Positions 1 through 64,000 of a stretch of 64,000 nt of DNA are shown in pieces. Location of the stretch: NCBI GenBank assembly GCA_021299875.1, contig JAJTEW010000004.1:124001-188000 (forward strand), written 5' to 3'. The first letter of the stretch is position 1. Each line of letters opens with the position of its first letter. The notes beneath the pieces are model-generated. The model was not told the origin of the DNA. It searched no databases and saw nothing but the letters and a program-made list of their open reading frames with translations. Made by a program: the position numbers and the translations under genes. The DNA comes from Comamonadaceae bacterium (GTDB taxonomy: Bacteria; Pseudomonadota; Gammaproteobacteria; Burkholderiales; Burkholderiaceae_C).

Positions 1-609
1 TCCACCGTAGACCCGAACTGGTCGGTGGCTTTGGAGGCGCGCCTCGAAGCCATGAGCCTGCGCTATGTGGACGCGCCCATCTCGGGCGGTGCGGCCAAAG
101 CGGCCAGTGGCCAGATGACGATGATGACCGCGGGCAAGCCCGAGGCCTACGCGCTGGCCGAGCCGTTTTTGAACGCCATGGCCGCCAAGGTCTACAAGCT
201 GGGCGACAGCGCAGGCGCGGGCAGCAAGGTCAAGATCATCAACCAGCTGCTGGCGGGCGTGCACATTGCCGCTGCGGCCGAAGCGATGGCGCTGGGCCTG
301 CGCGAAGGCGTGGACGCCGCCGCTTTGTACGAGGTGATCACGAACAGCGCCGGCAACAGCTGGATGTTTGAAAACCGCATGGCCCATGTGCTGGCGGCCG
401 ACTACACGCCGCTGTCGGCCGTGGACATTTTTGTGAAGGATTTGGGCATCGTTCTGGACATGGCGCGTGCCAGCAAGTTCCCACTGCCGCTGTCTTCCAC
501 CGCGCACCAGATGTTCATGCAGGCCAGCACCGCGGGCTTTGCCAAAGAAGACGACAGCGCCGTGATCAAGATTTTTCCGGGCATTGAATTGCCGAAAGGC
601 AAGGCATGA
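1..609 (+). CDS. ltnD: L-threonate dehydrogenase-like (3-hydroxyisobutyrate dehydrogenase family), 5' end outside window
   Basis: The reading frame is open from base 1, so this is the C-terminal 202 residues of a roughly 300-residue protein; the Rossmann NAD-binding part is missing. Visible features are the DAPISGG substrate-loop motif and the GSKVKIINQLL stretch with the catalytic lysine of beta-hydroxyacid dehydrogenases, followed by the helical C-terminal domain. Family members oxidise short 2- or 3-hydroxy acids with NAD(P). The next gene is an OtnK-type kinase overlapping by 4 bp (ATGA), which points to the LtnD/OtnK route where L-threonate is oxidised to 2-oxo-tetronate and later phosphorylated. 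That assignment rests on the neighbour; the fragment alone shows only the family. Confidence 0.85.
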   Translation, partial: STVDPNWSVALEARLEAMSLRYVDAPISGGAAKAASGQMTMMTAGKPEAYALAEPFLNAMAAKVYKLGDSAGAGSKVKIINQLLAGVHIAAAAEAMALGLREGVDAAALYEVITNSAGNSWMFENRMAHVLAADYTPLSAVDIFVKDLGIVLDMARASKFPLPLSSTAHQMFMQASTAGFAKEDDSAVIKIFPGIELPKGKA

Positions 610-1874
610 GCGCGTTGAAACTGGGTTGCATTGCAGACGACTTCACCGGCGCGACCGATCTGGCCAACAACCTGGTGCGCTCGGGCATGCGGGTGGTGCA
701 AACCATTGGCGTGCCCACCGCACCTTTGGCGTCGGACGTGGACGCGGTGGTGGTGGCGCTCAAGTCGCGCACCATCCCCGCCGCCGAGGCCATCGCGCAA
801 TCACTCGATGCTTTGAAGTGGTTGCAAGCCCAAGGTGCGCAGCAAATTTATTTCAAATACTGCTCCACCTTTGACAGCACACCCGAAGGCAACATCGGCC
901 CGGTGACCGAGGCGCTGATGGACGCATTGGGATGCGACTTCACCATCGCCACGCCCGCCTTTCCGGACAACGGCCGCACGGTGTTCAAAGGCTATTTGTT
1001 TGCGGGCAACGTGCTGCTCAACGAGTCGGGCATGCAAAACCACCCCCTCACGCCCATGACGGACGCGAATTTGGTGCGCGTGATGCAAGCGCAAACGAAG
1101 CGCAAGGTGGGCCTGATCGACTACAAAACGGTGGCACAAGGCGAAGCGGCGGTTCGCGAACGCATCACTGCGCTGCGCACCGAAGGCGTGGGCGTGGCCG
1201 TGGTGGACGCGACCAGCAACGCCGACCTGCACCTGCTCGGGCCTGCCTTGAAAGGCATGCCGCTGGTCACCGCGGGTTCGGGCGTGGCGATTGGCCTGCC
1301 CGCCAACTTTGGCCTGCAGCCTTCTGTGCAAGCCAGCCAGTTGCCTGTGGCATCGGGCCTGCAAGCGGTGGTGTCGGGCAGTTGCTCGGTGGCCACCAAC
1401 GCGCAGGTGGCGCACTTCAAAGCCTCAGGGCGGCCAGCCATGGCCATCGCCCCGGCCAGCTTGATGCATGGCCAAAGCGACACCGTGGTGCAGCAGGTGC
1501 TGGCTTGGGCCGCACCGCTTTTGAATGACGGCCCGGTGCTGGTGTACTCCACCGCCGAGCCCGATGCTGTCAAAGCCGTACAGGCACAACTGGGCGTGGC
1601 CGAGGCGGGCGCTTTGGTCGAACATGCACTGGCCGCCGTGGCGCGTGGCCTGGTGGGCTTGGGCGTGCGTCAGTTGGTGGTGGCCGGTGGCGAAACCTCG
1701 GGCGCTTGTGTGCAGGCGCTGGGCATTGCGCAGCTGCAAATTGGTCCTCAAATTGACCCGGGCGTGCCGTGGTGCCATGCGCCCACCGACTCAGGGGGGC
1801 TGCACATCACCCTCAAGTCAGGCAATTTCGGCACCGAAGACTTCTTCAGCAAGGCCTTTGGCGCGCTGGGTTGA
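606..1874 (+). CDS. otnK: 3-oxo-tetronate kinase (four-carbon acid sugar kinase family)
   Basis: A 422-residue protein, the normal length for OtnK/DUF1537 kinases. The N-terminal half opens with the family's LGCIADDFTGATDLAN substrate-binding motif. The C-terminal nucleotide-binding half contains a GGETSG motif and the VPWCHAP and LKSGNFG segments typical of the family. OtnK phosphorylates 3-oxo-tetronate with ATP, and an OtnC aldolase then decarboxylates the product to dihydroxyacetone phosphate. The start codon overlaps the stop of the preceding dehydrogenase (ATGA at 606-609), so the two are translationally coupled. No aldolase or isomerase follows; those genes are presumably upstream of the window. 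Confidence 0.88.
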   Translation: MSALKLGCIADDFTGATDLANNLVRSGMRVVQTIGVPTAPLASDVDAVVVALKSRTIPAAEAIAQSLDALKWLQAQGAQQIYFKYCSTFDSTPEGNIGPVTEALMDALGCDFTIATPAFPDNGRTVFKGYLFAGNVLLNESGMQNHPLTPMTDANLVRVMQAQTKRKVGLIDYKTVAQGEAAVRERITALRTEGVGVAVVDATSNADLHLLGPALKGMPLVTAGSGVAIGLPANFGLQPSVQASQLPVASGLQAVVSGSCSVATNAQVAHFKASGRPAMAIAPASLMHGQSDTVVQQVLAWAAPLLNDGPVLVYSTAEPDAVKAVQAQLGVAEAGALVEHALAAVARGLVGLGVRQLVVAGGETSGACVQALGIAQLQIGPQIDPGVPWCHAPTDSGGLHITLKSGNFGTEDFFSKAFGALG

Positions 1875-1954
1875 CACCTTCAGCCCCGGCACACTCAACG
1901 AGCTGCAAGCGGGCGTTCAGATCGGGGTGGGCTGCGGGGTTTGAATGCGGGTGT

Positions 1955-3001
1955 TCAGGCCGCTTCTTTGTAAAAGAAGCCGCCGTGCACACCGCGCGGC
2001 GCCAAGGGGCCAACCGCTTTGCTGATCGCGCCAATGTGCTCAGGCGTGGTGCCACAGCAGCCGCCCACGATGTTGACCAAGCCTTCGGCGGCAAACTCGT
2101 GCAGCAGGCGGCTGGTGACTTCGGGGGTTTCGTCAAAGCCGGTGTCGCTCATGGGGTTGGGCAAGCCGGCATTGGGGTAGCAGCTGATGAAGGTGTCGCC
2201 CGCGACTTTGTTCAACTCTTGAATGTAGGGGCGCATCAGCGTGGCGCCCAAGGCGCAGTTCAGGCCAATGGCCAAGGGCTGGGCGTGGCGCACGCTGTGC
2301 CAAAAAGCGGTCACGGTCTGGCCGCTCAAGATGCGGCCCGAAGCATCGGTCACGGTGCCACTGATGATGAGGGGCAGGCGTTCGCCGCTGGCTTCAAAGA
2401 ATTCTTCAATGGCGAACAACGCGGCCTTGGCGTTCAAGGTGTCAAAAATGGTTTCGACCAAGAGCACATCTGAGCCGCCTTCGACCAAGGCTTCGACCTG
2501 TTCGTAATAGGCGGCGCGCAGCTCTTCAAAGGTGATGTTGCGCGCACCGGCGTCGTTCACATCGGGGCTGATGCTGGCGGTCTTGGGCGTGGGGCCCAAA
2601 GCGCCCACCACATAGCGGGGCTTGTCGGGGGTGGAGAACTTGTCGCAAGCGGCGCGCGCCAATTTGGCCGATTGCAGGTTCATCTCACGGGCCAAGTGCT
2701 GCATGTCGTAGTCGGCCTGGGCCACCGTGGTGGCGCCAAAGGTGTTGGTCTCGATCAGGTCGGCGCCCGCCGCCAAGTAGCCTTCGTGGATGTCGCGGAT
2801 CACATCGGGCCGGGTCAGGCTCAGCAACTCATTGTTGCCTTTGATGTCTTTCGGAAAGTCTTTGAAGCGCTCACCCCGGTAGTCGGCCTCAGACAGTTTG
2901 AAGCGCTGGATCATGGTGCCCATGGCGCCATCCAAAATGGCGATGCGGGTTTTCAGGATCTCGGGCAGCGCTTGGGCGCGGGTGTAGGCAAGGGTCTTCA
3001 T
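1955..3001 (-). CDS. metH: Methionine synthase, homocysteine-binding half (split MetH)
   Basis: A 348-residue stand-alone homocysteine S-methyltransferase domain. N-terminal ILDGAMGTM is the barrel's first strand. The three zinc-binding cysteines are at about 249 (GLNCA) and 315-316 (GGCCGTTP). It corresponds to the first module of cobalamin-dependent MetH; the folate, B12 and reactivation modules are not in this window, as expected for lineages that encode MetH as two polypeptides. I chose ATG at 3001 because homology begins there; the frame is open further upstream, but that stretch overlaps the end of queC. It lies 25 bp downstream of queC on the same strand and may be cotranscribed. A betaine- or SMM-dependent BHMT-like enzyme is the alternative reading. 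Confidence 0.88.
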
Positions 3002-3026
3002 GGCCTCTATTGTAAAAGTCCCGCTT

Positions 3027-3746
3027 TCAAGTCTTGGTGTAGCGCTCAAAGCCCGCTGCCCGCAACTGGCATGCCGGGCACTGGCCGCAGCCATAACCCC
3101 AATCGTGGCGCTGCGTGCGGTCGCCTAAATAGCAGGTGTGGGTGTGTTCCACAACCAAGTCCACCAGCGCCTGACCGCCTTGCGCCGAGTCGGCTTGTTG
3201 GCCCACATCGTGTGCCAGTTGCCAGGTTTGGGCCTTGTCGATCCACATCAATGGCGTTTCGATCAGCAGCTTGCGGTCCATGCCCAGCGACAGGGCGACC
3301 TGCATGGCCTTCATGGTGTCGTCGCGGCAGTCGGGGTAGCCCGAAAAATCGGTCTCGCACACCCCGGTGACGATGACCTGCAAACCCCGGCGGTAAGCCA
3401 GCGCAGCGGCCAGCGTGAGGAACAACAGGTTGCGCCCCGGCACAAAGGTGTTGGGCAGGCCCGAGCCTTCCATCTCGATGGCGGTGTCGCGGGTCAGGGA
3501 TGTTTCGCTGACCTGCCCCAGGATGCCCGCGTCCAGCAAATGGTCTTCGCCCATCTTGGGGGCCCAAGTTGGAAAGCGCGCCTTGATCGCAGACAAGACG
3601 TTCAGGCGCGCGTCCAGCTCGACCTTGTGGCGCTGACCGTAGTCAAACGCCAGGGTTTCGACGCGTTCGTAACGGCTGAGGGCATGGGCCAAGCAGGTGG
3701 TGGAGTCTTGGCCACCAGAAAACAGAACAAGGGCAGAGGTGTGCAT
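3027..3746 (-). CDS. queC: 7-cyano-7-deazaguanine synthase
   Basis: A 239-residue protein of normal QueC length. It makes preQ0 from 7-carboxy-7-deazaguanine, ammonia and ATP in the queuosine pathway. The PP-loop ATP pyrophosphatase motif SGGQDSTT is at residues 10-17, and the C-terminal zinc site is CYLG...CGQCPAC. ATG at 3746 is chosen because the ATPase strand begins immediately after it; the frame stays open upstream but that part is low-complexity and proline-rich. The 440 bp upstream is the repeat-rich gap described separately. Confidence 0.95.
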
Positions 3747-3830
3747 GGGCTGGGATGGTAACGCTTGGATCTCTGGGGAGTTGTCAGCGGTGGGGCGTGT
3801 CGTGCATTTGGAAGGGGGCGTTGGAGGGTC

Positions 3831-3914
3831 GCGATTGGAAGGGGGCGGCTGCGGGCTCCTCATGAGGCGGGGGTACGCCAAAATCGTCGCCCGCCGCCGC
3901 CCCCTTCCAATCGC
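3831..3914 (+). repeat. Hairpin element A: long stem presenting a conserved 31-nt loop
   Basis: A perfect 19-bp inverted repeat (3831-3849 with 3896-3914) extends inward with a few mismatches. It encloses a 31-nt core at 3858-3888. The core is made of the palindrome CCTCATGAGG, a small GGCG/CGCC hairpin and an AAAATCGTC tail. The same core occurs exactly, inverted, at 4060-4090. Confidence 0.85.
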
Positions 3915-4032
3915 TGGTGGTGGTCGTCAGTCTTGCTGGCGGTAAATACATTCCTTGCTGGTGGTGACCGCTTTTCTTGCAGCCATCAAACGCTAGCCTT
4001 GAGCGTACTGGCCGCGCAGCCCATGGTCTGCT

Positions 4033-4118
4033 GTGGGTGGGTGAGGGCGGGTAGAGGGTGACGATTTTGGCGTACCCCCGCCTCATGAGGAACCCTGTGC
4101 CCGCCCTCACCCACCCAC
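4033..4118 (-). repeat. Hairpin element B: same core, inverted, on a different stem
   Basis: A perfect 19-bp inverted repeat (4033-4051 with 4100-4118), a 3x3 internal loop, then about 5 more pairs, enclosing the 31-nt core at 4060-4090 as the reverse complement of 3858-3888. The stem sequence is unrelated to that of element A, yet is also fully paired. A 10-base partial match to the core tail (CGCCAAAATC) follows at about 4127-4136. Confidence 0.85.
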
Positions 4119-4188
4119 ACCACACCCGCCAAAATCAAGCCGCCCAATAGCGGACAATCACCCCTCACCCAAAGCTGTCACACCGAAC

Positions 4189-6273
4189 GTGTCCCCCCAC
4201 CTCCCCATCCTGCGCGAAGTTTTTGGCTACGACGCCTTTCGCGGACCGCAGCAGGCCATCATCGACCATGTGGCCGCCGGGGGCGATGCGCTGGTGCTCA
4301 TGCCCACGGGCGGGGGCAAATCACTCTGCTACCAAATTCCGGCCATTGCGCGCCAACGCGCAGGCCACGGCATCACGGTGGTGGTCTCGCCGCTGATCGC
4401 GCTGATGCATGACCAAGTCGGTGCACTGCACGAGGCGGGCGTGAACGCCGCTTTTTTGAACTCCACCCTGACGAGCGAAGAAGCCAGCGACATTGAACGC
4501 CGCTTGTTGCGCGGCGAAATCACCCTGCTCTACGCCGCGCCTGAACGCGTGACCAACGGCCGCTTTTTGGCGCAGATGGACTCGCTGCAAGAGCGCGGCC
4601 TGCTGAGCCTGTTTGCGATTGATGAAGCGCATTGCGTGAGCCAGTGGGGGCACGACTTCAGGCCCGAATACCGGGGCCTCACGGTGCTGCACGAGCGCTA
4701 CCCCAGCGTGCCGCGCGTGGCGCTCACGGCCACGGCCGATGCGCTGACGCGCGCCGACATCATCGAGCGGCTGCAACTGGAAAGCGCCGAGCTGTTCATC
4801 AGCAGCTTTGACCGTCCCAACATCCGTTACACCATCGTCGAGAAAAAAGAAGCCAGCACCCAACTGCTGCGCTTCATTGAGCGCGACCACCCCGAAGCCG
4901 CGGGCGTGGTGTATTGCCAGTCGCGCAAACGGGTGGAAGAGGTTGCGGCCATGCTGTGTGAGGCGGGCGTCCATGCGCTGCCGTATCACGCGGGTCTGCC
5001 CGCCGAGATGCGTCAGCGCCACCAGAACGAATTTCTGCGCGAAGAGGGCGTGGTGATGGTGGCCACCATCGCATTCGGCATGGGCATCGACAAACCCGAT
5101 GTGCGTTTTGTGGCGCACCTGGACATGCCCAAAAACATCGAAGGCTATTACCAAGAGACGGGACGCGCCGGGCGCGACGGCTTGGCGTCAGACGCTTGGA
5201 TGGCCTATGGCCTGCAAGACGTGGTCAACCAGCGCCGCATGATCGACGAAAGCCCGGCGGGCGAAGAGTTCAAGCAAGTCATGCGCGGCAAGCTCGACGC
5301 CCTGCTGGCCCTGGCCGAAGCCACCGACTGCCGCCGCGTGCGCCTGCTGAGCTACTTTGACGAAACCTACAAGGGCCAAACCGAAAGCAGCCAGGGCGTG
5401 TACATGCCGTATTGCGGCAACTGTGACAACTGCCTGAACCCGCCCGAGGTGTGGGACGGCACCGATGCGGCGCGCAAACTGCTGTCCACCGTTTACCGCT
5501 GTCACCAGGCCAGCGGCCACAGCTTTGGCGCGGCGCACACCATGGACATCGTGCGCGGCAAAAAAACCGAAAAAGTGGCGCAACGCGGCCACGAGAGCAT
5601 CAGCACCTTTGGCGTGGGGGCCGAGTACAGCGACCAGCAACTGCGCGCCGTGATGCGCCAGCTGATCGCCATTGGCGCGCTGCATGTGCACACCGAAGAA
5701 GGCTTCAGCACCCTGCACCTGACCGAAGGTTCACGCGCCGTGCTGAAGGGCGATGTGCCGGTGCAGCTGCGCGAGAGCACCAGCCAGCGCGCCGACAAAC
5801 GCACACGCAGCCGCAGCGCCCCATCCCCCGCCGCCGCCAACCTGGGGCAAGACGCGATGGTGCGCTACATCAACCTCAAGGCCTGGCGCGCCGAAGTGGC
5901 CAAAGAGCACAACCTGCCCGCCTATGTGGTACCTCAATGGGCAAGCCCTCACCGCGCCACATCAAGTACAGCGCCAGTTGCCGCATCTCCAAAGCACCCC
6001 AAGGCGGGGTTTCGGCGCGAATTCCGGCATAGCAACTGCGCAAGCGTCGCTCCAGCGATCCCGGTTTTTGCCATTCCAAACGGTACACCGGGTAACCATT
6101 GGGCTGCCCTTGACTCAGCAGGTCGGTGTATAGGCGTTGCCCAAAATTCTGGTCATGGCACTGGGCGCACGACAAATTCATTTGGCCTTGGCGTTGTGAA
6201 AACAAAGTCGCCCCCGCTTGCCAGTGGTCGCGCGCCGCACCGCCAACGTCTACCCGCAAAGGCATGCCTTTAG
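4189..6273 (+). CDS. recQ: ATP-dependent DNA helicase RecQ with a foreign, read-through C-terminus
   Basis: Residues 1-580 are a normal RecQ: Walker A GGGKS at 41-45, the DEAHC box, helicase C domain with QETGRAGRDG, the zinc cysteines ending CGNCDNC, the RQC winged helix, and the beginning of the HRDC domain (LKAWRAEVAKEHNLPAYVV). At about base 5930 homology stops. The last 114 residues are simply the antisense of soxA, so the HRDC domain is cut and the frame runs on to a chance stop. RecQ unwinds duplex DNA 3' to 5' in recombination and repair; the HRDC domain is an accessory DNA-binding part. The start is GTG at 4189, with no obvious ribosome site. A functional truncated helicase is possible, as is an assembly artefact. 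Confidence 0.85.
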   Translation: MSPHLPILREVFGYDAFRGPQQAIIDHVAAGGDALVLMPTGGGKSLCYQIPAIARQRAGHGITVVVSPLIALMHDQVGALHEAGVNAAFLNSTLTSEEASDIERRLLRGEITLLYAAPERVTNGRFLAQMDSLQERGLLSLFAIDEAHCVSQWGHDFRPEYRGLTVLHERYPSVPRVALTATADALTRADIIERLQLESAELFISSFDRPNIRYTIVEKKEASTQLLRFIERDHPEAAGVVYCQSRKRVEEVAAMLCEAGVHALPYHAGLPAEMRQRHQNEFLREEGVVMVATIAFGMGIDKPDVRFVAHLDMPKNIEGYYQETGRAGRDGLASDAWMAYGLQDVVNQRRMIDESPAGEEFKQVMRGKLDALLALAEATDCRRVRLLSYFDETYKGQTESSQGVYMPYCGNCDNCLNPPEVWDGTDAARKLLSTVYRCHQASGHSFGAAHTMDIVRGKKTEKVAQRGHESISTFGVGAEYSDQQLRAVMRQLIAIGALHVHTEEGFSTLHLTEGSRAVLKGDVPVQLRESTSQRADKRTRSRSAPSPAAANLGQDAMVRYINLKAWRAEVAKEHNLPAYVVPQWASPHRATSSTAPVAASPKHPKAGFRREFRHSNCASVAPAIPVFAIPNGTPGNHWAALDSAGRCIGVAQNSGHGTGRTTNSFGLGVVKTKSPPLASGRAPHRQRLPAKACL

Positions 6274-6769
6274 AGGCCTGAGTGACCAGCAATGTCAGCC
6301 CGAGCAAGACATCGGATTCAGGCTGTAGCCCAGCTGCTTGTTGGTGGCGCGTGGTGCATTGGTGGATGCGGTCTTCGAGGTTGAAGAGTCGCCCGCTGGC
6401 GGCATCGATGGCGGGGTAACGCGTGGCAACACCCTTCATGCTGGTGGCCACTGCACCGTGGCAACTGACGCACGATTTGCCGTTTGCGGCACTGGGCTGG
6501 GCCCAAGCTTGCGCGCCTTGGCTCAGCCAGAGCTGGGCGGGGTTGGCAAACTCGTCGGCTTGCAAGGCTTGCACATCCTTGCCCGAATAATGCAGGCCCG
6601 ATTTGAGCTGCGACAAAGGCAAGCTGCGTGCGGGTGGCGTTGCCGTTTGCGCAGCGGCGAACCTCATCCCGCCCCACAACGCGATCACCATGAAAACCAA
6701 CCAGCACAACTGGATCACGGTGCGCACACACCCAGCTGCGGGCATCGATGCGAACGCTCTGCTGCTCAT
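5876..6769 (-). CDS. soxA: Sulfur oxidation diheme cytochrome SoxA, C-terminal end replaced
   Basis: A 297-residue protein with an N-terminal signal segment (about residues 12-41). Heme motifs are CVSCH at 100-104 and CAQCH at 201-205, and the active-site cysteine is C246 in the RLRSCYAGIRAE motif. With SoxX it forms the periplasmic heterodimer that attaches thiosulfate to the SoxY cysteine. Residues to about 281 match SoxA (GLPIEVP end region). The remaining 16 residues are antisense recQ, so the true C-terminus and anything downstream, such as soxB, have been lost at this breakpoint. ATG at 6769 starts 4 bp after the soxZ stop, which argues for one operon. All catalytic residues remain, so activity is possible. 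Confidence 0.85.
   Translation of the reverse strand: MSSRAFASMPAAGCVRTVIQLCWLVFMVIALWGGMRFAAAQTATPPARSLPLSQLKSGLHYSGKDVQALQADEFANPAQLWLSQGAQAWAQPSAANGKSCVSCHGAVATSMKGVATRYPAIDAASGRLFNLEDRIHQCTTRHQQAAGLQPESDVLLGLTLLVTQASKGMPLRVDVGGAARDHWQAGATLFSQRQGQMNLSCAQCHDQNFGQRLYTDLLSQGQPNGYPVYRLEWQKPGSLERRLRSCYAGIRAETPPWGALEMRQLALYLMWRGEGLPIEVPHRRAGCALWPLRRARP
5926..5938. other. Rearrangement breakpoint joining recQ and soxA tail to tail
   Basis: The recQ frame matches RecQ up to the codons for YVV (ending near 5930), and the opposite-strand soxA frame matches SoxA up to the codons for EVP (beginning near 5932). A GGTACC hexamer spans 5928-5933 at the junction. Neither gene has its native stop codon. 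Confidence 0.75.
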
Positions 6770-6773
6770 GCGC

Positions 6774-7115
6774 TCAGGGGCTGCTCTTGGGCAAGACCGG
6801 CAGCATTTGCCGCAAGTGGCCTTTGACACCCCGGTCATCGGTCCACGCCACATGCATCTCGGCCGTTTGCTCTGCTCGCACAAAAAATTCGAACAAGGGG
6901 TTGGCTGAAATCCCCGACGAAGGCTCCACATGAAACACCTCTTGTTGGCCCCAGGTGCAGGTCAATGACTGGATCACATTGCGTGGCACCAATTTGCCCA
7001 ACAGGTCTGGCAGATAACCGGTTTCCATGGGGTGTTGCACCAGCAGACGCACTTTGACCACGTCCCCCGCCAAGACGCGTTCAGGCCATTGGATGCGTGC
7101 AAATGCCATGGTCAT
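6774..7115 (-). CDS. soxZ: Thiosulfate oxidation carrier complex protein SoxZ
   Basis: A 113-residue, beta-sandwich SoxZ. Conserved segments are HPMETG near residue 28, GKLVPRNVI near 40 and ISANPLFEFFVR near 69. SoxZ pairs with SoxY to form the carrier on whose SoxY cysteine sulfur intermediates are bound in the periplasm. It has no signal peptide of its own, as usual for SoxZ, which is exported with SoxY. ATG at 7115 overlaps the soxY stop (ATGA, 7112-7115); a second in-frame ATG lies at 7109. Confidence 0.9.
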   Translation of the reverse strand: MTMAFARIQWPERVLAGDVVKVRLLVQHPMETGYLPDLLGKLVPRNVIQSLTCTWGQQEVFHVEPSSGISANPLFEFFVRAEQTAEMHVAWTDDRGVKGHLRQMLPVLPKSSP

Positions 7116-7597
7116 GAGGCGTCGACGCAAGCCGACTCGGTGACGATGATTTCCATCTGCCCATAACGAAACTCGCCACTGGACAGGCGCGCCAAAGCGA
7201 CCACTTGCTGGGTACCCGCCAAGCGCAGGCGTGTGCTGATTTCGGCGCGTCCGTTCCACGGCCCCAAATGAAAAACCGCCATGCGCGTCACCGGGTTGCG
7301 TTGCGACAACAGGTACAAATGCGTCACATGGTCTTGCGGCGTCATGGGGCTTTGCACCTGCACCGTGACAGGCACCAAAGTCCCGTTGTCGGCCAACACA
7401 GGGGCCACGATCTTCACGTCTTGCCGCAACAAGCGAGCGCCTTGGGTCAGGGGCCCCATCATCTGCGCCAAGCTCAACAACTGGCCCGACGCCATGTCTT
7501 GGGCGCGGCTGGGCCACAGCTGAACTGCCAGCCCATAAAGACCGGCCCGCAGCGTCTGCCGCAAGCCCTCGCGACGGGTCACTGTGGGCCACTTCAT
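7112..7597 (-). CDS. soxY: Thiosulfate carrier protein SoxY, non-canonical C-terminal arm
   Basis: A 161-residue SoxY-family protein. The N-terminus carries an RREGLRQTL twin-arginine-like signal ending near residue 33, so the SoxYZ pair should be exported folded. The immunoglobulin-like body matches SoxY, with a region like LYLLSQRNP near the middle. Canonical SoxY ends in a flexible GGCG(G) arm whose cysteine carries the sulfur substrate. Here the last residues are TESACVDAS, with a single cysteine at 157 but none of the flanking glycines. This may be a divergent carrier with a different substrate or partner. It is coupled to soxX upstream and soxZ downstream by 4-bp overlaps. Confidence 0.82.
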   Translation of the reverse strand: MKWPTVTRREGLRQTLRAGLYGLAVQLWPSRAQDMASGQLLSLAQMMGPLTQGARLLRQDVKIVAPVLADNGTLVPVTVQVQSPMTPQDHVTHLYLLSQRNPVTRMAVFHLGPWNGRAEISTRLRLAGTQQVVALARLSSGEFRYGQMEIIVTESACVDAS

Positions 7598-8004
7598 GGC
7601 GTGGCCTTGCTGGGCAAGAACAAGTAACTCAAGATGTCTTCAAGCCCCTGCGCCGTCAAAATGGTTTGCCCTTTGTAGGGGCTGGCCACATTCTGCAAAC
7701 CCTCGGTACTGAAATAGGCCGGCATGGTGGTTTGCGGGTTGAAGCGCCGGGCATCGGCGATGCGCTCGCGGGCTTGAGCCTTTGTGCTGCGCTCGGGCAA
7801 ACCGACCAAAGACGGGCCGAGTGCGCCACCCGCAGGCAAGCCCTGCACTTGATGGCACAGCACACAGCCGCTGTCTTGTCTTTGCAAGAGCAAGGCTTTG
7901 CCCCGCTCTGGCGAGCCGGCTTGGAGGGCATCAGGCGTTTGCGCTGCGGCACAGCCAGCGCTGAACACCAAGGCCCACACCCGCGCCAAGCCCAGCACTG
8001 TCAT
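7594..8004 (-). CDS. soxX: Sulfur oxidation c-type cytochrome SoxX
   Basis: A 136-residue monoheme cytochrome with a signal peptide (about 1-21). The heme-binding motif CVLCH is at 47-51, and a methionine ligand is plausible at M94 in the TTMPAYF motif. SoxX partners SoxA and passes electrons from thiosulfate conjugation to the respiratory chain. The start ATG at 8004 overlaps the stop of the molybdenum hydroxylase gene iorB (ATGA at 8001-8004), and its stop overlaps soxY in the same way. It therefore sits inside a single translationally coupled operon. Confidence 0.9.
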   Translation of the reverse strand: MTVLGLARVWALVFSAGCAAAQTPDALQAGSPERGKALLLQRQDSGCVLCHQVQGLPAGGALGPSLVGLPERSTKAQARERIADARRFNPQTTMPAYFSTEGLQNVASPYKGQTILTAQGLEDILSYLFLPSKATP

Positions 8005-10178
8005 GCCCGTGCCAAAGTCAAACCATGGTTCTTCAAAGGCAAGCTGCGGATGCGTTTGCCGAGTGCCGCCGAAATGGCATTGGCCACCGCCGGTGCCAAA
8101 GGCGCTTGGGCCGGTTCGCCCACGCCGCCCCAGAAACCACCTGTGGGGGCAATCACCACGTCCACCTTGGGCATTTCGTTCAAACGCATCATGCGGTAAT
8201 CGTGGAAGTTGGATTGCTCCACACGCCCGTCCTTGATGGTGTTTTCACCCCAGAAGATGGCGGTCAAACCGTGCACCACGCTGCCCTGGAACTGGGCCAC
8301 GATGTTGTCAGGGTTGACGGCATAACCGGGGTCAATGCCGATCACGATGCGGTGGATCTTGACCTCGTTTTTGGCGTTCACCGAGACATCGCACACACAA
8401 GCCGTCCAGCTGCCATAACCGTCGGTCGCGGCCACGCCTCTGAACACACCGGGCGCAGGCTTTTTGTCCCACCCGGCTGCTTGGGTCACGGCCAACAAAA
8501 TGGCACGGTCGCGGTTGGCTTTTTCATTGTTGGGCAACATGGCCAAGCGGTATTGAACCGGGTCTTGCGCTGCCGCCTGGGCCAATTCGTCAATGAAGCA
8601 CTCACGCCCAAACGGGTTCTGTGAATGCCCCACGGTGCGCCAAAAACCCACGGGCACATTGGTGTTGCGCTGGGCATAGTCCACCAAGGTGTTGGGGATG
8701 TCATAGGGGTGGTCGTTGAAGCTGGCCACGGCTTGACCGTCCACGCCTTTGGGCAAGGGCAGTTTCAGCAAAGTGGCCAAGATGGATGGCGCACTCACAC
8801 GGATGTGCAGCGCCTCGGCTTTGCCCGAGGCACTCAACCCTGCTTTGAAGCGCATCAAGCTGGCCGGACGGTACAAGCCATGCTGGATTTCTTCTTCGCG
8901 AGACCAGAGCATTTTGATGGGCTTGCCCGGCATGGCCTTGGCAATGGCGACGGCTTGGCGGGTGAAGTCTTGCGGGCTTTTGCGCCCGAGCCCTCCGCCC
9001 AGTTGCATGGGGTGCACTTTCACATTGGCTTGAGGCACGCCCGCTGTCGCCGCCGCCACGGCCAAAGTGGATTCGGGGTTTTGCGTTGAGCACCACACAT
9101 CGAGTTGTTCGCCCTGCAACCAAGCGGTGCAGACCATGGGCTCCATGGTGGCGTGCGCCAAATAGGGTGTGAAGTACTCGGCCTCCACCACCTTGGCCGC
9201 CTTGCTCAGCGCGTCGGCCGTGTTGCCGTCGTTGCGGGCCACCGCCAGTTCTGGTTGATCCATACCCGCTTTGAAGTGGGCCATGATGGCGGCGCTGCTC
9301 AGGGTGCCGTGCTCGCCCACATCCCAGTCCACCGCCACATCGCGCAGCGCTTCTTTGGCGCGCCACCAGTTGTCGGCCACCACGGCCACAAAGGTGCCCA
9401 TGTTCAACACCTTGACGATGCCCCTGCGGTTTTCCACCTTGGAGGCGTCCATGCTTTTGATGGTGCCGTTGAACACCGGGCAAGCCGCAATGGCCGCGTG
9501 CAGCATGCCGGGCACTTGCGCGTCGATGCCGTACTTCACGCGGCCGGTCACGATGTCCGGGATGTCCACACGGGGGATGGGCTTGCCGATCAATGTCCAG
9601 GTTTTGGGGTCTTTGAGCTTGACGTCTTTGGGGGCCTCCAGCTTGGCCGCCGCGGCCGCCAGCTTGCCGTAACTGAGCGTCCGCTTGCTGGGCAAGTGGG
9701 TGACTTTGCTGAGCGCTGCTTTGCACTCGCTGGCCGGCACGCCCCACTGCTGCGCAGCGGCGGCAATCAGCATCTCGCGGCCGGTGGCCCCTGCTTTGCG
9801 CAAATATTCTTGCGAATTGCGGATGGTGCGGCTGCCCACCGAAGCCATGTCGCCATAAGCGCGCTTGGTGCGCAGGTTTTCATGCGCTGTGGCGTACTCG
9901 ACGCGCACTTTTTTCCAGTCGGCCTCCAACTCCTCGGCAATCAGCATGGGCGCAGACGTCATGCTGCCTTGGCCCATTTCTGCACGGGCGTAGCGGATGA
10001 CAATCGTGTCGTTGGGCTCGATTTCGAGCCAGACATTGAGCTGTGGCGTTGCGGCCCCTTGCACCGCTTGCGCGCTTTGTGGCACAAAAAATCCCATCGA
10101 CAAGCCCGCCGTGGCGGTGCTGGTGATTTTCAAGAAATGTCGGCGGTCCATGCCGGAGGTCAGGTCTGGGGTGCTCAT
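8001..10178 (-). CDS. iorB: Periplasmic molybdenum hydroxylase large subunit (IorB/aldehyde oxidoreductase type)
   Basis: A 725-residue xanthine-oxidase-family molybdopterin subunit of the isoquinoline 1-oxidoreductase beta type. A twin-arginine signal (DRRHFLKI, then a hydrophobic stretch ending AQA) lies near residues 10-37, so it should act in the periplasm. The domains match the family: an N-terminal MGQGSMT motif, [14 protein letters not shown], and a C-terminal GVGEPAQAP segment with the catalytic glutamate. It hydroxylates an N-heterocycle or aldehyde using water, and electrons pass through IorA to cytochrome c. ATG at 10178 overlaps the iorA stop, and its own stop overlaps soxX. The substrate cannot be told from sequence. 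Confidence 0.87.
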
Positions 10179-10633
10179 GCGCGGGTCCCTTTCTTGGCAG
10201 CGGCGTGGATGGCGGTGCGGATGCGTGCATAGGTGCCACAACGGCAGATGTTGGTCATGGCGGCATCGATGTCTTCATCGGTTGGCTTGGGCTTTTTCTT
10301 GAGCAGGGCCACGGCTGCGAGCATCTGCCCGCCTTGGCAATATCCGCACTGAGGCACTTGGTGGTCAATCCAGGCTTGCTGCACCGCGTGCAAGCGGCCC
10401 TTGTCGGCCAAGCCTTCGATGGTGATAACTTTCTGTCCAGAGGCCCCCGAGACGGGATAAACACAGGACCGCACAGGCTCACCGTTCAACAAGACCGTGC
10501 ACGAACCGCACTGGGCAATGCCGCAACCGAACTTGGGGCCTTTGATGTCAAGCTCATCGCGCAAGGCCCACAGCAGGGGCATCTCCGGCTCGACATCGAG
10601 GCTGCGGTTTTTACCGTTGACGTTCAGTTTCAT
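10175..10633 (-). CDS. iorA: [2Fe-2S] small subunit of the molybdenum hydroxylase
   Basis: A 152-residue two-domain ferredoxin-like subunit. The plant-type cluster motif is CGIAQCGSC plus a later cysteine in RSCVYP. The second cluster motif is CGYCQGG with CRCGTY near the C-terminus. It transfers electrons from the molybdenum centre of IorB. It has no signal peptide and is probably exported with its Tat partner. ATG at 10633 is preferred because homology starts with MKLNVNG and the upstream sequence offers a purine-rich AAAGGGG ribosome site; the longer frame from 10669 lacks this. It is the first gene of the six-gene ior-sox operon, with its promoter in the 10634-10862 gap. Confidence 0.9.
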
Positions 10634-10862
10634 GACGGGGACCCCTTTGTTCAAAGCAACAGCTTTCAACTGTGGCGAGAAGACCCCTTTTGTGCAACCG
10701 GGTTACAACCCAAAGTTTTCGAAACAGCCCTTACCAAGTCACATCCGAGACTTTTGCTTCGAGCACGCCAGTCGATTGCTGTGGAAGTTTTTACGACAAG
10801 TTCACACCCATTTGCGCCATGTCCGATGTGACCAGTGAGGTAGTGGAGACGACAGCAATGAA

Positions 10863-11180
10863 TCAAGCGATCGACATCAAGCCCTTGTGTTGAATCACCG
10901 TGAGCAATCTGAGCGCTGGGCCGCCGGGCTTTTTGATGCCGCGCTCCCAATCAGAAACAAGGTTCTTTGACACATTCAGGTATCGCGCAAACACCGGCTG
11001 CGAAATATGCTCGCGCATCCTCAGTGCTTTGATTTGTTCAGGCAGCATCACCTCGATGGGCGTGAGGCAAGTCTCGTCAAACTCCCGCATGGTCTGGCGA
11101 TCCACAGCGCCCACCTCATGCAAAGCCTCCATCGTTTCGTGAATCGCAGCCAATGCATCACTGCGGTATTTTTTAGGCAT
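10863..11180 (-). CDS. Helix-turn-helix antitoxin (HigA-like)
   Basis: A 105-residue protein with a C-terminal HTH_3/XRE domain, from about residue 55: EQIKALRMREHISQPVFARYL then NVSKNLVSDWERG. The N-terminal half is charged and would contact the toxin. It overlaps the toxin gene by 8 bp and follows it, the toxin-first order of HigBA and related systems. HigA-like antitoxins neutralise the mRNA interferase and repress their own promoter. ATG at 11180 rather than 11198 is preferred because it lies inside the overlap and matches the family start MPKKYRSD. Confidence 0.85.
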   Translation of the reverse strand: MPKKYRSDALAAIHETMEALHEVGAVDRQTMREFDETCLTPIEVMLPEQIKALRMREHISQPVFARYLNVSKNLVSDWERGIKKPGGPALRLLTVIQHKGLMSIA

Positions 11181-11547
11181 CTTGCACCACCTTTTCAAAA
11201 TGTCCTTGAGTCACCAACTCCATGAGTTGGGCATCCGTTAAATCCAATACGTGACGAGCCATCTTCTTGAATTGGGCCTCTTCCATGGCGCTGATGTTTT
11301 CCAACTCGCTTTTGGCAAAGCCATAAACAAAGAAACACCGATGCTGCTGACGAAATAGCAGAATCGTTCGATAACCCTTTGAACGCCCCTCACCTGGGCG
11401 AGCGATTCGTTGCTTGATCACACCTGCGCCCAAATCGGCATCGATCAAACCGCGTTCTGCTCGGACGACTGCATCGTGAAGCGCAGCAACAGAAATCTTT
11501 TCTTTTCGGGCAAAGCGCGTGAACCACGCACTTTTAAAGATATCCAT
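11173..11547 (-). CDS. RelE/HigB2-family toxin (mRNA interferase-like)
   Basis: A 124-residue RelE-superfamily toxin of the HigB2/PF06296 subgroup. Recognisable segments are FKSAWFTRFARKEKIS at the start, LGAGVIKQRIARPGEGRSKGYRT in the middle and the aromatic core RCFFVYGFAKSELENI. Such toxins cut translated mRNA on the ribosome. ATG at 11547 follows a strong GGGAGGCGG ribosome site on the minus strand. The gene is 8 bp overlapped with the antitoxin behind it. Its nucleotide composition is less GC-rich than the neighbouring chromosomal genes, which suggests acquisition. Confidence 0.86.
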   Translation of the reverse strand: MDIFKSAWFTRFARKEKISVAALHDAVVRAERGLIDADLGAGVIKQRIARPGEGRSKGYRTILLFRQQHRCFFVYGFAKSELENISAMEEAQFKKMARHVLDLTDAQLMELVTQGHFEKVVQDA

Positions 11548-11576
11548 TTCCGCCTCCCTGTTTTTATTCAAGTATC

Positions 11577-11587
11577 ACACAAGGTGT
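11577..11587 (-). promoter_or_regulatory. Possible autoregulatory operator upstream of the toxin-antitoxin pair
   Basis: An ACAC-N3-GTGT inverted repeat about 30 bp upstream of the toxin start, next to an AT-rich ATACTT segment that could be a -10 element. The antitoxin has an HTH domain, so self-repression here is a natural guess. Confidence 0.3.
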
Positions 11588-11743
11588 TACCAAAATCAAG
11601 GGCGATTAAAAAAGCGCACGGCCGTCAGGTGGGCGCCGCAGCGGTACTCTGTGTCTTGCGCGGCATTCATGCTCCTTATCGACATGCCATGCCTTGCACA
11701 CCAAATTTCTGACAGGCTCTCCCACAGGCAGATACCCGCCAAA

Positions 11744-12157
11744 CTACGCCTGTTCCGCAAGCCGTTGCTGCTCAAGCCACTGAACGCCAGCGCGAAGCTT
11801 CTTTGCCAGCGGTGACTTCGGATCAATCACCCGCCAAAACGGTGCCACATCGGTCGTGGCCTTGCCACCGCAAATCTCGTCCCAAGCAGCCTCAGCTACT
11901 GTTCGCAAAAAGATCGCCGTAGAGACCGGGCAAGTGGCGTCCGCACCATGAAGCGCAGCAAGCTCACGGCGTACCAGCTGGATTTCTTTCGTAGTGCCGT
12001 AAGGCACATGTGTTTTCAAGTAATCCTCAAGTTCCATCGGGCATGAGATGAGCAGTCGCGATCCGGCCGGTACACCCGCAAAATCCTTGTCCAGCGTCAC
12101 GGTGTGCGGGGGCTTCGCACGCTTTTTGTCGGCCCACGTCTTGGCAGCTCTTGCCAC
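11744..12157 (-). CDS. Conserved-looking hypothetical protein
   Basis: A 137-residue soluble protein of unrecognised family. It begins with a basic stretch (ARAAKTWADKKRAK), then a compact alpha/beta pattern with a VPYGTTKEI turn and an LRTVAEAAWDEI helix. The GTG start at 12157 is chosen because a good AGGAGA ribosome site lies 5 bp upstream on the minus strand. The frame is open further upstream, but that part is proline-rich and unlikely to be coding. It lies downstream of, and not coupled to, its neighbours in the accessory patch. No function is proposed. Confidence 0.6.
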   Translation of the reverse strand: MARAAKTWADKKRAKPPHTVTLDKDFAGVPAGSRLLISCPMELEDYLKTHVPYGTTKEIQLVRRELAALHGADATCPVSTAIFLRTVAEAAWDEICGGKATTDVAPFWRVIDPKSPLAKKLRAGVQWLEQQRLAEQA

Positions 12158-12511
12158 TTCACTCTCCTGGTTGATGTTGCATGGCGCGATTCTGCAGCTC
12201 AACATGCGAAGTGCAAATAATCCCCGTACAAACCCTAGCCTCGGGCTTGGGCCGAAGCTTGGAGCGCTGCAAGGCATCAGCGGGCTGGGTGTCAAAAAGC
12301 TTGAAGGACACCCAAACACCCAGGATATTTTTTTAGTTACTAAGATAGAAAAATATCTTTTATAAAGCTATATTTAATTAAAAAATTCTGCTGCTTTGCG
12401 AAGAGCAGGAGGGAAGTTGCAAAGGGCTAGGTGGCGGGTGAGGTCTACAAGACTCTTTCAAAGATTTCAACAACTCTTGCATCGATGCCCGCAGTTAACC
12501 AAAGGAAACAC
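12158..12511. other. AT-rich intergenic gap in the accessory patch
   Basis: 354 bp without a supported gene. From about 12328 to 12400 it is strikingly AT-rich compared with the rest of the window (runs such as TTTTTTAGTTAC and TTTAATTAAAAAATT) and probably holds the promoter for the lipoprotein gene. A weak CTGCT/AGCAG hairpin follows. Nothing else is evident. Confidence 0.6.
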
Positions 12512-12988
12512 ATGAAGATTTTGATCATCGCACTTGCACTACTGTTATCAGCTTGTGCATCCACCAACGAAATTGTGCCAACTGGCAAAGACACTTATAT
12601 GGTTAGCGGATGGGGAAAGAGTCCAGGCGGCTACAGCGGCGCAGAGGTCAAAGCCAATGCAATCAAGCAAGCCGGTAAGTTTTGTGCTGACCAGGGAAAA
12701 CATGTTCAAGTTGTTAGTTCTGCACAACGCGATATGACCTTCGGCATCAACGCAACTGCAGAGCTTCAGTTCATGTGTCTTTCTTCCAATGACAATGACT
12801 TCTCCAGAACTCCGGTAAAGCGAGAAGCCGACTCGTCGTTCGAAATCCGAAAGGATGTCAATATTAGAAGCGATCGAAAGGCCAGTTCCGTATACGACGA
12901 ACTTTTAAAGCTTGACGAGCTTCGTAAGAGAGGCGTTATCAATAACGCGGAGTTTGAAGCTCAGAAAGCCAAACTTCTGGGCAAATGA
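12512..12988 (+). CDS. Lipoprotein with C-terminal SHOCT domain
   Basis: A 158-residue protein with a lipoprotein signal: hydrophobic stretch from residue 3 and lipobox LSAC with the acylated cysteine at 15. The middle domain (GKDTYMVSGWG to AELQFMCLS) resembles small periplasmic stress-type domains and has two further cysteines. A linker precedes a 25-residue SHOCT motif at the end (YDELLKLDELRKRGVI then EFEAQKAKLL), often found at protein C-termini as an oligomerisation unit. ATG at 12512 has an AAAGGA site 8 bp upstream. Codon use is more AT-rich than in the chromosomal genes nearby, suggesting recent arrival. The function is unknown. Confidence 0.78.
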   Translation: MKILIIALALLLSACASTNEIVPTGKDTYMVSGWGKSPGGYSGAEVKANAIKQAGKFCADQGKHVQVVSSAQRDMTFGINATAELQFMCLSSNDNDFSRTPVKREADSSFEIRKDVNIRSDRKASSVYDELLKLDELRKRGVINNAEFEAQKAKLLGK

Positions 12989-13011
12989 TGCAAGTGTTGC
13001 TTCAAAACTCA

Positions 13012-13073
13012 CTAAAGCAGAGTGCGGCCAAAACGGTGCAGTGCTCTCTTCCCCGCCGCAGCTCAAACATTAG
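13012..13073 (+). repeat. attC-like imperfect hairpin (weak)
   Basis: Arms CTAA (13012-13015) with TTAG (13070-13073) and GAGTGCGG (13020-13027) with CCGCAGCTC (13056-13064, one extra base) are separated by 4-5 base spacers, with a 28-nt loop. This is the layout of an integron attC site. The right core reads ATTAGGT where GTTRRRY is required, so it would be degenerate at best. The next gene starts 12 bp downstream. Confidence 0.25.
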
Positions 13074-13084
13074 GTTCATCCAAC

Positions 13085-13447
13085 ATGGCAATATCACCAG
13101 AAAAGTTAGCGCACTTTGAATTAATAGGGCCAGATGGTGTGCTCCGCGAAATGGCAGACAGAAAACACGGCCTCGCAACAGATTCACCGCTTTGGATTGA
13201 GGCTTCTATGTGGGTTGAGTCCGAGAAAGTCAAAAGATCCAATGTATTTGAAGCCAAGCGCGATGCACGTGAAGAGCGGATGCTTTCAATGACAGAGTCA
13301 GCTCTTGCAAAAGCCGAAGAAAGTAACTCGGCATCTAAGCGTGCTGTTTTAGCTGCAGAAAGACAGGCGCGATGGACTTTTTGCGCGGCAATTATTGCAA
13401 TAGTTGCTCTATTTCTTGACACAATTAAGACAAATTTAAATTTTTAA
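13085..13447 (+). CDS. Small hypothetical protein with coiled-coil and C-terminal membrane anchor
   Basis: A 120-residue protein of unrecognised family. The first 40 residues are polar (MAISPEKLAHFELIGPDG). A highly charged helical stretch rich in Glu, Lys, Ala and Ser follows at about 45-92. One hydrophobic segment near residues 97-112 (FCAAIIAIVALFL) probably anchors it in the inner membrane with the bulk in the cytoplasm. ATG at 13085 is the first methionine after which the protein looks globular. Base composition is AT-rich like the lipoprotein gene upstream. Tail-anchored coiled-coil proteins like this are often found beside accessory elements, but no role can be assigned. Confidence 0.65.
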   Translation: MAISPEKLAHFELIGPDGVLREMADRKHGLATDSPLWIEASMWVESEKVKRSNVFEAKRDAREERMLSMTESALAKAEESNSASKRAVLAAERQARWTFCAAIIAIVALFLDTIKTNLNF

Positions 13448-13638
13448 TTTCTGTAAAACGATTCCTAAATCCTCTGAAGAACTGGCACCAATTCCCCTTC
13501 ATCGCACTGGTCGAAATGGTTCGCTACGTACCCACGTCGAACGGTCAGCTTTTCGGCAGGTTGGCCATTACTAGTACGCGGGCGCCTGACCCTTTGCTCA
13601 AGCAAATCACTAAGAACTCAAAACAGCAAGAGTGACTT

Positions 13639-13992
13639 GTGAAAAGAGTCAATGAATTCGTCGAACATCTCAACGAGGTCTTCCGCCTGTTCGGGACGAT
13701 CACCTCAAAACCGATGTTTGGTGGTTATGGCATCTACCACCAAGGGTTGATGATTGGCCTAGTCGCCAATGACACCCTTTACCTCAAGATGGACGCCTTG
13801 ACTGCACCGCAGTTTTCAGAAGCCGGTTGTGTGCCCTTTGAATACACCAAGAACGGCACCACCATGCGAATGTCCTACGCCTCAGCGCCCATAGAGATCT
13901 TTGACGATCCAGAAATGGCAAGGGACTGGTCGTCCCTTGCCTATGCAGCGGCGCTTCGGTCCAGAAAAAAGTCCGCTCATCACTCCACCTGA
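13639..13992 (+). CDS. TfoX/Sxy N-terminal domain protein
   Basis: A 117-residue single-domain protein. The [20 protein letters not shown] segment and the DTLYLKMD strand match the TfoX N-terminal domain; the C-terminal TfoX domain is absent. Full-length TfoX/Sxy proteins promote competence gene expression, but short N-terminal-only versions are common and mostly uncharacterised. The GTG start at 13639 is preceded by an AAGAGTGA region. Its last 13 bp overlap the convergent hppD gene. Confidence 0.85.
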
Positions 13993-15056
13993 ATCGCCCC
14001 ACGCCGAATCTGGTCGCGCTCCAGGCTTTCAAACAGGGCCTTGAAGTTGCCTTCGCCAAAGCCTTCGTCGGCCTTGCGCTGGATGAATTCAAAGAAGACG
14101 GGGCCCAGCAGGGTTTGGCTAAAGATCTGCAGCAGCAAACGCTTTTCGCCATTGGCCGTGGAGCCATCCATCAAAATGCCGCGCGCTTGCAACTCGGGCA
14201 CCGGCTCGCCATGGCCCGGCAAACGCTCTTCGAGCATTTCGTAATAAATGTCGTTGGGTGCGGTCATGAGCGGGATGCCCGCCATTTGCAGCGCATCCAC
14301 GCTTTTCAAAAGATCATCGGTCAATAGCGCGATGTGCTGGATGCCCTCGCCGTTGAACTGCATCAAGAACTCTTCGATCTGGCCACCGGTCTTGCCCGAC
14401 TCTTCGTTCAGCGGGATGCGGATCAAACCATCAGGCGCCATCATGGCCTGGCTGGTGAGGCCTGTGTATTCGCCCTTGATGTCGAAGTAACGAATCTCTT
14501 GAAAGTTGAACAGCTTTTCGTAAAAACCACTCCAGTACGCCATGCGCCCTTTGTAAACGTTGTGCGTCATGTGGTCGATGAGCTTGAGGCCGTGGCCCGG
14601 CGGGTGGCGGTCCACGCCGTCGATGAACTCAAAGTCGATGTCGTAGATGCTTTTGCCGTCTTCAAAACGGTCGATCAAATACAAGGGTGCACCGCCAATG
14701 CCTTTGATGGCGGGCAGGCGCAGCTCCATGGGGCCGGTGGGCACATCCACCGGTTGGGCACCCAGTTCCAGCGCACGCTCGTAAGCCCTGTGCGAATCCT
14801 TCACCCGAAACGCCAGCGCACAAGCGCAAGGGCCGTGCTCTGCGGCAAAGTAACCGGCCAGGCTTTTGGGCTCGCGGTTGACGATGAAATTGATGTCGCC
14901 CTGGCGGTAGAGCACCACGTCTTTGGATCGGTGTTTGGCCACCAGCGAGAAGCCCATCTGCGCGAACAGCGGCTCCAGGGTGTTGGGGGTGGGGGATGCG
15001 AATTCGACGAACTCGAAGCCACACAAACCCATGGGGTTGTCAAACAAATCGGCCAT
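13980..15056 (-). CDS. hppD: 4-hydroxyphenylpyruvate dioxygenase
   Basis: A 358-residue, two-domain vicinal-oxygen-chelate enzyme of normal bacterial HPPD length. It converts 4-hydroxyphenylpyruvate to homogentisate in tyrosine breakdown. The C-terminal catalytic half shows the metal ligands in the [19 protein letters not shown] and [10 protein letters not shown] segments (two His, one Glu). ATG at 15056 is preceded by a CTGGAG ribosome site on the minus strand. No other tyrosine-degradation gene is adjacent, and the homogentisate dioxygenase must be elsewhere. The 3' end overlaps the convergent TfoX-domain gene by 13 bp. Confidence 0.95.
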
Positions 15057-15077
15057 GAAAATCTCCAGTGAAAAGCA

Positions 15078-15105
15078 GGGCCGCGCTGAAGGGAGAGCGC
15101 GGCCC
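15078..15105 (-). terminator. GC-rich hairpin in the hppD leader
   Basis: A perfect 10-bp stem (15078-15087 with 15096-15105) around an 8-nt loop, followed on the minus strand by TGCTTTT. It could end transcription from the Bug receptor operon upstream, or lie in the hppD 5' untranslated region. The T-run is short. Confidence 0.45.
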
Positions 15106-15289
15106 GAATTGAAATCGGTCAAGCGAAAAGAGGGATTGCTTAAAAGCCCTGCGGCGGTGCGCAAGGCTTGCCCCGCGTGCTGCGCGCGAGGTGGATGCCG
15201 AAAATCAAAACCTGGATGGACATGCGCCCATGGTCGTTGCCTGACCGCCAAATGTCAAGCCACGAGCGACGAGGGATGGGCGATGGGCC

Positions 15290-16270
15290 TTATTGCGGCT
15301 CGATGCCCGTCTTCTTGACCAGCGCAGCAAAGCGCTCCATTTCGCTTCGGAAGACGCGCAGAGCTTGCTCGGGCGTGCTGATGGCGATCGTGTTGCCTTG
15401 CTTGGCCATGGTTTCCTTGACGGCCGGATCGTTGAAGGCCTGCACCAGGGCATCGTTGACCCTCTTCACATTGGCAGTGCTCATGCCCTTGGGGCCGAGC
15501 ACACCAAACCAGGCATCGATCACGTACGTGGGCAAGCCCTGCTCCACAAAAGTAGGAATGTCTGGCGCAGCGGCGCTTCGCTTGTCGCCGCACATGCCCA
15601 CGGCCTTGAGCGCACCACTTCGGATGTGCTGTTGTACGCTGGGCAAAGCCAAAACTGCAAAGTCAATTTGACCCCCCAACAAGTCAGTGACCATGGGGCC
15701 TACGCCTTTGTAGGGGATATGGCGCGCCTTGACACCGGCTTCGTCCACAAACATCTCAGCGGCCAGGTGCAAGATCGTTCCCGTGCCACCAGAGCCGAAG
15801 TTGTAACCGTCCGGCTTGGCACGCAGGGCGGCAATGAATTCGCGGCTGTTGTTGGAGGGCACTTTTTGGGGGTTCGCCACCAACACCAAGGGCGTGGCGC
15901 CCAGCACCGCAATCGGTGTGAAATCGCCCGGCATTTCAAACGGCAGATTCTTGATGACGCTGGGGAAAATGACCACGTTGTTGGAGACCACCGACAAGGT
16001 GAAGCCATCGGGTGGGTTCTTGGCCATGGCCTGCAAACCAATCACGCCACTGGCACCGGCTTGGTTTTCCACCACCACGTTGGCACCCAAGGCCTTGCCA
16101 ATCGCAGGTGCTGCTGCGCGTGTGATGGCGTCCACACCCGAACCGGTGGCATTGGGCAGGATGAATTTGATGGGACGGTCCGCTTGCGCCAAGGACATGC
16201 CTGGCAAGGCCGATGCGGCAGCCGATGTCAAAGCAGCCAAGGCGGCGCGGCGTGTGAAGTGAGCTTTCAT
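15290..16270 (-). CDS. Bug/TctC-family periplasmic solute-binding protein
   Basis: A 326-residue receptor of the tripartite tricarboxylate transporter family. It has a signal peptide with a twin arginine (TRRAALAAL) ending near residue 29, then the mature fold starting with RPIKFILPNATGSGVD and the conserved KNLPFE, IPYKGVGPM and TDLLGGQIDF segments. Such proteins capture carboxylates in the periplasm; the TctA/TctB membrane partners are not here. It is the third gene of the operon with the HMG-CoA-lyase-like enzyme and CaiB transferase (58 bp after CaiB), so its ligand is probably the organic acid that those enzymes degrade. The ligand itself is unknown. Confidence 0.9.
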   Translation of the reverse strand: MKAHFTRRAALAALTSAAASALPGMSLAQADRPIKFILPNATGSGVDAITRAAAPAIGKALGANVVVENQAGASGVIGLQAMAKNPPDGFTLSVVSNNVVIFPSVIKNLPFEMPGDFTPIAVLGATPLVLVANPQKVPSNNSREFIAALRAKPDGYNFGSGGTGTILHLAAEMFVDEAGVKARHIPYKGVGPMVTDLLGGQIDFAVLALPSVQQHIRSGALKAVGMCGDKRSAAAPDIPTFVEQGLPTYVIDAWFGVLGPKGMSTANVKRVNDALVQAFNDPAVKETMAKQGNTIAISTPEQALRVFRSEMERFAALVKKTGIEPQ

Positions 16271-16328
16271 GGTTTTGTCTCTTTCTTTTCAGATGGATGG
16301 GTAATTTACAACAGGGCACCGGATAGGC

Positions 16329-17528
16329 TCAGGCCACCGCCTTGAGCGCACGCAAGTGTTCAATTTCCGCAAGGCTCAACCCGAGCCCTTGCAGCAATTC
16401 TTGGGTATTTTCACCTTGCTTGGGCGGTTGGCGGCGCACGCCCAGGCGCTGCCCGTCCATGGTGAAGGGGAAAAGCGCGGCGCGGGCAGTCTGCCCGGCT
16501 TTGGGGCCATCGGTGAGGCGCACATCGGCCAACCCGCCGGTGGCATTCAGGTGCGGGTCGTCAAACAGCTCTTCGGGCTTGACGATGGGCGCAAAGGGCA
16601 AACCGGCTTTCTCAAAAATCGCCGTCAGCTCGGCGGCGGTGAAGGCCTGAAGGCGGCTGCGCAGTTCGGGCATCATGACATCACGCCGCGAGACACGGGC
16701 GTTGTTGTCGCTGTAACGCGGGTCGGCCTTGAGGTCGGCAAATCCCAGCACATCGCAAAAGGTGACCCACTGGGCGTCGCTGACCGCGGCCAAAAAAATC
16801 TGCTCGCCATCCTTGACGGTGAACACGTCGTACACCCCCCAAGCCGAGATGCGGTTGGGCATGGGCTCGGCGGCCTTGCCCGTGATGGCGTACTGCAGCA
16901 TGTGCTGGCCGACCAGAAAGACGTTGTTTTCAAACAGGGCCGACTGAATTTCTTGTCCGCGCCCGGTGATGCCGCGCTGGATGAGCGCGCCCAGCACGCC
17001 AATGGCGCCGAACATGCCGCCCATGATGTCGTTCACGCTGGTGCCTGCACGCAGCGGGTCGCCCGGGCGCCCGGTCATATAGGCCAGGCCTCCCATCATC
17101 TGCACCACTTCATCGAGCGCGGTGCGGTGGTCATACGGACCCGGCAAAAAGCCCTTGAGACTGGCGTAAATGATCTTGGGGTTGTGGGCCGACAGACTGG
17201 CGTAGTCCAAGCCGTACTTGGGCATGGAGCCGGGCTTGAAGTTCTCGGCCACCACATCGGCCGTGGCGCACAGGCGGCGCGCTATTTCTGCGCCCTCTGG
17301 GGACTGTAAATTGAGTTGAATGCTCTTTTTGTTGCGGTTGAACATGGGGAAAAAGCCCGCCCCCGAGCCCAACAAATGCCGCGTGCGGTCGCCCTCGATG
17401 GGCTCGACCTTGATGACCTCGGCCCCCATGTCGGCCAGCACCATGCCGCAGGTGGGGCCCATGACCATGTGGGTGAACTCGACGACACGCAGGCCTTCGA
17501 GCGGGAGTTTCTTGTCAGGCGTTTTCAT
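16329..17528 (-). CDS. CaiB/BaiF family CoA-transferase
   Basis: A 399-residue class III CoA-transferase of normal length. The N-terminal LPLEGLRVVEFTHMVMGPTC motif, the NRNKKSIQLNL segment and the LDEVVQMMGG region are family hallmarks. These enzymes move CoA from a donor such as succinyl-CoA onto a carboxylic acid. It overlaps the lyase gene upstream (ATGA at 17525-17528), so the two products are made together, which fits CoA activation followed by C-C cleavage. The exact acid is not visible in the sequence; a citramalate- or methylmalate-like C5/C6 acid is a reasonable guess given the divergent aconitase-type hydratase. Confidence 0.9.
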   Translation of the reverse strand: MKTPDKKLPLEGLRVVEFTHMVMGPTCGMVLADMGAEVIKVEPIEGDRTRHLLGSGAGFFPMFNRNKKSIQLNLQSPEGAEIARRLCATADVVAENFKPGSMPKYGLDYASLSAHNPKIIYASLKGFLPGPYDHRTALDEVVQMMGGLAYMTGRPGDPLRAGTSVNDIMGGMFGAIGVLGALIQRGITGRGQEIQSALFENNVFLVGQHMLQYAITGKAAEPMPNRISAWGVYDVFTVKDGEQIFLAAVSDAQWVTFCDVLGFADLKADPRYSDNNARVSRRDVMMPELRSRLQAFTAAELTAIFEKAGLPFAPIVKPEELFDDPHLNATGGLADVRLTDGPKAGQTARAALFPFTMDGQRLGVRRQPPKQGENTQELLQGLGLSLAEIEHLRALKAVA

Positions 17529-18469
17529 GCAGTCATTTCTGGCATTTGCAGGATTTTAGGCAAGCCCGCCTGCGCGATCGAACCATGCAGGCATTCGCCT
17601 GCGAGCCAATGCGCCACTTGGGTGCGCAAAGCCATGAGTTGACCGAAATCAATGCCGGTGGCGATGCCCATGCTGGCCATCAAATACGTCAGGTCTTCGG
17701 TGGCCACGTTGCCACTGGCCCCAGGGGCATGCGGGCAGCCGCCGATGCCGGCCAAGCAGGCGTCAAACCGGGTCTCACCGGCTTGTAGCGCCGCCATGAC
17801 GTTGGCCAAGCCAAGACCACGGGTGTCGTGGAAGTGCCCGCAGCCGAGCTTGTCACCCGCCACTTCGCGCGCCTTGGCAAACAGCTCACCCACTTGGCGA
17901 GGGTCGGCGTAGCCAACCGTGTCAGCCAAGCCCACACGGTCCACACCCAAAGCGACGACCGACTGGAGCAAGCGCAACACTTGATCGACAGCCACCTGGC
18001 CTTGAATCGTGCAGCCGAACGCGGTGCTCATACCGACTTCGATGCGGATAGCTGAACCCCGGGCCCGGCGAGCCTCCACCATGGCACCTATCTCGGCCAC
18101 CACGTCATCCGGCGCTTTGCGCAGGTTAGCCAAGCTGTGTGCGTGACTGGCCGACAAGGGCAGCAGCATCCAGTCGGCGCCGCTGTCTATGGCACGCTCG
18201 GCCCCCTTGAGGTTGGGCACCAACACCGACACGATCAGGCCCGGCAAGGTTTTGGCAAAAGCCACCAGCTCGTCTGTGTCGGCCAGCTGGGGCAAAAGTT
18301 TGGGCGGCACAAAGGAGCCGACTTCGATCTCACGGATGCCCGCGTCGTAAGCGCCCTGAATCCATTGCAGTTTTTGCGCAGTGGGCAAAGTTCGAGCAAT
18401 GCTTTGCAACCCGTCTCGCAGGCCCACTTCGCGGATCGTCACGCGCTGGGGCCAATGAAATGTGCTCAT
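17525..18469 (-). CDS. Hydroxymethylglutaryl-CoA lyase family enzyme
   Basis: A 314-residue HMGL-like aldol lyase. The N-terminal REVGLRDGLQ holds the catalytic arginine and metal-binding aspartate. The GHFHDTRGLGLAN segment supplies the two metal histidines, and GGCPHAPGASGN the catalytic cysteine. Family members cleave HMG-CoA or related 3-hydroxy-3-methylacyl-CoAs, and some act on citramalyl-type CoAs. The ATG at 18469 is better than the TTG 6 bp upstream because its AAAGGA site has a normal 8-bp spacing. It is the first gene of a three-gene operon with a CaiB transferase and a Bug receptor, divergent from an aconitase-like gene. Confidence 0.9.
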   Translation of the reverse strand: MSTFHWPQRVTIREVGLRDGLQSIARTLPTAQKLQWIQGAYDAGIREIEVGSFVPPKLLPQLADTDELVAFAKTLPGLIVSVLVPNLKGAERAIDSGADWMLLPLSASHAHSLANLRKAPDDVVAEIGAMVEARRARGSAIRIEVGMSTAFGCTIQGQVAVDQVLRLLQSVVALGVDRVGLADTVGYADPRQVGELFAKAREVAGDKLGCGHFHDTRGLGLANVMAALQAGETRFDACLAGIGGCPHAPGASGNVATEDLTYLMASMGIATGIDFGQLMALRTQVAHWLAGECLHGSIAQAGLPKILQMPEMTA

Positions 18470-18585
18470 GTCCAATGTCCTTTGCTGGGGTGTGCAAGGA
18501 GTTTAATGGCTCGGATCGCTCATAGAATTGAGATGGACCTCTGACAAAGGGGCGAAACATTCCTCACGCACACGCACGCCCTGAC

Positions 18586-20556
18586 ATGAACAGCTCCGAC
18601 TGGAAGATTCTTTACCTCAGCCAAGACCCTGGCCTGATCAGCCGCCAACTTTCAGGGGAGCCGATCACCCGCGCTCAGGCCGGTCCGCTGCGCGACGATG
18701 TATCGACCGATGAGATCACGCCAGTACACATCCTGAGCCATTACGACAACACCTTGGGCGAATTTGCCCACACCGGGCTGCGCTGCGGCCATGACAACCC
18801 GATCGTGCGCCGTGCACTCAAGCAAGCGGGCTTTGCGGTGCTGGTGGCCGGTCGGCGCTACGGCAAGGGCTCTTCCCGCGAGCACAGCCCCACAGCCGAA
18901 AAGCTGGCGGGCGTGCAATTGGTCATTGCCGAAAGTTTTGAGCGCATCTACCGCCAAAACGCCGACAACATTGGCTTGTTCACCTCGACCGATTTTGGTT
19001 TGTTGGACCGCATGGAGCGCGGTGAGGCGCTCACGCTGGCCGATCTGCTGCAGGGACGCGAGGCGCTGGCCGCATCAATTTTGGGGGTGGGGGGCTTGCT
19101 GCGCTGGGGGCAACGGTTTTTGTCGGGGGTAGATTCGCCCAAAGGAGAGGGCTCTAACAGGGAGATCAGACCTCAAACCCTGTTTGAAAAAATCCTGAAG
19201 CGCCACCGCCTGACAGCCCCGCACACACCCGATCAGCCGCAAACCGGCGATGGTCTGTTCGTGCGGGCCGACTGGCGCTTTATTCACGAGTACTACACCG
19301 GCATGGCCGACACGTTGATGAAAAATGCACTGGGGCAAGATTTCACCTTGCAAAGCCCCGAGCAAATTGTGGTGTTTGAAGACCACACCTCTTACGTCGA
19401 AGAAAGCCCTGCCCATGTGCGGGGGGGCTTGATCGCCAACATGCACGCCATGAGCCAAGCACAGCGCAACTTTGCCGCACGCCACGGCCTGCGCATGCAC
19501 CGCACCCTGACCGATGCCGAAGTGCTGCAAGACGACGGCAGCAATGTGGCGGGCATCTCGCACGCCATGGTGGCTGAACACTACGCCCTGCCCGGGCAGG
19601 TGGTGGTGGGCACCGATTCGCACACCCCGCACAGTGGCGCTTTAGGCTGCGTGGCTTTTGGCGTGGGCACCACCGACATGGCCAACGCCTTTGTGACTGG
19701 CGCAGTGCGCGTGACCCTGCCCGAATGTGTGCGCATCGAGCTGCAAGGCCAACTGCCTGCGGGCGTGACCGCCAAAGACCTGATGCTGCACCTGCTGGCA
19801 ACACCCTACATCCGCAGCGGCAGCGGGGTGGGCAAGGTGTTCGAGTTTGCGGGTGAAGGCATCGCCCACCTGCGCACCGACGAACGCGCGACGCTCACCA
19901 ACATGTGCGCCGAGTTGGGCGGGCTCACGGGCATCGTGGCACCCGATGCCGAAACCTTGCGCTTTATCCGTGAACGCCGAGGTGTGGACGCAGTGATCGA
20001 TGACTGGATGCACAGCGACGATGGCGCGCATTACGCCCACACCATGACGGTCAATCTGGCCACCCTCTGCCCCATGGTGGCCAGACCCGGTGACCCGGGT
20101 CTGGGACTGGCGCTGTCTGAGCTGCAAGAACGCGTTCAAATCGACATCGCGTATGGCGGCTCATGTACGGCGGGAAAGCGCGAAGACTTTGACCATTACC
20201 ACGCGGTGCTGGCCTGGGGTCTGGAAAACAGTCTCAGGGTGCCCGAGGGTGTGCAGGTGTTTTTGCAATACGGCACGACCGCTGTGCGTGACTACTGTGC
20301 AGAGCAGGCTTACGACAAGACATTCGCCGCTATGGGCGTGCGCATCTTGCAGCCCTCTTGCGGGGCTTGCGCCAACTGCGGGCCGGGTTCGTCGACCGAC
20401 TCGGCGCAGGTCACGGTGAGCGCCATCAACCGCAATTTTCCGGGCCGCTCAGGCCCGGGCCAAGTCTGGCTGGCCAGCCCGCCCACGGTGATGGCCAGTG
20501 CGCTGGCCGGAGAATTGATCTCGTTTGAAGCATTGCAGCGGCGCATCAGCGGCTAA
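18586..20556 (+). CDS. Aconitase-family hydratase with swivel domain first (LeuD-LeuC order in one chain)
   Basis: A 656-residue single-chain aconitase superfamily enzyme. Residues 1-165 are the small swivel domain (RRYGKGSSREHSP near 90-102), and residues 200-656 are the large catalytic domain, the reverse of ordinary aconitase. The large domain shows GTDSHTPHSGALG near 342-354, the Fe-S ligand C527 in GGSCTAGKRED, and C592/C595 in the CGACANC motif, with an extra C598. It should dehydrate/hydrate a dicarboxylate or tricarboxylate. It is neither a typical AcnA/B nor the two-subunit LeuCD. The divergent HMGL-CaiB-Bug operon suggests that it hydrates an unsaturated C5-C6 diacid, such as citraconate or dimethylmaleate, ahead of CoA activation and cleavage; that step is inference. 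Confidence 0.82.
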   Translation: MNSSDWKILYLSQDPGLISRQLSGEPITRAQAGPLRDDVSTDEITPVHILSHYDNTLGEFAHTGLRCGHDNPIVRRALKQAGFAVLVAGRRYGKGSSREHSPTAEKLAGVQLVIAESFERIYRQNADNIGLFTSTDFGLLDRMERGEALTLADLLQGREALAASILGVGGLLRWGQRFLSGVDSPKGEGSNREIRPQTLFEKILKRHRLTAPHTPDQPQTGDGLFVRADWRFIHEYYTGMADTLMKNALGQDFTLQSPEQIVVFEDHTSYVEESPAHVRGGLIANMHAMSQAQRNFAARHGLRMHRTLTDAEVLQDDGSNVAGISHAMVAEHYALPGQVVVGTDSHTPHSGALGCVAFGVGTTDMANAFVTGAVRVTLPECVRIELQGQLPAGVTAKDLMLHLLATPYIRSGSGVGKVFEFAGEGIAHLRTDERATLTNMCAELGGLTGIVAPDAETLRFIRERRGVDAVIDDWMHSDDGAHYAHTMTVNLATLCPMVARPGDPGLGLALSELQERVQIDIAYGGSCTAGKREDFDHYHAVLAWGLENSLRVPEGVQVFLQYGTTAVRDYCAEQAYDKTFAAMGVRILQPSCGACANCGPGSSTDSAQVTVSAINRNFPGRSGPGQVWLASPPTVMASALAGELISFEALQRRISG

Positions 20557-20571
20557 GCGCTACCTGCGGTC

Positions 20572-20832
20572 TCAGCGGTAAAACGCTTCGACCTTGCCCT
20601 TGAGCTTGATCAGCAAGGGCTGGCCTTTGCGGTCCAGCGTCTTGCCCGCAGGCACGCGCACCCAGCCTTCGCTGATGCAGTATTCCTCGACGTCGTTGCG
20701 GTCCTTGCCATTGAAGCGGATGCCAATGTCATGCTCAAAAACGGCGCGCACATGGTGCGGGCTGCGGGTGTCGATGGCCAGGCGGTCAGGAAGTGCTGGA
20801 CGCGGTGATGCTTCTAGAGAGTGATCGGTCAT
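20572..20832 (-). CDS. DUF3297 family protein
   Basis: An 86-residue small basic protein. The core from about 15 to the end (LPDRLAIDTRSPHHVRAVFE, GIRFNGKDRNDVEEYCISEGW and a final LKGKVEAFY) matches DUF3297, a single-domain family that is widespread in proteobacteria and has no known role. It has no signal peptide or membrane segment. It ends 16 bp from the convergent aconitase gene. Confidence 0.88.
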   Translation of the reverse strand: MTDHSLEASPRPALPDRLAIDTRSPHHVRAVFEHDIGIRFNGKDRNDVEEYCISEGWVRVPAGKTLDRKGQPLLIKLKGKVEAFYR

Positions 20833-20921
20833 GGGTTTGAACTTGTAAAAAACCTACCGAATCTATACCAAAACCCGAGGGACATTTCTGTTTTTGTGCG
20901 CCTCACGTGCAAGCTGCGCCT

Positions 20922-21662
20922 TCAATGGACAAATTGGATCCGCACACACAGCTGGTAGCCCACGCCCCAAACCGACTTGATGGCCGGCTCATCGCCATCG
21001 GCCTGTGCGCTTTTGAATTTTTTGCGCAAACGGGCAATCAACTCTTCCAAGGCATGCTTGCTCATCAAGGCATCGCTGTCCTCTTCGGCAAACAAATCGC
21101 AAAGCACACCGGATTCCAACGTGTTGTCCTTGGCCTGAACAAGCGCCAACAAAATGGTTTTTTCCTTGCTCGTTAGCCGCAGTTTGAGGGCTTGGTTTGG
21201 ACCCATCAAGGTGCGATCGCGCAAACTCAGCGACCACTCGCTGGACGCTTGCGAATGCTTCAGGCGTCGCCCCAAACTCAACAACACCAAAACCAACTCA
21301 TCCGGTGACACCGGCTTGGTCAGGTAAAGGTCTGCTCCGCCCTGTTTGTAGCCCGCAATGCGGTCGTGCAGCGCCACTCGGGCGGTCATGATCACAATGC
21401 CCGCATCGGGACGCGATTGCCGCACACGCCGGCAAAGGCTCAGGCCATTTTCCCCTGGTAGATTCAAGTCAATCAGATACAGGTCAAAGGCAATCCGGGC
21501 ATTGAGTTCATCCAAACCCGATGCGCTGTTGGCCGCATGCACCTCAAAGCCATGCGCCTTCAAATGCACCTCGATTTCTTCCCGCAGCAAGCGGTCGTCC
21601 TCCACCAAGGCCAACACCAATGGCGAAGACGATTCTCTGGGGTCAGGGTGCAAATCGTTCAA
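20922..21662 (-). CDS. Two-component response regulator (OmpR-type)
   Basis: A 246-residue regulator. The receiver domain has the acidic EDD pocket near 20-22, the phospho-acceptor aspartate in YLIDLNLPGENG near 66-68, the conserved T/S in VIMTARV and the KPVSPDEL lysine. The C-terminal winged helix ends with SVWGVGYQLC. It overlaps the upstream kinase gene by 4 bp (TTGA), so TTG at 21662 is a coupled start, although in-frame GTG or TTG codons slightly downstream are possible. It should respond to its partner kinase; the target genes are unknown. Confidence 0.9.
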   Translation of the reverse strand: MNDLHPDPRESSSPLVLALVEDDRLLREEIEVHLKAHGFEVHAANSASGLDELNARIAFDLYLIDLNLPGENGLSLCRRVRQSRPDAGIVIMTARVALHDRIAGYKQGGADLYLTKPVSPDELVLVLLSLGRRLKHSQASSEWSLSLRDRTLMGPNQALKLRLTSKEKTILLALVQAKDNTLESGVLCDLFAEEDSDALMSKHALEELIARLRKKFKSAQADGDEPAIKSVWGVGYQLCVRIQFVH

Positions 21663-23530
21663 CGGGGAAATCTCACTTCAAAGACCACGTCTTGGTCTAT
21701 TTTTTCGTAGTGCACTTGCGCGCCCATTTTTTGGGCGGCCGAGTTCACCAAACTCAAGCCGATGCCCATGCCCGGGCTGTCTTGGAAACGGGGATGCCGG
21801 TAATACCGCTCAAACAAACGCGCCTCGTCTGGATGGTGATCATCCGCCACACGATTGCTGATGCGAAAACAAGTCATCTTCGAAGCTTCGTCTTGAATGC
21901 TGATCCTGACTTTGCCGTCTTGGGCATATTTGACCGCGTTGCTCACCAAGTTCTCGATGATCAAAGCCAAGAAATGGGGGGCAGCACGGAAAACCACACC
22001 CTCCTGAATGTCGAGCTCAAAGCGTTCAGGCTCATGGTACTCCTGCATCACCACGTTCATCAGTTCGAGTGCTGAGACGGTCTCCTCTGTGCCGAGCGCC
22101 TCCATCCGTTCAATTTTGTTGGAGAGCGCAACATGCTCAATCATGGCGTCCATTCGCTCCACCGAGGCATTGATGTGCAGCATCCTATCGACCGACTCAC
22201 CCTGCGCCAACACGTTTCTTTTGAGCGATGCCATCGCAAACTTGATGGTGCTCAAAGGCGTCTTCAATTCATGGGTCAGCATGTCAATCAAATCTCGGCG
22301 TTCTTTCAAACCGTCTTCATGGGCTTTGGACTCGGCGGCTTGAATTTTCAAAGCCTGCAGCTCCAAAATTTTTTTACGATTTCGGCTGGCCTTTTCTGTG
22401 GCCACCAACCAAAAAACCAGGATGCCAATCGGGATACCGTTGAGCCGCAGGTCCCCGCTGGTTTGCACCAGCTTTAATTGATCCCGCCAATCCTCGTAGC
22501 CGAAACTGTAGGGAAACCCCAAGACAATGAAAAGTAGATAGATCAACCATCCTGCTGTAAAAATCCATCGACCAGACATGGGTGTGCTGACCGTGCGCGC
22601 ACCCCATATTTGGATAAAAGGACTTAAAAAGCCAAGTCCGTAATTCACCAAGGCCGCCTCAGTTTCGTACCCAAACAAAACAAGAAGAAGATTGAGACCG
22701 CATGCCATCAGAACAGCAACGACCCATTTTTGGTACGCCACACTGGGCTTGTAATCAGCAACAATCGCCCATGCCAAAAGGACCGTCATTGCCATGCGCA
22801 GCACCAACGCCAAACCTGTCATGGTGTTGGGCTGAACCCCCAGCGTGACACCCCACCATTGCTGCAACGCTCCTGAAAAAGCACAAATCGACAGCACAAC
22901 CGTCGCTTGAAATCCACAAAACACCAGCAGCAAGCGTGAACGTTCAAAAAACAAGAACGTCACCGAAAGAATCCACAATGCGACAGAAAGGTTCAGCGCG
23001 GTATTGACGCTTTTGATCACCCCAATCGATGACTCGAAAACCTGATCAGACGACATCACATCTGTGCGCACAACCCGAACACCGGTCGTTTGCAGCTTTA
23101 AATATGCAAACTGATTGCGCGCATTTGATGCATTGAATTCGAAACAATGCTGTAGCTCGATGCAAATGTTTTTCTTTTGCAACTGCAACTCACCCCCGTG
23201 TTGGTGCGTCCAGTTTCCAAAGGTTTGTTGATAAAAATCCAATCGGTCCAGCGTGTATGGCTGCACCCTTAAAACCAATGAAAGACCTCGATCTGAAGCC
23301 GCGGAGGTGGGGTGGTCCTTCAGTTGAATCCGAATCCAGGTTTCACCCCCAGTGAATCCAAGGCGAAGTTGCCCCCGAAAGGGTTGAAATGCCTGCGCTT
23401 GGATGCTCTCAAGTGTTTGTGTTTGCTGATCGTCGTGAAAAAAAGCTGTATCGATTTCATAGCGTTCCTGACCTGCTTGCAAAGACAGTTGAAAGAACAG
23501 CAGCAACAGCAGACAACACAAGCGTTTCAT
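21659..23530 (-). CDS. 7TM-DISM sensor histidine kinase
   Basis: A 623-residue membrane kinase. It has a signal peptide (1-19), a periplasmic beta-rich DISM extracellular domain (about 20-160), then seven hydrophobic helices (about 175-385) and a cytoplasmic kinase. The H-box is MLTHELKTPLSTIKFA, the N-box LIIENLVSNAVKYA, and the G-box GMGIGLSLVNSAAQ. The extracellular 7TMR-DISM input domain is thought to bind carbohydrate-like or other small ligands. It heads a two-gene operon with the response regulator that it presumably phosphorylates. A run of leucines in the signal peptide is encoded by a CAG-rich segment in the DNA. Confidence 0.9.
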   Translation of the reverse strand: MKRLCCLLLLLFFQLSLQAGQERYEIDTAFFHDDQQTQTLESIQAQAFQPFRGQLRLGFTGGETWIRIQLKDHPTSAASDRGLSLVLRVQPYTLDRLDFYQQTFGNWTHQHGGELQLQKKNICIELQHCFEFNASNARNQFAYLKLQTTGVRVVRTDVMSSDQVFESSIGVIKSVNTALNLSVALWILSVTFLFFERSRLLLVFCGFQATVVLSICAFSGALQQWWGVTLGVQPNTMTGLALVLRMAMTVLLAWAIVADYKPSVAYQKWVVAVLMACGLNLLLVLFGYETEAALVNYGLGFLSPFIQIWGARTVSTPMSGRWIFTAGWLIYLLFIVLGFPYSFGYEDWRDQLKLVQTSGDLRLNGIPIGILVFWLVATEKASRNRKKILELQALKIQAAESKAHEDGLKERRDLIDMLTHELKTPLSTIKFAMASLKRNVLAQGESVDRMLHINASVERMDAMIEHVALSNKIERMEALGTEETVSALELMNVVMQEYHEPERFELDIQEGVVFRAAPHFLALIIENLVSNAVKYAQDGKVRISIQDEASKMTCFRISNRVADDHHPDEARLFERYYRHPRFQDSPGMGIGLSLVNSAAQKMGAQVHYEKIDQDVVFEVRFPR

Positions 23531-23759
23531 GGATGCATCAAATCATAGAAGCTTGACTGGCGATAAACCATGACTGACTGAATTGAAGCGAAATGAAGTG
23601 TTGAAAGTGTGAGCAACTGTGAGCTTATGCATCTCCCACACAACATTTAAACCTTCAGCCGTGAGCATTTGTGTGTTTTCATGATCTTTGGTGTGCGATC
23701 ACACCCGCGTGACTGTTAGATTGCCACCGCCTTATTCACTCTCTCTTCGGTACCTCACC

Positions 23760-24038
23760 ATGCCTTCACTGAAACAGCTTGAGCAGCAAAAAGCAGAGCT
23801 TGATTTCAAAATCACGCAGTCGTTGGAAATCTTGAAAAAGATGGACGTTGATTTGGAGCAAGCGCGATTGCGGCAAGAAGAGTTGGACCAGGGCACGGCT
23901 CAGATCATGGCGGTGATGGAAAAGTACAACTTGACGCAAGCGGATGTTTTTCCAGACAACATCGCCAAGGTCGCATCGCTCAAACCCAAAGAGTCACAAA
24001 CCCGGGCTGAAATGCGGCCATACTTCAACCGCCGCTGA
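23760..24038 (+). CDS. H-NS-like protein lacking the DNA-binding domain
   Basis: A 92-residue protein. The N-terminal 65 residues form a coiled-coil rich in Glu, Lys and Leu (SLKQLEQQKAELDFKITQSL) and end in MEKYNLTQADVF, resembling the dimerisation part of beta-proteobacterial H-NS/HvrA-type proteins. The C-terminal DNA-contacting motif of those proteins (the YRDP...TWSGRG region) is missing, and the protein stops with PYFNRR. A truncated H-NS can act as a dominant-negative modulator by capturing full-length H-NS; that is inference. ATG at 23760 begins the heptad pattern. Confidence 0.6.
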   Translation: MPSLKQLEQQKAELDFKITQSLEILKKMDVDLEQARLRQEELDQGTAQIMAVMEKYNLTQADVFPDNIAKVASLKPKESQTRAEMRPYFNRR

Positions 24039-24048
24039 TCGCGATCAG
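24035..24048. repeat. Perfect 14-bp palindrome over the stop codon
   Basis: CTGATCG/CGATCAG symmetry at the stop of the H-NS-like gene. There is no T-run, so it does not look like an intrinsic terminator. It could be a protein-binding site or chance. Confidence 0.4.
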
Positions 24049-24233
24049 ACGTCAATGAGCGCACAGCCACCCAACTGTACAAGGCTTGCACTGAGGCTCC
24101 AAGCAAATCAAAAATGAGCACGTGACTTTGTCTGCCACAGTGCAGCGCTTGGTGGCAAAATGCCCGGTCTTTAAGGCCTGCCGGCTGTGGTGGGCACCTG
24201 CACTGTGACTGTCGGCTTTTGTCTACCCTCCCC

Positions 24234-25499
24234 ATGAACGCTTTTCCCGCCGGCACGCTTGGCATTGATTTCGGCACCTCCAACTCGGCCATGGCTTGGC
24301 TCGGCCCCCAAGGCGACGCCCGCCTGATGGCCCTAGAGGGTGAGGCCTTGGTCATGCCAACAGCGGTGTTTTTCAACGCCGAGGACAACAGCACTCATTT
24401 CGGGCGCGATGCCATCGGGCATTACCTAGAAGGCACCGAAGGCCGTTTGATGCGTTCACTCAAGAGCTTGCTGGGCAGCCCACTCTTGTCTGAGACCACG
24501 CAGATTGGCCATCAGCAGATCAGCTTTCAGGACATCATTGCCACCTTTTTAGCCGCCCTGCGCGAGCGCGCCACACAAAGTCTGGGTGCAGCGCCACGCC
24601 GCGTGGTGATGGGTCGCCCGGTGCACTTTGTGGACGACGATCCCGAGCGCGATGCGCAGGCCCAGGCCTCATTGCTTCAAGCGGTGCTGTCGGTCGGCTT
24701 TGAAGAAGTCTCTTTTCAACTTGAACCGATTGCCGCAGCGCTGGACTACGAGCAGCGCCTGACACAAGAAAGCACCGTGTTGGTGGTTGACGCAGGGGGC
24801 GGCACCTCCGACTTCACGGTGGTGCGCCTGGGGCCAAAGCGCCTGCAGCGCGCCCACCACAACGCAGACCGAAGTGCCGACATCTTGGCGACCACGGGTG
24901 TCCACATTGGTGGCACGGACCATGACCGGCAATTGAACCTAGCACAGGTCATGCCGCTGCTGGGCTACAAACACATGGGGCCCGAACAACGCGAGGTGCC
25001 CAATGGTGTTTTTTTTGATTTGGCCACTTGGCATTTGATCCACTGGCAATACCAAGCCAAAGCCATCAGCCAAGCCAAAAACCTGCGCAGCAATTACAGC
25101 GATCCCTGCCTGCACGATCGTCTGATGCGTGTGCTGACCCAGCGGCATGGTCACCTGATGGCCCATCAAGTGGAGCAGGCCAAAATCGGTTGCTCGGTGA
25201 ACGGTGCCAGCACAGGCGTTGACTTGTCGGTGATCGAGTGCGGATTACAAGCACAGCTCAGCGTGAGCGACATGCAAGTGCAACTGCAAGATTTATTAGA
25301 CCGGACCGTGAGGTGCGCACGCGAGTGCGTGAAACGCGCAGGCCTGACGGATGCTTCGCTGGATGCGATTTACCTGACAGGGGGATCGTCTGCTTTGAGC
25401 ACGTTCCAACACACACTGCAGGCCGCATTTTCGGGTGTGAACATGGTGAAGGGCGATTTGTTTGGCGGCGTGGCATTGGGTTTGGCCTACAGCCGCTGA
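24234..25499 (+). CDS. yegD: Hsp70 family protein, YegD type
   Basis: A 421-residue atypical Hsp70. The actin-like ATPase core shows phosphate-1 GIDFGTSNSAMAW near the start, phosphate-2 VLVVDAGGGTSDFTVV, and the adenosine motif YLTGGSSALSTFQ near the end. The substrate-binding domain and lid of DnaK are absent. YegD proteins are putative chaperone-like ATPases of unknown client. ATG at 24234 is preferred over the TTG 15 bp upstream because it is a standard codon and the family starts there. It is followed on the opposite strand by a DUF2076 gene. Confidence 0.88.
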   Translation: MNAFPAGTLGIDFGTSNSAMAWLGPQGDARLMALEGEALVMPTAVFFNAEDNSTHFGRDAIGHYLEGTEGRLMRSLKSLLGSPLLSETTQIGHQQISFQDIIATFLAALRERATQSLGAAPRRVVMGRPVHFVDDDPERDAQAQASLLQAVLSVGFEEVSFQLEPIAAALDYEQRLTQESTVLVVDAGGGTSDFTVVRLGPKRLQRAHHNADRSADILATTGVHIGGTDHDRQLNLAQVMPLLGYKHMGPEQREVPNGVFFDLATWHLIHWQYQAKAISQAKNLRSNYSDPCLHDRLMRVLTQRHGHLMAHQVEQAKIGCSVNGASTGVDLSVIECGLQAQLSVSDMQVQLQDLLDRTVRCARECVKRAGLTDASLDAIYLTGGSSALSTFQHTLQAAFSGVNMVKGDLFGGVALGLAYSR

Positions 25500-25513
25500 T
25501 CGGGCGCTTGTAC

Positions 25514-26074
25514 TCAGGTCCAATCTTCGCCCAAGTCCCACAGCGCAGAGTCCCCCTCGGCGGTAGGGGCCGACAAGCTGTCTGCCGAGTTGCTGCCCAA
25601 AGCGGTTGCGGGCGATGGGGCATCGTCGCCCAACAAGGCTTGAAGGCCTTGCAACAGGACGCCGCCTGCCACCACGCCCGTGGCCACGCCAAGCGCTGTG
25701 CCGCCCACTTGTCCCACCAAGCCCCGCATCCAGAGGCTGGGTTGCGCCGTGAGGGCACCGCCAACCGTCAAGGGCGCTGATGCCTGAGGGGGCGCAGCGC
25801 TGACGACCGTGTTTGACACCTCCGATGCTTGCCCTGGGTTGGAGGCTTGCAGTGCCGCAGCCGATGAGGCTTGCAACTGCTGCAATCGGTTTTGCGTGGC
25901 TTGCAGTGCCAAGGTCAACGCCATGGCCCGTTGTACCAAAAGGTAAGCGGCATCGGCTTGCGAGGCCAAGGCATCCCGGATGAGGCCATCGGCCACCGGG
26001 TCTTTGGCCTGAACACGCTGCTGCCGCAAAGTGGCTAAGAATTGCTGAAGTTGGTCGCGTTCCTGTGCGTTCAT
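25514..26074 (-). CDS. DUF2076 domain protein
   Basis: A 186-residue protein with the DUF2076 layout. An N-terminal helical region (MNAQERDQLQQFLATLR then ADAAYLLVQRAMAL) is followed by a low-complexity Ala/Ser/Pro linker, a Gly/Val-rich hydrophobic stretch near 118-147 that could insert in a membrane, and an acidic tail ending DLGEDW. The family is conserved in proteobacteria with no established role. It lies convergent to the YegD Hsp70 gene with only 14 bp between them. Confidence 0.82.
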   Translation of the reverse strand: MNAQERDQLQQFLATLRQQRVQAKDPVADGLIRDALASQADAAYLLVQRAMALTLALQATQNRLQQLQASSAAALQASNPGQASEVSNTVVSAAPPQASAPLTVGGALTAQPSLWMRGLVGQVGGTALGVATGVVAGGVLLQGLQALLGDDAPSPATALGSNSADSLSAPTAEGDSALWDLGEDWT

Positions 26075-26164
26075 GAGCGAGGTTCTCCTGGCAGGGTCAT
26101 GACTGGGGTTCAGGCCATTGTGGACAAGCCCACGCCCCAACGGGCGTTAAGGGCTTCAGCATTG

Positions 26165-27364
26165 TCAGGTTTTTTGCAGATAAACATAAGCACCCATGAG
26201 GGGTTGGGCCTGGTCCAGCCGCAGGGGCGCGCGGTGCACCTTGGCCCATTGCCAGCCGTGTTGAACGGCCAGCTTTTGCAAATACGTCAAGGCATGCGCA
26301 TAACGCAAACTGCTGTGCAGCTGCACGTCAAATCCCGGGTCGGCCTCTTCGACGGTCAGGGCCAGCCAACCGCCCGAACGCACACGGGGGCTCAGGGCCT
26401 CAAAAACCGCCTCCAACCAGCCCACATAAATGAACACATCGGCCGCCAGCACCAAGTCGGCTGGCTCTGTGGTGTGCTGCATGAAGGCCACCAACTCTTG
26501 CGCATGCAAGCTGTCGTAAACCCCCAGCGCACGGGCCTTGGCCACCATGGCCGATGACAGGTCCACACCGGACAAATGCTGGGCGCGCGGGCGGACCAAT
26601 GCGCCGCACAAACCGGTGCCGCAGCCCAAGTCCCATACCCGTTCAAAACAGGCAGCGGGGTCCGCAGGCAAGTGCTGCAGCAGCACGCTGTGGCCTTGGT
26701 AACCCAGTTGGCCCACCAGGTGCGCCTCGAAGTCATTGGCGTACTGGTCAAAGAGTTTTTCGACATAGGCCGCTGGCGCGTTCATCACAGGCCGATCCGG
26801 GCTCAGGGCGGCCAGGTAATAGCGGTGCAGTTCAGGGTCGGCCCCCAGCGCCAACGCTTGTTGGTAGCCCGTGATCGCTGCAGCGGTCTGGCCCATGTCA
26901 CGCTGGGCATGGGCACGTTGGCTAAAAGCCTCGGCCAGGTTGGGCGCGTGCACCAAGGCTTGGTCAAAAGCCTGCACAGCTTGAGGCAACCGCCCGGCAT
27001 AAGCCAGGCATTGGCCCCAGCGCAAACAAAACTCGGCGCCATCCGCGCCCAAAGCACGCGCTCGCTCATGGCTGTGCAGGGCCTCTGGCCATTGGCCCAA
27101 AGCCATCTGCGTCACCCCCCAAGCCACCCAGGCATCAAACGGCTGGTCATCGGCCGCCAGCGCTTGGCGCAGGCATTCATCGGCCTGCTCAAAGCGACCC
27201 AACTGAACGCAGCTGACGCCCAGATTCATCAACACCGAAGGCCTGCCCGGTGCCAGCTGCAAAGCCCGTTCAAAAAGTGATGCCGCCGCCTCAAATTGGT
27301 GGCGTTCAAACTGTTCAATGCCATCCAGAAAGACCAGGCGGGCTTGTTCGAGTGCGGAGTCCAT
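26165..27364 (-). CDS. TPR-repeat SAM-dependent methyltransferase
   Basis: A 399-residue fusion. Residues 1-185 are about five TPR repeats (for example ALFERALQLAPGRPSVLMNLG-like helices with W/Y-G-A/P spacing). A class I methyltransferase follows with motif I VWDLGCGTGLCGALV near residue 243 and the VDLSSAMVAKARALG loop. Such fusions usually modify a protein or small molecule presented through the TPR superhelix. The substrate is unknown. The gene is in a single-gene position between the DUF2076 protein and a divergent MFS transporter. ATG at 27364 is taken because the first TPR begins directly after it. Confidence 0.85.
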   Translation of the reverse strand: MDSALEQARLVFLDGIEQFERHQFEAAASLFERALQLAPGRPSVLMNLGVSCVQLGRFEQADECLRQALAADDQPFDAWVAWGVTQMALGQWPEALHSHERARALGADGAEFCLRWGQCLAYAGRLPQAVQAFDQALVHAPNLAEAFSQRAHAQRDMGQTAAAITGYQQALALGADPELHRYYLAALSPDRPVMNAPAAYVEKLFDQYANDFEAHLVGQLGYQGHSVLLQHLPADPAACFERVWDLGCGTGLCGALVRPRAQHLSGVDLSSAMVAKARALGVYDSLHAQELVAFMQHTTEPADLVLAADVFIYVGWLEAVFEALSPRVRSGGWLALTVEEADPGFDVQLHSSLRYAHALTYLQKLAVQHGWQWAKVHRAPLRLDQAQPLMGAYVYLQKT

Positions 27365-27457
27365 GCGCGCCAGTGTGACACAGGCTTTGTGACCTCAGGG
27401 GTGAGCCCATCCCGTGCAAGGCACAATGCTTTGCAACATGCGAACACCGGAGACACC

Positions 27458-28657
27458 ATGAAAGAAACCCCCTACGCCTGGGTGGTGGTTTGGGCCACAT
27501 TCGTGTGCCTGGCGGTGATCTTTGGGGTGTCGTACTCGTTTGCGGCGTTTTTTGAATCGTTCGCCGTTGAATTCTCGGCGCAGCGCGCCGATGTGTCCTG
27601 GATTTTTGGCCTCTCGGGCTTTGTTTATTTTGTCTTGGGCGCGGGCGGCGGCATGCTGGCCGACCGCTTTGGCCCGCGCATCGTGTGCTCGGCAGGCATG
27701 GCACTCATTGCGCTGGGCTTGCTGGCCACCAGTTGGGCCACGTCTTTGCTGGCGGTGTACATGAGCTATGGCTTGTTGGTCGGCCTGGGCATAGCGCTGG
27801 TGTACACGCCTTCTATTGCCAGCGTGCAACCCTGGTTCACCACCCGGCGCGGTTTGGCCGGGGGCATTGCCAGCTCGGGCGTGGGCGCGGGCACCTTGCT
27901 GGTGCCGGTGGGGGTGGCCATGGCCATTGGCCCCATGCCTTGGCGCGAGGCGATGCAGGTGTTGGCGCTGGGCGTGTTGGTGCTGGGTTTGTTGGCGGCG
28001 GCCTTGTTGCGGCGCGCACCGGCAGCACCGGCCAAGGCTTCAGGTGGCCCGGGTGCAGGCGGCTCGGCCACGGGCCTGAGCTTGCGCGAGGCCTTGCGCA
28101 GCCCCACGTTTCGCTGGTTGTACTTGGCCACGGTGCTGGCCTCGCCCGTGATGTTCATCCCGTTCGCACACGTATCGGCCTCTGCCCGCGATCTGGGCCT
28201 GAGCGAAGCGCTGGCTGTGGGCTTGGTGGGCTTGATTGGCGTGGGCAGCCTGGTCGGGCGCTTTGCGATTGGCTGGGTGGCTGACCGGCTGGGCCGAGCG
28301 CAAACCCTGGTGCTGATGCAGCTGTCCATGGGTGCAGCTTATGTGCTGTGGGCTTTGGCCGGTGGCCATGCGCTGCTGGCCTTGTTTGCCCTGTGGTTTG
28401 GCCTGAGTTACGGCAGCATTGTCTCGCTGCTGCCCGCCATCTGCATGGATTACTTTGGGGGCAAATCGGTGGCCAGCGTGGTGGGCACGCTCTACAGCGG
28501 CGCAGCTGTGGGCAATTTGCTCGGGCCCGTTCTGGCCGGGGCGGCATTTGACTGGAGCGGGCATTATTGGGGCGTGATGGCCGTGTGCGGCGTGCTGTCG
28601 CTGTGCGCCACCTGGGCCTCGCACCAAATGAAGCGCAGCGGCTTGGCGCAGTATTGA
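27458..28657 (+). CDS. MFS transporter (OFA/monocarboxylate-like)
   Basis: A 399-residue membrane protein with 12 predicted hydrophobic helices. The loop after helix 2 reads GMLADRFGPR, the MFS loop 2-3 signature, and GWVADRLGRAQT is its counterpart in the second half. A hydrophilic central loop near residues 190-210 separates the two bundles. The PWFTTRRGLAGGIASSGVGAG segment is typical of the oxalate/formate-antiporter and monocarboxylate branch. The substrate is not determined. ATG at 27458 follows GGAGACACC. A CoA-binding protein and metY follow on the same strand with short gaps and may be cotranscribed. Confidence 0.88.
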   Translation: MKETPYAWVVVWATFVCLAVIFGVSYSFAAFFESFAVEFSAQRADVSWIFGLSGFVYFVLGAGGGMLADRFGPRIVCSAGMALIALGLLATSWATSLLAVYMSYGLLVGLGIALVYTPSIASVQPWFTTRRGLAGGIASSGVGAGTLLVPVGVAMAIGPMPWREAMQVLALGVLVLGLLAAALLRRAPAAPAKASGGPGAGGSATGLSLREALRSPTFRWLYLATVLASPVMFIPFAHVSASARDLGLSEALAVGLVGLIGVGSLVGRFAIGWVADRLGRAQTLVLMQLSMGAAYVLWALAGGHALLALFALWFGLSYGSIVSLLPAICMDYFGGKSVASVVGTLYSGAAVGNLLGPVLAGAAFDWSGHYWGVMAVCGVLSLCATWASHQMKRSGLAQY

Positions 28658-28675
28658 ACGCAAAGAAGGACTGTC

Positions 28676-29143
28676 ATGCACAACGATTTGCACGCGCTGC
28701 GGCGCATCCTCAAAACCTGCCACACCATCGCTGTGGTGGGCTTGTCGGCCGAGTGGCACCGGCCCAGCTATTTCGCGGCCAAATACATGCAGTCGCACGG
28801 CTTCAAGATCGTGCCCGTCAACCCACGCTATGCGGGCCAGGCCATTTTGGGCGAGACCTGTTACGCCGGCCTGAGCGGCATCCCCTTCAAAGTGGACATG
28901 GTCGATGTGTTTCGCCGCAGCGAAGACGTACTGCCAATTGCCGAACAAGCATTGCAAATCGGTGCAAAGTGCCTGTGGCAGCAACTGGGCGTGGCCAACC
29001 CCGAGGCCGATGCCTTGGCCCGACAAGCCGGGCTGGATTCGGTGAGCAACCGCTGCGTCAAGATCGAACACGCCCGGCTCTTTGGTGGCCTGAACTGGGT
29101 GGGCGTGAACACCGGCATCATCTCAGCGCGGCGACTGGTATAA
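28676..29143 (+). CDS. CoA-binding domain protein (YccU-like)
   Basis: A 155-residue single Rossmann-like CoA-binding domain. The first strand and loop (TIAVVGLSAEWHRPSYFAA) and the IVPVNPRYAG segment match the YccU/CoA-binding family. It has no catalytic or ADP-forming domain. It lies 18 bp after the MFS gene with a good AAGAAGGA ribosome site and 6 bp before metY, so a three-gene transcript is likely. Its physiological role is unknown. Confidence 0.9.
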   Translation: MHNDLHALRRILKTCHTIAVVGLSAEWHRPSYFAAKYMQSHGFKIVPVNPRYAGQAILGETCYAGLSGIPFKVDMVDVFRRSEDVLPIAEQALQIGAKCLWQQLGVANPEADALARQAGLDSVSNRCVKIEHARLFGGLNWVGVNTGIISARRLV

Positions 29144-29149
29144 AAGACC

Positions 29150-30433
29150 ATGACCGACCGCCAATTCCACCCCGAGACCCTGGCCATCCATGCCGGGCAA
29201 ATTCCCGATGCGGCCACCGGCGCGCGCGCCCTGCCGATCTACCAAACCAGCAGCTTTGTGTTTGACAGCGCCGAGCACGCGGCCTCGCTGTTCAATCTGC
29301 AGACCTTTGGCAATGTGTATTCGCGCCTGAGCAACCCCACGGTGGCGGTGCTCGAAGAGCGCGTGGCCGCGCTCGAAGGCGGGCGCGCTGCGGTGGCCAG
29401 CGCTTCGGGCATGGCGGCCGAAACCATGGCGTTGATGACCATCTTGCAGTCGGGCGACCATGTGGTGGCAGCCGGGGCTTTGTACGGCGGCTCGGTCACC
29501 CTGCTGGCGGTGAGCCTGGCCAAGTTCGGCATCGAGACCACCTTTGTGGACGCGACAAAACCCGAAGCCTTTGCCGCCGCCATGCGCCCCAACACCCGCG
29601 CGGTGTATGCCGAAAGCCTGGGCAACCCGAGCATGGTGGTGCTGGACATCGCGGCCGTGGCCGAGGTGGCCCACGCACACGGCGTGCCGCTCATCATCGA
29701 CAACACCGTGCCCAGCCCGCTGCTGTGCAACCCACTCGCGCTGGGGGCCGACATCGTGGTGCATTCGGCGACCAAATACCTGGCGGGCCACGGCACCACC
29801 CTAGGGGGCGTGGTGGTCGAGGGCGGAAAGTTTCCTTGGGACAACGGCAAGTTTCCGGGCATGACCGAGCCGTCCAAGGGCTACCATGGCGTGAAGTTTT
29901 ACGAGACCTTTGGTGACTTTGGCTTTGCCATGCGCTGCCGCATGGAAAGCCTGCGTGTGTTTGGCGCGGCGCTCAGCCCCATGAGCGCCTGGCAGATTTT
30001 GCAAGGGGTCGAGACCCTGCCCCTGCGCATGCAAAAGCACTGCGACAACGCTTTGGGCGTGGCCCAATTTTTGCAGGCCGACCCGCGTGTGGCCTGGGTC
30101 AATTACCCCGGCCTGCCCGATCACCCGCAGCATGCGCTGATGCAGCGCCAGATGCGCGGGGCGTCGGGCTTGTTGGCGTTTGGTGTCAAAGGCGGCTTGG
30201 CACAGGGCGTGACGTTCATCGAGTCGGCCCAATTCATGAGCCACCTGGTCAACATCGGCGACACCCGCACCCTGATCAGCCACCCGGCCAGCACCACGCA
30301 CCGCCAACTCGACGAAGCCCAGCAACTGGCTGCAGGCGTGCCGCCCGACATGGTGCGCATCTCGGTGGGCCTGGAAAACTTAGACGACATCCTGTGGGAC
30401 ATTGACCAAGCGCTGGACAAGGCCAGCCCATGA
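29150..30433 (+). CDS. metY: O-acetylhomoserine sulfhydrylase (Cys/Met metabolism PLP enzyme)
   Basis: A 427-residue member of the cystathionine gamma-synthase/Met17 family, with the length and segments of the O-acetylhomoserine aminocarboxypropyltransferase branch. The PLP-binding lysine lies in HSATKYLAGHG, and the opening HPETLAIHAGQ and NVYSRLSNPT motifs are typical. It makes homocysteine from an acylated homoserine and sulfide, which would feed the MetH enzyme encoded at the left of the window. O-succinylhomoserine sulfhydrylase (MetZ) is the main alternative; the longer length favours MetY. Confidence 0.88.
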   Translation: MTDRQFHPETLAIHAGQIPDAATGARALPIYQTSSFVFDSAEHAASLFNLQTFGNVYSRLSNPTVAVLEERVAALEGGRAAVASASGMAAETMALMTILQSGDHVVAAGALYGGSVTLLAVSLAKFGIETTFVDATKPEAFAAAMRPNTRAVYAESLGNPSMVVLDIAAVAEVAHAHGVPLIIDNTVPSPLLCNPLALGADIVVHSATKYLAGHGTTLGGVVVEGGKFPWDNGKFPGMTEPSKGYHGVKFYETFGDFGFAMRCRMESLRVFGAALSPMSAWQILQGVETLPLRMQKHCDNALGVAQFLQADPRVAWVNYPGLPDHPQHALMQRQMRGASGLLAFGVKGGLAQGVTFIESAQFMSHLVNIGDTRTLISHPASTTHRQLDEAQQLAAGVPPDMVRISVGLENLDDILWDIDQALDKASP

Positions 30434-30463
30434 AGTGTGAATGTCGGGGCTGAAGCCGCCAAC

Positions 30464-31342
30464 CTACAGGCCACCCGCAGCTTGCTCGCGCATGCGCTCA
30501 GACTGGAGCAAGCCCAATCCAGCCGCCACCACCAGCGCAATGCCGCACCAGGCCAAAACATTGGGCACATCGCCCCACATCCAGTAGCCCAGCACCAGCG
30601 CCACCAACAAGCCGCTGTAGCGGAATGGCCCGATCACGCTCATGTCGCCCCAACGCATGCTGAGCGTGAGCAAGTGGTAGCCCGCAGCCAGGCACAGCGA
30701 CGCACCAAACAACTGCCACAGGTGCTGTGTGGCCATCGGCTTCCAGGGCTCGAACAAACTCCACACACCCGCCATCAAGGTGACCATGACCGAGGTGGAC
30801 AAAGTGATCAAGAGCGAAGGCACTTGGGCGGGCACCAGGCGCGTCATAAAATCGCGCCCCGCGTGCAGCAAGGCCGCAAACAAGCACAGCAAGGCATAGG
30901 CGTTGAAGTCCCCAAAGCGGGGCTGCACCACCAACAAAACACCCGCAAAGCCCAACACAATCAGCGCCCAACGGCTCGGCGTGACCCGCTCATGCAAAAA
31001 GAACACCGCCATCAACGTCAGGAACAAGGGGCCCGCCAGGTTGATCGCCGTCGCATTGCCCAGGGGCATGTGGAACACCGCGGTGAGGTAGGTGAAGGAC
31101 GCCAAGCTGTCGAGCACGGCGCGGGCAGGCACCGAGCGCGTCAGCGTGGTGCGCCAAAGCTGCAGCTGGCCCATCCACCCGGCCAGGGCCAGCAGCAGCG
31201 CCGTGGTCATCACGCCGCGCACAAAAATCAGTTGCGGTGTGGACAGGTCGGCGCTGACCCATTTGACCAGGGCGTCGTTGACCACAAAGAACACCATGGC
31301 ACCGGTCATGGTGACGATGCCGCGCCGGTTGTGCTGGCTCAT
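30464..31342 (-). CDS. EamA-domain DMT transporter
   Basis: A 292-residue protein with ten hydrophobic helices arranged as two EamA repeats. Typical features are the short N-terminal tail (MSQHNRRGI), the FVVNDALVKW first helix, and the basic last turn. Family members export amino acids, metabolites or drugs, or import sugars. ATG at 31342 overlaps the stop of the hydrolase upstream (ATGA at 31339-31342), so the two genes form a coupled pair. The exported substrate is not known; a product of the hydrolase would fit. Confidence 0.88.
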   Translation of the reverse strand: MSQHNRRGIVTMTGAMVFFVVNDALVKWVSADLSTPQLIFVRGVMTTALLLALAGWMGQLQLWRTTLTRSVPARAVLDSLASFTYLTAVFHMPLGNATAINLAGPLFLTLMAVFFLHERVTPSRWALIVLGFAGVLLVVQPRFGDFNAYALLCLFAALLHAGRDFMTRLVPAQVPSLLITLSTSVMVTLMAGVWSLFEPWKPMATQHLWQLFGASLCLAAGYHLLTLSMRWGDMSVIGPFRYSGLLVALVLGYWMWGDVPNVLAWCGIALVVAAGLGLLQSERMREQAAGGL

Positions 31343-32250
31343 GCCGTCAGCCCTTGCAGAAACGGCAAGGCCTTGGCCAGCAGCGCGTCAGGGTCTTCTT
31401 CGGCGATGTAATGGCCGCAGGGCAAGGCCTCGCCGCTGACCTGCTTGGCCACTTTTTGCCATTCCTTGAGGGGATCAAAACAGCGCTGCACCACGCCTTG
31501 CGCACCCCACAGCACCAGCAGTGGCATCTCCAGTCGACGTCCTTGCGCGATGTCCTCCCGGTCGTGCACCAAGTCCATGCCTGCTGACGCCCGGTAGTCT
31601 TCGCACAGACCGTGCGCAGCACCCGGCAAGGCCAGGCAGCGCTGGTATTCGGCCAGGGCGCGCACATCAAATGGCGCCAAACCGGCGCTGCGGTTGCCCA
31701 TGACATCGGTCACATAGGCCGCTGGATTGGCCGCAATCAAACGTTCGGGCAGGGGCTGCGGCTGGATCAAAAAGAACCAGTGCCAATAGGCACGGGCAAA
31801 GGCTTCGGTGGTCTGTTCGTACATGGCCAAGGTGGGTGCGATGTCGAGCAGGGCCATGCGGCTGACCGCTTGGGGGTGGTCCATGGCCAGCCGGTGCGCC
31901 ACACGGGCGCCCCGGTCGTGCGCCAGCACGGCAAAGCGGGTCAAGCCCAACTGGTGCATCAGGCGCACTTGGTCTTGCGCCATGCTGCGTTTGGCATAGG
32001 CGGCATGGTCTGGCCCGCCTTCGGGCTTGGACGAGTCACCATAGCCGCGCAAGTCGGCCGCGACCACGGTGAAGTGCTGGGCCAGCGTGGGGGCCACTTT
32101 GTGCCAAATGGTCAGGGTTTGGGGATGACCGTGCAGCAACAACAATCCGGGGCCCTGGCCACCCACCATGGCCGAGACCGAAATGCCGGGGCCGACCTCC
32201 AGCAGGTGGTGGGCAAAACCGGGAAACAAAGGCAAGGCAGGGTGGTTCAT
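31339..32250 (-). CDS. Alpha/beta-hydrolase, fluoroacetate/haloacetate dehalogenase type
   Basis: A 303-residue alpha/beta-hydrolase. It matches the fluoroacetate dehalogenase pattern at every key position: nucleophile D112 in HDRGAR, carboxylate-binding R113 and R116, D136, halide-pocket H157 and W158, Y219 in CEDYRA, and the base H280 in CGHYIAEE. These correspond to D110, R111, R114, D134, H155, W156, Y219 and H280 of the Rhodopseudomonas enzyme RPA1163 as I recall it. The oxyanion motif is LLHGHPQT. This strongly suggests hydrolysis of a 2-haloacid, though related folds include epoxide hydrolases. It is coupled to a DMT exporter. Actual substrate range is unproven. Confidence 0.85.
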   Translation of the reverse strand: MNHPALPLFPGFAHHLLEVGPGISVSAMVGGQGPGLLLLHGHPQTLTIWHKVAPTLAQHFTVVAADLRGYGDSSKPEGGPDHAAYAKRSMAQDQVRLMHQLGLTRFAVLAHDRGARVAHRLAMDHPQAVSRMALLDIAPTLAMYEQTTEAFARAYWHWFFLIQPQPLPERLIAANPAAYVTDVMGNRSAGLAPFDVRALAEYQRCLALPGAAHGLCEDYRASAGMDLVHDREDIAQGRRLEMPLLVLWGAQGVVQRCFDPLKEWQKVAKQVSGEALPCGHYIAEEDPDALLAKALPFLQGLTA

Positions 32251-32388
32251 GGGCCGTGTTTTTTTCGAAAGGCCATTATTGACCTGCGAGGCCCTGGCGC
32301 CTGTGACCTGTGAGACCCACGTTGGACAAAGGCTGGGACAGGCGAGCGCTTAAACTTCCGGCTTTGATCCCAACACAAGGAAGACCCC

Positions 32389-33102
32389 ATGGGCGCGCAA
32401 TGGAAAGCCAAAGGCAAAGCACAAGCCGCAGACGCCAGAGGCAAATTGTTTGGCCGCTTGGCCAAGGACATCATGATTGCCGCTCGCAACGGCGCTGACC
32501 CGGCCGCCAACTCGCGCCTGCGCCTGGTGGTCGAACAGGCCCGCAAAGTCTCTATGCCCAAGGATACGCTGGAGCGTGCCATCAAGAAAGGCGCGGGCCT
32601 GCTGGGTGACGCCATCAGCTTTGATCGCGTGATTTACGAAGGTTTTGCCCCACACCAAGTGCCCGTGATGATCGAGGTGCTGACCGACAACGTCAACCGC
32701 AGCGCGTCCGAAATGCGCGTGCTGTTTCGCAAGGGCCAGCAAGGCACCTCAGGCTCCGTCTCGTGGGACTTTGACCATGTGGGCATGATCGAGGCCGAAC
32801 CCAGCCAGGCCGGAGCCGACCCCGAGCTGGCCGCCATCGAAGCCGGTGCGCAAGACTTCGAGCCGGCCGACGAAGACGGCGTGACGGTGTTCATCACCGA
32901 AGCCACCGACCTGGACCTGGTCAGCCGCGCCTTGCCCGAACACGGCTTCAGCGTGGTGTCGGCCAAACTGGGCTACAAACCCAAAAACCCGGTCGACCCG
33001 GCCAACCTGAGCCCCGAACAACTCGAAGAAGTCGAGGCCTTTTTGGGCGCCATCGACAACAACGACGACGTGCAGAACGTGTTTGTGGGTCTGCTAGGCT
33101 GA
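32389..33102 (+). CDS. YebC/PmpR-family regulator
   Basis: A 237-residue YebC-family protein of normal length. The N-terminal [20 protein letters not shown] segment with the KLAKDI-like helix, and the central [19 protein letters not shown] segment, are family hallmarks. YebC-type proteins were described as transcription regulators and more recently as factors that relieve ribosome stalling. This short-loop variant (GAQWK rather than GHSKW) resembles the second paralogue in proteobacteria, so its function may differ. It lies 27 bp upstream of a Bug receptor gene with no overlap. Confidence 0.9.
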
Positions 33103-33129
33103 CGCCTTTCAAATGGTCAGGAGTTACAC

Positions 33130-34110
33130 ATGATTTCATCCCTGAGTTTTCGCCGTCTGGGCTTGGCCGCGTCGGTCTTGGCCGTGCTGGCCACCAGCAG
33201 CGCCAGCGCCCTGGCCCAAGCCTGGCCGCAGCGCCCCGTCAAAGTCGTCATTCCCTTCCCGCCCGGTGGCCCCAGTGACCTGGTCATGCGCACAGCCGCC
33301 GAAAGAATTTTGCCCATCCTCAAGCAACCCATCGTGATCGAGAACCAGCCCGGCGCGGGTGGCAACATCGGCGCCGCCAGCGTGGCGCGCGCCGCGCCCG
33401 ACGGCTACACCTTTTTGTTCGCGACCGACACGCTGCTCACCGTCAACCCGCATGTGTACAAAACCATGCCCTTCAAGCTCGACGACTTGAAGCCCATCAG
33501 TGTGTTGTCTTCGTTCAGCCAAACCCTAGTGTGCAACCCTTCGCTGGGTGTCAAAACGGTGTCAGAATTGATCGCCAAATCCAAAACCATGCCCCTGAGC
33601 TATGCCTCGGGCGGTGCGGGTGTGCCAGGGCATTTGTCCACCGAATTGCTGCTGAGCATGACCGGCATGCAGATGACGCACATCCCCTACAAAGGCCCAG
33701 CCCCCGCCATGCAGGACGTGCTGGCCAACCAGGTGCCTTGCGGTTTGTTGGCTGGGCCCACGGTGCTGCCGCATGTGCGCTCGGGCAAGTTGACGGCGCT
33801 GGCGGTGTCGGGCCAGGCGCGCTCGCCCTCTTTGCCCGAAGTGCCCACCATCGAAGAAGCCGGGGTGAAAGGCTACGAGGCCGATTTCAGCCTGATCTTG
33901 ATCGCCCCTAAGCAAGTGCCCGATGACATCGTGGCCAAATTCCGCCAGGCGGTGGTCGACGCGCTGCGCAACCCAGAGGCGACCGAGCGGCTCAGGGCCT
34001 CCGACCAGATCGTGATGGGCAGCACGCCCGAGCAGGCGGTCGCCAAAGTGGCCAAGGACTTTGCCAAATGGGGCGCGGTGTCGCGCAAGATCGGTCTGAG
34101 TCTGGACTGA
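33130..34110 (+). CDS. Bug/TctC-family periplasmic solute-binding protein
   Basis: A 326-residue receptor. A signal peptide covers about residues 1-31 (cleaved after ALA-Q), followed by the mature pattern WPQRPVKVVIPFPPGGPSD, the ENQPGAGGNIGAA loop and the HIPYKGPAPAMQD motif. It has a good AGGAG ribosome site ending 8 bp before the ATG. It lies next to a yebC gene rather than catabolic genes, so nothing indicates its ligand. No TctA or TctB gene accompanies it. Confidence 0.9.
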   Translation: MISSLSFRRLGLAASVLAVLATSSASALAQAWPQRPVKVVIPFPPGGPSDLVMRTAAERILPILKQPIVIENQPGAGGNIGAASVARAAPDGYTFLFATDTLLTVNPHVYKTMPFKLDDLKPISVLSSFSQTLVCNPSLGVKTVSELIAKSKTMPLSYASGGAGVPGHLSTELLLSMTGMQMTHIPYKGPAPAMQDVLANQVPCGLLAGPTVLPHVRSGKLTALAVSGQARSPSLPEVPTIEEAGVKGYEADFSLILIAPKQVPDDIVAKFRQAVVDALRNPEATERLRASDQIVMGSTPEQAVAKVAKDFAKWGAVSRKIGLSLD

Positions 34111-34328
34111 ACCCCACAGCCGCCGGGCTGTATCAGGGCTTTTCAGCCCGCGGGGCCCAAGGCGATCATGCCCAGCAACCATTGGCGCGCCATCTCCAGC
34201 CCGAGGTTCATGGCAAAGCTGTCTCCAGGTGCGGGACGTTGATCTGGCCCTGCCAGCCCACCATGATGCGGGCCCGCATTTCCCCGCCACTTTGGGCGAA
34301 TCTTTGAGCGCAACGGCGTGCAGTCACA

Positions 34329-34934
34329 ATGGACTGCATGAAACGCCTTTACGCTTATTTCTTCCGCGGCCTGATCAGCTTTTTGCCCGTCGGCCTGACC
34401 GTCTACGTGCTTTATTTGTTTGTGACCTGGGTCGAGGGTTTGGCCATGCAAGTGCTGCGTCCCGTCACGGGTGAGTTTTACCTGCCTGGCTTGGGTATCG
34501 TGCTGGGCACTGGCTTGATTTTGGTGCTGGGGTTTTTGGTGTCGCAGCCCTTCATGACCCGCATGCTCAGTTGGGTGGAGCTGCCCTTCACCAACTTGCC
34601 TTTGGTCAAAAGCATCTACTCTTCGCTCAAAAGCTTTGCCGACTATTTTTCGCCACACGAGCGCGATGCACAGCAAGTGGTGCTGTTGAAAAAGCCGGGC
34701 AGCGACATGTCGATCATCGGTTTGGTCACACGCCAAAACCTGACGGACCTGCCACTGGACGCACAAACCCGCCAACACGTGGCGGTGTACTTGCCCATGG
34801 GCTACATGATTGGCGGTTACACCGTGTTTGTGCCGCGTGAATGGGTGCAGGTGCTGGACATGTCGGTGGAAGAAGCGATGCGCTCTTCATTGACCGCCTG
34901 GATGGGCAACACCAAACCGACAAACTCAGACTGA
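34329..34934 (+). CDS. DUF502 family membrane protein
   Basis: A 201-residue protein with two hydrophobic helices near the N-terminus (about 9-33 and 54-76) and a hydrophilic C-terminal domain from about 85. The family signatures LPLVKSIYSSLKSFADYF and YLPMGYMIGGYTVFVP are present. DUF502 proteins are conserved inner-membrane proteins without a known role. The start is either ATG 34329 or ATG 34338; neither has a strong ribosome site. Confidence 0.88.
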   Translation: MDCMKRLYAYFFRGLISFLPVGLTVYVLYLFVTWVEGLAMQVLRPVTGEFYLPGLGIVLGTGLILVLGFLVSQPFMTRMLSWVELPFTNLPLVKSIYSSLKSFADYFSPHERDAQQVVLLKKPGSDMSIIGLVTRQNLTDLPLDAQTRQHVAVYLPMGYMIGGYTVFVPREWVQVLDMSVEEAMRSSLTAWMGNTKPTNSD

Positions 34935-34983
34935 GGCTTGAAGTTTTGGCCGACAAGCCAAATCCAAGCGACAAAGGTCTGCT

Positions 34984-35952
34984 CTAAATAAGGTTGCCCA
35001 ACCTTTCCAGGCTTTGATTTCGAAAATCGCTGGGGCTGGCACCGGTGTGCTCTTTGAACAATCGGCTGAAGTGGGATGGGTTGCCAAACCCCCATGAGAC
35101 CGCGATGTCGGTGATGGGACGGGCTTTGGGTGTGCTGGCTTGAAGGTCTTTGATGCAAGCCTCAAGGCGCATGCGCTGGATGTAAGCTGCCACCGATTCG
35201 CCCTCGCCCTCAAAGGCGTTGTACAAATGTCTGCGGCTGCAATTGAGGGCGCGCGCGATGCCGTCCACGTTCAGGTCAGGATCTCTGAGGTACTTGTGCA
35301 CATGGTGCCTGATCCTGTCGCGCAATGCCTCACGCTGGGTCATGGCGGTTTCTTGGCCCGCCAATTCAGACAAGGAGAGTTTGACCAGGTCAATGATCAG
35401 GTCGCCCGCACCTTGCGCGGCGCTGTCACTCATGTAGGGCAGCTCTAAATAGGTGTTGCGCATCGCCTCCAAGGCCACACGCGATATTCCCCCCGAGCCC
35501 AGACGCCGGGCCATCAAACCCTCCAAGCGCAAACCTCTTTGGGCCGCTTGGTCTTTCGGGACCATGACGATCAAATGTTCAACGCGGCTGGGGTTGGCCA
35601 CTTCATAGGCGGTGGTGGTGTCGTAAATCACCCAGCCGCCCACGTCGGCCTGGGCTTCGCGCTGCATTTGATGCACTTGCGCTTGGCCCTGCCAGGGGGC
35701 CACGATTTTCAGATAGGGGACCTCACTGGTCCGGGCCATCTGTGGGGTTCTGACCACCCGGTGCCTAGAAGCCTCCAGCTTGGTCAAGATGACTTGACCC
35801 GCACGGGAGGTTTGCATGTGGCCATCGAAAACCGTGTCGCCATACAGGTCGGATTGCAAGCCACCGAATTGCTGCGTGATCCATTCCGACCACTGACCCA
35901 TCCTGTCTTTGGCAGGCAGTGCGTCGGTGGACATGGACAGGGTTTTGGACAT
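34984..35952 (-). CDS. AraC-family transcriptional regulator
   Basis: A 322-residue regulator with an N-terminal AraC-binding-like ligand domain (about 30-190) and a C-terminal pair of HTH motifs (220-322). The second is the conserved WGFGNPSHFSRLFKEHTG segment. The N-terminal domain resembles those that sense aromatic or other carboxylic inducers. It is divergent from a Liv-type importer and aldehyde dehydrogenase operon, whose transcription it most likely controls. ATG at 35952 is chosen because the longer frame upstream runs through the shared promoter region. Confidence 0.88.
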   Translation of the reverse strand: MSKTLSMSTDALPAKDRMGQWSEWITQQFGGLQSDLYGDTVFDGHMQTSRAGQVILTKLEASRHRVVRTPQMARTSEVPYLKIVAPWQGQAQVHQMQREAQADVGGWVIYDTTTAYEVANPSRVEHLIVMVPKDQAAQRGLRLEGLMARRLGSGGISRVALEAMRNTYLELPYMSDSAAQGAGDLIIDLVKLSLSELAGQETAMTQREALRDRIRHHVHKYLRDPDLNVDGIARALNCSRRHLYNAFEGEGESVAAYIQRMRLEACIKDLQASTPKARPITDIAVSWGFGNPSHFSRLFKEHTGASPSDFRNQSLERLGNLI

Positions 35953-36160
35953 GGGGCGTTTGCTTAAAAAAACCATTATGGACAGGCCCGAAATTCCCCT
36001 CAACGGCCAAGATTGAGGGATTACCCGTATGCCCTTGCGCATGCCGAAGTGGAAACAGTGCACAAATTGCACAGCACGATTGGCATTTAACCTGTAAGTT
36101 ACAGCGTGGTTTTCTTTCACTCAACAGGGTCTGAGCAGATCCATCACCAGGAGACAAAAT

Positions 36161-37351
36161 ATGACGACACGTCGACAAATGATTCAAGGTGCCGCAGCCT
36201 TGGGTGCGGCTTCGCTGGCACCCGCCCTGCGTGCTCAGGCCAAGCCTGTGCGCATCGGTTACGCCATGGCCCGCACCGGCCCGTGGACGGGGGGCGCCCA
36301 AGTCAGTCAAGAGCCCAACTACCTGCTCTGGGCCGAACAGGTCAATGCGGCAGGTGGTTTGGATGTCAAAGGCGTCAAACGCCCCATCGAGTTGATCAGC
36401 TCGGACGACCGCAGCGACGTGGAAACCTGTGTCCGAACTTATGAAAAGCTCATGGGATCGGACAAAGTCGATCTGGTCTTGCCACCTTGGGGCAGCAACG
36501 CCAACTTTGCCGTGGCACCTTTGGCCAACCGTTTTGGTTACCCGTTTTTGGCACCCACGGCCTTGAGCCGAAAACTGGTCGAGATGAAGTTGCCCTACTT
36601 CTTCTTGCTGCTGCAGCAACCTGCACCCATGACCAATGCCTTGGTCGAGATGTTCAAGGCGAACGGCGTCAAAACCATTGCCTGCATTTATGTGGATGAT
36701 CTGTTTGGCCTCGAAAACTACGCCGCCTTGAAAGTTGCATTGCAAGGCAGTGGCATCCAAATGGTGGAAGAAAAAAGCTACCCCAGCGGCGTGAAAGACT
36801 TGTCGCCTGTTTTGCGCTCAATCAAAGACAAGAACCCGGATGCATTCGTGGGCTTCACCTACCCACCCGACACCATCTTGGCCAGCCGCCAGTCCAAAGA
36901 AGTGGGCTTCAACCCCAAGTTTTTCTACGCCTCGGTGGGCACGGCTTTCCAGTTGTACCGCAACGTCATGACACCTGCCGGCGCCGAAGGCGTCTTGGGC
37001 ATGGGCTCTTGGAACGCCAAAACCAGCCCCAGTGCCAAGGCTTACTTTGACGCGCACACCAAAAAATATGGCGGCAAAGAACCCGACCGTTGGGCCAGTG
37101 GCCACACATGGGCGGGCTTGGAGATCTTGACGGCAGGCGTCAAACAAGTGGGCCTCGATAAAAAGGCCTTGCGCGATTACATCGCCAACACCAACCACAA
37201 GACCATCATTGGTGACGTGAAGTTCACAGGCAGTGAAAACACGGCCACACCAGGAACGGTCAGCCAATGGCAGAACGGTGAGTTTGAAGTGGTCTGGCCA
37301 CCCAAGTTGGCCACGGCCAAGCTCAACACCAACAAACCCGTCTGGAAGTAA
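36161..37351 (+). CDS. ABC importer periplasmic binding protein (Liv/branched-chain type)
   Basis: A 396-residue type I periplasmic binding protein. The twin-arginine-like signal (TTRRQMIQGAAALG) ends near residue 27, then the core begins PVRIGYAMARTGPWTGGAQ. The fold's YEKLMGSDKVDLVLPPWGS strand and the EEKSYPSGVKD loop are typical of amide/branched-chain/aromatic acid receptors. It is the first gene of a livK-H-M-G-F order operon that ends in an aldehyde dehydrogenase, so its ligand is more likely an aromatic acid or aldehyde precursor than leucine. ATG follows a CCAGGAGAC ribosome site. Confidence 0.9.
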   Translation: MTTRRQMIQGAAALGAASLAPALRAQAKPVRIGYAMARTGPWTGGAQVSQEPNYLLWAEQVNAAGGLDVKGVKRPIELISSDDRSDVETCVRTYEKLMGSDKVDLVLPPWGSNANFAVAPLANRFGYPFLAPTALSRKLVEMKLPYFFLLLQQPAPMTNALVEMFKANGVKTIACIYVDDLFGLENYAALKVALQGSGIQMVEEKSYPSGVKDLSPVLRSIKDKNPDAFVGFTYPPDTILASRQSKEVGFNPKFFYASVGTAFQLYRNVMTPAGAEGVLGMGSWNAKTSPSAKAYFDAHTKKYGGKEPDRWASGHTWAGLEILTAGVKQVGLDKKALRDYIANTNHKTIIGDVKFTGSENTATPGTVSQWQNGEFEVVWPPKLATAKLNTNKPVWK

Positions 37352-37354
37352 GCC

Positions 37355-38230
37355 GTGTCGATCACCGCCTGGATGGAGCTCATTGCCAGTGGCTTGATCA
37401 CTGGCGGTATCTACGCATTGGTGGCGCTGGGGCTGAATTTGCAATACGGCCTCATGCGCATCCTCAACATCGCGCACGGTGAATTTTTGATGGTGGGGGC
37501 TTACCTCACCTGGATGGTGCAGACCCAGTTTGGCTGGTCGCCGCTGCTCATGTTGCCCGTGTCCTTTGGGGTGCTGATGCTGGTGGGCTTGGTGGTCCAC
37601 TGGCTGTGCTTCAGACGCCTCAATGCGACATCGCCGACCCTGGACATCTTCGAGGCGCGCGGCCTGATGGTCGCCTTTGGCCTGATGTTCCTGATCCAAA
37701 ACATGGTGTCGGCCATTTGGGGGGGCGAGCTTCGGGGCTATGACTTCATGACCGACCCGGTGGCCATGGGGGGCGCTCAGTTCGCTGGCAACAAGTTGCT
37801 GGTGTTTGCGATGGCCTTGGTGTTCAGCCTGGGCTTGATGGTTGTTTTGCGCAAAACTTTGCTGGGCAAAGGCGTGAGAGCGCTCATGCAGTCGCAGGTC
37901 GGCGCGCAATTGGTGGGCATCAACACGCGCACTTTGCACCCCTTGATGTTCGGCATCGGCTTGGGTCTGTCTGGCTTGGCCGGTTGCTTGCTCTCGATGG
38001 CTTACACCATTTCGCCTTCGATGGGCGAGCCCTACACCGTGACGGCTTTGATCGTCATCACCCTGGGCGGGTTTGGCAGCATGGGGGGTGCACTGGCTGG
38101 AGGCCTGATGTTGGGCGTGATTGAAGCGTTGGGCATGCACTTCACCAACCCGTCGCTCAAGGCCCTGCTCTCTTATGTCGTCTTCATTGGCGTGTTGTTG
38201 TTTCGTCCAAGAGGACTTTTTGCAAAATGA
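37355..38230 (+). CDS. LivH-type ABC permease
   Basis: A 291-residue permease with about eight hydrophobic helices. The LNLQYGLMRILNIAHGEFLM segment near residue 29 and the ALIVITLGGFGSMGGALAGG segment near the end are LivH signatures. It starts at GTG 37355, 3 bp after the receptor stop, and its stop overlaps livM (ATGA at 38227-38230). It forms one half of the membrane channel of a branched-chain-type importer. Confidence 0.92.
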   Translation: MSITAWMELIASGLITGGIYALVALGLNLQYGLMRILNIAHGEFLMVGAYLTWMVQTQFGWSPLLMLPVSFGVLMLVGLVVHWLCFRRLNATSPTLDIFEARGLMVAFGLMFLIQNMVSAIWGGELRGYDFMTDPVAMGGAQFAGNKLLVFAMALVFSLGLMVVLRKTLLGKGVRALMQSQVGAQLVGINTRTLHPLMFGIGLGLSGLAGCLLSMAYTISPSMGEPYTVTALIVITLGGFGSMGGALAGGLMLGVIEALGMHFTNPSLKALLSYVVFIGVLLFRPRGLFAK

Positions 38231-39249
38231 ATTCCAAGAACTTGTTGTGGCGTGATGTGCTGGTGCTGTTTGGTTTGACAGGCTGGGCCTTGGCATTGCC
38301 CGGCTATGGCAGCGAATTTGCCATGTCGATGGCGCTGACGTGCCTCATGTATGTCGCCTTGTCGACCAGTTGGGGGTTTTTCTGCGGCGCCTCGCGCTAC
38401 TTGTCCTTGGCCACTTCCGCCTTTTTTGGCCTGGGCGCCTACACCACCGCGATGAACCTGGACACCTTGCCCTGGGCCAGTGCCATCGCCTTGGGTTCTG
38501 GCGTGGCAGCGGCCGTGGCTGTCGTGATGGGTCTGGGCGTGTTGCACCTTCGGGGCACTTACTTTGCCGTGCTGACCTTCGGCATGGCCGAATTGATTCG
38601 CCACGCCATCAGCTATTACGAAAAATCGGTGCATGGCACGGTGGGTCGGGTACTGACCACCGTGCCCGAGATGAACACCATTTACCACACCGTTTTGTTG
38701 TTGGCCGTCATCTCGGTGGGCCTGTCGATCGGTTTGCGACGCACCCGCTTTGGTTTGGCATTGCTGGGCATTGGCGGTGACGAACAACGGGCGCAAACCC
38801 TGGGGGTGAACACCCGGTGGATCAAGGTGGCCGGTTTTGCCTTCACGGCGGCGGTGGCTGGGGGCGTAGGGGCTGCCATGGCGGTGCGTTGGACCTACAT
38901 TGACCCGCACACGGCGTTCAATCCGTTCATCGGATTTCAAACGGTTTTGATTGCCCTGATCGGCGGGGCCATGACCATCTGGGGGCCTTTGATTGCCGCG
39001 ATTGTGTTCAGCATTTTGGCCGAGACTTTGCGCCTGCAAGCACCTCAGATTTACATGATGACGCTGGGCTTTTTGTTGATCCTCAGTGTGCTTTATTTGC
39101 CTGGGGGCTTGGCTTCCCTGCGCTGGCAAACCTTCAAAGACTGGCGCACCGATACCCGTCAATGGTGGAAAGATCTTCGCTACGACTTGAGTGGGGACAA
39201 AGCGCGAGACAAAAAACGCGCCAAGGAGAGACGCATTGTCGGCACCTAA
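38227..39249 (+). CDS. LivM-type ABC permease
   Basis: A 340-residue permease with about ten hydrophobic helices. The LHLRGTYFAVLTFGMAELIR segment in the centre and the GLRRTRFGLALLGIGGDEQRA loop are LivM hallmarks. The extended basic C-terminal tail (residues 300-340) is cytoplasmic. The ATG overlaps the livH stop, and the gene's last 14 bp contain the start of livG. It is the second membrane half of the importer. Confidence 0.92.
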   Translation: MNSKNLLWRDVLVLFGLTGWALALPGYGSEFAMSMALTCLMYVALSTSWGFFCGASRYLSLATSAFFGLGAYTTAMNLDTLPWASAIALGSGVAAAVAVVMGLGVLHLRGTYFAVLTFGMAELIRHAISYYEKSVHGTVGRVLTTVPEMNTIYHTVLLLAVISVGLSIGLRRTRFGLALLGIGGDEQRAQTLGVNTRWIKVAGFAFTAAVAGGVGAAMAVRWTYIDPHTAFNPFIGFQTVLIALIGGAMTIWGPLIAAIVFSILAETLRLQAPQIYMMTLGFLLILSVLYLPGGLASLRWQTFKDWRTDTRQWWKDLRYDLSGDKARDKKRAKERRIVGT

Positions 39250-40030
39250 AAACACACTGCTGCGCGCACAAGACATCACCGTGCGTTTTGGCGGGCTGAC
39301 CGCCGTGGATGCGGTGAGTGTGGACATCCAAGCCGGTGAATTGGTGGGGATCATGGGGCCCAACGGCGCTGGCAAAACCACGTTCTTCAATGCCATCTCG
39401 GGGGTCACGCCCCTCACAGCCGGGCAACTTTCGATTGAGGGCAAATCCCTGGCGGGTGCTGCACCCCACAGCTTTGCCGCACGCGGTTTGGCCAGAACCT
39501 TTCAGACCCCACGCGTGTTTGCCGACTTGAGTGTCAGTGAAAACATCCGCTTTGGCTTGCAGTTCGCAGGCCGCCGACCGCGCAAATACATTTTTTGGGG
39601 CGAAGAGATTGGCGTGCCATGGGCACTGCGCGACGTCAGCAGCATCTTGTCGGTGATCGGGCTGTCGCAACTGGCCGATTTGCCAGCGGCGGCCATCACA
39701 CCCTCTCAGCAGCGCATCTTGGAAATCGGCATGGCCTTGTCGACGCGTCCGCGGATTTTGCTGCTCGATGAGGTGGCCGCAGGACTGACCGAGATTGAGG
39801 TGGAAGAAATGGCCCGGCTGATTCGGCGGCTGCGAGACGAACTCGATTTGTCGGTCGTCTGGATTGAGCATGCCGTGAAGATATTGCTCCAGCATGTGGA
39901 GCGGGTGATCGTGCTTCACCAGGGCAAAAAAATCGCCGACGGCCGGCCCTCGGAAGTGGTCCGTAACCAGGAAGTCATCGAGGCTTATTTAGGCGATGAA
40001 ATGGTCAACGCATCGGAGGGATTGGCATGA
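39236..40030 (+). CDS. LivG-type ABC ATP-binding protein
   Basis: A 264-residue ATPase. Walker A GPNGAGKTTFF lies near residue 38-48, the family's Q-loop region RTFQTPRVF follows, and Walker B is ILLLDEVAAGLTE. The signature motif is unusual: TPSQQRILEIGMAL replaces the normal LSGGQ-type sequence. The start is TTG at 39236 because an AAGGAG ribosome site lies 7 bp upstream at 39223-39228 and the protein begins properly there; the longer GTG frame from 39191 would overlap livM far more. It overlaps livM by 14 bp and livF by 4 bp. Confidence 0.88.
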   Translation: MSAPKNTLLRAQDITVRFGGLTAVDAVSVDIQAGELVGIMGPNGAGKTTFFNAISGVTPLTAGQLSIEGKSLAGAAPHSFAARGLARTFQTPRVFADLSVSENIRFGLQFAGRRPRKYIFWGEEIGVPWALRDVSSILSVIGLSQLADLPAAAITPSQQRILEIGMALSTRPRILLLDEVAAGLTEIEVEEMARLIRRLRDELDLSVVWIEHAVKILLQHVERVIVLHQGKKIADGRPSEVVRNQEVIEAYLGDEMVNASEGLA

Positions 40031-40827
40031 TGTGGTATCGCCCTCAGCCCTTTGTTTTGGGTGGATCGGGAAAAGCCCAACTCAAGGTGCGCGGTTTGTC
40101 TGCGGGGTATGGGCCCTTTGAAGTGGTGCGCAATTTGAACTTTGACGTTTTGCCCGGCTTGACGGTCATTTTGGGTCCGAATGGTGCTGGCAAAACCACC
40201 TTGTTGCGCGCGCTGTCAGGCCAAATTCCGATGCGCGGTGAAGTTTTGTTCAACGGCGATGACTTGCCCGAAAAAGCCCATGAGATCGTTCAGGCCGGCA
40301 TGGCCTTGGTCCCTGAAGGTCGGCAACTTTTCCCCCAAATGACCGTTCAAGAAAATCTTGAACTGGGCGGTTGGCTGCAGTCGGCTGCGGACCGTCAGGC
40401 CCGCATGAATGCCGTGATGGATGATTTTCCCAAACTGCGTGAACGCTTCAACCAACTGGCCGGCACGATGAGTGGTGGCGAACAACAAATGGTGGCCATT
40501 GCCCGCGCCATGATGTCGGCGCCCAAGCTCTTGATGCTGGACGAGCCCTCTTTGGGCTTGGCACCTCGCATGGTCGATGAGTTGCTGCAAATGACCCGGC
40601 GCATTGCCGACAGCGGCACCACGGTGTTGATGGTGGAGCAAAACGTCAGAAAAGCGCTGGCGGTGGCCGACCGGGGCTACGTGCTCGAGCGCGGCAGTTT
40701 GGTGGCGCAGGGGTCATCGCAATTGCTGGCGCGCTCCAGTGTCATCCGCGAGGCTTATCTGGGTGCGGCATCCAGCGACACGCGCTCCGCATCCCAAGCC
40801 CTTGAAAAAACCGTTCGTTCCGTCTGA
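40027..40827 (+). CDS. LivF-type ABC ATP-binding protein
   Basis: A 266-residue ATPase. Walker A is ILGPNGAGKTTLLRAL near residues 45-60, the signature motif MSGGEQQMVAIARAMM near 157, and Walker B KLLMLDEPSLGLAP. It has a short N-terminal extension (MMWYRPQPFVLG) unlike many LivF proteins. ATG at 40027 overlaps the livG stop. With LivG it energises the LivHM channel. An aldehyde dehydrogenase gene begins 27 bp downstream on the same strand. Confidence 0.92.
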   Translation: MMWYRPQPFVLGGSGKAQLKVRGLSAGYGPFEVVRNLNFDVLPGLTVILGPNGAGKTTLLRALSGQIPMRGEVLFNGDDLPEKAHEIVQAGMALVPEGRQLFPQMTVQENLELGGWLQSAADRQARMNAVMDDFPKLRERFNQLAGTMSGGEQQMVAIARAMMSAPKLLMLDEPSLGLAPRMVDELLQMTRRIADSGTTVLMVEQNVRKALAVADRGYVLERGSLVAQGSSQLLARSSVIREAYLGAASSDTRSASQALEKTVRSV

Positions 40828-40854
40828 TTCTTCATTTTCCAGGAGTGCAATTCC

Positions 40855-42309
40855 ATGTCCGATATGTCCATGCTCATCAATGGCCTCAAGGTCACTGCCG
40901 AAAACAACGCCACCTTTGAGCGGCGCAACCCCTTGGACGGCACGGTGGCCACCCGCGCACCTGCTGCATCGACAGCAGACGCGATCATGGCGGTCGAAGC
41001 GGCTGCCGAAGCCTTTAAAACCTGGAGTGAAACAGGCCCCAACGAACGCAGAGCGCTGTTGCTCAAAGCGGCCGAAAAACTGGAAGCGAAAACACCGGAT
41101 TTCATCGAAGCGGTTCCCGCCGAAACCGGCGCCACAGGCATGTGGGCGGGCTTCAATGTGTTTCTGGCTGCGGGCATGATCCGCGAAGCCGCATCTTTGA
41201 CCACCCAGGTCTCGGGCGAAGTGATTCCCTCGGATGTGCCAGGCAGCTTGGCCATGGGCATTCGTCAACCCGCAGGTGTGGTGTTGGGCATTGCGCCCTG
41301 GAACGCCCCTGTCATTTTGGGTGTTCGCGCCATCGCCACCCCATTGGCTTGCGGCAACACGGTCATCCTCAAGGGGTCTGAGAATTGCCCCAAAACGCAC
41401 CAACTGATTGTGGAAGCTTTTCAAGAAGCCGGCTTCCCAGCAGGTGTGGTGAACTACATCACCAACGCGCCTGCAGATGCCGGTGCCGTGGTGGAAGCCA
41501 TGGTCTCTCACCCAGCGGTGCGCCGCGTGAACTTTACGGGGTCGACCAAGGTCGGGAAAATCATTGCGCAAACTTGCGCCAGATACCTCAAGCCCGTGAT
41601 CCTGGAGCTGGGGGGCAAGGCGCCCATGGTGATCTTGGATGACGCCGACATCGACGACGCGGTGAACGGCGCGACATTTGGCTCTTTTGCCAACAGCGGC
41701 CAGATTTGCATGAGCACAGAGCGCATCATCGTGGACGAAAAAATTGCCGACGAATTCGTCAAGCGCTTTGCCAACAAGGCCAGCAACTTGCCCCTTGGCG
41801 ACCCACGCAAGCCCGAGCCTGTGGTCTTGGGCAGCGTGATTGGCATGGGCACCGTCGATCATTGCAATGGCTTGATCGATGACGCCTTGGCCAAAGGTGC
41901 CAAGCTGCTGTGTGGTGGCAAGTCCACCGACACGCTCATGCCTGCGACACTGCTGGACCATGTGACCCCGGCCATGCGCATCTACCGCGAAGAGAGTTTT
42001 GCACCCGTCAAGGCCATTGTGCGCGTCAAGGGTGTTGAAGAGGCCATCGCTTGCGCCAACGACAACGAATACGGCCTGTCTTCGTCGGTGTTTGGCAAAG
42101 ACATTGCGCGTGCGTTCAACGTGGCACGCAAGATCGACTCTGGCATTTGCCACGTCAACGGCCCCACCGTGCACGATGAAGCACAAATGCCTTTTGGCGG
42201 CGTCAAAGGCAGTGGCCATGGCCGGTTTGGTGGCAAAGCCGGCATCCACGAATTCACAGAATTGCGCTGGATTACCATCCAAACCACGCCTCGCCACTAC
42301 CCCTTCTGA
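40855..42309 (+). CDS. NAD-dependent aldehyde dehydrogenase, aromatic-aldehyde type
   Basis: A 484-residue ALDH superfamily enzyme of normal length. The catalytic cysteine is in NSGQICMSTERI, the general-base glutamate in VILELGGKAPMVI, and the NAD-binding segment is VNFTGSTKVGK. It most resembles vanillin and salicylaldehyde dehydrogenases (MGIRQPAGVVLGIAPWNAPVI region). It oxidises an aldehyde to its acid. An AGGAG ribosome site lies upstream. It closes the Liv-importer operon, which fits uptake and oxidation of an aromatic compound; betaine-aldehyde or succinate-semialdehyde types are less likely. Confidence 0.88.
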   Translation: MSDMSMLINGLKVTAENNATFERRNPLDGTVATRAPAASTADAIMAVEAAAEAFKTWSETGPNERRALLLKAAEKLEAKTPDFIEAVPAETGATGMWAGFNVFLAAGMIREAASLTTQVSGEVIPSDVPGSLAMGIRQPAGVVLGIAPWNAPVILGVRAIATPLACGNTVILKGSENCPKTHQLIVEAFQEAGFPAGVVNYITNAPADAGAVVEAMVSHPAVRRVNFTGSTKVGKIIAQTCARYLKPVILELGGKAPMVILDDADIDDAVNGATFGSFANSGQICMSTERIIVDEKIADEFVKRFANKASNLPLGDPRKPEPVVLGSVIGMGTVDHCNGLIDDALAKGAKLLCGGKSTDTLMPATLLDHVTPAMRIYREESFAPVKAIVRVKGVEEAIACANDNEYGLSSSVFGKDIARAFNVARKIDSGICHVNGPTVHDEAQMPFGGVKGSGHGRFGGKAGIHEFTELRWITIQTTPRHYPF

Positions 42310-42320
42310 TCGGGTTCGGG

Positions 42321-42362
42321 AAAGACGGTGTGACGACTTGACCCCTCAAGGCGTCTTTTTTT
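42321..42362 (+). terminator. Intrinsic terminator-like hairpin after the aldehyde dehydrogenase
   Basis: AAAGACG (42321-42327) pairs with CGTCTTT (42352-42358), with an inner CTTGA/TCAAG stem, followed by a run of T to 42362. It ends 3 bp before the ATG of the next gene, so it is either a terminator or an attenuator for that gene. Confidence 0.6.
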
Positions 42363-42365
42363 CAG

Positions 42366-42845
42366 ATGACCATGAATTTGACCTTGCCACCCCCCACACT
42401 TGAACACCTGTGCGATCTGGCGGTGACCATCACTGCGCCTGTGGAAGTGGGTCTAACACCCGCTGGCTTTCGCCGCATGATCCCCATCACGGGCGGCACC
42501 GTGACGGGCCCCCGGGTGAACGGCAAAGTGCTGGCCGGTGGTGCCGACTTTCAGTTGATCTTGGCGGGCGGCACGCAGGCCCATTTGGATGCGCGCTATG
42601 TGATCGAGCTTGACGACGGCAGCCGGGTGTTTGTGCAGAACACCGCGCTGCGCGTGGCCTCACTCGAAAACTCTCAGCGCATCATGAACGGCCAACCGGT
42701 CAACCCGGACGAGGTGTACTTTCGCTGCCAACCCAAGCTTGAAGCCACAGCACCCCAGTGGGCTTGGCTCAGCGAAAGCCAATTCATTGGCAACGGCCGC
42801 CGCGCACCCGATGGGGTGTTCATGAGCTTTTACCGGGTGTGTTGA
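42366..42845 (+). CDS. DUF3237 family protein
   Basis: A 159-residue, beta-rich DUF3237 protein (UPF0311). Family segments are FRRMIPITGGTVTGPRVNGKVL near the N-terminus and YVIELDDGSRVFVQN in the middle. The family often sits next to aromatic or carboxylate catabolism genes; its activity is unknown. It starts at ATG 42366 or 42372, immediately behind a terminator-like hairpin and T-run, leaving no clear ribosome site. Read-through from the ALDH gene would be needed if it is in the same operon. Confidence 0.85.
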   Translation: MTMNLTLPPPTLEHLCDLAVTITAPVEVGLTPAGFRRMIPITGGTVTGPRVNGKVLAGGADFQLILAGGTQAHLDARYVIELDDGSRVFVQNTALRVASLENSQRIMNGQPVNPDEVYFRCQPKLEATAPQWAWLSESQFIGNGRRAPDGVFMSFYRVC

Positions 42846-42863
42846 AGCCTTAGAGCCCCTTGG

Positions 42864-44102
42864 TCACCCAAACCGCCCTGGCGAAAAGGGGGCCGGGTCG
42901 GCGCAGGGGGGGGCGCCACTCAGCATTTCGGCCAGCAAACGGCCTGTCACCGGGCCCATGGTGAAGCCTTGGTGCGCATGGCCAAAGTTGAACCACAGAC
43001 CGGGGTGGCGCGGCGCAGGGCCGATCACAGGCAACATGTCGGCCACGCAAGGGCGCGCGCCGAGCCAGGGCGGCTCGGGCAGGGGCTGGCCCAAATCGAT
43101 CAATTCCCGCGCCAAGGCTTCGGCCTTGGCCAGTTGCACCGGGGTGGCTGAGGCATCGATGGGCGCAAACTCGGCACCGGTGGTCAGGCGCAAGCCGCGC
43201 TGCATGGGTGCCAGCACGTAGCCGCGCTCGGCGTCGAGCAGGGGTTGCCGCAATGGGGTGGGGGGGGTGTAGTGCTGGTGGTAACCGCGCTTGATGAACA
43301 GAGGAAACCGGTAGCCCAGCGTGCGGATCAAGCCATCGGACCAAGGGCCCAGGGCCAGCACCGCTTGCTGGGCGTGCACCGGGCCTTCGTTGGTGTGTAC
43401 CGACCAGCCCGCGCCTTGCGCCTGCAAACTGGCCGCGTCGCCCATCAACAGACAGCCGCCACGCGCCTCAAACAGGTCGGCATAGCGCTGCACCAAAGCG
43501 CCCGGGTCATTCACAGCCCAGGTGTCCAGCCAATGCACGGCGCCCGCAAGTGGCCTGTGCAAAGCAGGCTCGGCCTGCGCCAGCTGGGCGGGGTTTTCTG
43601 CCTGAAAGCGCACACCAAAACGCGTGTGCAAATCTTCGGCCCGTTGTGCCGCTTTGTCGAAGGCCTCGGGCGTGCGAAAAACATAGCGGTAACCTTCATG
43701 CCCCACCAAATCCTGCGCCCCTGCGGCCGCGATCAATGGGCCATGCTCATTGTTGGCGTGGGCAATCAGGCGGCTGTAGGCCGCAGTGGCCACGGCATGC
43801 CGCAAAGGATGCGATTGGTGCAGGTAGCCCCACAGCGCTTTGCCCATTTGCCACAGCCCTTGGGCGTGCCAATGCACTTGGGCACCGCGCCCCAAAGCCA
43901 CATCCAGCAAAAAACTGGGCTCCCGCGGGAAGGGGTAGGGCTCGACCGCTTCGCGCTGGATCAAACCCGCATTGCCCATGGACGTTTCTTGGCCTGGCGC
44001 ACGCCGATCCACCAGCACCACATCGAATCCGCGTTGCTGCAAATGCAAGGCGGTGCAAATGCCGACCATGCCCGCGCCCAAAACAAGAACCGATGAAGCC
44101 AT
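42864..44102 (-). CDS. FAD-dependent amino-acid oxidoreductase (DadA-like)
   Basis: A 412-residue DAO-family flavoprotein. The FAD-binding motif VLGAGMVGICTALHL is at residues 6-20, the ADP-ribose glutamate equivalent is in VVLVDRRAPG, and the C-terminal RPCVADMLPVIGPAP and NFGHAHQGFTMGP segments close the FAD site. It resembles D-amino acid dehydrogenase small subunit and related oxidases. It is probably monocistronic and divergent from a Bug receptor gene; the substrate cannot be assigned beyond an amino or imino acid. Confidence 0.86.
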   Translation of the reverse strand: MASSVLVLGAGMVGICTALHLQQRGFDVVLVDRRAPGQETSMGNAGLIQREAVEPYPFPREPSFLLDVALGRGAQVHWHAQGLWQMGKALWGYLHQSHPLRHAVATAAYSRLIAHANNEHGPLIAAAGAQDLVGHEGYRYVFRTPEAFDKAAQRAEDLHTRFGVRFQAENPAQLAQAEPALHRPLAGAVHWLDTWAVNDPGALVQRYADLFEARGGCLLMGDAASLQAQGAGWSVHTNEGPVHAQQAVLALGPWSDGLIRTLGYRFPLFIKRGYHQHYTPPTPLRQPLLDAERGYVLAPMQRGLRLTTGAEFAPIDASATPVQLAKAEALARELIDLGQPLPEPPWLGARPCVADMLPVIGPAPRHPGLWFNFGHAHQGFTMGPVTGRLLAEMLSGAPPCADPAPFSPGRFG

Positions 44103-44289
44103 ACCGATGAATACCGCTTGTGCAACGAAGTTGGAAGCGCGCTGACCTGAGCCGAAAAGCGCCGCTTTGCATCAGTATAGAGACGATGACCGCCTCGTCT
44201 ATCCGCAACAACCAGTCCCCAAAAAACCACGGGTCAAGGCAACGCAAGCGACTGCCAGCGCGAGCCTGGCCTGTTAAGGTGATGGCTCT

Positions 44290-45330
44290 ATGGATTGGAG
44301 CTTGAAGATGAAACACCACGGATTTGATACTGCGGCCGCATGGCAGACGACGCGGCGTTCATGGCTTTTGGCCTGCGCTGGCTTGTTGGCAGGTGTCTGG
44401 GGCTTGCAGGCCAACCCTGCCTTGGCGCAAGAGTTCCCGCCCAAAAAGAACGTCACCATGGTGGTGGGCTTTGTGGCGGGGGGTGCGGCAGACATGGGCG
44501 CCCGCATCATCGCCAAGCGCTTGGGAGAAAACCTGGGCATTTCGGTCACCGTCGAGAACAAGGCTGGGGCTGGTGGCAACATCGCGCACCAGTTCACCGC
44601 CAGCGGCCCTGCCGACGGCAGTGTCTTGTTGTTGGGCTCAGTGGGGCCCTTGGCCATTGCGCCGCACCTGATGAAACTGCCTTACGACCCCGTCAAGGAT
44701 TTGGCGCCATTGACCATGGCGGTCAACTTTCCCAACGTACTGGTGGTCCACGCCGGTGCGGGCATCAAGACGTTTGCAGAATTTTTGGCGAATGCCCGCA
44801 AAAGCCCTGGCACCATCACTTTCGCCTCCACCGGACCCGGCTCAGCCTCCCATCTGGCGGGTGAGTTGGTCAATGACATGGCCAATTTGGACACCGTGCA
44901 CGTGCCTTATAAAGGGGGCGCGGCTGCACTTCAAGACGTACTGGGTGGCCGCGTGACCGGTTGGTACGCCACGATGGCCACAGCGGCCCCGCACATTGAA
45001 GCAGGCAAACTGATTCCGCTGGCCAGCACGGGCGCGCAGCGCGTGGCCAGCTTGCCCAAGGTACCGACCATCGCCGAGTCGGGCTTGACCGGCTTCAACG
45101 CCACCAATTGGTACGCCTTTGTGGCCTCGTCCAAAGTGCCCAAGCCGCTGCTCGACCGATGGAACACCGAGCTCGTCAAAGTTTTGACCACGCCCGAAGT
45201 GGTCGACCAGCTCAACAAACACGGCCTGACGCCCATGCCGGGCAGCCGCGATGAGTTGGCACGCTACATGGCCGCCGACACTGCCATGTGGGGCCGGGTC
45301 ATCCGTGAACGCAAGATCGTGGCCGAGTGA
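44290..45330 (+). CDS. Bug/TctC-family periplasmic solute-binding protein
   Basis: A 346-residue receptor if ATG 44290 is used. ATG 44308, which has GGAG 8 bp upstream and removes six residues, is equally possible. A twin-arginine-like signal (TTRRSWLLACAG) ends near residue 41 at ALA-Q. The mature part has VTMVVGFVAGGAADMGAR and the VHVPYKGGAAALQD motif. No catabolic gene or TctAB partner is adjacent, so the ligand is unknown. Confidence 0.88.
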   Translation: MDWSLKMKHHGFDTAAAWQTTRRSWLLACAGLLAGVWGLQANPALAQEFPPKKNVTMVVGFVAGGAADMGARIIAKRLGENLGISVTVENKAGAGGNIAHQFTASGPADGSVLLLGSVGPLAIAPHLMKLPYDPVKDLAPLTMAVNFPNVLVVHAGAGIKTFAEFLANARKSPGTITFASTGPGSASHLAGELVNDMANLDTVHVPYKGGAAALQDVLGGRVTGWYATMATAAPHIEAGKLIPLASTGAQRVASLPKVPTIAESGLTGFNATNWYAFVASSKVPKPLLDRWNTELVKVLTTPEVVDQLNKHGLTPMPGSRDELARYMAADTAMWGRVIRERKIVAE

Positions 45331-45405
45331 GGGCGTGGATCAACCCGTCAGCCTTGTGAAAAGAATGCCTTGAGGGCTTGGCTACAATAAGCGCATTCTT
45401 GTTTT

Positions 45406-45415
45406 GGGGTACCCC
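45406..45415. repeat. Perfect palindrome directly before the start codon of the 44-aa membrane protein
   Basis: GGGGTACCCC abuts the ATG at 45416. A TACAAT -10-like box lies at 45383-45388, inside an 8-bp inverted repeat AAGAATGC/GCATTCTT (45361-45368 with 45393-45400). These could be protein sites or RNA structure that controls translation. Confidence 0.4.
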
Positions 45416-45550
45416 ATGTCTGCTCACAACGACTCTCACACATCCGACGATCCCGTGGAAAACGTGGTCAAGCACATTCCCGTGGTCATCCCAGCCGCTG
45501 GTGCTGTGCTGATTTTCTTGCTGGCTTTCATCGCCATCTTCATGGCCTGA
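45416..45550 (+). CDS. 44-residue single-pass membrane protein
   Basis: A short open frame with an N-terminal polar segment rich in His, Asp and Ser (about 1-15), then KHIPVVIPAAGAVLIF followed by LLAFIAIFMA, a clear hydrophobic helix at about 23-43. It starts at ATG 45416, behind a TACAAT -10-like sequence, and is followed by a hairpin and a T-rich terminator. The layout of a promoter-like region, a tiny TM protein and a terminator suggests a real gene. Similar tiny membrane proteins are often respiratory-complex or transporter subunits, but no specific role is evident. Confidence 0.65.
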   Translation: MSAHNDSHTSDDPVENVVKHIPVVIPAAGAVLIFLLAFIAIFMA

Positions 45551-45564
45551 AACTTCTTGAAGTT

Positions 45565-45639
45565 GGCGGTGCGCTGACCGCACCGCCTCACCCTTCCAAC
45601 CTCAACCCGCAACAGCGCAAGCTTTGCGGGTTTTGTTTT
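45565..45639 (+). terminator. Two hairpins ending in a T-rich run
   Basis: A 9-bp hairpin (45565-45573 with 45579-45587) and then CCCGCAA/TTGCGGG (45606-45612 with 45624-45630) followed by TTTTGTTTT. The second is a convincing intrinsic terminator for the small membrane-protein gene. Confidence 0.7.
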
Positions 45640-45721
45640 GGGCACACGGGCCCTGTGCAAGGCAGCGTCAAGTTCTGCGTGCGTGGCCCCATCCGCAGTC
45701 CCCGCGCTGTGATCGATGGCT

Positions 45722-46894
45722 TCAGTTGCCAGGACGCACCGGCATGATGTGCAGCGCTGCCGGTGCGATGAGCAACTGAACCCAATCCCCGGCACCCACT
45801 TGCAAACGCCCCAACAGGCGGGTGGTCAGGTTCAGGGTCAGGGTCTGGCTGGGCAGGCTTTCGGGCGACAACGTGCACAGGCTGATCTCGCCCAAAGACA
45901 AGACTTCCAGCAATTGGCAGCGCAGTCGGGTTGGTCCTTGGGTGGTGATGTTCACCGCATCGCCATCGGCCAGCACATCGACCTCTTCACCGTTCATCAC
46001 CCAGGTGACAGGTGTGCCCTCATCGATCTTGTTTTTGTCGACCACCGACAAATCGACGCATTGCTCGGGCTGGGCTGCGTCGGTCCAGCGCAAACGGCCC
46101 CAACCGGGTTGGTCCTTGAAAAAACGCCCTTCAAAGTGGTTTTGAATGCCCACCAATTCGGCCACCCGGGCGTTGCGCGGACTCGCAAACACCCGGGCAG
46201 GCTCGCCGGTTTGCAGGGTCTGGCCCGCGTCCACAATCACCACCCGGTCGGCCAAGCGGCGGGCCTCGGCCAGATCGTGTGTGACCAACACCATGGGCAC
46301 CGATACTTTTTGGCGCAAAGCGGCCAACTCGCGGTAAAGCGCCTGGCGTGTGGGTGCATCCACCGCAGAAAAAGGCTCGTCAAGCAGCAAGACGCCCGAC
46401 AATCGAGTCGCGCTTGAGGCCGACGCGGCCAAAGGTGTGGGCATGACCCGCACCAGCGCCCGCGCCAAGGCCACGCGCTGCTGTTGACCGCCCGACAACT
46501 GCGAGGGCCTGCGCGCAGCCAATGCAGCCAAGCCCAATCGGTTCAGCAAAGCCTGCACATCGGCCTCTGTCCAGCCCGGGCCTGAGGCCAGCGCAACATT
46601 CGCATGGGCCGTCATGTGCGGAAACAGCGCGTATTGCTGAAACACCAAACCGGCCCGGCGCTCTTGCGGGCTGAGCTGCACGCCCGCTGCCGTGTCCAGC
46701 CAGGTCTCTCCCGCCACCCGAATGTGGCCTTGCACATCGGCGGGCGTCCACAAGCCGGCTATGGCGCGCAGCATGCTGGTTTTGCCACTGCCAGACGGCC
46801 CAACGAGCGCCACCAACTCGCCCGCACCGCAGTCAAATTCAGCAGCCAGCCGGATCGGGCTGGCCGAGCGCAATTGCACTTGCAAGCCTTGCAT
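45722..46894 (-). CDS. modC: Molybdate ABC importer ATP-binding protein
   Basis: A 390-residue ATPase. Walker A is GPSGSGKTSMLRAI near residue 33, the signature LSGGQQQRVALARAL, and Walker B VLLLDEPFSAVD. A C-terminal region from about residue 310 contains one MOP/TOBE-like segment (TTRLLGRLQVGAGDWV). Length and TOBE domain fit ModC. It overlaps modB by 1 bp. It is the last gene of modA-modB-modC and provides ATP hydrolysis for molybdate or tungstate uptake, which would serve the two molybdenum hydroxylases in this window. Confidence 0.88.
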   Translation of the reverse strand: MQGLQVQLRSASPIRLAAEFDCGAGELVALVGPSGSGKTSMLRAIAGLWTPADVQGHIRVAGETWLDTAAGVQLSPQERRAGLVFQQYALFPHMTAHANVALASGPGWTEADVQALLNRLGLAALAARRPSQLSGGQQQRVALARALVRVMPTPLAASASSATRLSGVLLLDEPFSAVDAPTRQALYRELAALRQKVSVPMVLVTHDLAEARRLADRVVIVDAGQTLQTGEPARVFASPRNARVAELVGIQNHFEGRFFKDQPGWGRLRWTDAAQPEQCVDLSVVDKNKIDEGTPVTWVMNGEEVDVLADGDAVNITTQGPTRLRCQLLEVLSLGEISLCTLSPESLPSQTLTLNLTTRLLGRLQVGAGDWVQLLIAPAALHIMPVRPGN

Positions 46895-47571
46895 CAGCGC
46901 TCCTGCAGGGCGCGGCCGCGTTGGCCCACCCGATCAAACGCCAGTACCAAACTCAGCGCCAGCAAAGACACGCCCACCAGCGCCAGCGCCATCACATGGG
47001 CCGACGGCAGGTCCATGCCCTGCACCTTGTCGTAGAGCGAAACCGACAGGGTGCGGGTTTCGCCCTCGATGTTGCCGCCCACCATGAGCACCACGCCAAA
47101 CTCGCCCAAGGTGTGCGCCACGGTGAGCGCCATCCCGGCAAGCAAGCCAGGCCAGGCCAAGGGCAACTCGATGCGCCAAAAGGTCTGCCAGGTCGACAGG
47201 CCCGAGACCCAAGCCGCTTCGCGCAGGCTGTGCGGCACCGCTGCAAACGCCCGCTGAATCGGTTGCACCATGAAGGGCAAATTGACCAACACACTGACCA
47301 AGAGCAAGCCTTCGAGCGTGAAAACCAAACGCACACCCGAAGCCGCGAGCCATGCACCCAAAGCGCCGCCTTGTCCAAAAGCCACCAGAAAGTAAAACCC
47401 GATCACCGTGGGTGGCAACAGCAAAGGCAGCAGCAGCAAGGCCTCGACCACGGGCCGCCCCGCCCATGGGGTCACCGCCAGCCAGCGGGCCAAGGCCAAG
47501 CCCACCGGCAGCAAAACCAAGGTGGTCAAGACAGCCAAGGTCAACGAAACGTGAAGGGCGGACCAATCCAT
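46894..47571 (-). CDS. modB: Molybdate ABC importer permease
   Basis: A 225-residue permease with about five hydrophobic helices. The EAA-type loop EAAWVSGLSTWQTFWRIELP lies near residues 138-157 and is the ATPase contact. The early helix SLTLAVLTTLVLLPVG and the LLPPTVIGFYFLV helix are typical ModB. It starts at ATG 47571 and ends one base into modC. It forms the membrane pore for molybdate. Confidence 0.92.
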   Translation of the reverse strand: MDWSALHVSLTLAVLTTLVLLPVGLALARWLAVTPWAGRPVVEALLLLPLLLPPTVIGFYFLVAFGQGGALGAWLAASGVRLVFTLEGLLLVSVLVNLPFMVQPIQRAFAAVPHSLREAAWVSGLSTWQTFWRIELPLAWPGLLAGMALTVAHTLGEFGVVLMVGGNIEGETRTLSVSLYDKVQGMDLPSAHVMALALVGVSLLALSLVLAFDRVGQRGRALQER

Positions 47572-47643
47572 GGTGAGGTGTGCGCAGAGCGGCTGTTGAG
47601 AGCGATCGGATTTCAGAGGACCATGCGGCCAGACGAGCTTGGA

Positions 47644-48432
47644 TTATTGCGGCAAGGCATAACCATGCCGCAGAAAGACCGCTTGCGCTTGCGGGCCGAG
47701 CAAAAACCGGTGCCAGTTCACCGCCGCAGGGGTGGCCCCCTGCAACAACACCATGCGCTGATGCAAGGGCGCGTGCCCATCGACGGACAGGGGCAGCACC
47801 TGCAAGGCGCTGGCAATTTCGGGGGCCTTGGCCAAGGCCAAAGCCGTGATGCCGGCCTGCGCCGCACCCGTGGCCACAAACTGGGTGGCCTGGCCGATGT
47901 GGTCACCCAACACTTTGTTCGCAGACGGTAAGGGCCCAACGCCTGCGCGCAGCAAGGCCTCCTCGGCGGCCACCCCATAGGGGGCCAACGCCGGGTTGGC
48001 GATGGCAAATTTGTCATGGGGCTTCAAGGCGCGCACCACAGCGGCCAGGCCTTGATTCCATGGCAATGCTGAATTTTTGGGCACCACCAAGGCCAACTGG
48101 CCCGTGGCGTAGCGCTGTCCCGCATCCACTGTTCGACCCGACTTGACCAGCTCAGCCACCCAAGCCTCGTCCGCCGAAATGAACTGTTCAACGGGCAGCC
48201 CTTGCAGGATTTGCCGTGCCAAATTCCCGGATGCGCCCAAATTGACGTCCACCTGAACCCCCGTTTGCAGCTTGTAGAGAGCCACCAAGTCAGCCAACAC
48301 AAACTTCAGGTTACTGGCCGCAGCCACCTTGATCCGGGTTTGCGCCAAGGCCCAAGAGGGCCACAGCAAGGCCCCTGAGTACCTAAGGTAACGCCGCCGC
48401 TGGTGCCTCAAGGACAAGCCATCGTTTCGCAT
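47644..48432 (-). CDS. modA: Molybdate ABC importer periplasmic binding protein
   Basis: A 262-residue receptor. It has a basic, twin-arginine-rich signal (QRRRYLRY then a hydrophobic stretch to ALAQ near residue 31), and the mature protein opens KVAAASNLKFVLADL, with the NLGASGNLARQI motif that binds the oxyanion. ATG at 48432 is preferred; two further upstream ATGs (48453 and 48537) give unlikely leader sequences. It lies 72 bp upstream of modB. A ModE-binding site or molybdenum-cofactor riboswitch was not recognised upstream. Confidence 0.88.
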   Translation of the reverse strand: MRNDGLSLRHQRRRYLRYSGALLWPSWALAQTRIKVAAASNLKFVLADLVALYKLQTGVQVDVNLGASGNLARQILQGLPVEQFISADEAWVAELVKSGRTVDAGQRYATGQLALVVPKNSALPWNQGLAAVVRALKPHDKFAIANPALAPYGVAAEEALLRAGVGPLPSANKVLGDHIGQATQFVATGAAQAGITALALAKAPEIASALQVLPLSVDGHAPLHQRMVLLQGATPAAVNWHRFLLGPQAQAVFLRHGYALPQ

Positions 48433-48568
48433 ACTTTCATGATTATTTTGCATAGATTTAACGGGGTTTTGAGCCGATCTGCCAAGCAAGAAAGAGGCAG
48501 TCTCCCTAAAATCGAGTCCCTGCTGAAGCCCATCCACCTCCAGCGCTCAGTATCTCAGCCCACAAGCC

Positions 48569-48606
48569 GTTTTTTCAAAGTCCCCTTCGAGGGCTTTTGA
48601 AAAAAC
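48569..48606 (+). promoter_or_regulatory. Strong hairpin in the pckG leader
   Basis: A perfect 11-bp inverted repeat (48569-48579 with 48596-48606) continues into a CCC/GGG pair around a small loop. It sits about 25 bp upstream of the pckG ATG. It could be a leader hairpin controlling pckG, or a bidirectional terminator, since both arms carry T/A runs. Confidence 0.6.
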
Positions 48607-48631
48607 GATTTTTAAACTTTGGAGCTTCCCC

Positions 48632-50497
48632 ATGAATTCACCCGCGATGCAGGGCCTGAACCTCAACACGCCCGCCTACGTCAAGAACGCGAAATTGATC
48701 GCTTGGGTGGCCGAAATGGCCGCCCTGTGCAAGCCCGCCAACATCTATTGGTGCGACGGCTCCCAAGAGGAATACGATCGCCTGTGCGCCGAACTGGTGG
48801 CTGCAGGCACCTTCAAAAAGCTCAACCCCGCCAAGCGCACCAACTCTTATTTGGCTTGGTCCGACCCATCGGACGTGGCCCGCGTGGAAGACCGCACCTA
48901 CATTTGCTCTGCCCAAAAAGAAGATGCCGGCCCCACCAACAACTGGATGGATCCCGCGCAGATGCGCACCACCCTCAACCCCTTGTTTAACGGCTGCATG
49001 GCCGGCCGCACCATGTACGTGGTGCCTTTCTCGATGGGCCCGTTGGGCTCGCACATCAGCCACATCGGCATTGAGTTGAGCGACAGCGCCTACGTGGTCG
49101 TTAACCAGAAGATCATGACCCGCATGGGCAAAGCCGTGTACGACGTGCTGGGCACCGATGGCGAGTTTGTGCCCTGCATGCACACCGTGGGCGCGCCTTT
49201 GGCCGCTGGCGAAAAAGACAAAACCTCTTGGCCTTGCAACCCCAGCACCAAGTACATCGTGCACTACCCCGAGACCCGCGAGATCTGGTCTTATGGTTCC
49301 GGCTACGGCGGCAACGCACTGCTGGGCAAGAAATGCTTTGCGCTGCGCATCGCGTCGAACATGGGACGCGACCAAGGCTGGCTGGCCGAGCACATGCTGA
49401 TTTTGGGTGTGACCAATCCTGAAGGCAAGAAGTACCACGTGGCAGCGGCTTTCCCCAGCGCTTGTGGCAAAACCAACTTCTCCATGCTGGTGCCGCCTGC
49501 GGCCTTTGACGGCTGGAAAGTCACCACCATTGGTGACGACATCGCTTGGGTCAAGCCCCACACCGACGGCAAGATGTACGCGATCAATCCTGAGGCCGGT
49601 TACTTTGGCGTGGCCCCCGGCACCAACATGAAGACCAACCCCAACTGCATGTTGAGTCTGGACAAGGACGTGATCTTCACCAACGTGGCCCTGACGGACG
49701 ACGGCGACGTGTGGTGGGAAGGCATGGAAAAAGACACCGGCCAGCTGCCCGACCACTTGATCGACTGGCAAGGCAAAGACTGGACCCCCCAGATCGCCAA
49801 AGAGACCGGTGCCAAAGCCGCTCACCCCAATGCCCGCTTCACCGTGGCCGCGACCAACAACCCGGCTCTGGACCCCGCCTGGGACGATGCTGCAGGCGTG
49901 GCGATCGACGCCTTCATGTTTGGCGGCCGTCGCTCCAGCACCGTGCCATTGGTCACCGAAGCGCGCAGCTGGGCCGAAGGTGTGTACATGGCCGCGACCA
50001 TGGGCTCTGAGACGACTGCCGCTGCCTTTGGCGCGCAAGGCGTGGTGCGCCGCGACCCCTTCGCCATGCTGCCGTTTTGCGGCTACAACATGAGCGACTA
50101 CTTCCAGCACTGGCTGGACACCGGCGCCAAGGCCCAAGCCGCTGGCCACAAGCTGCCCGCCATGTATTGCGTCAACTGGTTCCGCAAGGGGGAAGACGGC
50201 TCGTTCGTCTGGCCCGGCTACGGCGACAACATGCGCGTGCTCAAGTGGATGATCGACCGCTTGGAAGGCAAAGCCCAGGGCGAAGCCACCATGTTTGGCA
50301 TCGCCCCCACTTACGCTGAAATCAACTGGAACGGCATCGAATTCAGCGCCGAGCAGTTCAAGTCGGTGACCCACATCGACAAAGCTTCTTGGCAGGCCGA
50401 ATTCAAGCTGCACGACGAGCACTTCGCGCAGCTGAGCTACCACCTGCCCCAGGCCTTGCTGGACACCAAAGCCGCATTGCAAGCGCGTCTGACTTAA
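48632..50497 (+). CDS. pckG: Phosphoenolpyruvate carboxykinase (GTP)
   Basis: A 621-residue GTP-type PEPCK, the normal length. The kinase P-loop is [14 protein letters not shown], which also holds the hyper-reactive cysteine. The substrate-binding [16 protein letters not shown] segment and the [10 protein letters not shown]-like loop [13 protein letters not shown] are typical. It converts oxaloacetate and GTP to PEP and CO2 and is the gluconeogenic entry point when the cell grows on organic acids, which suits the carboxylate-rich gene content here. A TTGGAG ribosome site lies upstream, a hairpin leader precedes it, and a strong terminator follows. Confidence 0.96.
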
Positions 50498-50536
50498 AGA
50501 CCAGGTTCTGCGCCCATCGGGCGTCTGAGTCTCCAA

Positions 50537-50568
50537 CCGCCCCGGCCTCCAGCCGGGGCGGTTTTTTT
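50537..50568 (+). terminator. Intrinsic terminator of pckG
   Basis: A perfect 10-bp GC stem (50537-50546 with 50552-50561), 5-nt loop, then seven T. A textbook rho-independent terminator. Confidence 0.92.
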
Positions 50569-50599
50569 ATCTGTACAGCTTGTCGGCACAATCGAAACC

Positions 50600-51502
50600 A
50601 TGTCCTTGTTTCAAAACGCTGAATCCCGCACCCGCATCGCCCTGTGGCTGATGTGGGTCACACCGGCCCTGTGGTCCGTCAACTACATCGTGGCGCGTTC
50701 GGCCCCCGGCGTGGTGGAGCCGCACATGTTGGCCTTGGGCCGTTGGGCTTTGGCGGGCGTGATCCTGGCTTTTGTTGCGCGCAGCGAACTTTGGCGCGAA
50801 CGCAGCAGCACCTTGGCCGACAGTTGGCGTTACCTGGTTCTGGGTGCTTTGGGCATGCTCATTTGCGGGGCTTGGGTGTACCAAGGCGCCAAGACCACCT
50901 CGGCCATCAACATCGCACTGATCTATGCCGCATCGCCTGTGCTGATCGCGCTGGGTGCCGTGGTTTGGTTGGGCGAGCGCTTTTCATGGCGCCAAGGCCT
51001 GGGCGTTGTCGTGGCCATGGCCGGGGTGTTCCATGTGGTGGTCAAGGGCCAATGGCTGGCTCTGGGTCAGGTGCAATGGGTGGCTGGCGACGCTTGGATT
51101 GTGGTCGCCATGGCCGCTTGGGCAGGCTATGCCTTGCTGCAAAAGAAGTGGAGTTCACCGCTGGGCTCCACGGCCCGCCTGGCCGCCATCTGCATGGGCG
51201 GGGTGTTGGTCTTGCTGCCCTTCAGCATTTGGGAATACCAACAAGCCGACCGCCCGGCTTGGACGCTTCAGGCCACGGTGCTGGTGGTCGCTGCGGGTCT
51301 GTTGCCCGGCATCGGGGCATATTGGGCCTATGGCTTTTGCCAGAAAGTGCTGGGGGCCAGCCGCGTGGCGGCCAGCATGTACCTGGGCCCCTTGTATGGC
51401 GGTTTGGCCGCATGGATCGTTTTGGGCGAAGCCATGGGCTGGCACCACGTCATGGGTGCGGCGCTGATCTTGCCGGGTATTTACTTGGCCTCCAAGCGCT
51501 GA
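50600..51502 (+). CDS. EamA-domain DMT transporter
   Basis: A 300-residue protein with ten hydrophobic helices in two EamA repeats. A short N-terminal polar region (SLFQNAESRTRIA) precedes the first helix WLMWVTPALWSVNYIVAR; TTSAINIALIYAASPVLIAL is the conserved end of the first repeat. It may export an amino acid or other metabolite. It is a single gene behind the pckG terminator, starting at ATG 50600 with a weak ribosome site. Confidence 0.88.
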   Translation: MSLFQNAESRTRIALWLMWVTPALWSVNYIVARSAPGVVEPHMLALGRWALAGVILAFVARSELWRERSSTLADSWRYLVLGALGMLICGAWVYQGAKTTSAINIALIYAASPVLIALGAVVWLGERFSWRQGLGVVVAMAGVFHVVVKGQWLALGQVQWVAGDAWIVVAMAAWAGYALLQKKWSSPLGSTARLAAICMGGVLVLLPFSIWEYQQADRPAWTLQATVLVVAAGLLPGIGAYWAYGFCQKVLGASRVAASMYLGPLYGGLAAWIVLGEAMGWHHVMGAALILPGIYLASKR

Positions 51503-51514
51503 AAGCGCCGGGAC

Positions 51515-51985
51515 TCAGATGTAATACAGTCGATCCCGCACCACACGGGCGGCACGGCGGGACATGGGGTTTTCAAGCCCCTGCAGCGCGCTGCGCTCCT
51601 CTGGGGCGCGGTCCATGGCCACGGCCAAATCGCGCATCAAACGCGGGTCTTTTTGAGCCATGGCCCACAGGCGATGGTCGGCACGGCGACTGGCCAGCTG
51701 AGCGGACCAAGCGTCCAAGTGGGTCATCAGATGTTGCGCCAAAACACGGGTCAGTCCGCGCAGCAACACCATGGCCAACACCGCCACGGCCCACAAAGCC
51801 AGCCAAGCCGCCACCCAATGGGACTCGGCCCAGCCATCCAACAAACGGTCGGTCAAGACCAGCAAAGCGGAAACACCCGCAGCCAACAAGACCGTGGCCA
51901 AGAACTGGGTCAGGGCAACAGGCGTTTCGGAGGCAGCAGGCAACAAGGTCGTTTGACCCCACATGGTTTTGGTCGCGGTGTTCAT
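51515..51985 (-). CDS. Hypothetical two-TM membrane protein
   Basis: A 156-residue protein of unrecognised family. Two hydrophobic helices near residues 24-45 and 57-76 (FLATVLLAAGVSALLVLT and AAWLALWAVAVLAMVLL) are followed by a charged cytoplasmic C-terminal half. The longer frame upstream crosses the divergent promoter and is AT-rich non-coding. ATG at 51985 is chosen for that reason. It is divergent from the LysR gene at 52130. Confidence 0.7.
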   Translation of the reverse strand: MNTATKTMWGQTTLLPAASETPVALTQFLATVLLAAGVSALLVLTDRLLDGWAESHWVAAWLALWAVAVLAMVLLRGLTRVLAQHLMTHLDAWSAQLASRRADHRLWAMAQKDPRLMRDLAVAMDRAPEERSALQGLENPMSRRAARVVRDRLYYI

Positions 51986-52129
51986 GGTGTTTTCCCTTGA
52001 ATTGATTTTGTGCAATTTGGCATTACTAATTATTAAAATTACACCTTCATCATAGGGTTTATACTCATGTTGTTCAACTTTATATTCATGATGCTTGTCA
52101 TTCATAATGGTGATACATAAACGCCCATC
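51986..52129. promoter_or_regulatory. AT-rich divergent promoter region
   Basis: 144 bp between a membrane-protein gene and a divergent LysR gene, much richer in A+T than its surroundings. It has near-repeats ATTCATGATG and ATTCATAATG (about 52085-52110) and TATACT/TAAAAT -10-like boxes. It is the likely site of LysR autoregulation. Confidence 0.4.
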
Positions 52130-53107
52130 ATGAGCACCCCCATCCCCGCCGCCTTTCGCACGCTGGACCTGAATTTGTTGCGGGTCTTTGACGAAGTCAT
52201 GGCCGAACGCAGCCTGACCCGGGCCGCACACAACCTGTCACTGACCCAGCCTGCCGTGAGCAATGCTTTGCGGCGTTTGCGCGACGCCTTGGGCGATGAG
52301 CTGGTGCGCCGACACGGCCACGGCATCGAACCCACACCTCGGGCGCTGGCCCTCTGGCCCAGCGTGCGTGAGGCCTTGCGCCAACTGCAAGCGGCCATCG
52401 TGCCCAGTGCTTTTGAGCCGCAACAGGCCAACAGCACTTTTGTGCTGGCCATGGCCGACGCCACCGCGGCCGAACTCATGGGCGGCTTGGCCAAGCAAAT
52501 GGAAGAGCAAGCGCCCGACGTGTCACTGCGCGTAGTGCCTTTGACCACCCGAGACCCCCGCAAAATGCTGGGCGACGGTGCCGCAGACATCGCACTGGGC
52601 TACTTTCCAGCGGTGCTGGCCGACTTGACGGCACGGGCCCAATCGGGTGAGGCCATTCCCTTCGCACACCAACGCCTGTACTCGGGTGAATACGTGTGTG
52701 TGATGCGCAAAGACCACCCTTTGGCCAAACGCCCCATCCGCCTGCAGGAATACTGCAGCGCCCGCCATTTGCTGGTGAGCTTTTCGGGCCGTGCCTATGG
52801 CTTTGTGGACGAGGCCTTGGCCGTGATCGGTCAACAACGGCGCATTGTGCTCACGGTGAATCAGTTCTTCACCGCCGGGCGGGTGGTGGTGAACTCCGAC
52901 TTGCTCACCGTGCTGCCGCGCCACTTCGTGCCCACCACCGGCATGGCCAAAGAGTTGGCACTTCACGAATTGCCCTTTGACGTGCCGCCCGTCCAGGTAC
53001 ACGCCCTGTGGCACCGCAAACGCGAACACGACAGCGCGCACCAATGGCTGCGCGCCCAATTGCAACAAGCGGCGCAACAAGCCTTCCGCGCCGAGGACCT
53101 CGCATGA
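52130..53107 (+). CDS. LysR-family transcriptional regulator
   Basis: A 325-residue LTTR. The N-terminal winged HTH (LDLNLLRVFDEVMAERSLTR, then VSNALRRLRDAL) covers about residues 10-65. The periplasmic-binding-like effector domain follows. Its stop overlaps the start of a phosphoesterase gene (ATGA at 53104-53107). Its divergent neighbour, a small membrane protein, is a likely target. The inducer is unknown; domain similarity to NodD/aromatic-acid responders is general. Confidence 0.9.
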   Translation: MSTPIPAAFRTLDLNLLRVFDEVMAERSLTRAAHNLSLTQPAVSNALRRLRDALGDELVRRHGHGIEPTPRALALWPSVREALRQLQAAIVPSAFEPQQANSTFVLAMADATAAELMGGLAKQMEEQAPDVSLRVVPLTTRDPRKMLGDGAADIALGYFPAVLADLTARAQSGEAIPFAHQRLYSGEYVCVMRKDHPLAKRPIRLQEYCSARHLLVSFSGRAYGFVDEALAVIGQQRRIVLTVNQFFTAGRVVVNSDLLTVLPRHFVPTTGMAKELALHELPFDVPPVQVHALWHRKREHDSAHQWLRAQLQQAAQQAFRAEDLA

Positions 53108-53976
53108 ACATCCAACTTTTGTCGGACCTGCACCTGGAATCCAACCCCACCTTCATGCCCCAAGCTGCCACCGGTGCAGATGTGCTGGTGTTGGCGGGCG
53201 ACATTGGCTCCTACCAAGCCGGCTCAGCGCTGGCCTTGGCCGGCGATGCCGACTTCGGCTTGGCGCGGTTTTCACCCCGACACGGTTGGCCCTCACCGGT
53301 GCTCTTTGTGCCGGGCAACCACGAGTACGACGGCCTGGACTTCGACGAAGCCCACAGCCGCTTGCAAGAGACCTGCGCCCGATTGGGCATCACTTGGTTA
53401 GAGCGCGAAGTGGTGCAAATGGGCTCCGTACGCTTTGTGGGCACCACGCTGTGGACCGACTTTGACGCGCTGGGTCCGCTGGCTGGGCAGCCCATCCCCG
53501 ACCCACTCCAAGACAAAATTCCGGCGCACTACAGCCACCCCAACAGCCAATTCACACGCCAACTCAAGGCCCGCGACAAAGCTTTCAGGGCCGCCAACTA
53601 TTACCTGCGTAAAGCCATGACCACGCGACGCGGCGAAGCTTGGTTGGCCCCAGGGATGCGCGAGCAAGCCTTGCAATGCCAAGATTGGCTGCGCCATGCT
53701 TTGAACACCCCTTTTGACGGCAGCACCGTGGTCGTCACGCACTTCGCACCCAGTTTGCACAGCGCCGATCCGCGCTACGGCCGCGTGCCAGGCACGGCCG
53801 GATTTTGCAATGCACTGGACGCGCTGCTGCCCCAAGCACAGCTTTGGCTGCACGGGCATTTGCACTGCCCCAGCGACTACAGCTTGCAGGGCTGTCGCGT
53901 GGTGGCCAACCCCTTGGGTTACGCGCACAAACACGAGCAACGGACCTTCAAGGCGACCGCGCTGATCAGCCTTTGA
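53104..53976 (+). CDS. Calcineurin-like metallophosphoesterase
   Basis: A 290-residue phosphoesterase. Metal-binding motifs appear in order: LLSDLHLE (D, H), LAGDIGS (D), PGNHEYDG (N, H), then VVVTHFAPS and WLHGHLHCP near the C-terminus supplying the remaining histidines. The ATG at 53104 overlaps the LysR stop, so the two are coupled. Substrates of this family range from nucleotides to phospholipids and cannot be inferred. The protein has no signal peptide. Confidence 0.9.
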   Translation: MNIQLLSDLHLESNPTFMPQAATGADVLVLAGDIGSYQAGSALALAGDADFGLARFSPRHGWPSPVLFVPGNHEYDGLDFDEAHSRLQETCARLGITWLEREVVQMGSVRFVGTTLWTDFDALGPLAGQPIPDPLQDKIPAHYSHPNSQFTRQLKARDKAFRAANYYLRKAMTTRRGEAWLAPGMREQALQCQDWLRHALNTPFDGSTVVVTHFAPSLHSADPRYGRVPGTAGFCNALDALLPQAQLWLHGHLHCPSDYSLQGCRVVANPLGYAHKHEQRTFKATALISL

Positions 53977-54114
53977 CGCTGAGGGCACACGGGCGGGCAA
54001 GCTCAGCCAGAGCGGGTCTGGGTTGAAACATCGAATTTCATGACCCAAGTCAAGGTCACACAGTCAAACAAGGCTTAAGGTCAAGGCTTGTTTGATCCGC
54101 AACAGGAGCCTCTC

Positions 54115-54537
54115 ATGAAAATCTTATTGGCCATTGATGGCAGCGCCTTCACCAAAAAAATGCTGGCCTACCTGACCACGCACGATGAACTGTTCAACGC
54201 CCACAACAGCTACACACTGCTGACGGTGAACCCGCAACTGCCGCCCCGCGCACGCGCTGCGGTGGGCAAAGAGTTGGTCGACACTTACCACCGCGAAGAA
54301 GCCGAAAAAGTGCTGGCCCCGGTCACCAAGTTCTTGTTGCGCCACGGCATCGACGCCCAAACCATGAGCAAAGTCGGTCACGCGGGTGAGACCATTTCCA
54401 AAACCGCTGACAGTGGCAAGTTTGATTTGGTGGTGATGGGCTCGCACGGCCATGGCACGCTGGGCAACTTGGTCATGGGCTCGGTCGCCACGCAAGTGCT
54501 GGCGAACTGCAAAGTGCCTGTGCTGCTGGTGCGCTGA
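54115..54537 (+). CDS. Universal stress protein UspA family
   Basis: A 140-residue single-domain UspA protein. The N-terminal MKILLAIDGSAFTKKML strand begins the fold, and the C-terminal ATP-binding loop is GSHGHGTLGNLVMGSVATQV (G-x2-G-x9-G-S). It binds ATP and helps survival under stress. ATG at 54115 follows AGGAGCC. It stands alone. Confidence 0.93.
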   Translation: MKILLAIDGSAFTKKMLAYLTTHDELFNAHNSYTLLTVNPQLPPRARAAVGKELVDTYHREEAEKVLAPVTKFLLRHGIDAQTMSKVGHAGETISKTADSGKFDLVVMGSHGHGTLGNLVMGSVATQVLANCKVPVLLVR

Positions 54538-54702
54538 GGCCGTTGACGAGCCGGCTGGTCTGACCGGTCTGTCCACGGAGCGCCTCTAAAGGCCATAACG
54601 CCAAGGAATACAAATCTCCTTGCAATTTCAATATCCTTAACCGGCTCCATTCTTTATATTCCAAGGCTGATGGCTTTCACAGCCCACTAGGAGTTATAGG
54701 TC

Positions 54703-55680
54703 ATGGTCATTGAAACCCAACAGTCCCCCGCCACGGAGGCTTCCTCAAAAATGGAAATTCGCCGCGTTGGCGTTTTTCTAGGTGCCCGCATCACCGGTAT
54801 CGACCTCTCCCAGGTGCTAGACGTCACCACGGTCGAGGCACTCCAACTGGCCCATGCCCAACATGGTGTGCTGGTTTTTCCGGATCAGGTGATTTCTTCG
54901 GAAGACCTGCGCCGCTTTGGTCGCTATTTTGGTGCCCTGAGCGTTCACCCTTTTTCAACCAGCAGCGCCGATGCGCCCGAATTGATCGTTTACGACAATA
55001 AAGAGGGCAACCCCCCCGCACCCACAGACATCTGGCACACCGACGAAACTTTTCGGGAAGCACCCCCCATGGGCACAGCCCTGTGCTCCAAAATCATTCC
55101 CGAATACGGCGGTAACACCGCATTTGCCAGCATGTCTGCGGTGTACGAGGGCCTGTCCGACCGCTGGCAACGTTTTTTGTCCGGCCTAGAAGCTGTTCAC
55201 GATTTCAAGCCTTTTCGCAGCCTTTTCCCCACAGATGCCGATGGCATCGAAAAGTTGCGTCGCTTTGAAGACCGCTATCCAGCTGTCACCCATCCGGTGG
55301 TGTCGGTGCACCCCATCACTGGCAAAAAGGTTATTTTTGTTAACCCGCAGTTCACGCTGCACATCAAAGGCATGGCAGAAGACGAGAGCCGCTTGATCTT
55401 GGAAATGCTGTACCGCAAGACCCTGATTCATGAGTACCAGTACCGCCACTGCTGGGAACCCAACATGGTCGTTTTCTGGGACAACCGGCATGTGCAACAC
55501 TCCGCCTTGCACGATTACTACCCGCAGCGTCGCCTGATGGAGCGCGTCACCATCGCGGGCACCCGACCTGTGGGTGCTGATCCAGCCGCTGACCCCAGTG
55601 ACCTGCGACGTTATCTGATGCCCCCTTTGTCGCAGTTCCGCCAGGCGGGAACTGCCCAAAAGAGGCAACTCGACCTTTGA
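54703..55680 (+). CDS. TauD/TfdA-family Fe(II)/2-oxoglutarate dioxygenase
   Basis: A 325-residue dioxygenase. The iron-binding triad is H112 and D114 in IWHTDETF and H266 in DNRHVQHSALHDYY; a conserved arginine near 281 (MERVTI) would hold 2-oxoglutarate. This family hydroxylates taurine, 2,4-D, sulfonates and similar acids. It starts a group with a Bug receptor, an amidohydrolase and a LysR gene, which suggests a catabolic pathway for an imported carboxylate or sulfonate. ATG at 54703 has TAGGAG upstream. The substrate is unknown. Confidence 0.92.
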   Translation: MVIETQQSPATEASSKMEIRRVGVFLGARITGIDLSQVLDVTTVEALQLAHAQHGVLVFPDQVISSEDLRRFGRYFGALSVHPFSTSSADAPELIVYDNKEGNPPAPTDIWHTDETFREAPPMGTALCSKIIPEYGGNTAFASMSAVYEGLSDRWQRFLSGLEAVHDFKPFRSLFPTDADGIEKLRRFEDRYPAVTHPVVSVHPITGKKVIFVNPQFTLHIKGMAEDESRLILEMLYRKTLIHEYQYRHCWEPNMVVFWDNRHVQHSALHDYYPQRRLMERVTIAGTRPVGADPAADPSDLRRYLMPPLSQFRQAGTAQKRQLDL

Positions 55681-55752
55681 GTTGATGAGTGCCAAAACGA
55701 CTTTCATGATGCGAACAAATAAACTGTTGGCCATTCAAATGAGGAGACTGCC

Positions 55753-56727
55753 ATGTTTCGATTTACCCGACGAGCCATTTTTGCCGCGCTGGCACTGACT
55801 GCCTGTACGGCAGTTTTCAGCCAAACCGCGTACCCCGATAAATCCATCCGTTTGGTGGTGCCTTACCCGCCGGGCGGGTTCACCGACATTTTGGGCCGCT
55901 TGCTTGCAACCCAACTTCAGACCCGTCTCGGCCAAACCGTGATCGTTGACAACAAAGGCGGTGGCGGCAGCACCATTGGCAGTGCCATGGTGGCGCGTGC
56001 ACCAGCCGATGGCTACACACTGCTCTTGGTCGCACCCGATTTGGCCATCAATGAAAGCCTGATGGCGACTCGTTTGAGCTACGACGCCCGCAAGGACTTC
56101 AGCCCGGTTATCCGCGCGGCTTGGTCGCCCATGGTTCTGGTCACGCACCCCTCTGTCCCCGTGAAAAACGTGAGTGAGTTTTTGGCTTTGGCCAAGGCCC
56201 GTCCCGGAAAAATCAACTTCGCCTCTGGTGGTATCGGAACGGGTGCGCATCTGGCATTGGAGCTGTTCAAAACCCGTGCGGGTGTTGACCTGATTCATGT
56301 GCCCTATAAAGGTAATGGTCCAGCCACTACAGACCTCCTAGGCGGTCAAGTTTCGGCCATGTTTTTGCAATACGCTGTTGCGAAACCTCATCTAGCGAGC
56401 GGCAAGCTGGTCATGCTGGCAACGCCCAGCGGGAAACGATCGGCAGCCATACCGGATGTGCCGACCATTGCTGAAAGCGGCCTGCCCGGTTTTGACGTTG
56501 AGCCTTGGTTCGGCATCGTGGCGCCCGCAGGCACACCAACAGCCATCGTCAACCGGCTGAACGCCGAGATCGGCAAAATCATGCAGCAAAACGACGTCAA
56601 AGAGATGCTGGCCAGCGTCGGTGCTGCGCCCTCGATCTCATCACCGCAGGAGTTTGGCAAATTCATTGACAGCGAAGTCACCCGTTGGGCTGAAGTCGTC
56701 AAAGCTTCTGGGGCCAAAGCGGAGTGA
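55753..56727 (+). CDS. Bug/TctC-family periplasmic solute-binding protein
   Basis: A 324-residue receptor. Signal peptide (about 1-25), then SIRLVVPYPPGGFTDIL and the HVPYKGNGPATTDLLGG motif. It lies 72 bp after the TauD gene with GAGGAG before its ATG, and 2 bp before the ATG of an amidohydrolase. Its ligand is most likely the substrate of that dioxygenase/amidohydrolase pair. No TctAB gene accompanies it. Confidence 0.92.
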   Translation: MFRFTRRAIFAALALTACTAVFSQTAYPDKSIRLVVPYPPGGFTDILGRLLATQLQTRLGQTVIVDNKGGGGSTIGSAMVARAPADGYTLLLVAPDLAINESLMATRLSYDARKDFSPVIRAAWSPMVLVTHPSVPVKNVSEFLALAKARPGKINFASGGIGTGAHLALELFKTRAGVDLIHVPYKGNGPATTDLLGGQVSAMFLQYAVAKPHLASGKLVMLATPSGKRSAAIPDVPTIAESGLPGFDVEPWFGIVAPAGTPTAIVNRLNAEIGKIMQQNDVKEMLASVGAAPSISSPQEFGKFIDSEVTRWAEVVKASGAKAE

Positions 56728-56729
56728 TC

Positions 56730-57725
56730 ATGGGCGCCCAGGCCATCGACATGCATGCGCACTGGGTTCCCCCTCAGGTGGCCCATGCGCTGCGCCAGCG
56801 TCAAGGTCAGGTGCCACGCCTAGAGGTGCTTGCCGATGGGGCCGAGCGCTTGGTCATGCCGATCGGCACCCTGGGGTTCAGCGAGGCTCACACCAACCCG
56901 TCACTGCGACTTCAGCACATGGTGCAACAAGGCGTGGCAAAACAAATGCTGTCATTGCCCGGTCTGTTTGGCATCGACAGTTTGCCTTTTGACCAGGCAG
57001 CGCCGCTGGTGCGCGCCTTCAATGATGCATGTGGTCAGTTGTGCCGAACTCATCCCGAGCAGTTTTGCGGTCTCGCCGCGCTGCCCTGGGCCAACATCGA
57101 CGCTGCCGTAGAAGAACTGCGCAGGGCCCGACTTGAGCTGGGTTTGATAGGGGCCATTTTGCCGGTAGATGCCTTTCGCAGCGAAGCCACCGCCACACGA
57201 ATCAGACCCGTGTTCGAAGCGGCCGAAGCGCTGGGAGCGCACTTCTTTGTTCACCCAGGCCGCATGCCCGACAGCGGTGCCTTGCCTGATGCGCCACCAG
57301 ACCACGATCTTGCACGCCGTGCACTGGCCGTTCAGCATGAGGTCGGTCAAGCCATGGTCACACTGGTGCTGTCGGACTTCTTGCAACCGTGGCGCAACAT
57401 CACAGTGCAGGTGGCCAACCTGGGCGGCACCTTTCCTGCCGTGGTCGAACGCATGGACCACATGTTGGCACTGCGCGAACCTGACCGAGCCATGCCATCG
57501 GAGCGTGCCCGCGCTGTCTGGGTGGACTGCGCCTCACTAGGCTCACAGGCTTTGGAACAAGCTGTGGCTGTGTTCGGTGCCGACAGAGTGGTGTTAGGCA
57601 CGGATTGCCCCATTTTCGATACCGCAAGAACCCTCGCGGGCATCCATCCATCGCGTTTGTCACCGGCCGATCAGGCTCGGGTCATTCACGGTAACGCCGC
57701 CGCTTTGCTGGCACGACTGAGCTGA
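56730..57725 (+). CDS. Amidohydrolase 2 family protein (ACMSD-like)
   Basis: A 331-residue metallo-dependent hydrolase or decarboxylase. The metal site begins DMHAHWVPP with the H-x-H pair near residues 8-10, and the conserved late aspartate is in VVLGTDCPIFD. The ACMSD branch includes decarboxylases of aromatic or unsaturated acids. ATG at 56730 is preferred because GGAG is 5 bp upstream; the GTG at 56724 has no spacing for it. It is the third gene after TauD and the Bug receptor, and its product probably processes the dioxygenase product. Confidence 0.86.
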   Translation: MGAQAIDMHAHWVPPQVAHALRQRQGQVPRLEVLADGAERLVMPIGTLGFSEAHTNPSLRLQHMVQQGVAKQMLSLPGLFGIDSLPFDQAAPLVRAFNDACGQLCRTHPEQFCGLAALPWANIDAAVEELRRARLELGLIGAILPVDAFRSEATATRIRPVFEAAEALGAHFFVHPGRMPDSGALPDAPPDHDLARRALAVQHEVGQAMVTLVLSDFLQPWRNITVQVANLGGTFPAVVERMDHMLALREPDRAMPSERARAVWVDCASLGSQALEQAVAVFGADRVVLGTDCPIFDTARTLAGIHPSRLSPADQARVIHGNAAALLARLS

Positions 57726-57789
57726 CTGCCCAAAAGCAGTGCGGTCTGCGTGCCGCTCAAGCCCCGTTTTTGCAGGTTATGCTTGTTCG

Positions 57790-58743
57790 ATGCCTTTTAA
57801 AGACCGCCTCAAAATGCGCCACCTGCGAACCCTGGTAGCGATTGCCGAACACGGCTCACTTGTACGCGCCGCAAAAGCCTTGAACGTTTCGCAACCCGCT
57901 GTCACCAAAACCCTGGCAGAGCTCGAAGACATTGCAGGCCATCGACTTTTTGAACGCACACCCAAAGGCGTCAACTTGACCGGCGCAGGTCAAATTTTGG
58001 TCCGACACACGGGGTCAGGCTTACGGGCCATCCACGACGGGCTGTCCAGCTTGTCTGCCGAAGAAGAGGGCGAGGCACCCGCCCTCGTGATTGGCGCTTT
58101 GCCCAACGTGGGGGCCACCGTGCTGGCACCCGCTCTGGTGCGATTTGCCACCTCGGCGCCTCGGGCCCGAGTATCCGTGCGAACCGGCAGCAATGCACAA
58201 CTGATCGCCGCTTTAAAACAAGGGGTTTTAGACATGGTGATTGGTCGCCTCGCAGAGCCATCTGACATGCAAGGTTTGATTTTTGAACACCTGTACAACG
58301 AGCCTTTGCTGCTTGTCGTGCGCCCAGGACATGCTCTGTCCTTACTGAAGGAAATCGATCCAGCTCTTTTAGACAGCTACCGCTTGGTCTTGCCTGATGC
58401 CGGTACGCGCGCCCGTGAAGCCGCAGACCGTTTTTTCATGGCTGTGGGCACGGGCCTGCCCATGCGAGTCATTGAAACCATCGACCTGTCTTTCGGCCGC
58501 AGTTATGTACTGCACAGCGACGCAGTTTGGTTTGTTCCACTGGGCGCCATAGAAAACGACTTGCAACAAGGTTCGTTGGTGCGCCTGCCCATCGACACCA
58601 GCGTCACCGAAGGGCCCGTCGGCTTGACCCTGCGCGTTGACCATGCAACAGCCGAATCGATACAACGCGTGTCGGATGAAATACGCCTGAGCGCTTCTGA
58701 AAGGTTTGGGGCTTTCTCAAAATCTCAAAGTGCCACAAGCTAA
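57790..58743 (+). CDS. LysR-family transcriptional regulator
   Basis: A 317-residue LTTR of the GbpR/PcaQ-like subgroup. The winged HTH is KMRHLRTLVAIAEHGSLVRA with VSQPAVTKTLAELE over residues 8-65. The effector domain contains VIGALPNVGATVLAPALVR. It ends 2 bp before a convergent TetR gene. Being at the end of the TauD-Bug-amidohydrolase group, it probably controls that group, likely sensing an aromatic or related acid. Confidence 0.9.
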   Translation: MPFKDRLKMRHLRTLVAIAEHGSLVRAAKALNVSQPAVTKTLAELEDIAGHRLFERTPKGVNLTGAGQILVRHTGSGLRAIHDGLSSLSAEEEGEAPALVIGALPNVGATVLAPALVRFATSAPRARVSVRTGSNAQLIAALKQGVLDMVIGRLAEPSDMQGLIFEHLYNEPLLLVVRPGHALSLLKEIDPALLDSYRLVLPDAGTRAREAADRFFMAVGTGLPMRVIETIDLSFGRSYVLHSDAVWFVPLGAIENDLQQGSLVRLPIDTSVTEGPVGLTLRVDHATAESIQRVSDEIRLSASERFGAFSKSQSATS

Positions 58744-58745
58744 TG

Positions 58746-59369
58746 TCAGCGGGCGTTCAGACCATCAAAGCAGGTGCTCATGACCAAATCGAGAATCTGC
58801 TCGTCGCTGTGCTGCTCGCCCATTTTGAGAAACTCCAGCACCGGGTCGCAGGCCCGGGCAAACAAGGTGTAGAGCACAGCCACGGCTGGCAAGGCTTTGT
58901 TGATCTGGCCCTGCGCTTGGGCTTCTTCGATCCAGCCACCCAAGGCATCGCTGACCTCGATCAAGCCGTCCATGTAGTCCTTGCTGCTCATCAAGGTGGC
59001 ACGCAAGGTGGAGTTTTGGCTGGGCAGTGAGGGCATCAGGCCTTGCAGCTTGAGCGTCATGGTCCAGCGGGTCACGGCCTTGATTTTGTCCAGCGGAGCC
59101 AAACTGGCGTTGGTGTTCTGGATCAGCTCTTGCGCCCGGCGCATGGCGGTGACCATGGCGGCGCAAGCCAGCTCTTCTTTGCTGGTGAAGTGCTTGTACA
59201 GGCTGGCCTTGGCGATGCCCACCTCGGCCGCCACCTCGTCCACCGTCATCGCATCGAAGCCTTTTTCAGCCAACAAACGGTTGACCGACTGGATGATCGC
59301 GACCTCGCGGGCAGCGAGCATCTGAACTTTGAATGATTTTTTGGGCGCGGACGGGGTTTCGATTTGCAT
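58746..59369 (-). CDS. TetR-family transcriptional regulator
   Basis: A 207-residue repressor. The N-terminal HTH is AIIQSVNRLLAEKGFDAM, then VDEVAAEVGIAKASLYKHF (about residues 25-65). The helical ligand-binding domain shows no recognisable partner. It is convergent to the LysR gene. A frameshifted phoD lies 67 bp upstream on the same strand. The regulated genes are unknown. Confidence 0.9.
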   Translation of the reverse strand: MQIETPSAPKKSFKVQMLAAREVAIIQSVNRLLAEKGFDAMTVDEVAAEVGIAKASLYKHFTSKEELACAAMVTAMRRAQELIQNTNASLAPLDKIKAVTRWTMTLKLQGLMPSLPSQNSTLRATLMSSKDYMDGLIEVSDALGGWIEEAQAQGQINKALPAVAVLYTLFARACDPVLEFLKMGEQHSDEQILDLVMSTCFDGLNAR

Positions 59370-59436
59370 TGGTTCATTTTAGCCGTGCAACCCCAAAAAA
59401 TGACTCAAGGGTTACCCTTGCATACCGACAGGTCTT

Positions 59437-61022
59437 TCATGCGCCGGGCAACACGCCTGCAAGGCCTTGGCGCACGGTCCAGCGCCCTTGCACGCCCATT
59501 GCCGCTTGGGGCCCTGCGGGGTGTGGTGTGGTCATGAATTGCGCATCCAAGCGTTCAGGCCGAATGTCGATCAAGGTATACCCCCGTTCGTCAGAACGGG
59601 CATGTCGGATGTCCGGGTTGTCGCGCTGAATCTGCGCCATGACTTTGGACGACATGCCACGGGTAGACACCGAGGTGGTGACCAACTCGCTGGCCACCAC
59701 GGGCGAGCGCTCATCGCCCGGTTGCACACGCAACTGGGCAGCCACGTTGGCATGCACATCGCCGCCGAGCATGACCACATCGCTCAAACGCGCATCCGCG
59801 ATCGTCTGCAGCAGTCGCGTCCGGGCTTGCGGGTAACCGTCCCAGCCGTCGGTGAAAGCGCTGCGGCCCAGAGGGGTCTGAAAGCCGCTGGTGGCCATCA
59901 GGGTAGATTGCGCCAGCAGTTTCCAGCGCCGCTGGCTTTGCGTCAGGCCCGCCGTGAGCCACTGCTCTTGGGGCAGCCCCAACATGCTGCGCGACGGGTC
60001 GTTCAGGGCGTCACAACCCATCACCACACGGCCCCCGCCGCGCATCAAGTCGGGGCAAGCTTGGTGGTCGCGGTACTGGCGGCAATCCAAAGTCCACAAG
60101 TCGGCCAGCGTGCCCCAAGCCATGCGGTCGTGGATGCGCATCTGGTTGGGCTGCTGCGGGTCGGGCCCCAAGCGCAAAGGCATGTGCTCAAAGTAAGCTT
60201 GGTACGCCGCTGCCCGGCGCTGCAAGAACACCGCCGGGTCGGTGAAATTGCGGTCCAGGTCGTTGGCGTAGTCGTTGACCACCTCGTGGTCGTCCCAGGT
60301 CATGAGCCATGGGTGGGCGGCGTGGCAAGCCTGAAGGTCGGGGTCTGACTTGTAATGCGCGTGGCGAGCACGGTATTCGGCCAAGGAAAACGGCATGCCG
60401 CTTTCGTGGGCGCGGATTTGGTGTTGCTTGTTGCTGCTCTCGTAGATGTAGTCGCCCACAAACAGCACCAGGTCCAAGTCTTGCGCGGCCATGTGGCGGT
60501 GCGCCGCATAGTGGCCTTGTTCGTAATGCTGACAAGACGCCAGGCCCAAGCGCAGTCGGCCACGGCCTCGTTCAAAGCCGGGCTGGTGCGGGTGCGGCCC
60601 ACCGGGCTGACCGCGTTGCCGCTGACAAAGCGGTACCAATAATGCCGGCCCGGCTGCAATCCATCGGCCAGCACATGCAGGCTGTGGCCGCGGCGGGCTT
60701 CAGCGCTCAGGCGCCACTGGCGCACCGGTTGACGCAAGGCTTCATCGGCAAACAATTCGCAGACCACCTCGGCCGATTGCTCTCGCAAAGCGGCATCGGC
60801 TTCGTCGATGCGCAAGCGCGTCCAAAGCACCACGGTGCCCGGCTGCGGTTGGCCACTGGCCACGCCCAAACTGAAAGGGAAAACCCGCCAACGCGGCGGC
60901 GCGCTTTTCGCTTGCACGCAAGGCGCCACCCAAGGCACCAAAGCGGCCGCCAAGGCCATGCGGTGCAGGTCGCGGCGCGACCACGGAGCAGCGGAGCGGG
61001 CGAGGATGGGCAAGGTTTTCAC
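59437..61022 (-). pseudogene. phoD: Alkaline phosphatase D (PhoD) interrupted by a frameshift
   Basis: A PhoD-type phosphodiesterase/phosphatase whose frame shifts once. The N-terminal part (GTG 61022) has a Tat-like signal (WSRRDLHRMALAAAL, ending CVQA) and reads correctly to about ALNEAVADC near 60552. The C-terminal part continues in another frame from RLGLASCQHYEQG and holds FVGDYIYE, WDDHEVVNDYAND and GGDVHAN, the metal-binding motifs. A missing base at about 60550-60555 (TGCGCTT where TGCCGCTT is expected) explains the break. It may be a recent pseudogene or a sequencing error; if the base is restored, the full protein is about 528 residues. Confidence 0.85.
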
Positions 61023-61126
61023 TGGATTTGGGGCAGGGTTGGAGAGGGATTGTCCCTTGTTATCCGTAAATCGGGGCGCACCGCGGGGGACAGGCGGCGC
61101 GGGCGGGGGACGGCACAATCGGTGGC

Positions 61127-62017
61127 ATGAGCGCATCGACCCGCCCCCGCAAAGACCACCTGGACGCCCTGGCGGTCGGGATTTTGCTGGTGTGCTGCTT
61201 GTTTTGGGGGTTTCAACAGGTGATGGTGAAAGTCACCGTGGCCGAACTGCCTCCGGTGTTTCTATCGGCTGTGCGCGGCTTGGGGGCCACGCTGCTGCTG
61301 TGGCTGTGGTGCCGATGGCGCGGGGTGCGGCTGTTTGAGCGCGATGGCAGCCTGTGGGCGGGCCTGCTGGCGGGCAGCCTGTTTGCGGTCGAATTTGCTT
61401 TCATCTACCTTGGGCTGCAGCACACCTCGGCATCCCGCCTGACGGTGTTTTTGTACACCTCGCCCTTTTGGGTGGCGGCGCTGCTGCCCTTGTTCATCCG
61501 ATCCGAACGGCTGCGCCCTTTGCAATGGCTGGGCATGGTCTGCGCTTTTGCCGCTGTGGTGTTTGCCCTGCGCGAAGGCTTTGGCCGCGGCGATGCCACT
61601 GGCGATTTGATGGGCCTGGCGGCCGGGGCCTTGTGGGGGTTGACCACCGTGGCCATCCGGGCCACCAACCTCACGCGGCTGTCGGCCGAAAAGCTGCTGT
61701 TTTACCAACTGGCTGTGAGCACCGTTGTGCTGGGCCTGCTGTCGCACGGCATGGGCGAACCCTGGGACAACTCCTGGAGCCGCTTTGCCATCGGCTCGGT
61801 GGTGGTGCAAACCGTGGTGGGTGCCTTCGCCAGCTATTTGGCCTGGATGTGGATGCTGGGCCACTACCCGGCCACCAAAATTTCGGCCTTTGTGTTCCTC
61901 ACCCCGCTGTTCGCCTTGTTGTTTGGCATGCTCTGGCTGGGCGAAGCCGTGACCCTGCCCCTGGTCATGTCCTTGGCGTTGGTGGCTCTGGGCATCGTGT
62001 TGGTCAACCAAAAATGA
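61127..62017 (+). CDS. EamA-domain DMT transporter
   Basis: A 296-residue protein with ten hydrophobic helices. The first repeat begins [20 protein letters not shown] and contains [19 protein letters not shown]; the second includes [14 protein letters not shown]. It has a short basic N-terminus ([11 protein letters not shown]). It probably exports a metabolite. ATG at 61127 lies next to the divergent phoD start region. Confidence 0.9.
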
Positions 62018-62102
62018 CTTCTCCACGCCTGCGCCATCCTCTGCAGACGCCCACATGGGCGCCTGCAAAAGACCATTCACCCCTTCGATAGAAAGACCTC
62101 CC

Positions 62103-63089
62103 ATGACTTACCAAGCCCTGCAAATTCACAAAGATGATTCTGGTTACCGCTGCAGCCTGCAAACGCTCGATGACAGTGCCCTGCCCGAAGGCGATGTGAC
62201 GGTGCAGGTGGACTATTCCACCCTCAACTACAAAGACGGCTTGGCCATCACTGGCAAAAGCCCGGTGGTGCGCAAATTTCCGCTCACGCCTGGCATTGAC
62301 CTGTCGGGCACGGTGACCGAGAGCCAACACCCGCTGTTCAAATCGGGTGACCTGGTGGTGCTCAACGGCTGGGGCGTGGGCGAGAGCCACAGCGGCGGTC
62401 TGGCGCAAAAAGCGCGCCTGAAAGGCGACTGGCTGGTGAAACTGCCAGCCACTTTCACACCCCGGCAGGCCATGGCCATTGGCACGGCAGGCTACACCGC
62501 CATGCTGTGCGTGATGGCGCTGCAAAAGCACGGCATCACACCAGACAAGGGCGACATTTTGGTGACAGGCGCTGGCGGCGGCGTGGGCAGTGTGGCGATC
62601 GCCTTGCTGACCCAGTTGGGTTATCGCGTGGTGGCCAGCACTGGCCGCTTGCAAGAAGCCGACTACCTGCGCCAGCTGGGCGCGGCTGATGTGATGGACC
62701 GGGCCGAACTGTCGGCCCCCGGCAAACCGCTGGCCAAAGAGCGCTGGGCGGGCGTGGTCGACACCGTGGGCAGCCACACCCTGGCCAATGCCTGCGCCAG
62801 CACGAAATACGGCGGCGTGGTCACCGCCTGCGGCCTGGCGCAAGGCATGGACTTCCCGTCGAGCGTGGCGCCCTTCATCTTGCGCGGCGTGACGCTGGCG
62901 GGCATCGACAGCGTGATGGCCCCGCGTGCCGTGCGCGAAGCCGCTTGGGCGCGACTGGCCCAAGACCTGGACCCGGCGCAGCTGGAGCGCATGACGCGTG
63001 AAGTGGGCCTGACCGACGCCATCGGCTTGGGCGCAGAGATCCTGGCGGGGCAGGTGCGTGGACGGGTGGTGGTGAACGTCAACCGCTGA
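62103..63089 (+). CDS. acuI: Acrylyl-CoA reductase-like MDR oxidoreductase
   Basis: A 328-residue zinc-free medium-chain dehydrogenase of the YhdH/AcuI group. The N-terminal [14 protein letters not shown] motif is diagnostic, and the NAD(P) motif is [14 protein letters not shown]. AcuI reduces acrylyl-CoA to propionyl-CoA with NADPH; other members reduce related enoyl compounds, so the substrate is tentative. ATG at 62103 is taken because homology starts with MTYQAL and it follows AAAGACCTCC. The gene is convergent with the molybdenum hydroxylase at the end of the window. Confidence 0.9.
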
Positions 63090-63133
63090 GGGGCTCTTGA
63101 CCAAGAGCCCCCCCAGCGATCGCCAAGACGCGC

Positions 63134-64000
63134 TCAGGCCACCCGACCCAAGGCGCGCAGTACTTTCTCTGGCGTGATCGGCTGCGACCAGAGCGCCGCC
63201 TTGAACGGCGCCAAGGCATCGTTGATCGCATTCATGACCGCTGCAGGTGCCCCGGCCGTACCTGCTTCGCCTGCGCCTTTGGCCCCCAGCTGGCTGCTGC
63301 GCGTGGGTGTCTGCACATGCGCCACCTCGATGTCGGGCATTTCGCCGCTCATGGGCACCAGGTAATCGGCCATGTTGGCGTTGCGCATGAGGCCTTCCTC
63401 GTCGTACAGGCACTCCTCAAAAAGCGCGCCACCGATGCCCTGCACAATGGCGCCCCGAATCTGCTCGTCCACGAGTTTGGGGTTGAGAACGCGGCCGCAA
63501 TCCTCGACTGCCCAATGTTTGAGTAGCTTCACAAAGCCGGTGTCCGGGTCCACTTCAACATAAGAGGCCTGCACTCCGTTGGTGAAGATGAAGGGGTAGT
63601 CGCGCTGGGCATAGTGGCGCGTCACCATCAGCTCCGGCGTGAAGTCGTTGGGTAAAAGGTCTGAGCGGAAGTAGGCAATTCGGCCCAGTTCGGCAAAGTC
63701 CAGCACCGACTCCAGCGTCTGGGCGTCCACCACATGGCCACGGCGCACGGTCAATTCGGCCTCGCTGCGCTTGAGGATGACAGCGGCCAACTTGAGGATG
63801 TTGGCCCGCAATGCTTGAGAGGCCAGCAAAACTGCCTCACCGCCAACACCCGCACCGCGTGAAGCCCATGTGCCTCCGCCGTAGGGCGTCACGTCGGTGT
63901 CGCTCATGATGAGCCGCACTTTTTCAAGATCCACACCGACACCGTCCGCCGAAATTTGTCGGTAAATGCCGTCATTGCCCTGGCCCTGTTCACCCACGCT
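63134..64000 (-). CDS. Xanthine dehydrogenase-family molybdenum-binding subunit, N-terminus outside window
   Basis: The last 289 residues of a large molybdopterin subunit of the CO dehydrogenase/xanthine dehydrogenase type; the frame is open to the window edge. Visible features are EQGQGNDGIYRQI (a Q-loop-type motif binding the cofactor), the VEDCGRVLNP segment, the IVQGIGGALFEE motif, and GAKGAGEAGTAGAPAA with the catalytic glutamate. It hydroxylates an N-heterocycle, aldehyde or CO. It has no relation in position to iorAB at the other end of the window and is a second molybdenum hydroxylase. Substrate unknown. Confidence 0.9.
   Translation of the reverse strand, partial: SVGEQGQGNDGIYRQISADGVGVDLEKVRLIMSDTDVTPYGGGTWASRGAGVGGEAVLLASQALRANILKLAAVILKRSEAELTVRRGHVVDAQTLESVLDFAELGRIAYFRSDLLPNDFTPELMVTRHYAQRDYPFIFTNGVQASYVEVDPDTGFVKLLKHWAVEDCGRVLNPKLVDEQIRGAIVQGIGGALFEECLYDEEGLMRNANMADYLVPMSGEMPDIEVAHVQTPTRSSQLGAKGAGEAGTAGAPAAVMNAINDALAPFKAALWSQPITPEKVLRALGRVA

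What the first reader, a model, noticed from the sequence alone, without database searches (positions are those of the whole stretch)
3831..4118. Two hairpins carry one identical 31-nt loop on unrelated stems
Seen directly: 3858-3888 and 4060-4090 are exact reverse complements, and each is framed by its own perfect 19-bp inverted repeat (3831-3849/3896-3914 and 4033-4051/4100-4118). The stems share no sequence, but both pair. A fixed loop on interchangeable paired stems is the pattern expected when structure is conserved and stem sequence drifts or is swapped. The loop itself contains the palindrome CCTCATGAGG and a mini-hairpin. Inference: this may be an uncatalogued repeat family, either an RNA element or single-stranded DNA hairpins recognised at the loop, as REP or attC sites are. 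It does not match either of those.
Basis: partly seen in the sequence, partly recalled or inferred. Interest (0 to 1): 0.72.

Follow-up and report, generated by a model that had tools for sequence, protein, structure and literature searches.

The report
Capped hairpins with exchangeable stems
Two DNA hairpins in a freshwater bacterium belong to an apparently undescribed family of dispersed repeats whose tip stays the same while the long paired stem can change completely, which gives biologists a natural system for watching how hairpins keep or swap their stems.

Summary
The window is a Limnohabitans-like genome (Comamonadaceae); the hairpins lie between queC and recQ. The same 'cap' (8+8-nt internal loop plus mini-hairpin) sits on mostly 20-30-bp, near-perfect stems in 87 of 90 congeneric genomes and 51 of 399 genomes sampled from the family. 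Stems covary: 17 of 20 outer pairs changed on both sides. The structured strand is GACGATTT-hairpin-YATGAGGA: its stem mismatches are G.T 366 against A.C 36, and 71 stem clusters against 2 agree. At the window's own locus two genomes carry a different stem under the same cap; its left arm matches unpaired flank in six of the 14 loci with the usual stem, and its right arm is that flank inverted. Copies form pairs of one polarity, sit in frame in uvrA linkers and, in one clade, lie between inverted copies of the repeat that flanks the resident RAYT gene (10 of 372 elements). Best reading: a REP-like repeat recognised at the cap as a folded single strand, with stems kept and replaced by fold-back copying. 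Recognition protein and function are inferred. REP membership fails on stem conservation and RAYT flanking.

The parts
3831..3856 (.). Hairpin 1, left arm (19 bp perfect, mismatch at 3850, 6 bp more)
3857..3888 (-). Hairpin 1 cap: internal-loop half TCCTCATGA 3857-3865, mini-hairpin 3866-3879, internal-loop half AAAATCGTC 3880-3888; the structured strand (GACGATTT..ATGAGGA) is the minus strand here
3889..3914 (.). Hairpin 1, right arm
3915..4032 (.). Spacer between the two hairpins; length and sequence vary between genomes
4033..4059 (.). Hairpin 2, left arm (21 bp with wobble, mismatch at 4054, 5 bp); pairing extends outward with mismatches to 4025
4060..4091 (+). Hairpin 2 cap, GACGATTTTGGCGTACCCCCGCCTCATGAGGA; the structured strand is the plus strand here
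4092..4118 (.). Hairpin 2, right arm; outward extension to 4126
3027..3746 (-). queC (flanking gene; start codon chosen by me at 3746)
   Evidence: ORF; TIGR00364 200.5 bits, cut-off 150.3
4189..6273 (+). recQ (flanking gene)
   Evidence: ORF; TIGR01389 692.4 bits, cut-off 640.2

Best explanation
A family of small dispersed hairpin repeats of the Comamonadaceae, here called capped hairpins. The conserved part is the cap: an 8x8 internal loop that on the structured strand reads GACGATTT / YATGAGGA (register drawn by me: tandem G.A pairs, a C-G pair, tandem G.A pairs again, then U.U and U-A) around a variable mini-hairpin. The cap sits on a stem, mostly 20-30 bp, of nearly free sequence. SHOWN: strand-specific structure, coupled stem change, one locus with an in-situ stem exchange in which one arm is local flank and the other its inverted copy, paired copies of fixed polarity, dispersed near-identical copies in some genomes. 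INFERRED: (1) stems stay perfect and are replaced because, during replication, a strand folds back at the cap and one arm templates the other (template switching); (2) the cap is kept because a protein recognises the folded single strand, most likely ssDNA, as TnpA_REP/RAYT proteins recognise REP hairpins, so that the repeat spreads like a REP/REPIN; (3) the resident RAYT carried at least the composite copies of one Limnohabitans clade.
For: Structure: 17 of 20 outer pairs change on both sides, covariation 0.587 against 0.138 shuffled; at one orthologous uvrA site (14 sequences), 10 pairs with both-sided change (2 of 500 shuffles reach that) and 30 such cells against 8.1 shuffled. Strand: stem mismatches on the structured strand G.T 366, A.C 36, G.A 50, G.G 50, T.C 17, C.C 12 in 356 distinct elements; by cluster 71 to 2 with 10 ties. 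Against each cluster's commonest pair, it holds for changes from C-G (80 to 15) and from A-T (29 to 3), so C deamination alone does not explain it. In uvrA-only copies it holds antisense (sites A, C, D: 48 G.T, 4 A.C) and sense (site B: 14, 2). Loop ends switch together: T..TC 240, G..GC 26, A..GT 10 of 302, the other 26 being mixed. Fold-back copying: at queC-recQ, L392 (G025) and L395 (G061) have a stem whose outer 22-nt left arm beats all 200 shuffles in 8 and 11 of 42 other loci, among them six with the usual stem (L017, L019, L020, L022, L024, L026; up to 20 of 22); the right arm does so only in the other swapped locus and, weakly, in L021, whose stretch is printed reversed. Coupled Watson-Crick changes 176, one-sided 321, other two-sided 16 in 222 nearest-neighbour comparisons. 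Pairing: of 58 neighbours under 300 bp in the 115 loci, +- 46, -- 8, ++ 4, -+ 0. Mobility: near-identical pairs at several sites in one genome. RAYT: 10 of 372 distinct elements lie between inverted copies of the clade's RAYT-flanking repeat.
Against: No capped hairpin lies in any of the 30 Y1_Tnp loci fetched, about 1.5 kb each side at most. RAYT orthologues occur in 370 of 399 family genomes against 51 of 399 for the cap, so RAYT presence does not predict the cap, and in the window's clade I saw no cap between RAYT repeats. No target-site duplication or clean recent empty site was shown. The uvrA site D 'empty' allele in G020 and G058 can also be read as a deletion between TTTG repeats. Each strand of a pair shows the structured form of only one member. 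Stem exchange rests on one locus, and the flank match is missing in 8 of the 14 usual-stem loci, the window included (one of the 8, L021, is the reversed stretch). Elsewhere coupled changes are mostly single pairs (130 runs of one, 23 of two), which selection for pairing would also give. One covariation measure, the number of further pair types, was not above shuffles (198 of 500 reached it).
Confidence: 0.5

Rival explanations
1. A structured RNA element: the structured strand is transcribed and the internal loop binds a protein or RNase; stems are under RNA-level compensatory selection.
For: G.U-type wobble is ten times commoner than A.C on one strand; RNA folding is more stable on that strand in 79 of 83 cluster representatives; tandem G.A pairs are common in RNA motifs (recalled).
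Against: Copies occur in both orientations inside uvrA, and the wobble bias is as strong in the antisense ones (48 G.T, 4 A.C) as in the sense ones (14, 2); an antisense transcript could still explain it. Pairs hold one copy in each orientation. No Rfam family at gathering score in the window; below it 26 matches in six loci, nearly all miRNA-type hairpins.
Confidence: 0.22
2. A by-product of mutation only: any inverted repeat with a suitable loop is kept perfect by template switching, and the cap is conserved merely because copies descended recently from one ancestor; no protein recognises it.
For: Template switching is reported to create and maintain hairpins (PMC8794818, abstract and start of introduction seen); coupled changes and the stem exchange fit.
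Against: Template switching alone gives no reason for the G.T against A.C strand bias or for an internal loop conserved across 27 of 141 sampled genera while mini-hairpin and stems diverge. At six orthologous sites the loop core varies 0-1%, arms 1-14%, flanks 30-50 nt away 16-41% (the finder favours intact caps and flanks may be misaligned, so the contrast is an upper estimate).
Confidence: 0.15
3. A true REP/REPIN of the resident gltB-linked RAYT, with an unusual long stem.
For: Composite copies between inverted RAYT-flanking repeats in one clade; a Y1_Tnp match in 23 of 23 carriers searched; same-polarity dimers, strand-specific recognition and a required mismatch zone are REP features (PMC8266576, PMC3733652, passages seen).
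Against: No terminal GTAG/CGTC tag was seen, stems are not conserved, caps do not flank the RAYT, and the RAYT's own flanks are a different repeat, AATTGGGGTCAGATC...
Confidence: 0.12

Closest known systems
REP elements and REPINs/BIMEs with TnpA_REP (RAYT)
   Same: Short dispersed hairpins, often intergenic, inverted pairs of one polarity whose members may have different stems, structure read on one strand, mismatch zone inside the hairpin (PMC8266576, PMC3733652 passages).
   Different: REPs carry a terminal GTAG or CGTC tag and stems of 5-13 bp conserved within a family; here the conserved part is apical, stems are mostly 20-30 bp and exchangeable, and units do not flank the transposase.
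Rickettsia palindromic elements and other in-frame bacterial MITEs
   Same: Palindromic, about 100 bp, also fused in frame inside conserved genes (PMC2229807 passages).
   Different: RPEs have shared terminal inverted repeats (same passages); here only the cap is shared.
Template-switch (quasipalindrome) hairpins
   Same: Perfect arms kept by copying one arm onto the other; whole stems can arise in one event (PMC8794818 abstract and start of introduction).
   Different: As far as I saw, no shared cap or dispersal there; here one cap recurs on unrelated stems.
Integron attC sites
   Same: Hairpins recognised as one folded strand (integron integrases are named beside TnpA_REP in a PMC8266576 passage); variable stem sequence (recalled).
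   Different: attC keeps conserved outer boxes and a variable tip (recalled); this is the reverse, and no integrase context was sought.

Membership tests
REP (GTAG/CGTC superfamilies) | Terminal unpaired GTAG or CGTC tag at the hairpin foot | tested here: inconclusive
   Flanks printed for pairs show no recurrent GTAG/CGTC at the feet by eye; a GAGC-like sequence recurs in one clade. CGTC occurs inside the cap. No statistical flank test was run.
REP (GTAG/CGTC superfamilies) | Stem of about 5-13 bp conserved within the family | tested here: not met
   Arms of 12-48 bp in the printed elements, mostly 20-30; 83 stem clusters among 356 elements.
REP (GTAG/CGTC superfamilies) | Units flank the cognate RAYT gene | tested here: not met
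   0 of 30 Y1_Tnp loci carry a capped hairpin within the fetched flanks.
REP (GTAG/CGTC superfamilies) | Inverted dimers of one polarity predominate | tested here: met
   58 neighbours under 300 bp: +- 46, -- 8, ++ 4, -+ 0.
REP (GTAG/CGTC superfamilies) | Strand-specific binding by TnpA_REP | not testable with these tools
   Only the strand bias of mismatches was measured.
MITE (transposase-ended) | Shared terminal inverted repeats and target-site duplication | tested here: inconclusive
   RAYT-type ends on 10 of 372 elements; no target-site duplication was established.
Rfam RNA families | Score above a family's gathering threshold | tested here: not met
   0 matches in the window; 26 sub-threshold matches in six loci, 25 to miRNA families and one to RNAI.
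Integron attC | Conserved outer boxes and integrase context | not tested
   Only recalled.

The most novel reading that the evidence does not exclude
A selfish DNA whose only heritable sequence is a hairpin tip. Wherever the cap lands or survives, fold-back DNA synthesis primed at the cap copies the adjoining host flank into an inverted repeat, so each copy builds its stem from local DNA and can replace it later; a host ssDNA-binding protein reads the cap alone.
Probability: 0.2. Interest if true: 0.88.

Novelty: new variant of a known kind. Interest (0 to 1): 0.7.

Why it matters
Compensatory change is usually read as proof of RNA function. Here a dispersed DNA repeat shows textbook covariation, also in copies that are antisense inside a coding gene, with one locus at which a whole stem was exchanged for the neighbouring flank and its inverted copy. 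It lets two causes of covariation (copying between arms and selection for one folded strand) be told apart in one natural system, with many orthologous sites for comparison. It also suggests a REP-like repeat recognised through its tip and not through a terminal tag.

Tried and rejected
Rejected or left open. (1) Phage or plasmid origin: hairpin 1 as query had no match in the phage and plasmid collections (a cap on another stem could be missed); a strict pattern gave 0 in viral contigs; a looser one gave 11 exact matches, none with a paired stem by the finder, so probably chance. (2) Insertion of the cap into pre-existing palindromes: considered because RAYT-ended composites are longer palindromes; not shown. 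(3) Empty-site reading of uvrA site D (L086, L087): ambiguous, see evidence against. (4) RAYT as sole driver: see rivals. (5) An early reading that G-U pairs are absent was an error of strand; the wobbles are on the other strand. (6) Other phyla: three of the 80 titled pattern hits are from other phyla (L228, L230, L248) and have no stem, so probably chance; four stem-bearing hits bear Akkermansia or Chitinophaga titles, of which L205 matches contig G140:C16 in length and elements, and G140 is placed in the window's own family. Of 115 pattern loci, 105 carry an element by the relaxed finder and 10 do not. (7) In one search only 20 of the other queC-recQ loci were compared and the right arm had no shuffles of its own; one search repeats it on all 42 with both. 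The cluster of site D holds at least one copy from elsewhere; one search counts uvrA copies alone.

Literature: searches listed no paper that, by title and shown abstract start, describes this repeat; and others list only part of their hits. Seen: abstract and start of the introduction of PMC8794818; passages of PMC8266576, PMC3733652 and PMC2229807. No paper was read whole.

Full report
WHAT IS THERE. The coordinates of the finding are exact. Hairpin 1 is 3831-3914 and hairpin 2 is 4033-4118, each with 26-27-bp arms and an internal mismatch around a 32-nt loop. Shuffled windows gave no 14-bp inverted repeat with a loop up to 80 nt (0 in 20 shuffles; 13 register hits in the real window). The pair lies in the intergenic stretch between queC (minus strand) and recQ (plus strand), named by NCBIfam.

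FAMILY AND RANGE. BLAST found seven matches in the own genome (two of them are hairpin 1 on both strands). A covariance model built from 34 copies found 13 matches in the own genome at E<=0.01, and matches in 87 of 90 congeneric genomes. At E<=0.001 it matched 51 of 399 sampled genomes of the family, in 27 of 141 genera. An order-wide sample gave 4 of 399 genomes at E<=0.0001, all four of the own family; its listing shows 12 rows of the own family and is truncated, so the number of other-family genomes is not given. The model's short calibration makes E-values rough, and large searches used stricter filters. The genus is taken as Limnohabitans because contigs of its G-genomes agree in length and elements with titled Limnohabitans contigs (for instance G015:C7 with L189, G024:C9 with L182, G014:C9 with L211). 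Titled hits also include Rhodoferax, Malikia and Hydrogenophaga.

ANATOMY. In 302 distinct elements the loop core is nearly invariant: on the structured strand GACGATTT on the 5' side and YATGAGGA on the 3' side. The mini-hairpin between them takes many forms, such as GGCG..CGCC, CTG..CAG, CTGG..CCAG and CGG..CCG. The finder demands most of this core, so its conservation is overstated; the form recurs in loci fetched by the model. The outermost loop positions mostly switch together: T..TC in 240 of 302, G..GC in 26, A..GT in 10, and 26 in other combinations such as G..TT (9) and A..GC (5). On the structured strand this is a tandem G.A replaced by two Watson-Crick pairs, and both states occur at one orthologous uvrA site.

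WHICH STRAND. Stem mismatches on the structured strand are G.T 366 and A.C 36, with G.A 50, G.G 50, T.C 17, C.C 12, T.T 13 and A.A 7, in 356 elements with 7909 Watson-Crick cells. Counting each of 83 stem clusters once, G.T exceeds A.C in 71, the reverse in 2, and 10 tie. Taken against each cluster's commonest pair, the bias holds for changes from C-G (80 to 15) and from A-T (29 to 3). The finder penalises all mismatches alike. I read this as selection for the folded form of one strand, RNA or ssDNA. In uvrA, copies at sites A, C and D have the structured strand antisense and show 7:1, 12:2 and 29:1; site B is sense and shows 14:2 (49 distinct elements in all). So the uvrA mRNA is not the selected molecule at A, C and D.

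STEMS. Outer pairs: 17 of 20 show both-sided change; one of five measures there, further pair types, was not above shuffles. At the orthologous site D, 14 sequences give 10 such pairs and 30 such cells against 8.1 in shuffles. In 222 nearest-neighbour comparisons, 176 coupled Watson-Crick changes stand against 321 one-sided and 16 other two-sided ones. The clearest event is at the window's own locus. Of 43 queC-recQ stretches, 14 carry hairpin 1 with the usual stem (mostly GGAAGGGG-type; loci were partly chosen by a BLAST with that stem), and L392 and L395 carry the same kind of cap on another stem, 23 and 25 of 26 bp paired. Its outer left arm matches unpaired flank beside the usual stem in six of those 14 loci (L017, L019, L020, L022, L024, L026; 17-20 of 22 nt, above all 200 shuffles for at least one of the two queries) and not in the others, the window included. 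Its outer right arm matches above shuffles only in the other swapped locus and, at 17 against 16, in L021, whose stretch is printed in the reverse direction. So one arm is local flank and the other its inverted copy. Which stem came first was not tested with a tree. L382, L393 and L400 look like deletion chimaeras between the two hairpins.

ARRANGEMENT AND SPREAD. Neighbours under 300 bp apart in the 115 loci are +- 46, -- 8, ++ 4, -+ 0, with + meaning TCCTCAT first, so structured strands point outward in +- pairs. These loci partly overlap in content between relatives. In some Limnohabitans genomes near-identical pairs recur at several sites with spacers of about 45 bp. Three copies lie in frame in the own 2047-aa UvrA (read by me as double-length), and pairs lie in long UvrA-like frames of two other genera (by reading). 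Hairpin 1 had no BLAST match in the phage and plasmid collections, and no stem-bearing copy was found among viral-contig pattern hits.

LINK TO RAYT. A RAYT (NCBIfam REP_Tyr_transpos: 81.9 bits in L304, over the cut-off of 80; 76 in the own genome, below it) sits beside a gltB-like gene (by reading). Of 15 loci whose RAYT flanks were printed, 8 have AATTGGGGTCAGATCAACATTAATT-type repeats and 6, of the window's kind, AATTGGGGTCAGATCCCAATT (one more in part). In the first clade, 10 of 372 distinct elements by a strict motif lie between inverted copies of that same repeat, and more are visible by eye, e.g. in L168 and L093. But no capped hairpin lies in any of 30 Y1_Tnp loci, and the RAYT orthologue is in 370 of 399 family genomes. 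So RAYT carriage is supported for composites only.

READING. A REP-like dispersed repeat recognised at its tip as a folded single strand, with stems maintained and exchanged by fold-back copying. The copying step follows a reported mechanism (PMC8794818, abstract and start of introduction). Recognition of strand-specific ssDNA hairpins with a mismatch zone is reported for TnpA_REP (PMC8266576, passages). REP membership fails on stem conservation and RAYT flanking, and no tag was seen. The RNA reading remains the main rival.

Noticed in passing
L046:3654-9797; uvrA loci; L155, L171: The long uvrA (about 2000 aa) has hypervariable inter-domain linkers that collect several other in-frame repeats besides the capped hairpin (peptides such as KLGSDPNS, MDPRVKPEDD, SPRFARDD).
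   Followed up: partly
L293-L309: A RAYT beside a gltB-like gene carries clade-specific flanking repeats; in one clade the same repeat is dispersed elsewhere in the genomes.
   Followed up: partly
L340, L341, L345, L352, L168, L093: Composite palindromes: the RAYT-flanking repeat, then the capped hairpin, then the inverted RAYT-flanking repeat.
   Followed up: partly
L382, L393, L400 (queC-recQ): Apparent deletion chimaeras joining the left part of hairpin 1 to the right part of hairpin 2 through the cap or arm repeats.
   Followed up: no
L384, L392, L028 (queC-recQ): A different repeat (GTCACCCCCGACTTGATCGGGGGTCC..) interrupts the cap of hairpin 2 in these three loci.
   Followed up: no
window 5930-6273: The recQ frame leaves the RecQ profiles near residue 581-583 of 694; the C-terminal part looks unlike RecQ, perhaps a frame change.
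   Followed up: no
L185, L196, L205, L208: Contigs titled Akkermansia or Chitinophaga carry capped hairpins; L205 agrees with G140:C16 of the window's family, so those record titles look wrong.
   Followed up: partly
L020 (upstream of hairpin 1): Tandem repeat of about 10 nt (GCGGCTGGGC) in the flank beside the hairpin.
   Followed up: no
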